Shown here piece after piece: positions 1-64,000 of a stretch of 64,000 bases of DNA. The translations under genes were made by a program, and so were the position numbers. Origin of the DNA: Ailanthus altissimus (taxonomy: Eukaryota > Streptophyta > Magnoliopsida > Sapindales > Simaroubaceae); assembly GCA_946807835.1 (NCBI GenBank), contig OX327711.1:16527501-16591500 (forward strand), written 5' to 3'. The notes below the pieces were generated by a model. The model searched no databases. It was not told the DNA's origin and worked only from the letters and a program-made list of their open reading frames with translations. The stretch's first letter is position 1; every line of letters begins with the position of its first letter.

Positions 1-1461
1 CAGAAGCACGCAAAAGCAACATGAGCAAGGTTTTGGTTTATAACCACCAAAATGGAAAATAATAATAATTAAAAAATTGCAAAGAGAGAAATTATGATAG
101 GGCCATAGAGTCTTGTAAGAGGAATGCTCTCAAATGCATTTCCTCTTTGGCTCTTTGAACTTGGTTCTTTCAAACCCCAAGGTGATAGATGATTATTGAA
201 TGCTGGTACAAGATATGTTCAATTTGTAGCTACAATGAAATTTAGCAGAAGCTACTACAACTCAAATTCATTGGTGGCAAGAAGTTTTCTTTTACTACGA
301 TAGGAAAAATTAAAGACAAGACAACTTAAATTCAGATTGAAAACGGGGCAAATCATCACCATCCAATCAAACTAGGATCACAAGTCACAGAAGCAGAAAA
401 GGCAGGAAAAGACCTTATGCATCAAACCAAACCTGAAACGCCCCTAGTCAGAAGTCAGAATTGATTATCAATCCAATTTTAATTCACATCCTTGATCTCG
501 AGTATGAAGATATTATTAGGCTAACATTGACCAAAACATGCTAGTATATAGTGTCAATAAGGTTTAGGATGATAGTAACAAACAACAAGATTGTGTAGCA
601 ATAGAAATGCAGTTGAATAAAATGTAAAAGCCAAATTTAATGAGTTCTCAGCCAAAAACTGTGGATAAGTAGTGATTTTCTTTTTAAGTTGAATTCAATC
701 TTGCCAAGGAGCAACATTTTGAAATGAACCACATTTGTAACTTGCTACTGTATGGTTGATTGTTCCCTTAACGGGCATCTCTTTCTCTAAGCAACTGCCT
801 AAGGGGCCATACTTTAGAAAGGCCCCACAAAAATTATGTTATGTATATCTGTTAAAATTAAAATAATTTATCTATTTAATATCAACTCTTACGTCTCTGG
901 AAAAAAAATATATCGAACTTTAATGTTAACTTTAAAAAAAAAACAAACTGAGCAATTAATTTTTATTTAGAAGTTAAAATATCACATTAAATTTTACCTA
1001 ATCCTAACCTTAATTTTCACTCTTTTTCCTAAATTGAACATTAAAACTAAGCTTTTATATTCTTTTTCTTTATCTCCAACAAAATTTAATAATTCTTATA
1101 TGAACATTGAACTAACTATTATATTCCTTTTGAACTCTATTAAAGGTGTTAATATTTATCTTTAATATTAATATTGAGCCATTACTTGGCAATCTGAGCT
1201 TTTAATTGAATGGGTTCTCTAATAAAAAGCCCCTAATTTTTCTCTAAATTTTAGATTTATTTTTATTACAAATTAATAGTTAATTAAAAGGCCTGTCTAA
1301 AAATTTACGGCTAAGGCACAAATTCTCATGAGACGCCCCTGCCCTTAACTAGTACGATTACGAGTAGCAATTTTTAGTAGACAAATAATTCGGATCAGCA
1401 AATTATACTAAGAAAAAGAACAAAAAAAAAATCTTTCAAAAAACAAAAAAACCAAAGTTAC
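1..1461 (-). other. Intron 3 of the PAP phosphatase gene (continues beyond the window)
   Basis: This lies downstream of exon 3 in gene orientation. No sequence resembling the next expected exon (the PLVAEED region of the family) was found on the minus strand, so the rest of the gene lies off the left edge. The intron is AT-rich and holds the MITE at 773-1341. Confidence 0.6.
773..1341. mobile_element. hAT-type MITE in the PAP phosphatase intron
   Basis: A 569-bp non-coding element is flanked by an exact 8-bp direct repeat, CCCTTAAC, at 765-772 and 1342-1349. The ends are imperfect inverted repeats: GGGCATCTC on the left and GAGACGCCCCTG on the right, with further similarity inward (CTGCCTAAGGGGCC against GGCTAAGGCAC). 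An 8-bp target duplication with short terminal inverted repeats fits the hAT superfamily. It has no coding capacity. The left end seems to have lost its terminal CA. Confidence 0.62.
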
Positions 1462-2050
1462 CCAAGCTGACTAAAGCCTGAACTCCAAAATCTGCAACCG
1501 TAACCGGAGTTTGGTCATTCTTTTCAAGAATCCGTCCTTCGCTAGAGAAAAGAGATTTCTTGACCTAGCAGTTATAACCATTTAACATAAAATGAAATCT
1601 CACCACGCCTAACCGAAAATTTTGGTGACATCATTGAAAAAATAAAAGAGATGAACAAATAATATGAAGACAAACTCTGGATTCGACAGTGAAACCCAAA
1701 TTTTCATAAAATTGAAGCTGCTAAGAAAAATTACGTCAATGCAAAGACGACAAGCACTCTCCACAACGTCCACTGCAGCTTCGAGCTCTCTATGATATTT
1801 CGCTTTCTGATTTGGAAATGGAAGACTCGACCTGAAAATTTAAAAATAAAAAATAAAAATAAACCACAGAATAATTTAAAACGCAATTGAATATTGAAAA
1901 TGGAGGTAAGCAGAAGTTTGATTCTAATTGGAGAGACAATTGAAGAGACCTTACGGTGAAGAATCGCCTGCGTAGGGGTGTACGGGAAAAAGGATGGGAG
2001 CTGAAGAATGCGAGGGTAGAGGATTGCGGAGTGTAGAGGAGGAGATCCAT
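1462..2050 (-). CDS. PAP-specific phosphatase (3'(2'),5'-bisphosphate nucleotidase-like), 5' part: exons 1-3
   Basis: The family removes the 3'-phosphate of adenosine 3',5'-bisphosphate (PAP), a by-product of sulfation, using Mg2+; organellar forms act in plastid or mitochondrion. Seen: ATG at 2050-2048; exon 1 2050-1950 (donor AG/GTCT), exon 2 1831-1735 (acceptor TTTTCAG, donor GTAATT), exon 3 1564-1462 (donor GTAAC). The exons join in frame to about 100 residues. The start is basic and Ser/Phe-rich, as in a transit peptide, with LRRRFFTVRS at its end. Exon 2 encodes KYHRELEAAVDVVESACRL and exon 3 encodes ILEKNDQTPVTVADFGVQAL, the N-terminal metal-binding region of the inositol monophosphatase fold. 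The later DPxDGT motif would lie beyond the window edge. It resembles, from memory, the predicted mitochondrial PAP phosphatase of Arabidopsis (At4g05090). A simple open frame running through exon 1 into intron 1 is not the protein. Confidence 0.88.
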
Positions 2051-3225
2051 GGACAGAGGATAGTGGAAATAACAGTTGAGTGATGGGAAGTTGGTCGTTG
2101 TTGCTACTTGGTGGTGGTCTTCTGCCCCATTTTGAGCTGGGCCTAGCGACCTCCTATTGGATTGCCTCGTCTAATAATCCAATTACTTGCACCCACTATT
2201 CGTGTACCTGAATGGTAATGGGATGGGAGGAGGCAGGTCTTTCTCGTATCTTACTCTATCCTTTATTTTTTAATATTAAATATTAATTTATATTTATAAA
2301 TTTTAATAATATAAAATTAATCTACATTATAATAAAAATGAATTAAACTAATAAATTATAATAATATGATAATATTCTTTAATAATTTGAATAATAAATT
2401 TTTAAATAAATAATAAATAAAATTAAATAATATTCTAATGCTTAGTATTATTAATTTTTCTATTAATTATTTTATATTCTCTCATTAAAAGTTATGAGAT
2501 TTAGACTTAATTCTTACGAAACAAATAAATTACTTTTAGCTTTTTATTAATTTTATTGAGATAATGTAATAAATAATTTAACATAATTAAATTTACAATA
2601 AATTAGATTAAAAATTACCTCATATGTATCTTCAATAAATGTGTGACATTAAATTTTTATAAAAGAACTTAAATCTAAACTGATAATAAAAATTAGTTGG
2701 TTAAAATTAAATAAAATAAAAAATAATTTTTTTCAAATAATACATAATTATATTCCATACATTTAATTTCATGCCAAAATTAATTTTGAGTACACCTCAA
2801 AGCCTCTAATGTCTTTGAATGTAATTTGTTATGATGAGAACTTACAAATCTATCACTTGTACTAAATGTAAATTCGGATACTACTTTAGATATAAAAATA
2901 GCTAAGATACCTCTAGCCGTAGCATGCAAAGTAGGATATCTAGTTTTGTTCGCTTTTCGCCAGGCTAATATATTAAAGTTAGAGATCTAGGTAAAACAAG
3001 TTCCTCTAAATAATAGTCCAGTTCTAACTTTATATGCTCGCTACTAGCAATGCTACAAACAAATAAGTCAAATGATGAAAATTTGATTGAGAAGATGAAG
3101 CAATTAGAGATTGAGAAGCTTCTTATTCTGTTTTGTACTTTGATTGATATTCTTTCACCAACTTATAACAAATCCTATGAACTTTCTCAATTTCCAACTA
3201 TAAAGTTATGTTGATAAATTTTTGG
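2051..3225. other. Intergenic, promoter side of the PAP phosphatase gene, then AT-rich DNA
   Basis: 2051-2260 is the higher-GC 5' flank of the minus-strand gene. 2260-2780 is very AT-rich without coding signal. 2780-3225 shows no recognisable gene or clean repeat. No clear TATA box was identified. Confidence 0.5.
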
Positions 3226-3510
3226 AAAGTAAAAATCCAATAATTTCATCTTAAATCTTGAATGGTTTAAGGACTTATATCACAATTTATATGTTTATAT
3301 TTCTGTAATATGTATTCTCTCCCATCAACAGTGCGCTTTATATATAATCTGCATATTCCTTATCATAAATAAATTAGGTTATTCAAATTATTTTTATCCT
3401 ATTAAGAGGTAGATATGAATCATTTTTATTTCAATCAAAATACTTAAATAATTGAATATATGTAGAATTCTATATTTTAGGAGATCAATCTAAAATAAAA
3501 TTATAAAATT
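3226..3510 (-). repeat. Copia A 3' LTR (approximate)
   Basis: About 280 bp aligns by eye with 11906-12193, including a shared GACTTATA.CACAATTTAT stretch, CTCCCATCAA, ATTAAGAGGT and the AATTCTATAT end. The two copies are clearly diverged, consistent with an old insertion. Confidence 0.6.
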
Positions 3511-5023
3511 TTCCCACTTAGTCCATATATTCCATCTTTCATCATAATAAAAAATAAATGCATGAATCATGGATCTTCCATATATTACAATACATTATAT
3601 CTCTTAATATAAGTTCATATTATTTAATGAATAAATTATATGTTTATTTTAGATTTAAACTTGATGATATTTCTCAAATGAATATGTACACAATTAATAA
3701 TTAAATATGAGAAAATATCAACTTAAATAGAGTTTCGTAACATTAGTCCCAATGATAAAAATTACATAGAGGAACTAAGTCATATTTTGTCTAATGATTC
3801 TTCAATTTTCATAATGGCATGCCTTTAGTCAAAGGATCAAGCTATCATAACTTCAGTGGTAACGTGTATAATGACTACTGTTTTCTCTTAACACATTTTT
3901 TATGGCTAAATACTTAATATCAATGTGTTTATTTCGACTACCACTTTTATAATTTTTAACCATAAAACTATAGCTAAATTGTTGCAATATATTGGCCATG
4001 GCTTAAAGATTGAATCTATAATTCTAAGGCTGGATATGAAACTCTCTATTATATACTATATAAGATAGTTTCAAAATATGAAACATACATATATATAGCA
4101 TGTAATTCTTGGTCTCGTAAAGGTTATCACTTTCTTTGGAGTTCTCTAGTGGTCTATTAATGGATTACTCTGATATTTTTCTAAGATTTCTTTTGAAGTT
4201 CATTTCTCGAACACTGGTTCAAGTTGAATCTACCACCATTCACAATGAGAGTTATACTTAGTGAACAATATTTTATTTGAAATCTCTTTATTGATATAAG
4301 TTTTTTGAGACAGACATAAAATACTTTGAAATCTATCTTTATGTACCTTAATCCTAATAAAATAAGATGAATCACCTATATTGTTCACATTAAAACTTTC
4401 AGAGAGAAATTGTTTCAACTCATGTAGTAAACCTTTATCATTAGTTACAAAGTAAAATGTCATCCACATATAGAATAAGGAAACAAATTTTGCTCCCACT
4501 GACCTTCCCTATATGCATTAATTCATTATGTTCTCTATGAATCCAAATGAAGAGATAATATTATAAAATTTTAATACTACTGATGGGAGGCTTGTTTTAA
4601 TCCATATATAGATTTCTTGAGTTTGTATACCAAATACTCATCATTATTAAAGGAAAATCCTTCTGGTTGTTTCATATAAACCTCTTTCTTTAGTTCTTCA
4701 TTGAAAATGTTATTTTTATATCTATTTGTTACAGCTCTAAGTCAAAATGATCAACTAATTCTATCAAGATACAGAAAGAATCCTTTTTAAATATAGGAGA
4801 GAAAGTCTCCTTGTAGTCAATTCCTACCTTTTGAGTGGATCCTTTAGTAAGGAGTCGTACTTTATATCTTTCGATGTTACCCAATAATACTTTTTTGTTT
4901 GTTTTAAAGACTCATTTATATTCAATTGTTTTTGCACCATTAGGCAACTTAATAAAATCCCAAACTCTGTTAAATACCATAGAATTTAACTATCTTTCAT
5001 GGCATAATACCGATTCCTTACAA
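3511..5023 (-). pseudogene. Copia A pol remnant: reverse transcriptase (C-terminal part) and RNase H
   Basis: On the minus strand, 4499-4230 encodes a copia RT stretch with ATNDKGLLHE-like and LSQKTYINK-like motifs (seen as VTNDKGLLHELKQF and LCLSQKTYINKEI). The catalytic YVDD is degraded to MWMT in this frame. Further pieces toward 4900 match the upstream palm region and those below 4200 the RNase H side. Frames are broken repeatedly. The continuation of pol is at 7438 and above, beyond the inserted solo LTR. Confidence 0.7.
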
Positions 5024-5028
5024 CTTAT

Positions 5029-7432
5029 TGTTGGGATTTGTGCTTATGTGTCATCCCATTATATATAAATAGTTAATGGTAGTATTTATACAATTATCAT
5101 TTCTAATAAAATCGTTAATATTATTTATAATAAATTGTAAGATGCTTGTAACATTTCAAACATTGTATGATCTAAAGGAGTTCAGATATGGTCTAAACGA
5201 GTTTAGATTTATCTGAACTCCTTTAGATCAGTGCTAAGAGTTAGCAACGCTAATAGTTAAAAGTATTAAGAGTTAGTGGTGTTAAGAGTTAGCAGATTAA
5301 TAGAGTTAGCGAAATCTAAACAGTTAGAGCCTTGTCTGAAATGGGACAATGACTTAAGAATATATTTATAATGACATAGCTGCAAAGAGTTGTAGATGGT
5401 GTTAAGAAATGTCATTATATAAGTATGTTCTCAAACATAATATTCATGATTTAATTTTATCGATGCGGGTCTATTATGGAACCCATCAATATAAACTAGT
5501 ATATGTCTATATCTAGATGGTCTAAATAGTTAGTTTTAGTAAACTATGAGCTTAATGGAAGCTCGTATAAACATACAGGTATTCAGTGAGGACTGGATAT
5601 TGAACAGACTCACAAAGACCTCTAATAGACATCTCATAAAGCTGTCAATGGAAGGTCTTCTGAATTAAATAGTATTTGTGGTTCTTTGAACTCAGCGCCA
5701 CGGTGGGCTTGTGAGTGATCCACCATATTTTGATTTCACACATGTCAGAGACCTTTCATGGTCTGACCGCTGGGTGTCACTAGGTATAATTCGATGCTCA
5801 TGGAGTTCAATGTGCGTAGATATGGGATCCATCAGCTCATATAAGTGGGTTGTATATCCTGATGCTCTAAGATTATATTTTAGAAAGTCTTGTAGCCACA
5901 AGTATAAACCTTGAAAAATATATTCTGAAGGGATAAACAATATCACAAAAGTGTTTGTGGATATTGTTTAAGAAAATATAAATCTGGAGACAAGTTGATG
6001 GTTGAGAAAATAGAGATTTGACCGTGATGATCTATATCTCTGCTCTTCTAAGATATAAATGATGGAGGAATTATACAAATATACAATAACCTCAACTTGC
6101 ATGGTCTAACACGCTGATTTGTAATATCTGTAATGTGTGTGTGAGGCATTGTTCACGGATGTATGAAGGAGCTCTATATGACAAATCAGGTGTAGACCTA
6201 GAGAGTCTCACAATATGAAGTGTACTCGTTGCGCACTAGGGTAGCGGATTGGATTGAATAATCGATCCAATAAATTTCAGCAAAATAGAATAATTGCTTT
6301 AGGATCCCTCGGGATGTGCATTTGTCAAGACTCAATTATTAAGTACATTTTAAATTAACTAATGTTAATTAATAGGATGTTGACAAGTGGTAAAATTTGT
6401 TCTATTATTTGATTTTACCTTAATTTTACCATTTAACCTTAGTAGTAAAAATTAGTAAGGTAAAAAGTAATTAATCAAAATTATTTTGAATAATTAAATT
6501 AGATATTATTATTATATTATTAGATAACATGATTATATATATTAATCATGGCCATTGTATTTTAATATAATGAGGGGCCTAGATGTGGTCATTTATTTAC
6601 CTAATATGATTAAAATAATTATATTTGTTAGGTAATGATTTACTTAGGTGACCATTATTCTAGTGCTTAATAAATTAATCCTAAGTGGGAGATCAATAAT
6701 TAAATTGGTGGAGCACTTATTTTTATTTTATCAAAAAGTGTTAAATAACAAAAACAAAATTTTAGCTAACAATTGATTGATTGATTGATTTTGGAGGAGA
6801 TAATTCGATTAAGCAATTCAAGATAAGTGAGAGAGTTTTGGTTTTGTGTTTTTCAAGTGTTGAAAGCAAAAGGAACTTCTCTTCATCTTCTTCTCTCATG
6901 AATGGATCAAAATGAATAAATAAAAATGGAGAAAGAGATTAGTAATTATAGACAAGAATTGTACTAAAATTAATTAATCTATGGAAATTATTTCTATCAT
7001 TTAAATAAGAGTTGTATGTAAATGTTTACCATCTCTATTTAAGAATCAAATAATTTGTGTTCAAAGAGTTTGAATACATGTGCTGAAAATTGTAAAACTA
7101 AGCTACCATTCTAGCTCCATAATCCCACCAAACCGTTATGGACTAGAATTGTTCAACAATTCACTTCAATGTGAGCTCTTTAATTAGATTGTTAGAGGAC
7201 TTGATGAATTTATAAAGCTACCTTCATTAAGTAAGTGTTATTTACATTTTAATTTTATGCACACAATCGTTCATCATGTATAAGCTGTTGTATAATAATT
7301 ATACTTGAGCATATATGTGATATATGTGGTTAAATTAATTAAATTGGGTATATATGTTAACATGCTTCTGCTGCGTGTAGTAATTTTTTAAATTACGTAT
7401 ACACTCGTATGTCATACACTTGATTTCCAACA
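5029..7432 (+). mobile_element. Solo LTR, family L, copy 1 (2.4 kb) inside Copia A pol
   Basis: Starts TGTTGGGATTTGTG and ends TTTCCAACA, i.e. TG...CA with a short inverted TGTTGG/CCAACA. It is flanked by exact 5-bp duplications CTTAT at 5024-5028 and 7433-7437. Size 2404 bp, no coding capacity, no internal primer-binding site or polypurine tract, so it behaves as a solo LTR. Related sequences lie at 17712-19325, 28450-30949 plus 40476-40534 (inverted), and 40840-43165. Short open frames on both strands near 5700-5950 are chance frames in this non-coding repeat. Confidence 0.8.
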
Positions 7433-7437
7433 CTTAT

Positions 7438-9960
7438 GGCTTGTAAAAATGTTTCAGGGCTATTTTTTACTCTAATGTTATAGTCCAATTATTCTAAATA
7501 CATAATATAATCACTAATAATTGTTGATTTCTTTTCTCTAGTAGATTTCCTTAATGTTATATCAATATTTTTCTAAAGAATATATTGTGCAAATGGTTGT
7601 TCATCAGTTTCAGGTAATTCTTGAACAACTTAATCTACCGAATTGTTATCAACAGCTTGTGGTACTTCAGTGATTGGTTCCACAACGTTCATTTGGACCT
7701 TAAAAGTATTATGAATAATAATCAATTTTTTACTTGAGGTGAAAGGTTGAGATTTAATATGATCTCTCCCAGGAATGATGTTCTAGGATTGATCGCTTTT
7801 ATTATTCAATTCATTCTCAAGAAAATTTGCATTTCTTGATTTCACAATCCTAGTGTTATGAGATGTACAGTAAAATCTGTACCCTTTTGGACCTTTTGGC
7901 ATATCTAATTAAATACCTACTAATGATCCTTGCGTCCAGTTTCCTCTTTTGTGGATTATAAACTCTTACTTTAAACGGACATCCCCAAATGTGTATATAT
8001 TACAAACTTAGTTTTCAATCTTTCAATAACTCAAATGGTGTCTTTAAGGCTGCCTTAGTTGAAACTCAATTTAATATATATACTATAAGAGTTTTAGTCC
8101 ACAAAGATTTAAGAAGCTTAGAGCTATTAAGCATACTTCGTACCATATTGAATAATGTTCAATTTCTTTTTTTTGCTACACCATTTTAATCTGGAGAACC
8201 AGGCATGGGGTATTAGACAAATATCCATGTTCTTAAAGAAACTTCACAAATAGACTAGGTGCTTGTCCATCCTCAGTGTTTCTACCATAATATATTCCAC
8301 CTCAATCAGTTTTCACGATCTTAATTTATTTTTTGCATTGTTTCTCTACTTTAGTCTTAAATAATTTAAAGGCATCTAGTGCTTCGTTCTTGCTATGAAG
8401 CATGTAAAGATATATGTATCGTGAATAATTATCTATAAAAATAATGAAGTACTTCGGACTATATGAGTCAATGTCAAGACTATAAATATTTGAATATATG
8501 ATCTCTAATATATACATACCCCTCTTGGTACCTTTTTAAGACTTATGAGTTTGCTTTCCCTTAATATAGTCCATACAAGCATAAAAAAAAGTAAAATCCA
8601 GAGTACTAAGTACTCTATCATTTTACTAATCTCTTTATTCTTTCTATGGAAATATGTCATAATCTCTAATGCAAAAATATAGAGAAATTTTGATTCATAA
8701 CACATCGTTTAATGACAGTGTGAACATGTATAGCATTATAATTAGTTTCATTTTACAAATTAGTGGAAAAGAACCATTAGACAATATACCATTCCCAAAA
8801 GATCATATATATATAATAAAAAAAATTGAAAGATATATTTGAAAGATTGAAAGAATAGTCTAAGGGTGCAAGTCTTGAAACTGAAATTTACTTCCTAGTA
8901 AAAACTAGGAATTTAAATGGTCTTTTTCAATTCAAAATAAAATCATTACTTAGAACTAAATTGCATGTTCCAGTAGTCTCTATATGTGAAAGCATTTTAT
9001 TTTCAAAATAGATGCATTATTCACTTCTTACTGGCTTCTTTAGATTTTACATACTTTATAAGATATTCGAAATATGGATTGTAGAATGAGAATCAATCCA
9101 CCATGTGTTATAAATGACATCAACCATGTTATATTCATAAAAAAATAAGATTGGATTTTCTTTTTAAGTCATTTCTTAAGTTTGATGCAATTATTCTTCA
9201 TGTGTCCTTTTTTTTTTACAAAAAAAACATACTTGGATTCTTCTTTTTCTTTTTTAGTTCACCTTAAGGTAGTATTTTACCTTTTCGTTTTTTTTGGCTT
9301 GATTTTGATTTTTTCCTTGTGTTGCCATTACTGCACTTTTACCCAATTCTATTGCCAACCTTTCTTTCTCTTGAACACACATGGTCAATAATTTATTAAT
9401 TGACCATTTATCTCTATGTCTGTTGTAAGATATTTTAAAGGTCCATATTATTGTAGCAGGGTATTCAATATATAGTGCACAATAAAAGACTTAGACATCA
9501 TAACCTCAAGAGTTTTCAATTAAGCCATAATGTCTCTCATTTGCACGATGTGCTCATGCAAGCCTCTAATACTTTTATAACTAGGGTTCTAGTAAGTGCC
9601 TTATTTGAAGTCTCATATTGTTCATCAATAGCTTTTAGTAATGTCTGGACATTGTTGTTCGGCTAAACCACAAATAATAACAAGAATTTTAGTCTTTATA
9701 AACATTACACTAAGACAATTAGATCGTTTCTATTGTTCATAAAGAGTAATTTCTTCTAAAGTGTTGGTCACAGTAATGGTTCATTTTTCCTAATATTATA
9801 ATCAATGTCCATCCACTCTAAATAAAGGAGAATTCTTTTCTTTTATATTTTATAGTTATCATCCTTTAATTCAGCAATTTTATATCTTATATTAGAGAAT
9901 TTCGCAAGTTAAATGATTGCAAAATATACATGCTTACGATTAAGGTTTTGAGATTAATAA
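7438..9960 (-). pseudogene. Copia A gag to integrase remnant
   Basis: Read on the minus strand from 9960: a gag remnant with LEWMDIDY and LLKAIDEQYETS-type motifs of copia UBN2 gag proteins, a zinc-knuckle remnant near 9190 (KKGHMKNNCIKL in a shifted frame), a WWIDSxxxxHIS protease-region remnant near 9090, and integrase remnants at 8517-8326 with IDNYSRYIYLY. Multiple stops and frameshifts. 7440-7700 belongs to the RT linker side, next to the solo LTR. Confidence 0.68.
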
Positions 9961-9964
9961 GCTT

Positions 9965-10440
9965 ATATCATGTTTCATTAATGTTCATAAATTATAAATT
10001 TAGTGACATAGAACTTGCTTGTGGGTTAAAGTTCCAATTCAATTAGATTCATTATAACTAATGATATAATATATATCATGTTTTACCAATGTAAATCATG
10101 ATTTAAAATTATGAATCTAGTGACATAGAACTTACCTATGGGCTAAAGTTCTAATTCAATTAAATTCACTTATGACTTTATGATATAATATATATCATAT
10201 TATATCAATGTAAATCATGATTCAAAATTATGAATCTAGTAACCTAAAACTTACATGTGAGCTAAAGTTTTAATTCAGTTAGATTTATTTATCACTTTAT
10301 GATAAAATATATATAATGTTTTATCAATATTAACCCTGATTCAAAATTATAAATCTAGTGACATCGAACTTACCTATGGGTTAAAGTTTAAATTCAATTA
10401 GATTCATTAATAACTTTATGATAAAACTGTTATATGTTCC
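9965..10440. repeat. Tandem repeat, four units of 117-119 bp, in the Copia A leader
   Basis: The landmark AGTGACATAGAACTT or a close variant begins at 10002, 10119, 10238 and 10357, spacings of 117, 119 and 119 bp. Each unit also carries GGGTTAAAGTT, ATTCAATTAGATTCA, ATATATATCATG and TCAAAATTATGAATCT. It lies between the gag start and the 5' LTR, so it is a leader (untranslated) array of the retrotransposon. Units differ by scattered substitutions. Confidence 0.85.
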
Positions 10441-11029
10441 ATTTCCTGATTCTTGTAGGTAGATTTGGAAATATAATGTAACATTTTATCCTAATTAATC
10501 ATATAAATATAATAAAATTTTATGTGGGATAAAATTTAATATATTAAGTATGATTAATCATGATTAATGTCCTTTTCTTCATGTGATCCTAAAATTTTTA
10601 ATATATAATATTACATAATTAAGGATGTTGTGGCTAATCCCTAATTAATTAAAATTATATGGAGCAAAAATTTTAATATATAATTTTGCAAAATTAAGAA
10701 TGTTGTTAATTAAAATTATCTGAATCACTAGACATTTTATTCAAAAAATTCTTCTTAAGTATGTGCAACAGTGACATCATTATAAATATGAACATAATAT
10801 AAAATATATATACTGAATTATTCTACTTAAATTGTCTGCAAAAAATTGAATAAACAATAAATTACACATACAAATATTAATATAATTTAAGCACATAAAT
10901 ATTAAAATAAAATAAAGTCTTCTTTTAATTGCCAAATTAAGACTTATTTATAAAAATTTCAAAACTTTAGGCCAAAACTATAATTACTCAAAATATGAAG
11001 GGCTAAATGAAAATATACAATACGGGTCT

Positions 11030-11330
11030 ATTTTTAAACTTTAAAATTTTGAGACCACACTGTAACTAACTGAAACTTTGAGGGTTAAAATGTAATTAAC
11101 CAAAAAGTTAAGGGCTAAAATGTTATTATATGAAATACTTAAGGGGTCCAAATATAATTATCCAAAAGATTAGGGGCCAAACTATTATTATCTAAACATT
11201 TGGGGCTAAACTATAATTATTTAAATATTTAAGGGCTAAATCATAATTACTTAATATTATAGGGACTTCTTGTAAATATTTAAGCATTTTAAGGTCAAAA
11301 TATAATTTATTAAAATACGGAGGGGCTTAA
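11030..11330. repeat. Degenerate short tandem repeat, unit about 35-40 bp
   Basis: About seven or eight imperfect copies of a motif like AGGGGCTAAAATGTAATTAT followed by a short AAATATT-type tail. The array lies in the long 5' leader of Copia A and has no coding signal. Confidence 0.7.
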
Positions 11331-11346
11331 TGGCGATTACGCGACA

Positions 11347-11455
11347 GACATGTTGTTTGTTCCAAGGGCAATCAGGCGGACGACATGTCATTTGCTTAAT
11401 TGGCTTAATAGCCAAATGACATATCGTCCGTTTAACGAATGCCAAACAATATGTC
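11347..11455. repeat. Long imperfect hairpin (nested inverted repeats)
   Basis: The inner stem pairs 11377-11394 (CGGACGACATGTCATTTG) with 11413-11430, one mismatch over 18 bp, around an 18-base loop. The outer stem pairs 11347-11359 (GACATGTTGTTTG) with 11443-11455, again one mismatch. Local GC content is higher than the surroundings. It lies in the Copia A leader between the short tandem array and the 5' LTR. Confidence 0.75.
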
Positions 11456-11905
11456 TTTCGATATCATCTTCTTCATCCAGTCGGGTCGTGAGACCTAATT
11501 TGTAGATCCGCGATCTATTTCTAACTTTGTTTGGAAATTCGATCATATCTCAGTTATTCAGGTTCTAAATTCAACATTTCAAGTGTCAAAAAGCTCGAAA
11601 TTCAATTTCTCAATGTTTTCTAGTTTAGTTGTTATTAAGAACCCCTAAACAATACACTTCAAATCAAAATTCAAATTTGGTCATTAATGAAGTTTTTTAG
11701 ATTTGCAAAACAAGGAAGATGTTATAACAGTTTTCATACCACATGTTAGTTCTTTATACAATCTAATCATATTTAATAACTTAATAAACAATTAGATTAA
11801 TACATAATAAAAATAAAACCTAAAACGGACACACCTCTCACTATTAATAACTATAACAATCTAGAAACGAACTTAAATATATTTAAGAGCTTCTAAAGCT
11901 TAATC

Positions 11906-12193
11906 AACCTCTATAAGATAGTTTATATCATTAAAACAAGATTGAATGGCTCAGGGACTTATAACACAATTTATGTGTTTATATTTTTATAATGCGTATC
12001 ATCTCCCATCAAGAGTACACTTTATATATAATAAGCATATTTCTTATCATAAATGGATTAGAATTATTCAGATTATTCTTATCATATTAAGAGGTTGATA
12101 TAGACCACTTTTATTTCAATTAAAATACTTAAGTGATTGAATAGGTATAGAATTCTATATATTTGGTGATCAATGTAAAATAAAATTCTAACA
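11906..12193 (-). repeat. Copia A 5' LTR (approximate)
   Basis: Partner of the repeat at 3226-3510. On the minus strand it starts TGTTAGAATTTTATTTTAC at 12193, a typical copia LTR start. The inner boundary is not well defined, and no primer-binding site was recognised next to it. Confidence 0.6.
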
Positions 12194-13938
12194 GAAATCT
12201 CATAACATACAACTTTAGAAATTTGCATTAAATTAACCTCATTAGATACTTCTTTAAGTCGGTTACTAAATTTTATTTGAAGTTGTTCATCATTTTAATT
12301 ATCCATTGATGTTGTAAATATTTTTTTCTTTCACATTTAAAAAGGAAATTATTTTGATATAAAAGAAAAAATTATATATGATTATAAATAATAAGAAAGA
12401 GATACCGAATAAAATAATAATAATTCAAATATTAATAATTATGAAAAGAAGACAAAAAAATTGTTGTTAGTAAACTAAAATCTCAACAAATCATTGTAAA
12501 ATTTTAGCGCAATATAAACATATTACATATAATAGTAATGATAATAACAACAACAACAACAATAATAATATATAGCATATTAGATTAAAGACCAACAAAA
12601 AAAAAACCTAAATGAGTCAAATCACGTAGTGCTATCTATTATTATTATTATTATTATTATCATTATAATATAATATAGACTTATTGAAATAGAGGAATCT
12701 TTACTTACAAAAATTGATTTTGTCGTAGTTTTGTAATACTAAATTTTTTACTTGAGATGGAGAGCAAGTTTAATGAAAGTGTAGAAAGAGCAATTAAGAG
12801 TTTGAGAATAAAATTAATTATTGTCGAGGCTCAACTCAAAAAAATAAAAGTCTTTAATATTATATTTTAGAGTTTTTTGTTACATATTTTTATTTTTTAT
12901 TAATAAAATTATATTATTAAAATATTTCTTAGTAACTTAGTTAGATGTAAATTATAAAATAAAAAAATTAATAAACTGTATAAATATATACTAAAAATTG
13001 TATTTAATATATTTATACAAACTGGGATGCGGGGCGGAAAAGCTTAATTCTATTCCTGTCCTTTTAGTAATTCAAAAAATAATTTTTTTCTCATATCCTA
13101 CTTTATTTTCACAAAAATGATTCTATCTCCACTCCATTCGAGGCAAGGTTCCATGGGCCTCATCTCTACAGGGCATTTTGCCATCTTTATTTGTGTAAGA
13201 TGATTATTGGATTTCCTTGTCCAATAATTTAAGTACACAACCCTAAAGAAAGTAAGATGACTTGGACCTTCAAATATTTTTGTATTTGTCCACAGATCAT
13301 GTGTTCACGTTTAAAGGCATATTTGGCATCTTTACACCATATTTTACTTGAATTTGGGTGGTTGCGCAAAGCACATTTATGACAATTCCATAATGTAGCA
13401 TGATATGATTGGATGAATAATTGCATTATCTCTTAATCTTATTTATTGTATTAACTTTTTATTTAACTCATTCAATTATATCACACTATGTCAATTTGTA
13501 TAAAGGAGTTTATAGATAATTTGATGTATAATAACTTATTTTAAAATTAACCTACAATTGATTTCTTCTTTATAAATACTATTGATTCTCTCTCTAAAAT
13601 GTATCTTATACAAAGTGTTTCACAAAATTAAACTAAATTAAACCTTAGTTCACTATTTAGTTTTGCTTCTGGTTCTTATTTTCTCAAATAGATTAAAAAT
13701 TGAATAGAAGTGAGAAAACCAAATCAATTTAATTCGATTTGGTTTTAATTCTAATCAATTCCATAATAGAAATAGATTAGTTTTAATTTCAAGACAGTTT
13801 TAGATCAAATCATCCTAAAGCTAGCAACACCATCTCTACTTATTGTCTTAACTTATTTATTTAATTACATTTTGTCACATTAATTTGTATTAATGACTTT
13901 TTATAAATAACTTATATGTCTAGTATAATTATTATTAT
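12194..13938. other. Intergenic AT-rich DNA with simple repeats
   Basis: No gene is seen. There are (AAC)n/(AAT)n runs near 12546-12571 and an (ATT)n run near 12638-12660. 13020-13190 has a GC-richer stretch (GGGATGCGGGGCGG) typical of anonymous plant repeats. 13640-13810 has AACCAAATCAATT-type repeats, possibly a decayed MITE. Confidence 0.5.
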
Positions 13939-14578
13939 TGTGGAATTTATGATCTAAAATAGCATGTATTGTGATTGTAATATTTAGGACAAATTTAGGA
14001 ACAATTTAGAATCAAGTTGGAGCCGAAAATAAGCTTGGAAGGGGTCGAAAACTAATAGAACAGTGTTCGAAAGGTAAGGGACAACAGAGGAAATAGGAAG
14101 CCTATTTTTAGGCTTGAGCACTACGGCGTTGGCTGACAGAATGTATAGCGTCGCAGTGCTAGTATTGTTTATTAATCCCAAAATTCAAATTTTGAGTTTT
14201 TTTAAAGACTTGAGTATTTTGGATTTCATATAAATATCTCATTATGCCTAAGGTTGAATGAGAACTGGAAATACATTTTTAGAAAACACTGTACAACAAA
14301 CCCTTGGGCTCCAGATTGTAATTATATCATTCATTGATCTTTCAAGATCATTTCCTTAAATTAAACATCAAATAAGAGAGCCTTAGATCCTTGATCTACC
14401 ATGGTCATAAGCACATTACTAAACCACGTATTTTATGTTTTGGTATGGTATATTTCTGCATATTCTCTACTGCATTACTTAGCTATTTTATTTAGCTTGT
14501 TATTTTTGGTTGGTTAATTATATTCTACTTCATTATTTATATACTTTACATATTCTGCTGCATGTTTATACTCATACA
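13939..14578 (+). repeat. Copia B 5' LTR
   Basis: Begins TGTGGAATTTATGATC and ends ATACTCATACA just before the primer-binding site. It shares TTGTAATATTTAGGACAAAT and many further blocks with 20382-21072, with substitutions and indels (640 against 691 bp), so the copies are well diverged. Confidence 0.78.
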
Positions 14579-14581
14579 AAT

Positions 14582-14593
14582 TAGTATCAGAGC
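14582..14593 (+). other. Primer-binding site of Copia B (tRNA-iMet type)
   Basis: TAGTATCAGAGC differs by one base from TGGTATCAGAGC, the complement of the plant initiator tRNA-Met 3' end. It lies 4 bases downstream of the 5' LTR. Confidence 0.75.
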
Positions 14594-14626
14594 TTGTTAT
14601 TGGCTGTGTGTTTGTTTTTGTTAAAC

Positions 14627-15480
14627 ATGGTACTACAAAGGCATGAAATATAGAAATTTACAAGGCAAAATGATTTCAATTTATGGAAACTTAAGATGTT
14701 GGCTTTATTAAAGAGTCAAAGACTAAAATCAACTTTTGAAGAACCCTTAAGTACTAATGATAAGCTTATAACATCTAAATCCGAAATAGATTCTGAAACC
14801 ATTAATAGAAAGGTCGAGGGTGAAATTATTTTGAGTTTGGGTGATGAAGTTTTGAAAGAAATGGGTAAAGAAAAATCTACACTATGTTTGTGGAAAAGAC
14901 TTGATGAGTTGAACATAACTAAGTCTTTTGCAAGCCGATTGTATCTCAAGAAAAATTTATTTCAGTTGTCTTTGGTTGAAGGTGGTTCACTCAATTAACA
15001 CATTGATTCCTTCAACAAGGTTGTCATTAATTTGGAGATAGTTGATGTTAAAATCAGTGACGAAGACAATGCAATTTTGCTACTGAGTTCATTTCTTAAA
15101 AGTTATAAATATTTTGTTGATAATCTCTTATATGAAAGGAAGTCATTGACAATGAAGGATGTTAGAATAGCTCTAAACTTAAAAGAGTTGGTCAAGAAGT
15201 TAGAATAACAACAACAAAATTCTATAGTTGTACTTGTTATGAAGGAGAGAGCTGAGAGTCAAAAAATTAAAGCGAAAAATTCATCAAGATCAAAATTGAG
15301 GGGCAAATACAAGAAGTGATACTTTTATAAGAAAGAATTTCATTTTAGGAGGGATTGTCTATAAAGGAAAGCCAAATATCAAAGGAAGAGACCTGAAGTA
15401 AATGCAGCTATAGTCTATAAAGAAAACCATGAAATTGTAGAAATATTAGTTGCTTCGAATGGGCAGAACACTGGTTAGTG
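14627..15480 (+). pseudogene. Copia B gag remnant
   Basis: Starts with ATG at 14627 and encodes a copia gag: QNDFNLWKLKMLALL, then WKRLDELNITKSFASRLYLK, then LLLSSFLKSYKYFVDNL. There is a stop at codon 9 and another near 14998. The zinc knuckle near 15330 is degraded. The longest open stretch, 14696-14998, is only an internal piece of this gag. Confidence 0.75.
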
Positions 15481-15508
15481 GATTCTAGACTTTAGATGCA
15501 CTTTTCAT

Positions 15509-15997
15509 ATGTGTTCTAATAAAGCCTTGTTCACTAGCTATCAGTCTATTAACTGTTGTAAAGTATTAATGGGCAATAATATGACTTATCAAGTTATTGG
15601 GATGGGTAGTATTAGATTAAAACTACATGATAGAAGTGTGAGAGAGTTGTTAGATATGAGAAATGTTCTTGAACTTCAAAGAAATTTAATTTCTTTAAGC
15701 TTGCTTGATCAATTCGGTTGCAAATTTAAAGGTGAGAATGGTACATTGAAACTACATGATAGAAGTGTAAGGGAGTTGTTAGATATGAGAAATGTTCTTG
15801 AACTTAAAAGAAATTTAATTTCTTTAAGCTTACTTGATCAATTCGATTGTAAATTTAAAGGTGAGAATGGTACATTGAAAGTAATTAAGGGTTCAATGGT
15901 TGTAATGAAAGGTGAGCGTAAACACGGGGTATATGTGTTAAGTGAAAAGACTGTCATTGACTCTACATCTTTCTCTGTTGATAATGAGAATATGTAG
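15509..15997 (+). pseudogene. Copia B protease / pre-integrase segment with internal duplication
   Basis: This open stretch of 162 codons encodes the end of the protease region and the approach to the GAG-pre-integrase domain (LKVIKGSMVVMKGERKHGVY is typical). A 43-residue block beginning KLHDRSVRELLDMRNVLEL occurs twice in tandem. Intact relatives have this block once. The pre-integrase LRLRHLGERGQKEL follows after a stop at 15997. Confidence 0.75.
15622..15879 (+). repeat. In-frame tandem duplication, two units of 129 bp
   Basis: AACTACATGATAGAAGTGT begins at 15621 and again 129 bp later. The units differ at only a handful of positions (for example LQRN/LKRN and FGCK/FDCK at protein level), and 129 bp is 43 codons, so the frame is kept. 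Confidence 0.9.
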
Positions 15998-16009
15998 ACT
16001 AAGTTATGG

Positions 16010-16580
16010 CATTTAAGGTTAAGGCACTTAGGTGAGAGAGGTCAAAAGGAGCTGATGAACAGGGTGTATTTAGCAAGGATGAGATCTAGCTAATGGGATT
16101 TTGTGAATATTGTGTACGTGGTAAAGCTCATAGAGTTAAGTTCAACACGGGTGAACACAACACCAAGAGCATTCTGGATTACATACATTTTAACTTTTAG
16201 GGACTTGCACAAATTATCACTCATGGTGATGCACGGTATTTTCTATCATTCATTGATGATTATTCAAAGAAGTTATGGGTTTATGTGTTGAAGAGCAAAG
16301 AGTAGGTGTTTAAAACATTCTAGCAATGGAAAGCACTTGTAGAGAATCAAATGGGTAAAAAAATCAAAAGCCTTAAGATGGCTAATGGTCTTGAGTTTTG
16401 CAATACTGAGTTTGATAAGTTTTGTGCAAAGTATGAGATTACAAGGCATAAAATGGTACGGTATATACCACAACAGAATGGACTTGTAGAAAAGATAAAC
16501 CGAACCTTACTTGAAAGAGTAAGGTGCATGCTAACTAATGCCGGATTGTCTAAGGCATTTTGGGGAAGGTTGTAGTAAAA
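16010..16580 (+). pseudogene. Copia B integrase remnant
   Basis: Encodes HLGERGQKEL, then the core segment 16351-16575 with ANGLEFCNTEFDKFC, VRYIPQQNGLVEKINRTLLE and AGLSKAFWG. The second catalytic Asp of the TDNG motif is replaced (MANG), while the Glu in NGLVEK is kept. With the stops this shows a non-functional integrase. Confidence 0.75.
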
Positions 16581-17289
16581 CGAGTTACTTGATAAACGAA
16601 GTTCTTCCTCAATTATTAGCTTTATGACATTAGAACAGAAATGGTTTAGAAGCACTTCAAAATATGATCACCTGAGAGTATTTGGATGTCCTGCATTTAT
16701 ACATATCAAGCAAGGCAAACAAGAACCAAGAGTCTTGAAATGAATATTCATTGGATATTTAGAATATGTTATAGGATATAAGATATGGTGTACTGATCTT
16801 AAGCAACACAAGAGTATTATTAGTAGAGATATGACATTCAATGAATCTAAATTATTGGAAATCAATGCAAATTAAGTTTTGAGGAAGCCAGAAGATGTGC
16901 CAAGTTCAGTTTCTGAATCTGAAACTAAGTATTATGAAGTGGTACATGATTTGAGACCCGACTCTCATATAGGTTAGCACTTCAATGATGAAGCACATAA
17001 AGAATAAGAACCTAAAAGTTCTTCCCAAACAACACCACTACAGTCTAGCACTTATGAAGCTGAACTTGAAGAGTACTAGTTGGCTAGAGATCATCAATTG
17101 AGAGTGACCATTGAACAGGTATGCATATGCAAATTTGATAGCTTATGTGTTTAACATTGCTTATACTGTTGAATGTGATGAACCAAGATCATATGATGAA
17201 GCTATAAAGGATGTAAACTGTGTTAAATAGCAATAAGCTATAGAACAAAAGTTCAATTCTCATAAAAAAATCAGAGCTTGAGAAACAAG

Positions 17290-17700
17290 AGGCTAGTTGG
17301 ATGCAAATGAGTTTACAAGATTAAGAATGGGGTTTCGAGTGTTGAGCCTACAAAGTTCAAGGTCAAGCTTGTTGCACAGGGCTTCATAAAGAAAGAAAGG
17401 GTTAATTTTTATGAAATCTTTTCTCCTGTTGTAAAACGCTCATCCATTCGTATTTTATTATCCACGTGTATGAATCTAAATTTACATTTTGAACAAATGG
17501 ATGTAAAAACAGCATTTCTTTCTGGTGAGCTTGAAGAAGAAATATACATGGCACAACTAAAAGGTTTTGAAGAACTGGATAAAAAAGATCATGTTTGTTT
17601 GTTAAAGAAGTCTTTATATGGGCTAAAGCAATCTCTAAGATAATGATATAAAAGATTTGATGATTTTATACTGCATTGTGGCTTCACAATGTGCAAATAT
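17290..17700 (+). pseudogene. Copia B reverse transcriptase, N-terminal part
   Basis: Encodes KLVAQGFIKKERVNFYEIFS, PVVKRSSIRILLS, HFEQMDVKTAFLSGELEEEI, then KKSLYGLKQSLR followed by two stops: the fingers and palm of a copia RT up to just before the YVDD box, where the foreign sequence enters. Confidence 0.78.
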
Positions 17701-17711
17701 GATGGATGGTT

Positions 17712-19325
17712 ATGTCGTCAAAAATCTAGTACATGTGGGTGTATGCATGTGCAAATGTGTTTATTGCTTAAAACACGTATCATAAACAAATTTTTACGCG
17801 GCAAAAGCATTAAATTAAATAATAAACAGAATAAATAAATATATTAATCACATTAATATATTAAAAAGGTTGAAAACTCACCTCAACGTGTAACGTTATA
17901 CACGTATTTTCTCGGAGTCCACATGGAGACCAACTCGTGGGCAGTTCTAGTCACCAACACGGTGGGGTTGGTGAGCTAGAACAACAGCCTTATCGCCAGA
18001 ACAAAATTAACTCTTAATCCCCAAAATGGTCGGGTGTGTGCATTCATCATTTTCTTCAAAAGGATAAGAAATGGAGAATAAAGCAATTCATAATTGCTTC
18101 CATGACACCATAGAGAAAAATGAAACAATTTTATTTTTTTCTGTTTTTTTCTTTCTTCTTTTATTTCTTCTTCTTTCCCTATTTCTCTTCTCTTTTCTCA
18201 ACACACCCTAAAAAAAACACACACACCGCTCTCTCTCTTTATTTATATATATATAATAAAATAATAATATATTATATAATATTAATAATAATAATATAAT
18301 GAGTGCCAACTATTTGGCACCCAAATATAATATAATAATGAGAGAGAATGATTATTTAATAATTAAATAATCATAATGTGAAATGACCATTTTGCCAATC
18401 ATAAATAGTTACCAAGTGTATCCCTAGTGAGTCCTACTAAATCTCACACTTGGGTAAACTCAACCGAAGGTCCACAATACGCCACGTGTCATAATACAAT
18501 TAGTAAATAATAATTATTAACTAATTATTATATTTAATACTTAAATACAGACACGCACGTATTCCGGTGGTAGTACCGAATATTGCTGAATTAAACACTT
18601 TAATCCGACACGTTGCCCTAGTGCACAACGAGTACACTCCATATCGCAGGACTCCCTAGATCCTATGCCCAATTCGTCAAATGAAACTATTCCATGAGTC
18701 CGTGAGCAATACCTCATGCACACGTCACGAATATTACAAATCAGCGCGTTGAACCATACAAGATGAGATTACAACGCATACGTATAGTCCTTCCGTCATA
18801 ATATCCTAGATATGCGAGGATATAGATTATCATTGTCAAATCCCCTAGTGTTCATCCATGTCTTATCTCCAGACTTGTATCTCACTGAACAATATGCGTA
18901 AACACATTTGCTATATTATTCCACCCTAGCAAAATTCTTTCCAGGAATGAATGCTTGTGGCCACGGGACTTTGTGAGATACAATCTCGAAGCATCTGGAT
19001 ATCTAACTCTATATGCGAGCTGACAGATCCCATATATGTACATACCGGACTCCATAAGCATCGAACCATACCCAGCGACAACGAACGGTCACACCATGAA
19101 AGGTTTGTAACATTCATGGAACCAAAGTATGGTGGATCACTTACAAGCCCACGGTAGTACTCAGATCAAAAGACCACGTATACTACTCAATTCAAGAGGA
19201 CCCTCCGTTGACGGCTTACATAGGGTGTTTATTGGAGGCTCTTGTGAGTCTGTCCCATATCCAATCCTAACTGGATACCCATATGTCAATACGAGCTCCA
19301 ATCTCACAGTCGGCTAGGAACAACC
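17712..19325 (-). mobile_element. Family L related insertion (diverged copy 2) in Copia B RT
   Basis: About 1.6 kb of non-coding sequence separates the RT fingers from the remnant VDDMLIA box. It matches 29560-30500 by eye and in the same orientation: GTGCACAACGAGTACACT, CATACCCAGCGACAA..GAACGGTCA, AAGTATGGTGGATCACTTACAAGCCC. It is shorter than the other members, its termini are not clean TG..CA and no duplication was resolved, so it may be truncated or a distinct subfamily. The short open frames inside it, on both strands, are chance. Confidence 0.6.
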
Positions 19326-20340
19326 ATTCTACTGTTGATGACATGTTAATCGCATATGAGGATATAGAAGAGATATAAAAGCTGAAACATCAGTTGGGTG
19401 ATGAGTTTGAAATGAAAGATTTAGGGTCGGCCAAAAGAATTTTGGGTATGGATATAGTGAGGGACAGTAATGTTATTTTCTTATTTTAACAGCAGTTTTA
19501 CTCAGGGTTCCTGACAAATTCAGAATAAGGGATACCAAAGTTGTATCAACTCCATTGGCAATACATTTCAAACTATCGACATCTCAATCACCACAAACTA
19601 AAGAAGACAAACTACAAATGCTTAAGGTATCATATGCTAGTGCTGTGGGTTCTATTATGTATGTTATAGTTTACACAAAGCAGGATATAGCATAAGCGAT
19701 GAGTGTTGTGAGTAGATATATAGCTAATCCTAGAAAAGAGCATTGGATGGCTGTGAAATAGATACTTAAGTTTCTAAAAGAAACATCACATTATAGTTTA
19801 CCGCTCAAAAGGTTTGGCATAGGTGACTAAATGGTGAAGGGTTATATAGACTCAGATTATGTAGGTGACTTAGACAATAAGAGGTCTTTATCTGGGTATA
19901 TCTTTATGGTGTTTAGATGTAGCATATGCTGGAAATCAATATTACAGTATGTTGTAGCACTGTAAACTATTGAAGCCGAGTATATAACTTTAAGAGAATC
20001 AATCAATGAGGCTATATGATTGAAAGGTATATGTGCTGAACTTTTGGCTATAAATGAAGTTAATACTTCTGTGCATTGTGATAGTCAAAGTGCCATACAT
20101 CTAAGTAAACATCAGATATTTCATGAAAGATCGAAACACATTAATGTTAGGATGCATTTCATTCAGAATACTATGTAGAGTGGCATTATTAGTCTGTGTA
20201 AAATTTTGACGTCGAAGAATTCTATTGATATGTTGATTAAGCTGCTGCCCGCAATTAATTTCAAGTTGTGTATGGACTTAACTGGAATCACAACTTACAA
20301 TTAAGGTTATGATGTGGATATGATGGATCTTTGGTTGCTC
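19326..20340 (+). pseudogene. Copia B RT (C-terminal part) and RNase H remnant
   Basis: Resumes with VDDMLIAYED, LGDEFEMKDLGSAKRILGMD, then a YVGDLDNKRSLSGYIFM-type RNase H start (19858 on), EAEYI, VHCDSQSAIHLSKHQIFHER and HINVRMHFI. Stops interrupt it repeatedly. The order is normal copia RT to RNase H, ending near the 3' LTR. Confidence 0.78.
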
Positions 20341-20381
20341 TCTTGGAGTTATTAGAGTAATTTTGTATCAATGAGAATATT

Positions 20382-21072
20382 TGTGAAATTTGTGATAAAA
20401 AAATCACATGTATTACGATTGTAATATTTAGGACAAATTTAGGAACAATCAAAATCAAGTTAAAGTCGAAAACAAGCTTAAAAAAGGTCAAAAACCAATG
20501 GAATAATGTTCGGAAGGTAAGGGATAGCAGAAGAAATAGAAAGCCTTTTTCTAGGCCTTGACCAGCGTCACGGCGCTGATACTATTTATAGTATTGTTTA
20601 TTGACCCAAAAATTTAAATTTTGAGTTTTTTTTTAAAAAAAAATTTGAGTATTTTGAACTTTATATAAATACTTTATTATGCCTAGGGTTGAATGAGAAC
20701 TCGAAATATACTCTTAAAAATATTGTAAAACAAACCCTTAAATTTTAAATTACAATTGTATCATTTTTTGATCTTTCAAAATTATTTTTTTTTGTAATCA
20801 AATATCAAATAAGAGAAAATTGGATCATTAATTCACCATAGATATAAGCACATTATTGAAGTACGTATTTTATATATTAGTATGATATATTTCTATATTT
20901 TCTCTACTATATTACTTAATTCTTGTATTTAATTTATTGTTCTTGATTGGCTAACTGTATTCTACTTCATTGCTTAACTCTTAGGTTTAACTTAATTTTT
21001 TTAATTAATTAATTGTATTTTACTTTATTACTTAACTTATTGTTCTTTATTGATTAATTATATACCTATACA
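20382..21072 (+). repeat. Copia B 3' LTR
   Basis: Begins TGTGAAATTTGTGAT and ends TATACCTATACA, followed by ATTAT. It aligns with 13939-14578 across its length with substitutions and short insertions. Confidence 0.75.
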
Positions 21073-22151
21073 ATTATTATTATCATTACTGTCTTCAATG
21101 TTTTAGATAGAAAGGCTTGCTCGATTGCCGCAGCTGTGCATATTTGAAGTGCGAACTTGTAAGTGCTATTTGGTAATTTTTTTAAAGGAAAATTTTATAA
21201 ATATAATAAAAATAATATTGGTGGGGTTTGACGAGAGACAAGAAAAAAAAAAGGGTTTCAATATCCTCGCTCGGGGTCGTGGCATAACTCGCTTTCGCTT
21301 TTGCAAGTGATACAATCATATTAAAGAAACTGATTACAATTCAATTATAAAAAAAAATAAGACAAGAGATCCGTTACAGATTGAATGAATCTTATACTCG
21401 CGTCTTCATATAAACTTATTAAAAATATTCCTTTTTTTCTTTTTACAAGTTTTCTTATAGACGAAATAAAATTTGTTATCAATAAATGGTGCTTTTCTTT
21501 TTTTGGGTCTCTAGTAAGAATATATAAGAGAATAATACTTTCTTACTCTCCATCTGTCAATACAACTGATACTAAAATCAAACTGGTTTCTCTGGAATCA
21601 TCTTTACTCGATCCTCTCCATCCGATTAGAATAGAGGGATCCGCATTCAGTTCTTGACCGTTTAGCTTAGTCAACATCGGCTGAATATATGTTCAAAATA
21701 TCCCTAAATAAAGAAACAAAGAATTGGAACAACAGAACAATAACTTCCAAAACGTCCTACGTTGTCTGACGTAGACGGTAGACATCCGAATTGTCCTTAA
21801 TCCTTATCCGCTTATCCTAATCTTATTTCAGCCATAACTACACACGTACACGTGGCATCCACCCACAGGATTGGACCCTTAAATCCAAAGTTTTCTTTGC
21901 AATTTCCGCTGATAATTGATAAAAGTATCTAATCATCTTCCAAAGCCAGTTGTTTCCCACTTCTCAAAAACATGGCTCAGCTTCATCATGATATAAACAA
22001 CTAAAACTTTAGTATCTTCCCATTTTGAAAGGTGATCCCACGTTTCAGTTCTCAATCCAGCGATTCTCCTTTCTTTTTTTGGGTCTATTTTTGGGTCTAG
22101 CGAAAAAGCTTGTGAGTTTTGTGTGTAACTTATTATATGAGCTTGAGGTAC
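21073..22151. other. Intergenic, 5' flank of the wound-induced gene
   Basis: 21100-21660 is an unassigned stretch with moderate GC patches (CTCGCTCGGGGTCGTGGC near 21270) and open frames without recognisable domains. 21700-22150 is the probable promoter and 5' UTR of the plus-strand gene at 22152. No canonical TATA box was fixed with confidence. Confidence 0.4.
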
Positions 22152-22409
22152 ATGAGCAGGTTGTTTTACCAAGCAGGAGTGAGGGTGATACAGGTGATGA
22201 AAGACCAGGCATCAAAGGGCGACACAACTATTAAGTCCTTGAAAGATTCTGCCTGCTCTTCTTCTTCTTCTTCTTCTTCTAAGCAAGCAAGGCGTTTCTC
22301 CGGCGCTGCTGATTCAAGTGCCTTCAAAGCTGCCAGGAACGAGAGGCTTAAGCAGGCAGAGGAGTCACTTCGCACTGTCATGTACTTGAGCTGCTGGGTT
22401 CCCAGTTGA
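22152..22409 (+). CDS. Wound-induced (DUF3774) small protein
   Basis: An 85-residue intronless gene. The start at 22152 (MSRLFYQAGVRV) is chosen because family members begin MSxLxRAxxxAA; an upstream in-frame ATG at 22119 would add 11 residues with no family resemblance. Seen: a Ser run at about residues 36-43, a basic KQARR segment, and the family signature at the C terminus, EESLRTVMYLSCWVPS, ending in TGA at 22407. DUF3774 proteins are short, plant-specific and often induced by wounding, hypoxia or other stress; their biochemical role is unknown. A second family member lies at 49482-49742. No signal peptide or membrane segment is visible. Confidence 0.85.
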   Translation: MSRLFYQAGVRVIQVMKDQASKGDTTIKSLKDSACSSSSSSSSKQARRFSGAADSSAFKAARNERLKQAEESLRTVMYLSCWVPS

Positions 22410-22789
22410 TGTTATCGTCATATCCAAGCAGCACCTCGCTGTTGAAGAAGAACAAAGTCTGATTTTGTAATTACATATTCAAGAGATCTTATAATATGTT
22501 TCTGTACATAGATAGGTACATGCAATCTTTGCGAATAAAGAAGCCTCATTATGGTTTCCCTTTTTCCATTTCTGTTGAACAGTAGCCAGTAAGATACGAG
22601 TTGTATTCCGGACTTACGTATAAGTTGTTTTCAGATCGTATTCTATTAGTTAAGAGAAAGTTGATATTAAATTCAGATATTTTCAATCACACCCCAACCC
22701 AGATATTTTCTTTTTGTGGCCGTTGGGATTTCGATTATCCAATCTCATCGCAGGTCATATTTGAGTCTAATTCTACTAAAATTAAAATA
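22410..22789 (+). other. 3' flank of the wound-induced gene
   Basis: Holds the presumed 3' UTR and AT-rich flank. No further gene was seen; the open frame at 22601-22819 has no recognisable features and runs into the LTR remnant at 22790. Confidence 0.5.
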
Positions 22790-23168
22790 TGTTTGAAGCG
22801 GAAGCTATTCATAAAATAATATAGCGTAGCAAACAATGTAGCAAATTAAATTAAGTAAATTATCTGAAGAGAGAAAGTGTAGAAAAAAATTAAACAAGAA
22901 TTTACGTTTGATAATTGCTTAGTTTTACTAATTAAGATTTTTTTTATTAAATCACAAAGTTACTTTATTAATCAAGCTCAAAAACAACTTCCCTTAATTA
23001 CACTCACAACTGTTTTTCATGTATACTCTAGGGTTTGTGTATTGTTATCTTATGTTTACAAGTTAAAAAAATATTTATATAGGCTATAAATATTTAAAGT
23101 AAATTTTAATTCTAGTGAAAATAAAATATTCAAGTAAATTTTAATTCTAGTGAAAATAAAATAAGAGA
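22790..23168 (-). repeat. Copia C LTR-like fragment (extra partial copy)
   Basis: Begins TGTTTGAAGCGGAAG, similar to the LTR end TGTTGAAGTGGAAGTG at 43289, and continues with AATCAAGCTCA and CTCTAGGGTTTG blocks shared with 43440-43560. It is followed directly by a second partial LTR copy, so the two are adjacent. A 37-bp duplication (AAGTAAATTTTAATTCTAGT twice) sits near 23095-23165. Confidence 0.55.
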
Positions 23169-24920
23169 TTCACATAATTAATATAGTGCAGTAAGTGGGT
23201 AAAAGAAATTATATAAGAATTTATGTGATTCGATAATTAGTAGGTTAAGATCTTATTTTATTATTTTTTGAAGGAAAATTTTTAAAAATAGTAAAATTTG
23301 AGGATGTTTTTAATTTTTTCAGCCACTACTTTAAGTTTTTAATTTATTTAGTTAAATAAATTATTTTTGAACGAATATATCTTTTACTGTTTATACAGTA
23401 CTCACTACAGTGTACAATATTTTTGTTACAATTATTAATTAAATCAAAATTAAATATTTTTATTAAAATTATATTTATTTTATATTATTTATTTATTTAT
23501 TTTAATCATATTACTACAAAATTTACATAAATAATATAATTATTTAATATAGTTAAATTAAACTAAATAAATACAATAAATAAAAATAATTTTCATAAAT
23601 AAATACAAACTTAATTGTATTTTTTATTAAAATTATATTTATTAATAAGTAAATAAAATAAATTTAAATAAATATAATTAATTATTTATGAATAATAAAA
23701 AATTAAATAAATATAATAGTCACAAAAGTCATCTCTACCAACAAAAATCGACATCAATAAAAGTCATCTCAGTCATCGTATCTCGAGCCCGAGATGCGAT
23801 GGTGGTTCTCGGTCATCGCATCTCAGGCCCGAGATGCATGGCCGAGATGCGATGGTGGCCATCTCGGGCTCGAGATGGTGGCCATCTCGGGCTCGAGATG
23901 TGGCCATTTCACCATCGCATCTCGAGTCCGAGATGGCTCCGAGATGCAATGGTGATTCTCAGCTTGGTCGAGATGGCTTTTGTTGATCTCGACTTTTGTT
24001 AGCGGATATGGCCTTTGTGACCATTATATTTATTTTATTTTTTATTATTCATACATAATTAATTATATTTATTTAAATTATATTTATTTTATTTTATTTT
24101 ATTATTAATAAATATAATTTTAATAAAAAATACCATTAAATTTGTATTTATTTATTATATATATTTAGTTTAATTTAACTACATTAAATAATTATATTAT
24201 TTATGTAAATTTTGTAGTAATATGATTAAAATAAATATTATTTTAATAAATAAAAAATATTTAAATTTGATTTAATTAATAACTGTAGCAAAAATAATGT
24301 ACATTGTAGCGGGTACTGTACAAATAGTAAAAGGGCATATTTATCCAAAATTAATTTATTTAGCTAAACAAATTAAAAACTTAAAATGGTGGTTAAAAAA
24401 GTTAAAGACCTCCTCAAATTTTGCTATTTTTGAAAATTTTCCTTTTTTGAATCATAAGATATTCATAAAGTATATTTTTTACAAGAGTTAATCAAGCTCA
24501 TAAAAAATTTCTATCAATTGCACTCATAATTGTCTCTCTTATATAATTTAAGATTTTTTTTTTTTTTATGTATAGTTGTGTTGTAATATGTCTACAAGTT
24601 AAAATAAAACAATTATGTAGATTATAGACATCCTAAGTAAATCTTAATTCGAGGAGAAACAAGATAAATGAGTCTTAGTGCACTTAGGACAATATAGGGC
24701 GTGTTTGTTGTCCCTAGTGCCGCTAGTGATGTTGTTTCACCTCTGTTTTGTCTCCTCGCGTCCCTTGCTCACTTGGTTCGATCCCAAACCTCTTCCAAGG
24801 TGAATTTCAATCAACTTCTCACAGATCCCTTCCTTAATTCAAAATCATCCACAAAGTTTTTAAGATCCTTCATCTCCGTATATTTGTCACTCTTATATAG
24901 TAGTGACTTCGATTAAGTCT
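23169..24920 (-). repeat. Copia C 3' LTR region, interrupted by a MITE
   Basis: 23169-23272 plus 24452-24920 align with the 5' LTR at 43300-44090: TTCGATAATTA, AGATCTTA.TTT, TTGAATCATAA, AGTTAATCAAGCTCA, ATTGTCTCTCTT and, further on, TCAATCAACTTCTCACA. The MITE at 23273-24442 splits it cleanly. The outer boundary is approximate. Confidence 0.6.
23273..24442. mobile_element. MULE-type MITE with long terminal inverted repeats and a GC-rich core
   Basis: A 1170-bp foldback element flanked by an exact 9-bp repeat TTTTTTGAA at 23264-23272 and 24443-24451. The arms start GGAAAATTTTTAAAAATAG and end CTATTTTTGAAAATTTTCC; inverted similarity by eye continues for some 400 bp into each arm. The middle (about 23760-23960) is strikingly GC-rich, with repeated CATCTCGGGCTCGAGATG-like palindromic motifs. 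Long TIRs with a 9-bp duplication fit non-autonomous Mutator-like elements. An open frame at 23688-24002 crosses the core but looks like chance. Confidence 0.8.
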
Positions 24921-27900
24921 TTGTATAGCACCAACTTAACCGAAAGCAATGGCTTTGTTAATTTGTCAGTGAGGTTTTTAGACGACGCAATCTTCATTAG
25001 ACTAATCTCGCCACTTTAAATAATTTCTTTGATGAAAATTGAGTCACACATCAATGTGTTTAAACTTCTTATGAAACACTTAATACTTACTTAGGTGTAT
25101 GACACTTTGGCTATCACAATACACTCTAATATTGACTCTTTTAACCACACAGCTTTCTTAATAGTTTCACCTATAGTTATAAACTCTGCTTTGTGGCTAA
25201 TAATGCTACCATGTGCTGTGAAATTGATCTCCAGCACACACTACCTAATCACTGTGAATACGTACCTAGTTAAAGACATGTTTTTGTCGAGATTACCCGC
25301 ATAATCTCCGTCATCATATTCTCTTATCATTTCACCTTCATTCTCAGTCTTTTCATACAACAAACCATGATCCGATATTTCCTTAAGATATCTCAATATT
25401 TACTTCACTGCAAGCCAGTAATCTTTTCTAAGATTCATCATATATTTACTCATGACACTCACCGCTTGTGATATGTTAGGTCTTGTGCAAACCATCACAT
25501 ACATAATGCTCTTAATAGTGCTAGCATACGGTACTTTATTCATCTGCAGTTTATCCTCTTTGAATTTCGGAGACTGTGCTATTAAAAGTTTGAAATGCAT
25601 GACCAAGGATGTAAAGATAACTTTTGCATTGGGCATACCAAACTTCTCTATAATCTTAAGTATATATCTCTACTGTGACAAAAAGATAATGTTTATTTTT
25701 TCTTTATAATATCCATACCTAAAATCTTCTTTGTTGCTCTCAAATCCTTAATCTTAATCTCGCCACTTAACTGTTTTTTCAATTTTTGTATTTTTTTCAT
25801 ATCTCTACATGTAATCAACATATCATCTACATACATAAGTAAATACATACTCATCCTACTACTTAAGCTCTTAAATTACACACAACAGTCATACTTGCTT
25901 TTATTAAACTCATAAGTCATCATGAAATTATCAAATCTCCTATACTACTGCCTAGGAGATTGCTTCAACTCGTATAATGACTTCTTCAAAAAGCAAGCAT
26001 ACTCCTCCATGTCGGGTTCTACAAACCCTTGTGATTGTAATATGTATATCTTTTCCTTTAACTCTCCATGTAGAAAAGTTGTATTTACATCCATCTGCTC
26101 TATATGTAAGTCAAAGTTTACACACATGACTAACAAACTCTTAATAGATGTGTGCTTGACAACTAGAGAGAAAATCTTAAGAAAGTCTATCTACATTCTC
26201 TAAGTAAAACCTTGTACTACAAGCATAGTCTTTAAACCTTGTAGGCTCTACTCCCAATTTTTTTCCCTTAACCTTGTACACCCACTTACACCAAACTAGT
26301 TTCTTTTGATGTCTTTCCACCAACACCCAGGTTTTATTCTTATGAAGAGAACTAATATCTTCTTGGCCTGCAGCCATTTATCACTTTCTCACTCTTCATA
26401 GCTTCACTATACATTTTGGGCTTATCACACTCAAGAGTGTATGCAGAATTAAAAGCATAAGCAACTAAATCTATTTAAGCATACCTTATTGGTGGATTTA
26501 TCATTCTCTTCAGCCTATCTTTAGCTAATCCGTACTTTTCAAATTTCATCTTAGGAGTCCGAGTCTAACTTTGGGTGGATTTAGAGGAACTCACTAGTGT
26601 ATTTTGCTCAATTTTAAGGGTTGACTTACTGAAGTGTTAATCTGAGGGTATATCAGATCTGCTCTTAGGATCCACTTCAATTTTAATTATTTCAAGTGCT
26701 GAAACTTTCTTAGATAAAGGTTATTCTTTCTCATCTTCTTAGGGCTCTTTTAGCATGACCATCTCATTGACTCACATCTTTACTTATTATACTTCTTGGT
26801 AGCTTTAATTTTTTATACCACACCTTGATCCTTTCACACCTTCGGGATACCCTATGAATATCCTCTTCATAGCTCTAGGTTTTAATTTTTCATGCTTTAC
26901 ATGCACGAAGGCTGGGCAACCAAAAATCTGGAGGTGATTATATTTAATAGGGCTGCCTGACCACTTCTTTTCTGGTATCTTGAAGTCTATTGTCGATGAG
27001 GGACTTCTATTAATTAGGTAGGCTATTTTTATTACAACGTTACATTAAAATTCCTTAGACACCCTTGCATTGGTTAACATACATTTAACTTTTTTAAACT
27101 AGGTTTTGTTTATCATTTCTGCCAGACCATTCTACTGTGGTGTTGATATCACAGTTCTGTGCCTTACAATCTCATGCTTAACACAAAAGTCATCAAACTA
27201 CTGTTGTAATACTAAAAGCCATTGTGAGTCCTTAACCTCTTAATCTTCTTGTTAGTTTAATTTTCAACAAGGGCCTTTTATATTTTGAATGTATTAAACA
27301 CTTATTTTTTATTCTTCAATAAATAGACCTACAGCTTCTTAAAATAGTCATCAATGAATATGAGGAAATATCTAACCCCATCATAGGTCGTCTATGCTGG
27401 TCCCCAAAGATCTGAGTGTTTATAATCAAGGTCCCTTTTAGTTTTGTACTTTTCAATATTAAACCTCACTCTATATGCTTTTCCTAGCTCACAATGCTCA
27501 CAAAACTAACAACTGGAACTTATCATCATCAAATGTCTTTTGATTATACAAATTCTTTAGGTTTCTCTCACCTAAGTGCACTAACCTTAGATACCACAAC
27601 TTGATTTGTATATTCTAATCAGTAATAGAGAATGATGCAGAACCACTCACTACCTCTCTTTTCAGCACATATACTCATTTGTGCTTTTTATCTATCATCA
27701 CAACCATAAAACCTTTCAACATTCTCAAAACTTATTCGTCAATTTTAATGAAACATCCATTTTGGTCTAACATTCCTAGTGAGTACAAATTCCTCTTGAG
27801 GTCAAGAACATTCATAACTTCTAATAACTCTCTCACTCTTCCATCACGCAACTTAAGTTTAATACTATCAATTCTCATCACCCGACATACTATGTCATTA

Positions 27901-28449
27901 CCCATTAACACATTTTCACTACTAATGGGCTAGAAATTAATAAAACCATGACTTATTTAAGCACATATAGAATGTATAACCAGAGTCTAGAAACTATTGA
28001 TTAGAGTTCTTACTATCAATAGCGATTAGAGTCTCTATGTTGTCATAGCTATCATCATACGTTAAGGCAGCATCCGCCTCTTTCTTCTTATCATTTGCTC
28101 TATTCTCTGGACAATCCTTTATGAAGTATCTATCTTTCTTGCAGTAATAGTACTTCCTATAAGCACCCCTGAACTTTGATATTAAGCCATACTTCTTTCT
28201 ATCTCTATGTGAGGTCTGTCATCTCGTAGATAAACCTTCTACATTAGCCTTTATTTGCTTTCCTAATTATTTGAGTTTAATGACGATTTCACATCACTTA
28301 TTATTAATCTCTCTCTGTCATAGAGCAATATCAACAAAGTGCTTATAACTACGAGAAAGAGAACTCAATAGGATGATTACCTTATCTTCATCCTCTATCT
28401 TTATATTGATACCCTCAAAATCAATAATGATCTTATAAAAGATATCTAT
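24921..28449 (-). pseudogene. Copia C pol and distal gag remnant
   Basis: Read on the minus strand from high to low: gag zinc-knuckle region near 28180, pre-integrase and integrase near 27900-26900, then RT. RT pieces include HKNKTWVLVERHQKKLVWCK with WVYKVKG, QMDVNTTFLHGELKEKIYIL, KKSLYELKQSPRQ, an intact YVDD box (25822-25833) followed by ML, and ASTIKSIMYVMVCTRPNISQ with VSVMSKYM. Scattered stops and frameshifts make it inactive. Its gag continues at 40535-40839 and 43166-43260 beyond the nested insertions. Confidence 0.78.
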
Positions 28450-29498
28450 TATTGTGTTGAGTGTGTGATATACGAGTGTACATGTAATTTTAAAATTTTA
28501 TTACATGCAGCAGAAGCATGTTAACAAAATACACCCATTTTAACAAATTAACAAAATATATCACACACACACACATATGTATAAGTATAACTATTATACG
28601 AAATTTATATATGATGAACAATTGTGCTAAAATACATCTAAAGAACACTTACCTAATGAAGGTAACTTTACAAAATCTTCTAGTCCTCCAACTATCCAAG
28701 TGAAAAACTCACCATGAAGTGTATTCTTAAACAATTCTAGTCCATAACAATTTGGTAAGATTATAAAGCTAGAATGGTAGCTTTAATTTAGAATTTTCAG
28801 CATCATATATTCAAACTCTTTGAATATAAATATTGTTACCAAGAAAATAAAGATGATTAATGCGTTTATGCAACTCCTACATTGAAAATTTGAAATAATT
28901 TCTATAAAAAATGTTTTGAATAACTCTTGTGCAAAACTAATTTTTTTTTTTATGCATGATTGACCTTCATGAGTGAAGAAGAAGAGAGAGTTCAATTATT
29001 TTCTCAACACTTTGAAAAACAAAACACACTTCTCTCTCTTTCATGCACTTGATCGAATATCTTAAAGCCAAAATAAATGAATTAATTAATTCATTTTGCT
29101 TTTTCAACATCGTCATCATAATGCACCTATCATTATAATGTATAATGGAAATAATTGATGGCCCATTAACAAAGCGCTCTATTACAATTAATGGTTGGTA
29201 CATTTTTTTAATTAATTAACAATTTTATTTTATATAATAACCAACAAATATTTAAATATCTAACATTTAAATTATTTAAATATTTTGAATGGCCAACATA
29301 TGGTCAATTATCATAAATATATTTATTATAATATTATTAATAATATATATAATTTAATTATTCAAAACAATTTGAATAATTACTTTTACCTTACTTATTT
29401 TTTACTACAAATGTTAAACAGTAAATTTAAGATAAAAATAAGCCATAGACCAAATTGTGTAACTTGTCAACATTCTATTGATTAACAACTTCTGTTAA

Positions 29499-29830
29499 GT
29501 AATTTAGTAATGTACTTAACAATTAAGTCTTGATAAATGCACATCCCTCTATTTTGCTGTAATTTACTGGATCGAATTATTCAATCCAATCTGCTACCCT
29601 AGTGTACAATGAGTACACTTCATATGTGAAACTCTCTAGGTCCACGCTTGTTAACTAATTTAGTAATATACTTAACAATTAAATCTTGGCAAATGCACAT
29701 CCCTGAGGGATCCCGAAATAATAATTCTATTTGGTGAAATTTACTGGATCGAATTATTCAATCCAATCTACTACCCTAATGTGCAACGAGTACACTTCAT
29801 ATTGTGAGACTCTCTAGGTCCACGCTCAAT
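29499..29830. repeat. Tandem duplication of about 157-175 bp within family L copy 3
   Basis: AATTTAGTAATGTACTTAACAA at 29501 recurs with one change at 29657; TTTACTGGATCGAATTATTC, AATCCAATCTGCTACCCTA and CTCTCTAGGTCCACGCT also occur twice in the same order. The second unit has an insertion with GAGGGATCCCGAAATAA. Copy 1 has this region once. Confidence 0.8.
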
Positions 29831-30089
29831 TTGTTATATGGAGCTTATCCATACGTCCATGAACGATGTCCCACATACACGTTACAGATATTACAAAGTG
29901 GCACGTTAGACCATACAAGTTGATGTTATAGTATATTTATATAATCCTTCCATCATTTATATCTTGGAAGAGCAGAGATATAGATCATCACCGTCTAATC
30001 TCTATTTGTTCAATCATAAACTTATCTTCAGATTTATATTTTCATAAACAATATCCACAAACACTTTTGTGATATTGTTTATCTCTTCG

Positions 30090-30090
<1 letters not shown>

Positions 30091-30134
<44 letters not shown>
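30091..30134. repeat. (TA)n microsatellite
   Basis: About 44 bp of uninterrupted alternating TA within family L copy 3. Copy 1 has only AAAAATATATTC at the matching place, so this is a local expansion. Confidence 0.95.
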
Positions 30135-30137
<3 letters not shown>

Positions 30138-30949
30138 TGAGTTTTATGCTTATGGCCACAAGACTTCTTAAAATATAAACTCGGAGCATCAAGATATATA
30201 ACTTACTCATACGAGCTGATGGATCCCATATCTACACACATCAGACTCTATAAGCATCAGACCATACCCAGCGACACTCAACGGTCAAACCATGAAAGGT
30301 TTCTGACATGTGTAGAACCAAAACATAGTGGATCATTCACAAGCCCATCGTGGCACTCAGGTCAAAGGACCACAAATACTAATTAACTTAGAAGACCTTC
30401 CATTGACAGATTTATGAGATGTCTATTGGAGTTTCTCGTGAGTCTGTTTAGTACCCAGTCCTTACTGAATACATGTATCTCTATACGAGCTTCCACTAAA
30501 CTTATAGTTTGTTAATACTAGCCATCTGGACTATCTAAATATAGATATACACTAATCTATATTAATAGATTTTATTGATAGACCTGCATCGATAAAATTA
30601 GATTAGAAATATAATGTTTGAGAACATACTTGCATAATGACATTTTCTAGCACCATCTGCAACTCTTTGTAACTATGTCATTATTAATATATTCTCAGGT
30701 CTTTGTCCAATTTAAGATAAGTCTCTAATTCCTTAGATTTCACTAACTCTTTTAACCTACTAACTCTTAGCATAACCGTCTAACTCTTAATACTTATAAC
30801 TTTTATCGTTGCTAACTCTTAGCACTGATCTAAACTCTTTTAGACCATATCTAAACTTTTTCAAATCATACAATATCTGAAACGTAACAAGCATCTTACC
30901 ATTTAATAATTAATAATATTAACGATTTAATTAGAAATAATAATTACAT

Positions 30950-33802
30950 TGTAGTAACCAGTATCCATAACCGGTAAGAATATGTATATTTATATATATA
31001 AATATACGTATTTTATTTGTATGTTGGTGATACTTGAATTATATATTGTTATTAGTAATATTTTTATAGGTTAAGGATATACGATTAGTATTGGGTTTAT
31101 TTGTATGACTTTAGATTTATTTTAGGGACCAAATTGTTATACTTTGAAAGTTTTGGGGGCAAATTTGTAAATATCAAAAATTAGCCTCTTAGTATAAAAA
31201 TACACTTTTAAACCCTAATTTACCATTTTTAGGTCGAGCTACCAATTTTAAGAGAGAGAAGAGAGAAATAGAGGAGAGAGAAAGAGGAGAAGAAGAAGAA
31301 AAAGAAGAAGAAATTAGAAATTTGAATTTCAAGAGGTATATCATACGTATTTCTCAATTTATTGGTATTAATTAAGTTAATTCCTTTAAGTTTTGATTTC
31401 TGAAAATATGTATAATTGAGGATTTGTTGTGTATTTCGTAAGATCATATGAGAATTGATGATGATCTATAAGATAGTTTGATAAATCATGATGAATTATG
31501 GAATTTCTGCTGGATAACCTCTTGATCTAGGAATTTTATAAATTGTTGTGATTCGATTCTGGTTTTGAATTTTGAGTATATGAAATTAGACATGTTTAGG
31601 ATCATCTGAGACTTTGAATCGACTGAAAATCTCGGAAATTGAATTTGTAGTGAATTTACCAAAATGACCCTGGAATTCTGGAAATTTCCTGTGTAAACAG
31701 TATGATACAGTGGAAAATAATTTTTGACCTGCTGAATGATCTTTAAAAATTACGAATTTGTGGAATATGATAATTTTATATGTCTAATATGATATACTCG
31801 GAATTGAGAATTTGGATCAATGTGGTTGAAGTGTTATGAATTTCTAAAGTGTATCAGCTCATTGTAGTATTTGATTAACAGATTTTTAAAGTTATGAAAT
31901 AAAATAGTTTTAAAATACTTTTGGCAGTTATTTGGAAGCCAAATATTTATCATGGACTGAGATATGTGTCAAGAGTAATTATGTGGTAGTTTTATAATTT
32001 TTGAGTTAGTATATGATTTTATAAAATTGGGAGATTGAATACTGTTCAGTAAGTATCTTGATCCTGTCAGGTTTGTAGTTTGGATTCGATGGTGTGTATG
32101 GAATGGATTGTGTAGGAATTTTGATATAATATTCATATATAAGAAGTATATATGAGTCAAGAATGATATATTCTGATTTCGGAGTAATTGGACATCATTT
32201 GATGTATTAGAAATTTTTGTTAAGTGTAAGTGGTCAGAATGACAGGTTTTGAGAAACCAAATATTTAGACCAATTTAATGTGATAAATGCATTGTGTATA
32301 ATTTTGTAAGCTATTTAAAGTATTTTGTGTGAATTGTGAGGCTTATGAAAGGATTAATCTCCATTGATAGGTTAAGGAGATTTAAGCCTTGTAGCTGAAA
32401 GTGTTAAGAGGTAAGTATACTAGACTTACTACTGGAATCACAATAAACATAATAATTGTTTTGTATGATTTTGTAAATGGGGTTAAGAATATGTTTATGA
32501 TATGTCAAAGTATATTTTGATATGAAATGTGAATATATGTTTATGAATGTGAGCATTGACATTGAGCATGGACATACATGTGTTTTTTGAAAGTGAGCTT
32601 TTCAAAATAAGATGCGTTTAACAAAGAAAGCTTTTGAAGTGTAATATGTCCATGAGAAATATTTTGTGATTTGAGGGTACTTGAACTCACTGTTAACTTA
32701 GTAGGCATTTTATGTGATTTGTGGAGCCTTTATGTGTGGCCTTTCCTTCGGGATTGGTATATGTTATGTGTTTCGTATGTAGGGAGGATCCTATTGGTAC
32801 CTAAAGGAAGTGTGAGTCATCACATTCGTGTGGTGGCGTATAGGTACATGTGAGAGGACTCACCGATGATCAGGGTGAGGGTTTGGCTTTTACCTTCGGG
32901 CATAAGCGTTATATATGTGTGATTTAAAGACCTCACTTGTACTATTCCTCTCATACGGTATGTCACCTACGAGTGACATTTGGCTCATTATGTGATATGT
33001 GATATGTAAGTCCTACTAAGTAGTAGTTGAGTAATGGTATTCTTATTATGTGTTTTGAAAGAATGTGTAAGCGCTTACATGATATGTGATTTGATAAGAT
33101 TATGATTTTGATTGATCACAGCATATCATACATATGCATTGTGTACATATATGTATTTGTATTTGATATATGAAAAATTAGTATGCTTACTGAGTTTTAT
33201 ACTCATTATAGTTTATGGTGATTTCAGGTAAATAAGGTACATGTGTGCTTAGCGGATTTGGCAAGGCTTCTGCTGTTCCTTGGGTTCCCTAAGTTGCTAG
33301 GTTGTTGTGTGTTTCATTTGGGGACACGTGTGATAGGATATTTGGTTTGTCCCTATTGAATAAATACTTATGTATTATTTCATTGTGTGTGGATTGGATT
33401 TGGTTTAAGTTTTATAAAGTGTGGTTATTGGATGATTTTAAGTAAGAATTTGCAATGGATATATTCTGGGCTCCCGGTAACAAAGTTGCTACTGGTGACG
33501 TAGTAGAGTGTTAATCTCTGAGAAAACTCTGCGTATCTCCGGTTTAATAATTGTCCCAGTCATAATTCAATTGCTATAATTCTGAAAGAAATTGAAATGA
33601 ATGTTTAAATATTGTCAAGAGAAGTTTATATTTATATGTTAGGTTATGGTTGATTTTAGTGTTGAACTTACTAGCAACTTGCTAAGGATTTCTGTGTTGA
33701 ATGAAAGTTGAGTATTTTGTGTAATATTATTTATGAGTGCACGTGCAGTGAATGAATGTAAGTGATGTCGTGTGTCGGATCTTTTGGGTCTGGGGCGTGA
33801 CA
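30950..33802 (+). repeat. 5' LTR of the young element
   Basis: 2853 bp, TGTAGTAACCAGTATCC to GGGGCGTGACA. Compared by eye, it is collinear with 37618-40470 at a constant offset of 6668 bp with no indel, and I found no substitution in the stretches checked. A TATA-like TATAAAAATA lies at 31193-31202, followed by a GA-rich tract (31247-31315). Short open frames inside it occur identically in the other LTR and are not genes. Confidence 0.92.
31193..31202 (+). promoter_or_regulatory. Probable LTR TATA box
   Basis: TATAAAAATA within the 5' LTR, on the strand expected for genomic RNA synthesis; the same sequence is in the 3' LTR at 37861-37870. Position about 245 bp into the LTR. Inference from motif only. 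Confidence 0.45.
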
Positions 33803-33810
33803 GCTTTTAT

Positions 33811-33822
33811 TGGTATCAGAGC
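33811..33822 (+). other. Primer-binding site (tRNA-iMet)
   Basis: TGGTATCAGAGC is the perfect 12-base complement of the plant initiator tRNA-Met 3' end, 8 bases after the 5' LTR. It fixes the element's transcription direction as plus. Confidence 0.92.
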
Positions 33823-34249
33823 TAAGATATGATTCTGTAGACTTTTAAGTGTCGAGTCAAGGGAACCGAGCAGATGCCAAATCCTTAGGATTGTATTTGT
33901 AGCTTTGTTGTGTAAAAGTTTGACATATTCCTTAAATTTTTTTATGATTTTGTGAAGATGACACAGTATCCAAGAGCTGCTAAGATTGTTGTTGTTGTGG
34001 ATAATGGTACCTTGTGGATCTTAATGTTACCATTTAGATTTTCTTTTAAGTTATGACTAATATGCTTAGTAAGAGTGATGTTGAATATCTTATAATGATA
34101 ATTTGCATGTGATAGAGCAAATTGAGATAATTTTCTCAATGACAAAATATAGAGAAGTAGAGTATTGAAGACATCAATTGAAACAACTTTTATTGAAAAG
34201 GAAAACAACAACACAACAACAATAGCAGCAACAAAAAATACAGTAGATG

Positions 34250-34915
34250 CTACGGAGTGAGATTTAAGTCTATTTTGCGCTTCTTCTGACTGTCATGAGT
34301 AGACCAATCTAACTGATGCAATGTTGGATTAGACAGAGGAATAAAAAACTGCAATTGATCAATCAGTTGATCAATAGTTGGAGCTGAAATAAGAATCCGT
34401 CGTGCTAGAAGTGGGATGAATTGTGTTCCCGCTGCATAGTCAAGAAAAGATATCAACCCATCGTAAAAACCATTAATATTTAACAAACCAATGGGTTTTT
34501 GGTGGATTTGTAATTGTGCCCATGAGACAATTTGAAAAATTTCCTCCAAGGTCCCGAAACCTCCTGGTAGAGCTATGAAAGCATCCGCATGCCTAAGCAT
34601 TTGAGCCATTCGCTCGTGCATAGATGAGACTTGTAACTCATCCCCAATTGTTTTTCCTACAACATTTTCAATAGCTAGAGGTTTTGGAATGATACCCAAA
34701 ACTCGACTACCTTTATTGTGTGCAGCTTTTGCCACAGACCCCATTAACCCTCGGTTACCTCCTCCATATACTAAATGTATATTTCGCTCAGCTAATACCT
34801 TACCAAGATTTTCTGCAACTTTTGTAAACTCTTCAGTATTCCCAGGGTTGGATCCACAAAAGACACAAATTTTTGTGAATCGACGAGCTGAGGTTTCCTC
34901 CATTGTTATGCTCAC
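34250..34915 (-). CDS. LOG: LOG-type cytokinin riboside 5'-monophosphate phosphoribohydrolase, intronless, inside the LTR element
   Basis: LOG enzymes release active cytokinin bases from their riboside monophosphates in one step, in cytosol and nucleus. The 221-residue frame is uninterrupted and of full family length. Seen: the nucleotide-fold start ICVFCGSNPG (16-25), GGGNRGLMG (51-59), MHER (99-102) with the conserved Arg, and the signature PGGFGTLEE (117-125); SAPTIDQLIDQL near the C-terminal end is also family-typical. The Lys usual after MHxR is Met here. Most plant LOG genes have several introns; this has none, pointing to an RNA-derived or otherwise captured copy. It runs opposite to the LTR element. 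A TATA box lies about 50 bp before the ATG at 34915-34913. Whether it is expressed or active cannot be told from sequence. Confidence 0.93.
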   Translation of the reverse strand: MSITMEETSARRFTKICVFCGSNPGNTEEFTKVAENLGKVLAERNIHLVYGGGNRGLMGSVAKAAHNKGSRVLGIIPKPLAIENVVGKTIGDELQVSSMHERMAQMLRHADAFIALPGGFGTLEEIFQIVSWAQLQIHQKPIGLLNINGFYDGLISFLDYAAGTQFIPLLARRILISAPTIDQLIDQLQFFIPLSNPTLHQLDWSTHDSQKKRKIDLNLTP

Positions 34916-34963
34916 CCTAATCTTTGAATATTTTTGAGTTTGTATAAGGATGCAATAATAATG

Positions 34964-34971
34964 TATTTATA
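34964..34971 (-). promoter_or_regulatory. TATA box of the LOG cargo gene
   Basis: On the minus strand CTCTATAAATACAT, about 50 bp upstream of the LOG ATG. The same CTCTATAAATA core stands before the neighbouring cargo gene. This suggests each has its own promoter, not LTR-driven expression. Confidence 0.6.
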
Positions 34972-34991
34972 GAGAAACAAATTGATAATAG

Positions 34992-35500
34992 CTGTGGAGC
35001 ATATGTGTAAGTATGTTCAAGTATATATTTTTCTCGATTCTTGTGAGGTAAAACAAAAAAAAAAAAGAATGAGTTTTACTTTATCATTTTATAAGGGACA
35101 ATAGGTCGCAAAATCTTGAATAAATATATGTTGATATGTAAGTGTGATAAAAATTGTGTCGGAAGTGTGATAAGTTAGGTAAGATAATTAAGAAAAGTCA
35201 ATAAAGGCCTATTTTATGGATTTAGGGACTTAGCCATTTTGGCACTAATGGTCGACAATACATCAATGACTTGAAGACTTTTTGAGCTAACAATTGGACT
35301 TTGGACATGAGGCCAAATTAACTTTATTAATTACAAAGATTTTGTGGTCTTAACATTAATTTTTGGCCGATAGATTAAAAGCAGATATGAAGAAAGATAA
35401 AGCACACTTGACATAAAGATAAAGCAGTAATCAGTCTCTCTTTGATGTGATAGAGCAACACGGATCTAGTTTCTGTGAAAAACAGAAACAGCAATGTAGG
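34992..35500. other. Spacer between the two cargo genes
   Basis: Non-coding: the upstream region of LOG and the 3' flank of the 386-residue gene. AT-rich; no RT or integrase remnant was seen. Confidence 0.5.
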
Positions 35501-36661
35501 TTAAAATGAGTCTCCCTGATCGCTTTCATCTGTGTCGTATCCGTGAGAGAGAAACTTATGGAGTTGTTGTTCCCATACATTGAATGAGGGCTCTGGCTGA
35601 GTGGAAGGTGGGTCTACCATATCTTGATCTTCTGCAGGTGAGCTGGTCTGGATGAGGGATGTGCTGGCTTCCTCTTGGATTTGGGTGTCGGTTAGATAAT
35701 GTTGTGAGTCTTGAAAGAGGGATAAGTCAAGATTGGGTTGGCGTTGGTCAGGTTCTGTCGGGACAACTGGCTGAGATTGGGTAGGTTCTGTCAGGACAGC
35801 TAGCTGAGGCCATTGGTGAAGGTTATCCATTGCTTGTCTGTATCTGGCATAATAAGTCATGTTTGGGATATGGTGATGGTGGGTAGAGTAATTTGTATTT
35901 CTGAGATGTGAAAGATGATATTTTTGTCTTTGTTGGAATTTGAGTATATTGGCAAAATTCAGGTCTTCTGCAAAGTCAGCTTCAACCTGTTCCCAAGGCG
36001 CAGCATCTTCTGGGGAGATCCAAACAGACGGAGGAATTATTTGATTTTCCTGAGCAAGAATTCTTTCAAGTTCTCTCTTTTGTTGGATTACTTCTTCAGG
36101 CCAGAGCTTAATTGATCCCTTTAGTGAAAGGGTAAATGTGAAGTAATCCTTAACAGTGGGGTAATAATGAATCTCGTGATCTGAAATAATCATACCCTTC
36201 CGTTGGAGAAGTAAGACTGACCAAAGATGTTGTCTGGGGACTGCAGCATTTGTGTTGTTTGCAATCATGTATTGAAATTTAGTTATCCACCATGTCTTTG
36301 GGTAAAACCATTGGAGAAAAATCAGGGCTGGATGATCTTCATCACATTTTTTTAATTTTTGGAGGGTTATAAGTAATGGGAATTCCATGGCGATTGTATA
36401 CAGATCCAACAGGTACCATAACAAGTAAAGGACAGGTTTGGACCATTGGGAAAATGGGAAAAAAGAGTGCAGATGAAAGAAAGGGTATTCTAAGTTGAAC
36501 AAAGGGCCACCAAGAACTGTGAGGCCGTGTTCTTGGACTGCTAAGATGGCGTAGTGTCTGATGAATTCTTTGGCACGGGAATGGAGTGTTCTGGTTTTGA
36601 TTAGGTCTGGAAATTGTGGTGGAGAAAAAGGAACAGGAGGAGTTATGATAATGGGATTCAT
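35501..36661 (-). CDS. Uncharacterised 386-residue protein, antisense cargo of the LTR element
   Basis: I do not recognise the family. Uninterrupted from ATG at 36661 to TGA at 35501. Residues 1-20 are Pro-rich (ITPPVPFSPPQF). 45-130 are rich in aromatic residues (GGPLFNLEYPFFHLHSFFPF; FYPKTWWITKFQ) but are not clear membrane spans. 185-245 are charged and probably helical (WPEEVIQQKRELERILAQE; PWEQVEADFAEDL). A His/Tyr-rich stretch is at 248-275. The tail (286-386) is acidic, Pro/Gln/Ser-rich, with TEPTQSQPVVPTEPDQRQP near-repeats. No signal peptide, zinc knuckle, protease or polymerase motif is visible. The low-complexity tail suggests a structural or nucleic-acid-packaging type of protein, but that is a guess. 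It lies upstream of LOG on the same strand, 585 bp apart, with its own TATA box. Confidence 0.8.
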   Translation of the reverse strand: MNPIIITPPVPFSPPQFPDLIKTRTLHSRAKEFIRHYAILAVQEHGLTVLGGPLFNLEYPFFHLHSFFPFSQWSKPVLYLLWYLLDLYTIAMEFPLLITLQKLKKCDEDHPALIFLQWFYPKTWWITKFQYMIANNTNAAVPRQHLWSVLLLQRKGMIISDHEIHYYPTVKDYFTFTLSLKGSIKLWPEEVIQQKRELERILAQENQIIPPSVWISPEDAAPWEQVEADFAEDLNFANILKFQQRQKYHLSHLRNTNYSTHHHHIPNMTYYARYRQAMDNLHQWPQLAVLTEPTQSQPVVPTEPDQRQPNLDLSLFQDSQHYLTDTQIQEEASTSLIQTSSPAEDQDMVDPPSTQPEPSFNVWEQQLHKFLSHGYDTDESDQGDSF

Positions 36662-36723
36662 TATGAAGATGGTAAGAAGGTTGGTTTTATTTATTGCTAG
36701 AAAAGTGATTATGAGGTTTAGGC

Positions 36724-36731
36724 TATTTATA
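36724..36731 (-). promoter_or_regulatory. TATA box of the 386-residue cargo gene
   Basis: On the minus strand CTCTATAAATAG, about 63 bp upstream of the ATG at 36661. It shares its core with the LOG TATA box. Confidence 0.6.
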
Positions 36732-36739
36732 GAGTTTTA

Positions 36740-37600
36740 TGAAAGAAAATCAATAATCGTTTTGTCCTTTCCTTTTACGTGGATGACGTTAAAGGAATAG
36801 TTAAAAGAATCATATTTGCCATCGCAGTAATTGTGCTAGTAGAATCTTTTCTATTTGAAATCGAGCATATTAGAAAAAGCAGACATGTCAATCTCAATGA
36901 GAAAATGATGTCCAATAAGGTGGACTATTTTTTTTAAGAGTTAAAGTAAGAGATATAATGTTAAGATCTATAGTTTAAGAATCAGTTGAACTAAAGGTCT
37001 TTTTATTGAAGTTGATTTTTGATCGTTTAAGATAATGCTTTCAATATTCTGATTTGAATGACAACTTAGTTGCGTAGAAATACTACATTTTTTTTTTTGA
37101 ATGATATCAAGGTAGTGAATGATATTATGACGTATGAGTATATGTTGAAGGGATTAAAATTTTTAAAGGAGTTAAGAATTTTATGTAAGAGATTAGTATG
37201 GGTATTCTACATCTATGTTATTCTTTAATGAATGAAAGGTGAAGTGTATAGATACCCATTAAATATTGAACGAATGGGAAAAAAAAAAAGAATAAAAATA
37301 TGTGTGTATGATTTTATAAGTCCATAATGTGTGTCATATGTTTATTTTATGGATATATGTTTCGTACTCCTCTCGTATACTCAGCTATGAGCCAACTTAG
37401 AGATAATCTAACATATGAATGAGTATTTATTAGGATTTTGGACCACAATGAGCAAATCCTATATACAAGGAAGATTGCTTTGTAAATGTTTTATGAATAA
37501 ACTATACAGTTGAAAAGGAAAATTGAGAATGAGAAGAAGAAATGAGATCTAAGTATCCTCATCTATGTGCTTAAGTTATGAATTTCGAGGACGAAATTCT
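36740..37600. other. Interior of the LTR element without a gene
   Basis: AT-rich, no domain recognised. The end (37572-37605) carries TTCGAGGACGAAATTC followed by the polypurine tract, like the tail of gypsy pol genes, so a decayed polyprotein end may be present. Confidence 0.45.
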
Positions 37601-37603
37601 TAT

Positions 37604-37616
37604 AAGGAGGGGAGAA
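37604..37616 (+). other. Polypurine tract of the young element
   Basis: AAGGAGGGGAGAA ends one base before the 3' LTR start at 37618, the standard position for plus-strand DNA priming. Confidence 0.88.
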
Positions 37617-37617
37617 T

Positions 37618-40470
37618 TGTAGTAACCAGTATCCATAACCGGTAAGAATATGTATATTTATATATATAAATATACGTATTTTATTTGTATGTTGGTGATA
37701 CTTGAATTATATATTGTTATTAGTAATATTTTTATAGGTTAAGGATATACGATTAGTATTGGGTTTATTTGTATGACTTTAGATTTATTTTAGGGACCAA
37801 ATTGTTATACTTTGAAAGTTTTGGGGGCAAATTTGTAAATATCAAAAATTAGCCTCTTAGTATAAAAATACACTTTTAAACCCTAATTTACCATTTTTAG
37901 GTCGAGCTACCAATTTTAAGAGAGAGAAGAGAGAAATAGAGGAGAGAGAAAGAGGAGAAGAAGAAGAAAAAGAAGAAGAAATTAGAAATTTGAATTTCAA
38001 GAGGTATATCATACGTATTTCTCAATTTATTGGTATTAATTAAGTTAATTCCTTTAAGTTTTGATTTCTGAAAATATGTATAATTGAGGATTTGTTGTGT
38101 ATTTCGTAAGATCATATGAGAATTGATGATGATCTATAAGATAGTTTGATAAATCATGATGAATTATGGAATTTCTGCTGGATAACCTCTTGATCTAGGA
38201 ATTTTATAAATTGTTGTGATTCGATTCTGGTTTTGAATTTTGAGTATATGAAATTAGACATGTTTAGGATCATCTGAGACTTTGAATCGACTGAAAATCT
38301 CGGAAATTGAATTTGTAGTGAATTTACCAAAATGACCCTGGAATTCTGGAAATTTCCTGTGTAAACAGTATGATACAGTGGAAAATAATTTTTGACCTGC
38401 TGAATGATCTTTAAAAATTACGAATTTGTGGAATATGATAATTTTATATGTCTAATATGATATACTCGGAATTGAGAATTTGGATCAATGTGGTTGAAGT
38501 GTTATGAATTTCTAAAGTGTATCAGCTCATTGTAGTATTTGATTAACAGATTTTTAAAGTTATGAAATAAAATAGTTTTAAAATACTTTTGGCAGTTATT
38601 TGGAAGCCAAATATTTATCATGGACTGAGATATGTGTCAAGAGTAATTATGTGGTAGTTTTATAATTTTTGAGTTAGTATATGATTTTATAAAATTGGGA
38701 GATTGAATACTGTTCAGTAAGTATCTTGATCCTGTCAGGTTTGTAGTTTGGATTCGATGGTGTGTATGGAATGGATTGTGTAGGAATTTTGATATAATAT
38801 TCATATATAAGAAGTATATATGAGTCAAGAATGATATATTCTGATTTCGGAGTAATTGGACATCATTTGATGTATTAGAAATTTTTGTTAAGTGTAAGTG
38901 GTCAGAATGACAGGTTTTGAGAAACCAAATATTTAGACCAATTTAATGTGATAAATGCATTGTGTATAATTTTGTAAGCTATTTAAAGTATTTTGTGTGA
39001 ATTGTGAGGCTTATGAAAGGATTAATCTCCATTGATAGGTTAAGGAGATTTAAGCCTTGTAGCTGAAAGTGTTAAGAGGTAAGTATACTAGACTTACTAC
39101 TGGAATCACAATAAACATAATAATTGTTTTGTATGATTTTGTAAATGGGGTTAAGAATATGTTTATGATATGTCAAAGTATATTTTGATATGAAATGTGA
39201 ATATATGTTTATGAATGTGAGCATTGACATTGAGCATGGACATACATGTGTTTTTTGAAAGTGAGCTTTTCAAAATAAGATGCGTTTAACAAAGAAAGCT
39301 TTTGAAGTGTAATATGTCCATGAGAAATATTTTGTGATTTGAGGGTACTTGAACTCACTGTTAACTTAGTAGGCATTTTATGTGATTTGTGGAGCCTTTA
39401 TGTGTGGCCTTTCCTTCGGGATTGGTATATGTTATGTGTTTCGTATGTAGGGAGGATCCTATTGGTACCTAAAGGAAGTGTGAGTCATCACATTCGTGTG
39501 GTGGCGTATAGGTACATGTGAGAGGACTCACCGATGATCAGGGTGAGGGTTTGGCTTTTACCTTCGGGCATAAGCGTTATATATGTGTGATTTAAAGACC
39601 TCACTTGTACTATTCCTCTCATACGGTATGTCACCTACGAGTGACATTTGGCTCATTATGTGATATGTGATATGTAAGTCCTACTAAGTAGTAGTTGAGT
39701 AATGGTATTCTTATTATGTGTTTTGAAAGAATGTGTAAGCGCTTACATGATATGTGATTTGATAAGATTATGATTTTGATTGATCACAGCATATCATACA
39801 TATGCATTGTGTACATATATGTATTTGTATTTGATATATGAAAAATTAGTATGCTTACTGAGTTTTATACTCATTATAGTTTATGGTGATTTCAGGTAAA
39901 TAAGGTACATGTGTGCTTAGCGGATTTGGCAAGGCTTCTGCTGTTCCTTGGGTTCCCTAAGTTGCTAGGTTGTTGTGTGTTTCATTTGGGGACACGTGTG
40001 ATAGGATATTTGGTTTGTCCCTATTGAATAAATACTTATGTATTATTTCATTGTGTGTGGATTGGATTTGGTTTAAGTTTTATAAAGTGTGGTTATTGGA
40101 TGATTTTAAGTAAGAATTTGCAATGGATATATTCTGGGCTCCCGGTAACAAAGTTGCTACTGGTGACGTAGTAGAGTGTTAATCTCTGAGAAAACTCTGC
40201 GTATCTCCGGTTTAATAATTGTCCCAGTCATAATTCAATTGCTATAATTCTGAAAGAAATTGAAATGAATGTTTAAATATTGTCAAGAGAAGTTTATATT
40301 TATATGTTAGGTTATGGTTGATTTTAGTGTTGAACTTACTAGCAACTTGCTAAGGATTTCTGTGTTGAATGAAAGTTGAGTATTTTGTGTAATATTATTT
40401 ATGAGTGCACGTGCAGTGAATGAATGTAAGTGATGTCGTGTGTCGGATCTTTTGGGTCTGGGGCGTGACA
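37618..40470 (+). repeat. 3' LTR of the young element
   Basis: 2853 bp, same termini and length as the 5' LTR. It is followed by TACAT, the target duplication. The open frames at 37897, 38637 and 39339 repeat exactly those of the 5' LTR 6668 bp earlier. Confidence 0.92.
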
Positions 40471-40534
40471 TACATAAATACAATAATAAAATATTTATAC
40501 ATAATGGAATGGCACATAAGCACAAATCTCAACA

Positions 40535-40839
40535 TCTATATGGTGTTTTATCAGCATCCCTTCAAAAATAAATAGATGATAAAGTTTCTTTTTTATTTAC
40601 AAATGGTTGGCTAATGACTTTCTCATATAAATAGCATCCAACTTCTTCCATGGACCAATAATTGCCTTTTTACTTACAACTTCTTTCAAAACTTCATAGC
40701 TCAATAACAGAATAATTATACTATGAGTCATTTCTTGAATGTCTTTCTTCTCTACTTCAATTTTAGATGACTTTGGCATTTGTTTTTCTTTGCTAGACGG
40801 AGCTGCAGTCTCCTTTAGGGCTAAGCCTAACATTTAACT
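40535..40839 (-). pseudogene. Copia C gag, middle part
   Basis: Minus strand 40833-40597: MLGLALKETAAPSSKEKQ and VVSKKAIIGPWKKLDAIYM, a copia gag segment of the KKLEELYMxKSLxNxL type. It lies between two family L insertions. Joining it across them to 28449 and to 43166 restores gag order. Confidence 0.7.
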
Positions 40840-43165
40840 TATTGAGATTTGTGCTTACATGTCATCTTATTATGTATAAATATTTAATTATAATATTTAT
40901 ACAATTATCATTTCTAATAAAATTGTTAATATTATTAATTATTAAATGGTAAAAGATTTGTACCGTTTCAGACATTGTATGATTTGAATGAGTTCAGATT
41001 TGGTCTAAAAGAATTCAGATCAGTGCTAAAAGTTAGCACAATTAAAAGTTATAAGTGTTATGAGTTAGCAGTACTAAGAATTAGTAGGTTATAAGAGTTC
41101 GCAAAATCTAAGGAGTTAGAGCCTTGTCTGAAATGAGATAAAGACCTAAGAATAAATTAGTAATAACGTAGCTGTAAAGAGTTGCAGATAGTACTAGAAA
41201 ATATTATTATTCAAGTATGCTCTCAAATACTATGTTCTTAATCTAATTTTATCGATGTGGGTCTATCGGTGAAACCAAATAATACAGATTAATGTATATC
41301 TATATCTGTACAGTCTAAATAGTTAGTCTTAGCAAATTATGAGCTTAGCGGAAGCTCGTATAGAGATAAATGTATTCAGTGAGGAATGGGTACCGAACAG
41401 ACTCATAAAGACCTTCAATAGACATCTCATAAAGTTATCAATGGAAGGTCTTCCGAGTTGCATAGTATTCGTGGTCCTTTAACCTAAGCGTCATAGTGGG
41501 CTTATGAGTGATTCACCGTACTTTGGTTCCACACATGTTAGAAACCTTTTATGATCTGACCACTGGGTGTTACTAGTATGGTCCGATATTCATAGAGTCT
41601 GGTGTGTGTAGATATGAGATCCATCAACTCATATGAGTGATTTATATATCTCGATACTCCGAGATTGTATTTAAAAAATTCTTATGGCCACAAGTATAAA
41701 TCCTGAGAATAGTTTCAATAGGGCTAAACAATATCGCAAAAGTGTTTGTGGATATTGTTTATGTAAATACAAATCTGGAGATAAGTTCAAGGTTAAGAAA
41801 ATAGAGATTTGATGGTTATAATATATGTCTCTACTCTTTTAGGATATAAATGATGAAAAGATTATACGAATATGCTATAACCTCAACTTGTATAGTCTAA
41901 CGAGCTGCTTTGTAATATCCGTAACATGTGTGTAGGGCATCATTCACAGACGTATGAAGGAGTTCCGTATGACAAATTGGGCATAGACTTAAAGAGTCTC
42001 ACAATATGAAGTGTACTTGATTCAATAATTTGATCCAGAAAATTTCAGCAAACCGGATATTTGTTTAAAGATCCCTTAAGATGTGCATTTGTCAAGACTT
42101 AATTGTTAAGTACATCATATAGTTAGTTGACATAAGTTGTTAACTAATAGGATATTGACAAGTGGCATAATTTAGTCTATAAATTATTTTTACCTCAAAT
42201 TGACTCATTAACCTTACTAGTAAATATAAGTAAAGTAAAATAAAATAATTATTCAAAATTATTTTGAATAATTAATTAAATATTAGATATAATAATTGTT
42301 ATTATAAATGTCAATGGGGGTATAAACAATTATTACTATGACATATTAATAAAGACATGATATTATGAATGATGGAACACCATTAAAGTAAAGTTTACAA
42401 AACTTATAAAAAAATTAAAAATGTTTTAATTTTTATTAAGTGGATAATTAAATTACACTAGTAAAATAATAAAAAAAAAATAAAAATGTCATTTTTAATT
42501 TTATTTGTGTTAATTAATAGCTCTATAAATTTATTCAAAAGATATGCACTAATAAAAAGAAAAGCATTAGTGGCCAACAAAATTAATGAGTAGGCCATTT
42601 ATTATTTTTTGGTAGAGAAACAAAAAAAAAACAAGAAAAGTGTTTTAACTACTAAAGAAAGGAATTGATTTGATCAATTCTCTCAATTTCTATCATCGAT
42701 AGATACTCATCAAGTGATAAGAAAATAGAATAAATAGAGTGAGCAGTGTGTGCAATAGTTTAGCAAAAAGAAAAAAAAACTTTCTTTGAAAATTAGCTTC
42801 AAAAGGGATATGTAAGAGTTGCATAATCACTCAATTTTTTAAGAACAAATATTTGTGTTTAAAATATTGAACATATACTACTGAAAATTTGAATTAAAGC
42901 TACCATTTTAACTCTACAATCCTATCGGATTGTTTTGGACTAGAATTGTTCAAGAGTAGACTTTAAGGTGAGCTCCAAAATTTAAAATTTTCACCGAAGT
43001 TCATTAAAAGTATGTTTCTGCAATCTTGTCTTATTTATAATTCAGTTTACATGTGCACACGTTGATTATATATTTAATTCTACTATAAATCGTATATGTA
43101 AGACACATATTTAGTATTTTTAACGTGTACATAATTACATGCATACACTTAAAAACACGTTAACA
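40840..43165 (+). mobile_element. Solo LTR, family L, copy 4, in Copia C gag
   Basis: Starts TATTGAGATTTGTGCTTAC (the TG start mutated to TA) and ends CACGTTAACA. It is flanked by exact 5-bp repeats TAACT at 40835-40839 and 43166-43170. 2326 bp, non-coding, collinear by eye with copy 1 (for example GATGTGGGTCTATC, GCTCGTATAGAGAT, ATCAACTCATATGAGTG). It has no PBS or polypurine tract, so it is a solo LTR. Confidence 0.8.
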
Positions 43166-43288
43166 TAACTTACCAGTAACGCTATCACTTTGATCTTTCA
43201 TAGATTAAAATTATTCATTCCGTTGAATTTTTCTACTTCATACTTGGGTATGGCCATGACTACTTAGAACCAAGCTTTGATACTGTTT
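43166..43288 (-). pseudogene. Copia C gag start and primer-binding site
   Basis: On the minus strand, the ATG near 43255 gives MAIPKYEVEKFNGMNN, the typical copia gag start. The degenerate tRNA-iMet site is at 43274-43285 (minus strand CAGTATCAAAGC), followed by the LTR at 43289. Confidence 0.75.
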
Positions 43289-44090
43289 TGTTGAAGTGGA
43301 AGTGATTCACACAAGTAATATAGCACAGCAAGTAATTAAGCAATTATCTAGAATGAGAAAAGGTAAAATAATTTACATGGTTCGATAATTACTTACATTC
43401 ACGGTAAATCAAGATCTTACTTCTTTTTATTGAATCATAAAACACTTACAAAGCATGCTTTTTACAAAAGTTAATCAAGCTCACAAACAACATCTCTCAA
43501 TTAAACTCACATTTGTCTCCCTTGTATAATCTAGGGTTTCTCTTGTGTATAGTTGTATTATGATGTATTTACAAGCCAACATAAAGTCTTTATATAGGTT
43601 ATAGAGGTTCTAGGTAAACCCTAAGAGTGCCTTGTGATTTGATAAAGAAAAGTAAGATCTTTGATCTGCCGTGAATGTAGGTAATTACCAAATTACGTAA
43701 ATTCTTCTACCCTTTCTCTTTCTAGATAATTAGTTAATTACTTGTTGCTCTATATTACTTGTGTGAATTGCTTCCGCTTTAATAAAATGATATTAAAGAT
43801 TGATTCTAAATAGTTATGGCCATACCTAAGTATAAAGTAGAGAAATTCAAAAAAAATGAATGATTTTAATTTATAAAAGATCAAAGTGATAGCGTTATTA
43901 GTAAGTCAAAGGTTTGACTCAGCCCTAAAGGAGGAACAACATAGGGGAGTCCTAGTGTATTGAAATGAAGGCCGCGACGCCTAACTTGGTGTCATTGGTG
44001 ATGTCGTTTTGTTTCTTTGCATCCTTTACTCACTTGACTTAATCCCAAATTTCTTCTATGATTTTCAATCAACTTCTCACAAAATAAAAT
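43289..44090 (-). repeat. Copia C 5' LTR, with an inverted copia fragment inside
   Basis: Plus-strand TGTTGAAGTGGAAGTGATTC at 43289 is the LTR end next to the PBS. 43289-43650 and 43920-44090 align with the 3' LTR region at 24452-24850 (including TTGCTCACTTGG-type and TTCAATCAACTTCTCACA). Between them lies an inverted piece of a copia 5' end, listed separately. The outer end is approximate and lies about 390 bp upstream of the gene at 44476. Confidence 0.6.
43655..43905 (+). repeat. Inverted copia 5'-end fragment (arm of a large inverted repeat)
   Basis: LTR end, decayed PBS region and gag start on the plus strand (TATGGCCATACCTAAGTATAAA, then GATCAAAGTGATAGCG). It is the inverted counterpart of about 43169-43425. 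The two arms of about 250 bp are separated by about 230 bp, a head-to-head arrangement of two related copia ends. The arms are diverged. Confidence 0.75.
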
Positions 44091-44475
44091 AAAATCAAAA
44101 TTATTCTCATAGTAATTTAAAAGATCTAATATGCCATAAATGAATAAGAATAATTTTCCAAAATCATCTTTAATGGTCAACGGTGGGTTGTAAAGTTTTC
44201 TTCGGTGCAAGTTTGCTAAAAGGTAAGGCCACGTATAGGCCCAACCCAAAAAAATTGGGCCTCTCATGCCCACATGCAAGGTTGCGGCCCATCTGGGATC
44301 TGCATGAGATCGTAATCTCTTGGCACCATTCGAAACTTTCAACTCCATTTTCGCCCCACGAAGCGATAAGTCTCTCTGTTTCGGCTCCATTCACATTCTC
44401 TTGTTTCTAATCAAGTTTCAATCCAAAAACTGAGAAAAAACGCAAACCATCGACTGAAAAGTTTAGTCAAGTAGA

Positions 44476-45015
44476 ATGACTTCTCTGAGACTCTACAAGA
44501 GCTACAATCAATCACCATTTCTCTACAACCCCTCAAAGCTTCAGAAAGTAACAAAAACTCAAACAAATTTTGCCCTAAGCAAGGTTTCAAACAGAAGAAA
44601 ATTAACAATAAGAGCAAGTGCTGGACCAGGAGAAGGAGAGAAGAAAAAAGAAAGGCGAGGTTTCTTGACACTTGAAGAAGCTGGTTTAGTAGAACTATCT
44701 GGGTTAAGCACTCATGAGAAATTTCTCTGCCGTTTAACGGTAATCTTTTCCCTGTTAGCTAGTTTTTAAACGAATAGAGGACCAGCTGAATTTATAATCA
44801 AAATATTTTTATGGCCTTGATATGTGTGTTTGTGAATGTAAATGCAGATATCATCTTTGAATCTACTCAGAGTTATATCAGAACAGGAAGGATGTTCAAT
44901 TGAGGAGCTGAACGCTGGCAGGGTTTGCGATTGGTTTTTGAAGGATAAGCTGAAAAGAGAGCAGAACATAGACTCTGCTGTCCTTCAATGGGATGAGTCC
45001 GAGTTCCAGTTTTGA
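44476..45015 (+). CDS. Conserved plant protein, predicted plastid-targeted (two exons)
   Basis: Exon 1 44476-44739 (donor ACG/GTAATC), exon 2 44848-45015 (acceptor ATGCAG), giving 143 residues ending in TGA. Residues 1-47 are rich in Ser, Lys and Asn with almost no acidic residues and end TIRASAGPG, a likely chloroplast transit peptide and cleavage site. The mature part has a basic KKKERRG stretch, a LTLEEAGLVELSGLSTHEKF segment, then LNLLRVISEQEGCSIEELN and a charged C terminus with VCDWFLKDKLKREQN and VLQWDESEF. I recall a similar small uncharacterised Arabidopsis protein (At4g21445) next to the VAP gene At4g21450; here too a VAP4-like gene follows 840 bp downstream on the same strand. Its biochemical function is not known to me. 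Confidence 0.85.
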
Positions 45016-45855
45016 TCTCTCTCTTTCCCTCTATTATTTGCCAGAAAATCTTCATTATATACTCAAGTTCTAATTTGATACCAAGTGCTTGCCTTTGACA
45101 AATAAGATTTTTAATTGAATTGGATAAGCCAATTGCTCGAGCATAGTAGAAAGTTTATTTTCTTTTTTCGTTGTGCTTTTTGTAGTCGGTCAAAGGTAGA
45201 TATGTCCATCATAATTGGTTCAGAAATCAGACAAAAATAGTGGTTTAAGTAAGAATTATTTAATCTTTAAATTAAAAAAGAAAGAAAAGTAGGAATTATT
45301 TACATGTTGAAAAATTCTAGGGAAGTTGAAAATGCCAAACGTGGCCAATATTGATTTAATCAAGCCACGATTAATTGGTCAAAGAGAGGTAAATTAATGG
45401 CACCAAGCAAAATGTTGTTGTATCGGCATGCTAAACCCCATTTGTTTTTCAAAAAAAAATAAAATTTAGTTGGTTTGATTAGGTCCACTTGCACGAAATT
45501 TATTCGTGTCTACGTTTTTTTTCCCAATAATTTCATTAAAAATGCTTAAGAACTAGTAATTTAGCAATTAATTCAGCCAAACTCTGAAATTCAAAAACAC
45601 CTAGCCACCTACCTTTTAAGAAAACGTGAATCAGGAAGTCAACCCACATTAAAACGCGTCGTTTAAAACATTTTGCTTCGGTTCCTTGTTTCTCGTTCCC
45701 CGCTAATTTAGTACGAAAAAGCTCTCGACTGAAGAAAAGTAAAGGCATCGGACGCGTAATTGGCTAATTAAATTCAGTTGAATTCTCTAGCAGCAACGCG
45801 ACTGAGAAAAAGTAACAAAACGCACGCTCTGATTTGAGAGGCGAGAGAAGAAGAG
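45016..45855. other. Intergenic between the plastid-protein gene and the VAP4-like gene
   Basis: Contains the 3' UTR of the left gene and the promoter and 5' UTR of the right one. No gene seen. The last 100 bp is GC-richer, as expected for a 5' UTR (GAGAGGCGAGAGAAGAAGAG before the ATG). Confidence 0.5.
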
Positions 45856-48321
45856 ATGGCCATAGTTGACCGAAATTCGTCGTCTGATAATAGTAAAGGC
45901 TGGGGTTTCTTCAAGCTGCCGTTTCGACAATCAGGGAACAGCAGCACAAGCACAAGCACAAGCACAAACACAAACACGACGTCGTCGTCTTCTGCTTCGT
46001 CGATCTCGCGCTGGCAGCACCACCCCAGCAATCAAAATAACCAACAAGTCGAGGGATCGAATTCGAATCCGCATAGTTCCAATTCGGTTACTTTCGTCGC
46101 ACGATCGCTTTTGCCAACGTGGCGTCGTCTCAAGCTCGATCCAGCAAATAAGCTCTACTTTCCCTGTAAGTGCTTTCAATAGGGCTTTTTTTTTTTTTTA
46201 TAAAAAAAATAGCTAATCTCTTATATGAACTGTTAGAAAACGCGTGATACAGCGTCGAAATAATTAGGAAATTCACCAATATCATACAGAGTTGGAAATT
46301 AGATCAAATTTGGGAATAAAATTGGTATGAAACAATTGAAAGGGTTGAACAAATGAAAAGCAAGGCAAATTTTTTCAGTCAATGCCGAGAATTTCAAGTC
46401 ATTAATGAGAATATTTCAATAAGTCCACCAAGTTTGAACAGGTCTTGTTAATGACTGTGATATTAACATTCCAACAAAAAGAATGCAGCTTCTTTATCCT
46501 CAAAACTAAGAACTTGCATTTTGCTCCAATTTCTATAAGAATAGCTTCATATCACACAATAGTAGTAGAAAAATTATTAGGTTTAAAAGAGAAGGCACTA
46601 TTGAAAAATTGGTTCTGATTTATTGACTTCGCAAAGCCAATACTAAGAAATTTGAAGCTTGGATTCATCTGTCATCTTCATGTTTTTCAACTCAATGGCT
46701 CATCCTCTTTAACATATTTGTTAAACCAGTTTAGGGTTATGTTGCAAGGAATTACTCGTGGGTTTAATGTAAAGAGAATAGAGTGTAAATTTATTTTAGG
46801 TTTGAAAAGTGCTTTACTGAGACTGGGATGGAAAGTTGACACTTGTTTTTAACAACTTTGTGGCATAGCTATCTAGAAGCACTGCATTTTGGTCACAGTG
46901 AATAAAGTTTTGGCTAAATTATAAAGTTCTGAAAAAATTGTAATTTTTCTACTTCAGGGATCAAATACTACTGTCTTTGGAAAATAACCAATACAATGTT
47001 AATATCTATAAATTTTCAATTTGTCCTTAATCTGTTTCTGGCGAGTTTGTTTTCATACTCGACTAAAATGCAGTTGTGTTGATCACTAATTCAAAGCAAG
47101 GAATTTGACTTTTATTAAAAAGTTTTAGCTTTAATTGCTTTAAATTGGTATTAAAATGGGGTTATGCTAATTTATCTTATATATAATTTTTTAATGGTTT
47201 GCATCCTCTCTTCTGTTTCTAGATGAGCCTGGCAAGCAGGTGAGGAGTGCAATCAAGATAAAGAACACAAGCAAGTCGCACGTGGCTTTCAAGGTAAACC
47301 TTGATTTGTGCTTTCATTTTTCTTCATGTTTCTTTTTTGATGGCTTTAGACTATGTTACATCTTCTTGTTGGTTAATCGACTGTCTGACCAAGTTTTTTG
47401 CTTTCTTGCTTCAGTTTCAAACAACTGCACCGAAAAGCTGTTTCATGCGCCCTCCAGGTGCTATTCTTGCTCCACGTGAGAGTCTTATAGCGACTGGTAA
47501 CTACCTGCTCATGACTTCATGGTTTCCCTTCAATTTGGATCATGCTGGCGTTTGGCACACATAATTTTACCATCTATTGTTTTTTAACCAATGCTTACAA
47601 ATTTTATACTTGATTCTGAATGGGTGTGGTAGTCTTCAAATTTGTGGAGCCTCTGGAGAACAATGAAAAACCAACGTATCAAAGGAGTAGGGATAAGTTT
47701 AAAATAATTAGCTTGAAGGTGAAAGGAGAAATGGACTATGTCCCTGAGCTGGTGCGTCAACAACAAGTGTTACATTTTCTAATTGTTGCAATATTTTATT
47801 GCTCTAACTAATTATGTGTTTTGCAGTTTGATGAGCAAAAGGATCAAGCGGCAACAGAGCAAATATTGCGGGTTGTTTTTCTAAATCCTGAGCATCCTGA
47901 TCCTGTAAGTACCACACTAGTACACTCGTGATAAATACCCTGTCTTGCTATTCCTTAGTAAAAAAAGAAAGGAAAGGGAAAAAAAAACTTTAAAATAATG
48001 AAACAAAGGCTTAGAGAAGGCCAATTTATGTGTTTTCACCTCATTATTTTCTGAAGGCTCTGGAAAAATTGAAGCGCCAGTTGACGGAAGCTGATGCTGC
48101 AGTTGCAGCACGTAAGAAGCCACTGGAAGATTCAGGTCCAAAGATCTTTGGGGAAGGGCTTGTCATAGATGAATGGGTGAGTGATATGATAAATTTCTTA
48201 TAAAATTTCACATTGGAAAAGTATTATTCATGCAGTATGTTATATCCATGTGCAGAAAGAGCGAAGAGAAAGATACCTTGCTCGACAACAGGTTGAAGGA
48301 GTAGGAGTAGACTCCATATAG
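45856..48321 (+). CDS. VAP4-like vesicle-associated membrane-protein-associated protein (MSP domain), seven exons
   Basis: VAP/VAP27 proteins use the major sperm protein fold to bind FFAT-type partners at ER contact sites. Exons: 45856-46165, 47223-47293, 47415-47496, 47633-47751, 47827-47904, 48057-48176, 48256-48321; all joins keep frame, total 281 residues. Residues 1-90 are Ser/Thr/Asn-rich, partly from an AGCACA microsatellite (45940-45975). The MSP domain covers about 92-225: LKLDPANKLYFPYEPGKQV, AIKIKNTSKSHVAFKFQTTA, FMRPPGAILAP, then FKIISLKV and TEQILRVVFLNP. The C-terminal part has ALEKLKRQLTEADAAV (helical) and ERRERYLARQQVEG. No C-terminal hydrophobic anchor is visible, unlike classic VAPs but as expected, from memory, for the plant VAP4 branch. 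Intron 1 is 1.06 kb. The acceptor of exon 4 (GTGGTAG) has a weak pyrimidine tract. Confidence 0.92.
45940..45975 (+). repeat. Coding microsatellite (AGCACA)n
   Basis: AGCACA repeats drifting to AACACA encode the Ser-Thr / Asn-Thr run of the VAP4-like N terminus. Likely length-variable between alleles (inference). Confidence 0.85.
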
Positions 48322-49481
48322 GGTGCTTTGTTTGCTTTAATATGATTCAATGAAATTGTATGTCATTCATTGTTGCGTATATACCTCCAATCTTTTGATG
48401 TAAGGTGAATGATGTATCTTTACTAAAAATCATGTAGGAAACCAAAACATCTGTTGTAAAATGTAAGTTGAATTTTTGTTATTTGAGATGTATAAACTTG
48501 TGTAGCTTCATCTCATAGATGTTACAATCTCTCATTTTCAAAAGTAAAATTGCTTTTTTACTATGTAAAACAAATGCCAAGTTTGGTCTGTAACATTGAG
48601 CAGTGTTCTTATAGCAGTGATATGGTTTGGTGAGTTTTGACTCTAGTTAGTTGATTTTGTTGGTGCTTAGTCTCAACTTTCCCCAGTAAATAACTGCCCT
48701 TTTATTCTGAATAATTCGTGATGCATTGCATGGGTAACATTGACAGCGGTAGTAAATGATTTTGCAACCTTTCAATGAATCTCATTTTTGGCCGACCAAA
48801 ATTGAGCATGTTTATTTTACTATTTGTACAGCGATGAGATGCCATTATCGATGGTGAACTATATTAATCATCATCTGCTACATGTGGCATTGTGATTTTG
48901 TTGATCTCCGTTAGTTTTTGAAACATTTGTGTACCCGTGGACGTAATTGGTGGCAGAAAGCAAAAACTTCTGGCACTTTCATTTTGTCTGATGGTTGATT
49001 CATGGAAACCCACAACAAAAAGATGACCTTTCTCTGCTTCTTCCTCCCTGCTTGGTGGCTCTGTCAACTCCTCTTTTATTTATTGGTGCCTGTGGTCGCC
49101 ACATGCTCCTTTATGTTTTATTCTTCAATTATTGGTATGTATCTTTTACTGGCAGTGGTGTAACGTGCATGGACGGCCACGTTGTTGCAGACGACTCTCT
49201 GAAGGAAGTGGCCAAGCAAGTATCTTTGGATGGCATCAATTCATACAAAAACCACGCCGCTAGTAAAACCAGAAACCATGGCCGCCACAACTGGTTTTCA
49301 GTTTTAATTAAATCCTGGGATAACACAAAACCGCTTTCCTCGCCAACTGGAACTATTCACTTGTCGCCTTTTTATATGTGCACAAGTTCATCTGCATCTC
49401 CTACAAACATTTGCAAGAAACAAGATAAATTGAAACAACAAATTAATCAAACAAACAACTCTTAAGAGGAAACAAAAAAAT
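48322..49481. other. 3' flank of the VAP4-like gene and promoter of the next gene
   Basis: No further gene supported. A long open frame at 48995-49465 has no domain, no typical start context and lies in the expected promoter / 5' UTR of the wound-induced gene. A TATA-like TTTATAT lies at 49371-49377, about 110 bp before the ATG. Confidence 0.5.
49371..49377 (+). promoter_or_regulatory. TATA-like element of the wound-induced gene
   Basis: TTTATAT, about 110 bp upstream of the ATG at 49482. Motif only. Confidence 0.35.
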
Positions 49482-49742
49482 ATGAGTTATTTAAGAAGAG
49501 CATGCATGGCAGCAAGTGTAGTAGCGGTGGAAGGCCAAGCTGATTGCACCTCCAGATGGAACTCTAATCTTCGACCTCTTGGTGCAAGTGCAAGCAAGAA
49601 GGGCTACAATAATATTTCATCAGATTCAGATGATGGGCTTTGTAGTTTCAGGGTTGGTGGTGGTGATAAAGAGGAGAAGCGAGCTCAGACTGAAGAGTCT
49701 CTCCGGAGAGTAATGTACTTGAATTGCTGGGCACAAAGCTAG
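49482..49742 (+). CDS. Wound-induced (DUF3774) small protein, second copy
   Basis: 86 residues, intronless. Starts MSYLRRACMAASVVAVEG, the canonical start of the family, and ends EESLRRVMYLNCWAQS with TAG. The middle (residues 28-60) is Ser/Asp/Gly-rich and poorly conserved. The closest relative here is 22152-22409, which shares the C-terminal ESLR.VMYL.CW signature but little else, so the two are distant paralogues rather than a recent tandem pair. No signal peptide or membrane span. Stress-responsive expression is known for the family; nothing in the sequence proves it here. Confidence 0.9.
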   Translation: MSYLRRACMAASVVAVEGQADCTSRWNSNLRPLGASASKKGYNNISSDSDDGLCSFRVGGGDKEEKRAQTEESLRRVMYLNCWAQS

Positions 49743-50060
49743 CCTCCAAATATCCTAACCCTGCACTAAATTACGAGGCAGAAAGCCAAATCTTTTTTAT
49801 TTTCGTTGTAAACGTATCACAAATTCATGTTAATGTACATAAAAAGCCTCTGTTGATAGAAAAGCAAAATAGTTTTAATTATATTAATCTTGAGCAGCCA
49901 GGTGCTTTGTTTTAGTGTACTCCGCCAATTCTTAACTTAAAAAAATTAAATCTGTTAACAAAGCTGAGATTGCTTACTAAAATATTTCAAAGCCGGCTTC
50001 CAACTGTGTTTAAATCGAAAATAAACGGTTTCTTCCTTCTCTTTCTTATGGAGCTTTCTC

Positions 50061-50068
50061 TATAAATA
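50061..50068 (+). promoter_or_regulatory. TATA box of LysM gene 1
   Basis: TATAAATA in CTCTATAAATAGCTG, 70 bp before the ATG. It is conserved in the duplicate at 58056-58063. Confidence 0.75.
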
Positions 50069-50137
50069 GCTGAAAGGATTTAAAGCAATTCATAACACAC
50101 AAGAAACTTAGATTTTATACAAAGAACGAGAAAAAAA

Positions 50138-50522
50138 ATGGCCAACAACAAAAGCTCTACGTTTCTCAAATTGGCTTTGATCCTTGCTCTTCTCCTCATT
50201 GTCTCCGTGGCTGAGAGCCGCATGTTTGCCAGTAAGTTTCCGAGAATTTGAATAACGGTAGAGGTTGACTTTTTTCAGACAATCATTTTCAAATGTCTTT
50301 GTTTTAAGAGTTGTATATACTGGAAATGTGCATACAGTTGGGTTCGGGAAGTCTCCCCCACAATGTGATTCAGTGCATGGTGTAGAAGAAGGAAACACTT
50401 GCTTTGACATTACACAGAAGTTCAACTTGACGACCGACTTCTTCAGTTCCATTAACCCAAATCTCAACTGTGACGCTCTCTTCGTGGGCCAATGGGTTTG
50501 TACTGCCGGCACAGCAAATTAA
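50138..50522 (+). CDS. Small secreted LysM-domain protein, gene 1 (two exons)
   Basis: Exon 1 50138-50231, intron with GTAAGT donor and ATACAG acceptor, exon 2 50338-50522; 92 residues. Residues 1-27 form a signal peptide (hydrophobic LKLALILALLLIVSVAES), so the protein is secreted. The mature part is a single LysM module of about 50 residues: CDSVHGVEEGNTCFDITQKF, then a NPNLNCDALFVGQWVC end and TAGTAN tail. Four Cys (in CDSV, NTCF, LNCD, WVC) probably form two disulfides. LysM modules bind N-acetylglucosamine glycans such as chitin or peptidoglycan, so an apoplastic role in microbe sensing or defence is plausible but unproven. A near-duplicate lies at 58143-59146. Confidence 0.92.
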
Positions 50523-52029
50523 ACTACCAATTTTATTTATTGGGGTTGTTAAATTTCTGATATTTTCTTTTGCCATGTTTATTTTAATAAGCATATGATA
50601 TGACATGATATGATATGATATGCTTCTCCTACTGCCTTAACACTACTTCGAATAAAGTTCATTTTCTTCTTATATGATTACAGAGTTTAAGAGGTCTTGA
50701 GAGAAAAAGATTTACATGTGACGGTTTTAATGGTCTCATTTAATAAAAATATTTCGTGTTTATTTTATTTTCCTCTTAAATATGATTAATGATTTGAATT
50801 ATTTTAAAATAAATATGTTGAAGTATTAAGTTATACACTTTAATTGGACATCATTTTGGTATTAATTCAATCACAGTTTTAATACTAATTTGTTAAAAGA
50901 AATCAGCCTTATCACTAATTTCTTTAATAAATTAGTCTTTACACTAATATTTTTGTTGGGGGTTCTATATACCATAATATCATCATAATTTGATATTTAA
51001 CACCTTAAAAATCTTATGTATATACGGAAGATTTAACTCACGAATAATCAAGAATATAAAACATCAACACGCTAATAAAAATAAAGAAACAAACTACAAA
51101 ATATATGTGATTCGGTCAAAACGCCCAAGTCCATAGAAGATCTATGACTTAACTTCTTTTATTAATTAGATTATTAAGTATCTTACATCACCATAATCTT
51201 ACAAAAATTTTTAGTATTTCTAATTGTAAACTTTTAAGTATCTCTTAAATTATTATAATCTTTATTAGATCTCTTAGCATTTTCTATATCCCATAAGAGA
51301 TTTAACCCAAAGAATAAAGGAATAGCTCGAGTACTCTCAAAATAATCTTTTGGTGCTCCTTTTACTCATATAAGAACAAAACCACCTTCAAAGGTTACAT
51401 CCTAATGCACCACGTACTTAACACCTATTTATCTCTTTTATGTTTACATCTTGATACTTAATATGCTTGACTTTCTCTAAGGACTTACAAGAGTTTATAT
51501 AGTACTTATAAAGTCTATATAAATCTTAAATTTAGTTAAAATAAGAGTTCATGTATTTAGAAGTTCAAAACTCATTCAAAGAAGTCGAATCTTAATCAAG
51601 ATAGAATTTTCGAAAGCTGGGCACCGTGACACTCAGTGCAACTATTGTAGCATTGTAGCGCCGAGCCCTAGTATTGAAACCCTCCTTTTCTTTGCCTCTC
51701 TTTGCTTTTAATTTTTCGTCTTGCTCCTCCCTTGTATGCCCAACATATACTAGATTTTATTTTGACTTTTCATTTAGTATCCATCTCAATTTATACTTAT
51801 ATATGATTGTTGAATCATTAATTTTTAAAAAAAATATATGTGATAAAATTTAATTGATTAGGCGCACGGATAATGAATAAAAAACAAACTTATAATAAAA
51901 GAGTAATCAAAAGAAAAGAGTTATGAGAGAATATGACAAAGAATAGAAAACGGACTAAAAAAAGAAAGTTTAATTGAGAGATAGTAGAAATTTATCTATT
52001 TTTACATCTATTCTAAAATCAACCAATCT
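50523..52029. other. Intergenic; possible LTR remnant at 50954-51780
   Basis: 3' UTR of LysM gene 1, then AT-rich DNA. 50954 onward starts TGTTGGGGGTTCTATATACC and contains CTAATCTTACAAAAAT and GGGCACCGTGACACTCAGTG, the style of a copia LTR, but I found no partner copy or target duplication. No gene seen. Confidence 0.35.
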
Positions 52030-52640
52030 CTTTTTTTTTTTTTTTAGGTTGAAGAGAACTATTATTTATTAAAAATATCATTTCTTACAGCATGAGAAAG
52101 AAAACTAGGAGAAAAGAATCCCAAATGCATGAAACATTATTCGCAATACCATATTTAGCTAAAAGTTGAGCCACCCAATTGGCATCTCGCTTTATACAAC
52201 TACTTTTTGAATACCATTATGAGTAGTCAATAATTCTTGGATTCCCTAAATGATGTTAAATTCAAATGAGAACTTAGAAACACCATGAAAAGCATTAATG
52301 GTATTTTGGCAATCTGTTTCAACAAAAGCAATTTGCAATGCCATATGCTTAGCACATCGTATTCCTTCATCTACATCAATACATTCTGTAAGGAGTAGGC
52401 TAAAAGCACCTGGAATTGTTTTAGTCATAGCCAGCATTACAACACCATTATCATCACAAAATAACAACTCCTTACACCAAAACAATCCAAGTCGGGCAAA
52501 CATGCTGCATCAACATTCCATCGGATGACGGAGATGGATGGAGCAGCTGTAGGTTTTAGATGTTGTTGTAATTCCTGAAACTCAAATAAAAAATGAATCT
52601 GCATCAACCCAAATCTTCTTTCAGAAGTTGCAAATTCATT
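52030..52640 (-). pseudogene. LINE-derived RNase H domain fragment
   Basis: On the minus strand from about 52600: RWNVDAA, then (after a frameshift) CDDNGVVMLAMTKTIPGAFS, LLLTECIDVDEGIRCAKHMA and FVETDCQNTINAF, i.e. the plant-type RNase H (RVT_3) domain found at the C-terminal end of many plant LINE polyproteins. Downstream on that strand the frame breaks but LAKYG-like sense continues. A T-run at about 52029-52046 (a poly(A) tail on the minus strand) marks the 3' end, so it is a 5'-truncated LINE insertion. Confidence 0.75.
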
Positions 52641-53254
52641 CTATAAAAATATATTTATTGTGGTGGTGTTTCTTCAAGTGATTGAATTTTTAGTTCATAT
52701 TTGCATTTCATTTTTATTATGGATCATAGACACGCTGATTTGCATTTACACGAGGATATCGATTATAACTTTGAGCTACAAATTGTTCAACAATTAGGCA
52801 CAAGATTAGAATATTCAGTTAGTGGTGGTGGTAATAAGAGACTACGAAATTTAAATGTATAGAAAATTTTAATTTACATAAAAGGTAGAGATAAGAAAGG
52901 CATCATCTTCGTGAGGTTAAATTTCTTTAATGTGAAGGTTGAATTTTTTTTATTAGTAATAAGGGCAAATATCTTTTATGGGATAGTTTCCATTTGAAAT
53001 CTCGATGTATTTTTGCAATTGGAGAAGTAAACTCGGGTGAACCACAAAAGTGTTATTTTATTTCTATGAAGCGTCTTAATAAATGTCTGATTTATATTAG
53101 CAGACCTACATTTAATATTAAAAAGTTTTTTTATAATATTACATTTAAAATTTTTAAAAAAAATAAGAAATGCATTCCTACTATATTTACATATTGTAAA
53201 TTTTATAAGTCAAGATTAAAGAGTGATAAATACTTGCTTGAAGGGCTCAATAGC
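52641..53254. other. Intergenic, nothing assigned
   Basis: Contains an unsupported open frame from 52720 (MDHRHADLHLHEDIDYNFEL) broken by stops and one at 52994-53266. AT-rich; no domain recognised. Confidence 0.4.
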
Positions 53255-53432
53255 AAAGGGTTATAGTGCATTTCTCCAATAAACTAGAAATCCCAAATTT
53301 GATTCCCCCTATCCTAAGTTAAAAATATATTTATTAAAGAGTGATAATAAAAGTGGCATATCTCATTAAAAATATGGACCAAGCAAGTGCAGCTATGGCG
53401 CCCCATTCTAAGTCTTTTTTCTAAAAAAAAAA
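53255..53432 (+). mobile_element. Possible tRNA-derived SINE fragment
   Basis: CTCAATAGCAAAGGGTTATAGTGC resembles a Pol III A box, and CAAATTTGATTCCCCC, about 40 bp on, resembles a B box. An A-run (about 53420-53433) ends the unit. No clear target duplication was found, so the call is tentative. Confidence 0.35.
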
Positions 53433-56010
53433 ATTAATAATGAATTTTTTATAGTTTTATCTTCTAAAATATGTATTTTGTAATTTAACTCCTAAAATTT
53501 CAAATCTAATATTAAGCCCTTAATATAATTAAACTACAATTTAATATAATTTTTAATTTTAACATTGAGCTCCGCCGCCTTAAATTATAGTTCCGCCCCT
53601 CATCCCAAGATAAGAGTGAACAAAAAAATTGACTAAACCGATTGATTCTTAATCAATTTGCTTCAAAGATTGATTTTTAGTTGATTCTATTTATTTGAAA
53701 TCTAAATTCAATTCCAATTCACTTTGATTCAATTCAAAATAGAAAAAATAAGCTTAAAATAAACCCAAAAAATTCAAAAATCAAACTGAACTAAATCAAA
53801 CCAAGTTAATTCAATTCTATCTCAAAAAATCAATCGGTTTAATTTTTAATCGGTTCAATTTCAAACTAAGACTTGAAACCAACATTGCCCGAGTGTAGCC
53901 TAAAGACCCAAAGCATCATAGTCACCCTTAATATACTTTCCACTATTATATGTGATCTAATAACTCCTCCAATCTGAATTATAATATTTGAGCAGCTTTT
54001 AGTGCAAGTGACAAGGTATTAGATTATCAAAGAAGTAAATTAATAGATAATATACTTAAATGCCTAATATTGAATGATTGGGATGTAACAATAGATAGAG
54101 CACAAAATGATTGTGAGGACATGGTTGAAGATTTTGAAAATCTATAAATGTGAGAAGCTTAATTACTGATTTAAATTTATCTTTCAAATCTTTTTAATTT
54201 TGAGTTAGAAGATTGCAAATGATTAGTAGTTTAATAGGTGTCAACTTAATTATAATGTACTAAAATTATAGTGATACAATTGTCACTCTTTTTTTTACTA
54301 TATAAAAAATTGAATATTTTATTTTAATCAATAAAAACAAGCACTCTATTAAATTTTATCCAATCGTCATATTATTAATAAAAATAAAATAATTGAAGAA
54401 CTTTTAATTTTTTTTATTACACAATACTAAATTAATTCAAAAGAATTTCGTTGGTTGGCTTGAAGAAAGTCCGCTAGAGCCCACTTTATATTGATCATGG
54501 CTTGACAGGCGGGTTAAGTCTAATAGTGATGGGCTTTGTCTCGGCCCAACCTGTAAGCGTACCTGAGCTCTATTTAATTTTGCCCAACCCTTCTATTTTT
54601 TTTTAATAAAGGAAAGAGAATAGTTACCTAAAAATTCTGAAATTTCTACAATTTAACTTTTTTTTTTTCACTAAATTTTATAATAATTTTTTTTAATAAA
54701 AAAAATCCCTTGACGCCGCTTCTTAAATAAACGCCAAATCATTTGGTCACCCCTTGACTTTTCAAACTAAAGTACTTCACTTCTCCAATCAAATTTTTGT
54801 CAGTTATATCTCAGTTTGCATGTACTTTCAATTCTTAATTAATGGAGTAAAAAACGCGTTTCATTTCCAAGTTATGCTTTACACATGTATTAGGCGTTGA
54901 TTCTTTCTTGAGTTTCCTCGGTAATTTTTTCGTTTTTCTTATAGTTACAGCGTTTGCTCTGTTTGATTGTTGAGAAAATATAAGGAAAAGAAACATGACT
55001 CATAAACGAGCCTTGCATATCTCGTTTCTTTTTTATTAGTATAACCAAAATGAGGACTGCACTTCTCTTTTTAATCATTTCCTAGACAATTGGAAAAATA
55101 CTTTTTTTTAAGATTTTAATGACGATAAGTTATTTATTTAAAAATTATTATTTTATTTATGTCATACTTTTATACATATGATATATTATTTGCACAGGAC
55201 GTATGTCTTGTATAAAACTTATTTTTTATGTAAAATAAATTTGTTTCTTATCCCTTTTTTGTAGTAATATTAAATTTATATAAAAGCTATTTATTATACA
55301 TATTCATTCATTATGAAAAAATATTCATACTTTTTTATAATTTTTATATAATATCAGAGTTTTAAATTTTTTTTATACTTTGTATTTTAAATAATATTTT
55401 TTTAAATTCTCGTTGTTAGTTTTATAATAAATGAATAGTCATTATTTTATAAAAAAAATCTTAAAAGCATGTTGTAATAATAGTATTCATGAAGGAGTAG
55501 ATAAAGTTGTAATAATATCCACGAAGGAGGAGCAGATATAACCACAATCAATAATGCTTATCCAGATACACTTAGTAAAATTTATGTATTTTTTATTACT
55601 TCTAAAAATAATATATGAATTATTAATATAGATGCATAAGATCATATGATCAAAGACATTAGTCAGTTAAAAAAATTTCTCTCTTCTTCTTAGTTAATAT
55701 TTTCACGACCAATGAGACAGTACATCTCTTATTATTAGATAATAACATTTATTAAATAAACATTTTTTTCATTTTTTTTAACTCTAAAAATTTACTTGAG
55801 CTTGGAATTTGATTATACAGTATGCACATTGTATGCAATGTAAAATTTCTCTTCACTAAATGATTTATAAGCCAGGTGTTCTCTTTAAGTTAAGCATGAA
55901 GGACATATGCATAAAACACACAAAATAAACTAAGTTCTTATTTAAATAAGGGGGAAAATTTGAGCTTAGATTTGGTTTTGTTTTTATTTGGTTATGGAAT
56001 GATAAAGTAA
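53433..56010. other. Intergenic AT-rich DNA
   Basis: No gene. 53600-53880 has AAACCGATTGATTCTTAATC / AATCAATCGGTTTAATT inverted motifs, likely a decayed MITE. 54460-54600 has the GGGCTTTG..CGGCCCAACC style of anonymous plant repeats. 55080-55760 is low-complexity AT. Confidence 0.45.
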
Positions 56011-57084
56011 GGGATAAAGACAATTTTGTCTTAATGTTTTAGGTTAATTAATAATTTTGTTTTAATTCGTTAATTTTTATCGTCAATTTGAATAAAAAGT
56101 TTATATTTAGTATACTTTTACCATTTTATCTTTAATATATAAATGGACACGTGTCATTATATAATTTGTTACAAATGACACGTGTTATTGTATAATTTGT
56201 TATATTATTAATAAAATAAATTAAAAAAAAACTGACACTGTCATCGAAAACGGCGGCCAGCTAATTATCGGTGAGCATTTTTGGGCGACACGCCAACAAC
56301 AAAACTTTATTAAATTTATATTATTAAATTCTATTTTTCTTGATTTACACAGTGATGAGATCATTTTTAATAAAAAAAATACTAAAAAATGGTCCAAAAT
56401 AGTGGAGAGTGGCGATGGCCACTGCCAACCGCCGTTAAACGGTGAGGTGGTGACTTGCACCTACCGTCGATCTATTCATCTGTGTTGGCGGTGCATGTCA
56501 CCGCCCCAATGTTTAACGGCGGCCGACGGTGGCTACCACCATTCTCCACCATTTTTGATTATTTTCTGATCTTTTTTATTAAAAAAAATATCTCATCACT
56601 GTATAAATAAATAAAAAATAGAGTTCAATAATATAAATTTGATAAATTTTTGTTGTCAGCGTGTCACCGGCGGTCAGCTAGCCTCTATTTTTAGCGACAA
56701 TGTCAGTTTTTATTTTTAATTTTTTTGTATAATTTAATTTATTTACAAATTATTTTTAAAAAATAAACCAATTACATAGTGACACGTGTCTAAAAATACT
56801 AATCATATTTTAACACATGTCATATTATTAAAGTTTATTTTTAAAATTATATTAAATTAATTTAATGGATAAAATTGTACCACGTATTTAAAAAGATAAT
56901 GAATAAGTAAGATTGTGCCATATGTTTAATGGGTAATTTATTTATACGGTTAGATTACATTTTTATCCTTATACTATTAAAATTAATGACAAAAATTAAT
57001 AAATTAGGACAAAATTAAATATTTTATATTTAATAAAAATAAAATTATTAATTAACCTAAAAAAGATAAAATTACCTTTATCCC
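56011..57084. mobile_element. MULE-type MITE 2 with long inverted repeats
   Basis: A 1074-bp foldback element. Ends GGGATAAAGACAATTTTGTC and (inverted) GGGATAAAGGTAATTTTATC, with inverted similarity continuing several hundred bp (ACACGTGTC, ACTGACA.TGTC, GCGTGTC..GGCGG, CAACAAAA.TTTAT). It is flanked by GATAAAGTAA (56001-56010) and GACAAAGTAA (57085-57094), 9 of 10 identical. The central part (about 56400-56560) is GC-rich (ACCGCCGTTAAACGGTGAGG). Long TIRs with a 9-10-bp duplication fit Mutator-like non-autonomous elements. Confidence 0.75.
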
Positions 57085-57821
57085 GACAAAGTAATGTCTT
57101 CATTTTCAGAGTTATTAGAAAATAACTTCAGGTTTACTTTCTAATCATATGCAACGGGGATCGCAACCATTCAGAAAAACATTGTTATTTATAAAAAAAT
57201 AATTAACTTTCTCGATAGCTCTATCAATCATATTAGTAAAAAGATTGAATATATAAAATTTTCTAAGTCATCCTTTTTCTCATTAAAATCTGTTGTGTTT
57301 TAGTGCCTCAACAAACTGAAGTGATTGAACAAATTGAGATTTGAGTTATCAAATTCTTGATTGAACCATGCAATAGTAAATAGCTGAGGATTATTATTAT
57401 TATTATCAATATTTTGACATGGCTAAGGAATTAATACACATATGTAGACAGTTTTTAGATTCTTGAATAGATTGGATGGGTACAGCTGATTAGATTCTTG
57501 ATTATTATCAATGGAAACAATTTCATCGGCAATCCATTTTCAAAGAGACATCACATGTATCTTCGACCAGGTTACTGGAAAATTTAGATGAAAGTTACAA
57601 TAACAGGGAAAAACTCGTTTATGGCACTACATGGGATGATGCGATTGGAAGTAGCATTACTTGGCCAAAGAAATACATCATTTTGAACTAGTTGGTTTAA
57701 TGCTTTTTGAAGGTCCAGATTGTACATTGGATGCTTACTTCTTGTTTTGGTTGAGTTTGTGTGGAGATTTATTGAATGTGTTACCTTACATAGATCTCAA
57801 ACTTAACCAACAAATTTACGA
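57085..57821. other. Intergenic; possible CACTA transposon remnant near 57570-57690
   Basis: One frame reads ENLDESYNNREKLVYGTTWD then DAIGSSITWPKKYIIL, reminiscent of the xGDAxGSxxxWPKxxI segment seen in CACTA-associated plant proteins. It is short, has no partner domain and is interrupted. The open frame at 57661-57861 is not a credible gene. Confidence 0.3.
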
Positions 57822-58055
57822 GTGTATATACAAAATCCTTGTTGATGGGAAAGCAAAGTAGTTCAATTTTTTTTTTATTAACAGTCAATCTTTCTCGACT
57901 GAGCACTCTGTTGCTTTGTTTTAGTGTTCTCCGCCACTTAAACTAAATCTCATAACAAAGCTGAGATTGCTTTAAATATTTCACAGCCTGCTTCTAACTG
58001 TGTTTAAATCGAATGTAAATGGTATCTTTTTTTCTCTTTCTTATGGAGCTTCTTC

Positions 58056-58063
58056 TATAAATA
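58056..58063 (+). promoter_or_regulatory. TATA box of LysM gene 2
   Basis: TATAAATA in CTTCTATAAATAGCTAGG, about 80 bp before the ATG; conserved with gene 1. Confidence 0.75.
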
Positions 58064-58142
58064 GCTAGGTTTAAAGCAATTCATAGCACGCAAGAAATTT
58101 GAGAGTTTCTAAAAGCTAAGGGAGATAGAAGCAAATTTAAAA

Positions 58143-59146
58143 ATGGCCAACAACAAAAGCTCTACGTTCCTCAATTTGGCTTTGGTCCTTTCTCTTCTCC
58201 TCATTGTCTCTCTGGCTGAGAGCCGCAGGTTTGCCGGTAACTTTCGGAGGCTAAACATCAAATTTTGAATAACAAGATCATCACGTGATTTTACGATTCT
58301 CTCTCTTTTTTTTCTAATCAATCAAAAAGAAATTTTATTACCGCAAGAAAATATCAATACAACAGAAATCTCACAAACAAGAGCATCACAATCCACCACT
58401 TGCTTATAATGTCACCCATAAATTATTCATTAATGGCTCTTAAGCAATTACATCAAATAAAATCTTTAATAAAATAAAATATAACATTAGCAAAAGAATT
58501 TATTTGTTAGAAAATCACTTAATTACGCTGCCGCCATATAAAATAGATAATAGCATATATAACAATTCTCCAAATCCTGTTAAGTATGATTTTGTATATA
58601 ATTTTATTGCAGAAATAAGTAATTTCCATTCTCTAAAAAAATGGATTTCTGTAAATTTGATAAGCTAAAAGTACTTTCTTTCAAATCTTTTCAAAAAAAT
58701 TGTATTGAAAAAATAAGTGATGGATTGTTTTTTTCTCTTTCACAGAATGATAGTTAGTATAAAACGTGAGCCCCCATTTAGTAATTCTAACCTTTTTATA
58801 CAATCTGTTTTTTAAAGTTAGTGAAGCAACAAAGCTATGTTTGAATATGTTGTGAGAGCCCCACACTAATTTATACCTTCTGATTCTCTTTCTTTTTTTT
58901 CAACTTCAAGAGATAGTAATAATGTCTTTCATTTAATTGTTTTACATACTGAAATGTGCAGTTGGGTTCCGAAAGGCTACCCCCAAATGTGATTCAGTGT
59001 CTGGTGTTCAAGAGGGAAACACCTGTTTTGGCATTACCCAGCAGTTCAACTTGACTGCTGACTGCTTCATTTCCATTGACCCAAATCTCAACTGTGATGC
59101 ACTCTTCGTTGGTCAATGGGTTTGTGTTGCAGGCACAGCAAATTAA
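58143..59146 (+). CDS. Small secreted LysM-domain protein, gene 2 (two exons)
   Basis: Exon 1 58143-58236 (donor GCCG/GTAAC), exon 2 58962-59146 (acceptor TGTGCAG); both exons have exactly the lengths of gene 1 (94 and 185 bp) and give 92 residues. Signal peptide at 1-27 (LNLALVLSLLLIVSLAES). LysM module with CDSVSGVQEGNTCFGITQQF and NPNLNCDALFVGQWVC. Compared with gene 1 it has an extra Cys (TADCFIS against TTDFFSS), making five, and K/R changes at the start of exon 2. The intron is 725 bp against 106 bp, largely because of the LINE fragment at 58314-58881. Reading frame and splice sites are intact, so it is probably functional. Glycan-binding is inferred from the family. Confidence 0.9.
58314..58881 (-). 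mobile_element. 5'-truncated LINE in the intron of LysM gene 2
   Basis: 568 bp flanked by a 19-bp target duplication starting GATTCTCT (58295-58313 and 58882-58900, one mismatch). On the minus strand 58866-58681 encodes WGSHNIFKHSFVASLTLKNR, then KWGLTF and HHLFFQYNFF, the zf-RVT domain at the C-terminal end of plant LINE polyproteins, its usual Cys residues lost. The T-run at its lower end is the poly(A) tail side. Insertion is antisense to the host gene. Confidence 0.82.
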
Positions 59147-59160
59147 AGCTACCAATCCAT

Positions 59161-60000
59161 AATGCCTGGAGACTGGAGTGGTTCTTCCATTTCGTAAAGT
59201 TCAGTAATGTTGCTAGGATATTAATAAGCGTTTGTTCTGTTTCTGGTGCCCAGCACTTTTCAAATAAAAGTATAAGTTTCTTCCTATATCATTACAAGTT
59301 TGAAAACAGATATACACCAACCGTCATGGTCAAATTTGATTGTTTGCGTTATGCGTTTTATGTTTTAAAGAAATTACTCTCATAACTTCGGCTTTTTGTC
59401 ATAAAATATGTTTGATGATTGGAACTAGTGAGACTGAAATCATCTGAATTCAAATAGCACAATTTTCATCCTTGAAAAAATATCAACTTGGGCTTCTAAT
59501 TTAAGGCTCATACGATAGTTAAAATAGTACTCTTCTTTAGACTACAACCCAATAATTTCTTTACAGTACTAGTACTATAAGTATTGGGCTAAACTTCTTA
59601 GTGAGCACACACACTTTTCCAAAAAAAGGGGTCAGAGAAAACAATGTCAGGTGCTGTTAGCATTATTTACTATCCATCACATTGCATAGTATACTACTGG
59701 CATCCCACTTACGTTTTGCGACACCCTTTGTGCTGAATTACAAACCTGTTGTTGCATACCTACGGTGTGTTTATAAAAACTCATACTTCGGCCTTCGGAG
59801 TTTCTGAAGGTGGACTTACCCAATTCAACATACCTTTCGTTTTTTTTTCTTTTTCTTTTTTATATATTCCATTTGTTTAATAAACAGGCATTAATATCTT
59901 CTTATAATTTTTTTTTTGAAAAATATAATTATTATATTGTGTTAGACATTTTATGTTATTTTGAGTTTTTAAAACATAAATAATAATTTTTTTTAATGAA
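59161..60000. other. 3' flank of LysM gene 2, intergenic
   Basis: No gene seen. Contains the gene's 3' UTR and an anonymous stretch, with GC content falling from about 59850. Confidence 0.5.
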
Positions 60001-61046
60001 GTGATTCATAAATATGTATTGAGCATATATTAATAAGTTCATATTTATAAAATATGTGATCTTTGTATTAATTATATAACGCTAACGCATAAAGTATAAA
60101 TCACAAGTTTTTTATAAATTAAAATTTATTAACAAAAAATACATTTCATTATACAAGATTCTAGTTTTTTTTTTAATTTCTTATAGTGGATGATTTGTCT
60201 TAATTATCGAAGTAAAGATTTTAAGTAGAAAAATTAGTGTATATGATACATTGAATGGGACTATTATGAATTTTAATTTGGTCAACTGAATGTAGTTGAT
60301 GTTAATTCGTAAAAGCTTTAATAAACTTGATTGACCTTAATTCTAAGTAATGAACTTACATTCATGTATTACATCTTTTAAATTAGCACGAAGTGAGATC
60401 CATATAAATGAGTAAAACCTAAACATCTTGAAAAATATAATTTTATGAGTTGTAAAAATATATATTTGTAAGATGAAATATTTTAAACGTTTTATGTTAT
60501 TTTATACTATTAAAGTATGTGTAATAACATTTTTCTACATTAATAAAGTTTATTCATATATATAATTAAGCATACATTGATAAGTCAATATTTATAAAGT
60601 ATGTGATGTATGTATTAAGCATATGATACTAATACAAAGGATATAGATCGCAAGCTCTTTATAAATCAAATCTAGTTCACAACTATTAATAAGAATGACA
60701 CTTCATTATATAAAGTTATAATTTTTCTACTTCTTATAATGGATGATTAACCTTGATCATCGAAGTAGAGATTTCGAGTATAAAAATTAGTATATATATT
60801 ATATTGAATTAGATTATTGTGAATTTCGATTAGGTTAACTAAATGTCATTGATCTTAATTTGCAAAATTTTTGATAAGATTTATTTATCTTAATTCTGAG
60901 CAAATGATGAACTTATATTTATGCGTTATATCTTTTGATCTATCACGGAGTGAGATCCATATAAATGGTCAAATCCTCGATATCTTAAAAATATAATTTA
61001 ATGGGTCGTAGGAACATATATTTATAAGATGGAATCTATTAAATAA
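60001..61046. repeat. Diverged tandem repeat, two units of about 557 bp
   Basis: GTGAGATCCATATAAATG occurs near 60393 and 60950, 557 bp apart. ATAAGT.....ATTTATAAA, CATTATA.AA, TTCTTATA.TGGATGATT and TGTAAATAC-type blocks recur in the same order. Non-coding and AT-rich. Confidence 0.75.
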
Positions 61047-61850
61047 TGTTAACATAAACTGTTTGCAGTACTTGTTCATTTAAATTTATGGCCACAATTT
61101 ATTCAATAAATTATTTATTGAATAATAATATTTATTTTTAAATTTATTTACAAATATAGATATATTAAAAGTGATTATTAGAATATTCAGTGACTTAGAA
61201 AAAAATAAGTAATAAAAGATATCAAGGTTATTATTGGTTTAAAGATCAAATCCAATTTAATTAAAAAAAAATTTAATTAAATAGGTTTTTACTTAATAAT
61301 ATGAGTTACTAGACCAAATCTAATTTAACTTAGAAGAACTGGTGTATCATGAGATGATTAAGATTGGACCTTTTAAGTTGGAGCTAGAAAGTCCAAGGGT
61401 CTTGCAGTCCCTCTATTAACCCATGAGTCTTGCAGTCCCTCTACTAGCTCTAATCCTAATCAAAATCTAATTTCCTAATCCTAATCTAATTCTAATTATC
61501 TAAGGGAGATTTTTATATATAAGAGGTATGGGATAGTAATGAGATATCTATTTATAACAACCATAACTAGAAAAATTCTTTTTACATATTCATACCAAAA
61601 AAAAATTTTGGTTCTTATCATTCTTTGAGATTTGAATATTAGTGATTTTAAAGATTAAAGAAAGATTTATATGCCCACACATATTAAGTTTGAATATTGA
61701 AAATAATAGAGAAGATTGTAATTAGTCAATTTAAGATCTGTTATAACGAAGAATTGAGATAATTTTCTATCATTATACATGTAATTATGAACAAGACGTT
61801 TTAGCTTCTACTGCATTTATCTTAATAAATAGAAAAAAAAAATTTACTAC
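61047..61850 (+). repeat. LTR-like repeat, copy 1
   Basis: Starts TGTTAACATAAACTGTTTGCAG and has TTTATATATAAGAG (TATA-like). It aligns by eye with 62961-63720 (TAACTTAGAAGAA, GAGATGA.TA.GATTGGA, ATTGA.ATAATT, ACATGT.AT.ATGAAC). It could be an LTR, but no primer-binding site follows. Confidence 0.5.
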
Positions 61851-61871
61851 TAATAAAATCTACTTAGTGTT

Positions 61872-62945
61872 AGAGATGGTAAATGGGTGAGGCCTTTCGT
61901 GAGCGACATGGCCTAGCATGAGACGGTTCTAAGAGTCATGTGTGTTGGGTCACAATCTGCAACCCAATATGTCATGCTGGCATAGCCCATCACAGGTTTG
62001 GCATGAAGAGGCTCACAGGTCGTGTCATTATTTATTTATTTTTTTAAATATTTAATTATCTTTTATTATTTTTAAATATTTAATATTTATAATTATTTTT
62101 TTATGATATTTTAATTATTCTACCAACTACTAGACAACCACAACACCTTTACTTATGTTTTTTTAAATTTAAATAAATTAAGAATTGGAATGATTTCCAC
62201 TAGACCAACACAACCATTTAAATAAAATTCACAAAACATAACTTAAATAAAATAACGTTAAATCTAAAAATAAAATAATATAAATTAATTATTAAACTTC
62301 AAAACAAAATTTTCCAACGATCTATTTTGCAGCACATCGACGGATGTGTGCTAAGCTAGAATGATTGGTATAGATCAAAGTTCAATTAAAATATTTAAAC
62401 ACAATGTTGTAGTATAATTATTAACTGTTTTGTTGAACTTGTGATTATATAATGAACTGAAATCATTTTTATTGAGTTGTTATATCATGCAAGTTGTACC
62501 TATAATAAATCTTCGTCGTCACTATTTTCTTGAGGTTGAGAATGAATGTTATTATTGTCATTTTAGGATGGTTGAGAATTATTTTTATAATAATATGCAA
62601 TTGGAAATTGGATGAATAAAAATTGAAAATAAACAAATAATTTGAGAGATTTTGATTTTTGAAGAAAGTTGAAATAATTTGAGAGAGATTTGATAAAGAT
62701 TTAGGAGAAATTTGAGTTGAGTTGAGTTGAATTGAGAGTTAGGAGATGTATGGATTGTGGGTGCCATTTTATAGGCACCCACGATAACAAATTATTGTGA
62801 CCGTTGATCAACAATCTTTCTTTTAAAAAAAAAATTAATTTTTTTCTTAAAAGTTGTAGGCCTGCAGCACAGTCTAGCCAAAACACGATGACCCGCCTAT
62901 GATGAAATTTGGTAGGTCGTGTCAACATGGCATGGCCCATCTGGT
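61872..62945. mobile_element. Possible non-autonomous hAT-like element between the two LTR-like repeats
   Basis: GC-rich ends with TAGAGATGGTAAATGGGTGA on one side and GGCATGGCCCATCTGGTA on the other, and interior motifs such as GGTCGTGTCA at both sides, a style common in plant hAT derivatives. No transposase and no clean 8-bp duplication, so tentative. Confidence 0.3.
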
Positions 62946-62960
62946 ACCTTTATTAATTGA

Positions 62961-63720
62961 TGTTCACATAAATTGTTTGCAGTATTTGATTATTTAAATT
63001 TATTTACAAATATAAACATATTGAAAAATGATTACTAAAGTGACTTAGGGATAAATAGGCGAATATTTTTTCATAACCTAATTTTAATTTTAGACATTAG
63101 TTAAATAGTCAATTAAGAAATAATTATTGGTCTAAGACCAAGTCTAATTTAATTAAAATGAGTTTTTTTTTTAAATTTTACATGGGTTACTATAATGCAA
63201 CATTTGATATTTAGTGAAATAGCTTAAGGTTAACTTAGAAGAATTTATAAGCCATGAGATGACTAGGATTGGACTTTTTAAGTTAGAGTTAAGAAGCTCA
63301 TGAATTTGACAATTTCTTTACTAACTCAATTTCTAATCAAATTATGAATTCTTGAGGAAGATGCCTATATATAAGAGAAGTAAGGGTAGTAAAACATAAC
63401 AATAATATTATTTCTTTCATATACTTTTACATGAAAAACTTATCTCAGCATTGAGTATACGTGAGTTTGAAGATTAAGTAACATCTACGTGCTCACACTC
63501 ATGAATTTAGAAGATCAAAGAAAATTTATATTTCAACACGTGTGAGTTTAGAAGATCTACATACTCACATGCGTGAATTTAAATATTAAGAATAGTAAAA
63601 AAATTTACAACTATTAAATTTAAAATTTATTAAATAAGGAATTGAAATAATTATTTGTCCTTACACATGTGATCATGAACAAAATAATTTAACTTTCTCA
63701 TAAATTTATTTTATTAAACA
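62961..63720 (+). repeat. LTR-like repeat, copy 2
   Basis: Starts TGTTCACATAAATTGTTTGCAG, direct-orientation partner of 61047-61850. Substantially diverged, with indels; carries internal CACATGCGTGAATTTA / CACTCATGAATTTAGAAGAT short repeats (63490-63590). Confidence 0.5.
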
Positions 63721-64000
63721 TTAAAAAAATATTATCCAAGCGTCGCCACAAAAATTGAAATAGAATATAAAGTTGAGGAAAAGAAACGATGAACCAAAAA
63801 CAAAAGAAAGAGAGCATATGATTCCCAAGTTCTTTCGAACACAAGATTCACTATTTTGAGAGATAAAGGAAAGAGAGAGAAATGAAACAAGTAACCATAA
63901 AGATACCAAATTCCACTTATCCATTTCCATCTCTATCTAAAAATTGGATAGGCCGAAGTTCCCAATTTTAATTAATGACTATTCATGCGTTGCTCATTTT
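63721..64000. other. Right edge, nothing assigned
   Basis: AT-rich with a small GC patch at the start. The minus-strand open frame at 63721-63930 has a hydrophobic stretch but no family resemblance. Confidence 0.4.

Follow-up and report, generated by a model that had tools for sequence, protein, structure and literature searches.

An intact antisense LOG gene on a multiplied LTR retrotransposon of Ailanthus altissimus

Introduction

Steinbauerova et al. (2011) reportedly described two Athila-like elements with LOGL4-like frames. LOG/YgdH-domain genes within Ty3/gypsy elements are already in print for Citrus and Populus (PMC9289625), and the element studied here resembles these in carrying a LOG-domain extra gene inside a Ty3/gypsy-type element. 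Judged by the passages of that source that deal with LOG elements, it differs from them in having no gag-pol and an antisense LOG gene with its own TATA box that lies beside a second frame (ORF2), and its LTR-sharing partner belongs to a different lineage; the same passages mention neither a C-terminal tail nor selection. That 2022 survey, as its text describes it, started from the reverse transcriptase domain and was therefore blind to carriers without gag-pol. Our literature search found no antisense, gag-pol-less LOG carrier in print.

Several other plant retroelements carry additional genes. The antisense frames named aORF-3R, which include maize Grande gene23 and the Retand TRP28 frames, are likewise antisense genes inside LTR elements (PMC7264820, PMC11963269), and gene23 is described as driven by a promoter of its own, with a product that is nuclear (PMC7264820). 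These frames lie between pol and the 3' LTR, whereas the element described here has an antisense gene but no pol was found in it, and the parts of PMC7264820 concerned name no clear similarity of aORF-3R to other proteins, whereas LOG is a recognisable enzyme. Ty3/gypsy elements of orchids that carry an AlkB m6A demethylase are a further case of a host-type enzyme gene fixed in an element lineage, but as presented in PMC9289625 they carry another enzyme, are large (25 kb), and were found by their reverse transcriptase. Gene-transducing elements of the maize Bs1 type also contain host-derived coding sequence; transduced sequences are, in the relevant part of PMC7264820, mostly sense-oriented and limited to one or a few copies, whereas the LOG gene reported here is antisense, present in many copies, and under selection.

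Results

The window is a stretch of 64,000 nucleotides of the Ailanthus altissimus genome (contig OX327711.1). The segment at 30950-40470 is an LTR retrotransposon with a TACAT target-site duplication, two LTRs, a primer binding site, and a polypurine tract (Table 1), as a sequence-only reading had proposed together with an uninterrupted LOG frame inside it. The LTRs show no difference over 2,853 bp, and the element has recently moved. We take its primer binding site to be of the initiator-Met type. A Pfam scan of 10 of the 19 stop-free fragments of the internal region found no gag-pol domains. LOG and ORF2 are both antisense to the element, and their stop-free runs of 238 and 411 codons compare with a maximum of 160 when the bases of the internal region were shuffled 300 times. 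The sequence-only reading had passed over the absence of gag-pol, the antisense orientation of LOG, and the second antisense frame at 35501-36661.

Table 1. Coordinates of the element and its genes within the window
Feature	Position	Strand	Remark
Target-site duplication TACAT, left	30945..30949	.	
5' LTR, 2853 bp	30950..33802	+	identical to 3' LTR
5' internal end	33803..33960	+	81% common with gag-pol elements
Primer binding site TGGTATCAGAGC	33811..33822	+	same site in gag-pol partners
LOG gene, 217 aa + stop	34250..34903	-	antisense to element
Tail KKRKIDLNLTP, basic cluster + DLNxxP (EAR-type)	34253..34285	-	LOG C-terminus
TATA-like box CTATAAATA	34964..34972	-	69 nt upstream of LOG ATG
ORF2, 386 aa	35501..36661	-	antisense; no known domain
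TATA-like box CTATAAATA	36724..36732	-	71 nt upstream of ORF2 ATG
3' internal end	37319..37617	+	79-81% common with gag-pol elements
Polypurine tract	37606..37617	+	
3' LTR, 2853 bp	37618..40470	+	
Target-site duplication TACAT, right	40471..40475	.	

The LOG frame (34250-34915, minus strand) is intronless and stop-free, and contains GGGNRGLMG and PGGFGTLEE. Its start is likely the ATG at 34903, which gives 217 residues and matches the start of the relative P0001, rather than the GTG at 34915. The protein matches PF03641 (Lysine_decarbox; E 8.2e-39) and Arabidopsis At2g37210 (2a33; E 7.4e-63). The fold model (pLDDT 82.5) has 2a33 as its top structural match (E 1.4e-21), and the plant LOGs At2g37210 and At5g11950 (1ydh) have the same fold and PGGxGTxxE motif, with 48-50% identity in the structural match. 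Along with this motif the window LOG has R98 and E121, presumably the catalytic residues. The protein is predicted to be an active cytokinin-riboside-monophosphate phosphoribohydrolase. The TATA-like boxes of LOG and ORF2 are consensus matches; the one upstream of LOG is kept in 31 of 32 copies of the element family (family 1), and LOG is predicted to be transcribed antisense to the element from this promoter of its own.

ORF2 has no Pfam match and only one relative in the database, and its fold model is useless (pLDDT 33). Its upstream box also occurs in copies L010 and L018. An LxLxL within ORF2 was rejected as a signal, being no better than chance (37% of shuffled sequences). Scans of viral contigs yielded no match to the LOG alignment, the ORF2 alignment, or the DNA pattern on the polypurine-tract side.

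The host genome contains at least 150 LOG matches; all 150 that were listed span 216-217 of the 217 residues, and 148 of them are stop-free. In each of the 32 family-1 copies examined, LOG lies antisense to the same LTR end and primer-binding region, and ORF2 sequence adjoins LOG in 31. The element has multiplied LOG to well over a hundred copies, which bears out the earlier suggestion that the element could spread extra copies of the gene. Over 1,201 bp, the window LTR has copies at least 99% identical elsewhere in the genome.

All 32 LOG copies examined in family 1 lie beside this LTR. There are also sister elements whose LTRs are about 99% identical to it but which encode gag-pol in place of LOG. 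One of these, L016, encodes gag, protease, reverse transcriptase, RNase H, and integrase domains in a single frame of 1,509 aa and has the primer-binding context of the window element. Its LTRs are about 99% alike to those of the window element and its internal ends 79-81%; between the window element and the gag-pol elements, the internal region is alike at its ends only. The window element is therefore without a gag-pol of its own while a partner with the same LTRs encodes one. Presumably, this partner lineage is chromovirus-like. A tree of the LTRs mixes the two kinds of element, with weak support. Because the gag-pol sisters have these near-identical LTRs, the LOG element is probably moved by them in trans.

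We found LOG in a second element family of the same genome (family 2), where it follows a different Ty3 polymerase in sense orientation and adjoins a plant-virus-type protein. Within the 3.6 kb compared, LOG and a short promoter are all that the two families have in common, and the LOG cassette is present in two Ty3 element lineages of the host. By its motifs, family 2 is presumably of the Athila type; with LOG in sense downstream of pol, it looks like the reported Athila-like LOG elements. In the tree, the element LOG clade is separate from the LOG1/3-like and LOG8-like sequences compared; a scan of genome contigs returned one bacterial LOG only, which served as the outgroup. The sequence-only reading had inferred that a mobile element captured a hormone gene of its host. 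Its intact LOG on a recently moved and multiplied LTR element stands; a fresh capture is not supported, because the LOG clade is separate, two Ty3 lineages have it, and Ty3/gypsy LOG genes had been reported (in passages of PMC9289625).

The comparison of codon changes between copies that had been proposed yields ratios of 0.22-0.36, which indicate purifying selection on both LOG and ORF2. Among seven family-1 copies (the window and six chosen by LTR or ORF2, not by LOG), LOG has 17 non-synonymous changes, two of them stops, against 23 synonymous ones (ratio 0.22, P 3e-6). Between families 1 and 2 the ratio is 0.36 (pN 0.146, pS 0.340, P 4e-7), and ORF2 has a pN/pS of 0.33 over 28 pairs. The 32 family-1 loci give lower LOG ratios of 0.06-0.15, but 30 of them were chosen by LOG score, which biases this set to conserved protein, and we therefore relied on the seven copies. 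Within family 2 the signal is weaker, with a ratio of 0.43 for changes seen once and of 0.90 for the few changes common to at least three copies (3 versus 1). Single LOG copies do decay: two of four copies chosen by ORF2 have a stop in LOG, in family 2, seven of 30 copies are no longer intact, and PGGxGTxxE is broken in 13 of 120 LOG-clade database hits versus 6 of 120 ordinary LOGs. ORF2 has stops in 28 of 107 scored copies. An initial view of ORF2 as unconstrained, based on 12 radical-looking differences to P0121, was overturned by codon counts over 28 copies.

EAR motifs are defined as LxLxL or DLNxxP in the relevant parts of PMC6283911 and PMC9956375. Such a motif is found in the last 25 residues of 97 of 120 LOG-clade hits versus none of 120 ordinary plant LOGs, and a basic cluster in the tail of 105 of 120 versus 1 of 120; the tail motif was defined after having been seen. 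DLNLTP is C-terminal in all 32 family-1 copies and in four of four further copies, and the leucine columns of the tail have 0.08-0.34 bits versus 1.3-1.6 at intervening residues. LxLxL is absent from two LOG subclades, one of which is Xanthoceras. These motifs suggest that the tail may act as a nuclear targeting signal for LOG and bring it into contact with TOPLESS-type corepressors. Our literature search found no EAR-like tail on LOG in retroelements in print.

Discussion

Our preferred explanation, which we consider fairly probable, is a non-autonomous Ty3/gypsy-type element in which two antisense accessory genes, LOG and ORF2, would have taken the place of gag-pol, both under core promoters of their own, and which would be copied by the proteins of sister elements with the same LTRs and primer binding site plus gag-pol. 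LOG, transcribed antisense from its TATA promoter, would release free cytokinin from riboside monophosphates, and its basic and EAR-type tail would target it to the nucleus, where TOPLESS-type corepressors would be its partners. The host cell state could thereby be altered, through local free cytokinin, the division or meristem state, or repression, and heritable new element copies would be favoured. A more far-reaching version, which we put forward only tentatively, is a two-part system: LTR-sharing elements would split the work, with gag-pol in one and two antisense helpers in the other. The helper LOG would act in the nucleus much as a pathogen effector does, its tail recruiting corepressors and its enzyme domain activating cytokinin, and the LOG cassette would move between retroelement lineages.

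Four other readings bear on the same data. LOG and ORF2 might be passive cargo, host sequence caught by chance and useless to the element; transduced host genes are known in plant LTR elements (discussed in part of PMC7264820) and single copies do acquire stops, but LOG is under purifying selection both inside family 1 and across the two families, as is ORF2, the tail leucines are conserved, and the LOG cassette recurs with its promoter in a second element lineage, all of which makes this unlikely. We think it quite unlikely that the plant itself keeps the element-borne copies for useful cytokinin activation. The intact enzyme motif and fold and the many near-identical intact copies would fit such a benefit, yet the need for one enzyme leaves unexplained the 148 stop-free matches of the 150 listed, the linkage to the LTR (32/32) and to ORF2 (31/32), and a tail absent from 120 ordinary LOGs.

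That the antisense units act as RNA, regulating the element through dsRNA or interference while their proteins matter little, has been discussed for antisense frames of plant LTR elements (in part of PMC7264820); we regard it as improbable here, given that the constraint falls on amino acids (ratios 0.22-0.36) and that LOG and pol have the same orientation in family 2. An ordinary host LOG gene between independent LTR insertions, which had been named as the case against the sequence-only reading, or an assembly artefact, is refuted by the single TACAT duplication outside two identical LTRs and by the same LTR-LOG arrangement at all 32 places examined across the genome.

If the preferred explanation of a helper-dependent element with two accessory genes is true, selfish elements keep and share a hormone-activating enzyme as a gene of their own, in more than 100 copies per genome, and the tail would suggest that they act on host transcription. 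The role of antisense accessory genes in plant retrotransposons becomes testable, as one of them has a known, assayable enzyme chemistry. Some plant genes listed as LOG may be element genes, which is a caution for annotation.

Two minor observations concern the antisense genes. A 14-nt repeat lies downstream of both LOG and ORF2, and there is an I/V excess relative to P0001, which was noticed post hoc.

Structure of the LTR element and its LOG gene

The sequence-only reading had described an LTR element with a 5-bp target duplication, a pair of 2853-bp LTRs, a primer binding site (PBS) and a purine tract, all of which were recovered at 30950-40470. Because the LTRs show no difference over 2853 sites, the insertion is probably young, less than roughly 40,000-210,000 years at usual plant substitution rates, an estimate that is invalid if the two LTRs were merged during assembly. 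Between the LTRs, 3815 bp of internal sequence contain two long frames, LOG and a neighbouring gene (ORF2), both antisense. The interior has 19 stop-free fragments of at least 45 aa; a Pfam scan of 10 of them, all but nine short ones, detected no gag-pol domain. The internal region has just two CTATAAATA boxes, one 69 nt upstream of the LOG ATG and the other 71 nt upstream of the ORF2 ATG, each on the minus strand (chance expectation 0.003 per 100 nt in a single-base model). A 14-nt word, ATGTGATAGAGCAA, occurs at 34107-34120 and again at 35445-35458, downstream of each antisense gene.

Features of the window element, its surroundings and the family-2 representative L063
Feature	Position	Strand	Details
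LTR element	30950-40470		two LTRs, 2853 bp each, 0 differences
Target duplication			TACAT, outer side of each LTR
Primer binding site	33811		TGGTATCAGAGC
Purine tract	from 37606
LOG	34250-34903	minus	217 aa from ATG
ORF2	35501-36661	minus	386 aa
Inverted-repeat arms	30673-30949 plus 40476-40532, and 40842-41171
PF05515-type frame	L063:2467-3024	minus	186 aa; between integrase and LOG; E 2e-7, 31.7 bits vs cut-off 23

The LOG frame proved as intact as first read: the 217-aa product matches PF03641 (E 8.2e-39) and Arabidopsis LOG structures (E 7.4e-63), and its model, built from 20 sequences (pLDDT 82.5), matches 2a33 (E 1.4e-21), with residues 201-217 disordered. It has R98, E121 and PGGFGTLEE, which we take to be catalytic.

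Copies of the element and a gag-pol partner

We searched the Ailanthus genome itself (939 Mb, 37 contigs). Among 6201 candidates for the window LOG protein, the best 150 were scored; all cover 216-217 residues at 97-100% identity and 148 are stop-free, a lower bound. Several of these 150 matches are paired, about 6.6 kb apart. The 32 copies of this family (family 1) that we compared, 30 chosen by LOG and two by LTR, are all alike in LTR end and PBS region and all carry an intact antisense LOG; the TATA box is kept at 69 nt in 31, and ORF2 sequence adjoins LOG in 31.

The earlier reading had asked whether every copy of the element carries LOG. Nine further LTR pairs were found among the 40 best LTR matches, of which L010 and L018 have LOG and ORF2 and seven have a different interior, matching that of the window element only at the first ~158 and last ~305 nt (79-81%). 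One of the seven, L016, has a 1509-aa frame with gag, protease, reverse transcriptase (RT), RNase H and integrase domains and is, by its RT motifs, presumably a Tekay/Del-type chromovirus; L011, L012, L014, L015 and L017 have its length and ends, and L013 is a shorter form with an internal deletion. The LTRs of the LOG and gag-pol kinds are about 99% alike and the PBS context of L016 is identical to that of the window element, while the adjoining internal ends differ; the simplest reading is co-packaging with LTR exchange, which would amount to mobilisation in trans. A tree of LTR slices nests four gag-pol LTRs among 36 LOG-element LTRs with weak support, its well-supported branches being compatible with a single split. 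At G000:C7:32719636-32735740 in this genome, three LTRs stand 7452 bp apart as tandem elements with a common LTR, and other places are similar.

A second LOG family

An Arabidopsis LOG3-type query yielded 5682 candidates in the same genome, of which the best 150 were scored. Each of these aligns in a single frame, from around residue 6-11 to residue 204-206, with 51-53% identity; a hand count gives 138 of the 150 as stop-free, again a lower bound, and their open frames are mostly 250 or 253 aa long. Compared by eye, these 150 and the best 150 of the 6201 window-LOG candidates have no place in common. In a sample of 30 of the 150 (L049-L078), the 29 other copies match the representative, L063, at 97-99%, 28 across the whole 3.6 kb and one across 2.4 kb; LOG is intact in 23 of the 30 and a TATA box lies at 73-74 nt in 28. 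The LOG of L063 is downstream of, and in the same sense as, a C-terminal frame that we take by motif to be integrase-like, for which Pfam gave no match. About 2.7 kb upstream of LOG on the same strand is an RT-RNase H frame (L079) that shares 41% identity with L016 across 369 residues and by its motifs presumably belongs to an Athila-like lineage. Two Athila-like elements with LOGL4 similarity were reportedly described by Steinbauerova et al. in 2011. This family also has a frame of the PF05515 type, a nucleic-acid-binding protein of plant RNA viruses; in 23 of the 30 copies (L063 included) the alignment starts at residue 1 or 2, runs the full length of the frame and meets no stop, and no similarity to ORF2 was found.

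The 3.6 kb of L063 has a single match to the window element, 903 columns at 77.5%, consisting of LOG and a short promoter with CTCTATAAATA. A LOG cassette is thus common to two Ty3 lineages, in opposite orientations, and may have been transferred either way.

Constraint on LOG and ORF2

LOG and ORF2 are under constraint. The changes among seven LOG copies (the window, two chosen by LTR and four by ORF2) comprise 15 missense and 2 stop against 23 synonymous ones, a ratio of 0.22 (P 3e-6, simple site model without mutation bias); two of the four ORF2-chosen copies have a LOG stop, which counts against selection. Between families, LOG has pN 0.146, pS 0.340 and dN/dS 0.36. Within family 2 the ratios rest on small counts and are weaker: 0.43 for singletons, 0.30 for changes seen twice and 0.90 for those in three or more copies. 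The pN/pS of ORF2 is 0.33 for the window against 28 LOG-chosen copies, mostly over residues 87-386, all pairs containing the window and thus being non-independent. By hand count, 28 of the 107 ORF2 copies that were scored contain stops, versus 2 of 150 for LOG, which is indicative only, each list being ranked by its own protein.

A conserved C-terminal tail

We compared the best 120 of 7958 protein matches to the window LOG with the best 120 of 7998 matches to two Arabidopsis LOGs, a control covering the LOG1/3 and LOG8 neighbourhoods, a part of plant LOGs. An exact LxLxL ending is present in 95 of the first 120. LxLxL or DLNxxP, two EAR motif classes as defined in PMC6283911 and PMC9956375, lies within the last 25 residues in 97 versus 0 of the ordinary LOGs, a motif picked after the tails had been inspected, and a basic cluster lies within the last 16 residues in 105 versus 1. 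Over 108 members of 205-222 aa from the first 120, values of 0.08-0.34 bits at the four leucine columns compare with 1.3-1.6 for the residues in between and 1.68 for the linker; of the 23 representatives at 80% identity, 20 have LxLxL at their end. In the window LOG the last residues are KKRKIDLNLTP, with DLNxxP where relatives have LxLxL, and either motif is terminal in 0.1% of shuffles of this protein. The strongest hint that the motif is used comes from this switch of EAR class within one lineage.

LOG trees were built from hand-picked rows with tails removed: tree 1 combines the window LOG with 43 rows from the first 120 and 35 from the ordinary 120, and tree 2 combines it with 34 and 21 rows from these and one bacterium. 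A single branch separates the window set from ordinary LOGs (SH-aLRT 100 in tree 1; 97/88 in tree 2). In rooted tree 2 the clade of the window LOG has 83/86 and tail presence takes two changes, the depth being unsure with a long outgroup branch. By hand count, 37 of the best 120 clusters (of 7958) are named Reevesia pubescens, with 168 member sequences and 15 different chromosome labels, and others are from Xanthoceras, Paulownia, Populus and Diplodiscus; this would fit multiplication of LOG by elements in several eudicot orders.

Relation to known elements and a possible role

According to PMC9289625, consensus LTR elements from Citrus sinensis, C. clementina and P. trichocarpa contain a YgdH/LOG domain, in agreement with Steinbauerova et al. 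2011; its marker is reverse transcriptase, so carriers lacking gag-pol would be beyond that survey. PMC7264820 reviews antisense accessory frames of unknown function, including gene23 of Grande, which has a promoter of its own and a nuclear product, and Retand is treated in PMC11963269. No tailed LOG, antisense LOG or gag-pol-less LOG carrier was found among the titles and abstract openings listed, most subscription journals being outside the search.

Going beyond what was observed, namely how the element is built, how many copies it has, the constraint on its genes and the conserved tail, we propose that LOG is an accessory gene of the element encoding a probably active enzyme. Its own antisense promoter would drive expression, the basic tail would bring the protein into the nucleus, and the EAR motif could recruit a repressor; gag-pol sister elements would move the LOG elements in trans, and the benefit from LOG would go to the element.

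Sequence around the insertion

An inverted-repeat element, its arms 82.6% alike over 334 columns, holds the LTR element within one of these arms. On the loop side, 40558-40770 (minus strand) resembles a copia gag at 14654-14995 (39%, E 3e-11). Broken Ty1/copia pieces extend over 14654-17640, with gag (marginally below cut-off), Pol_BBD and RVT_2 fragments.
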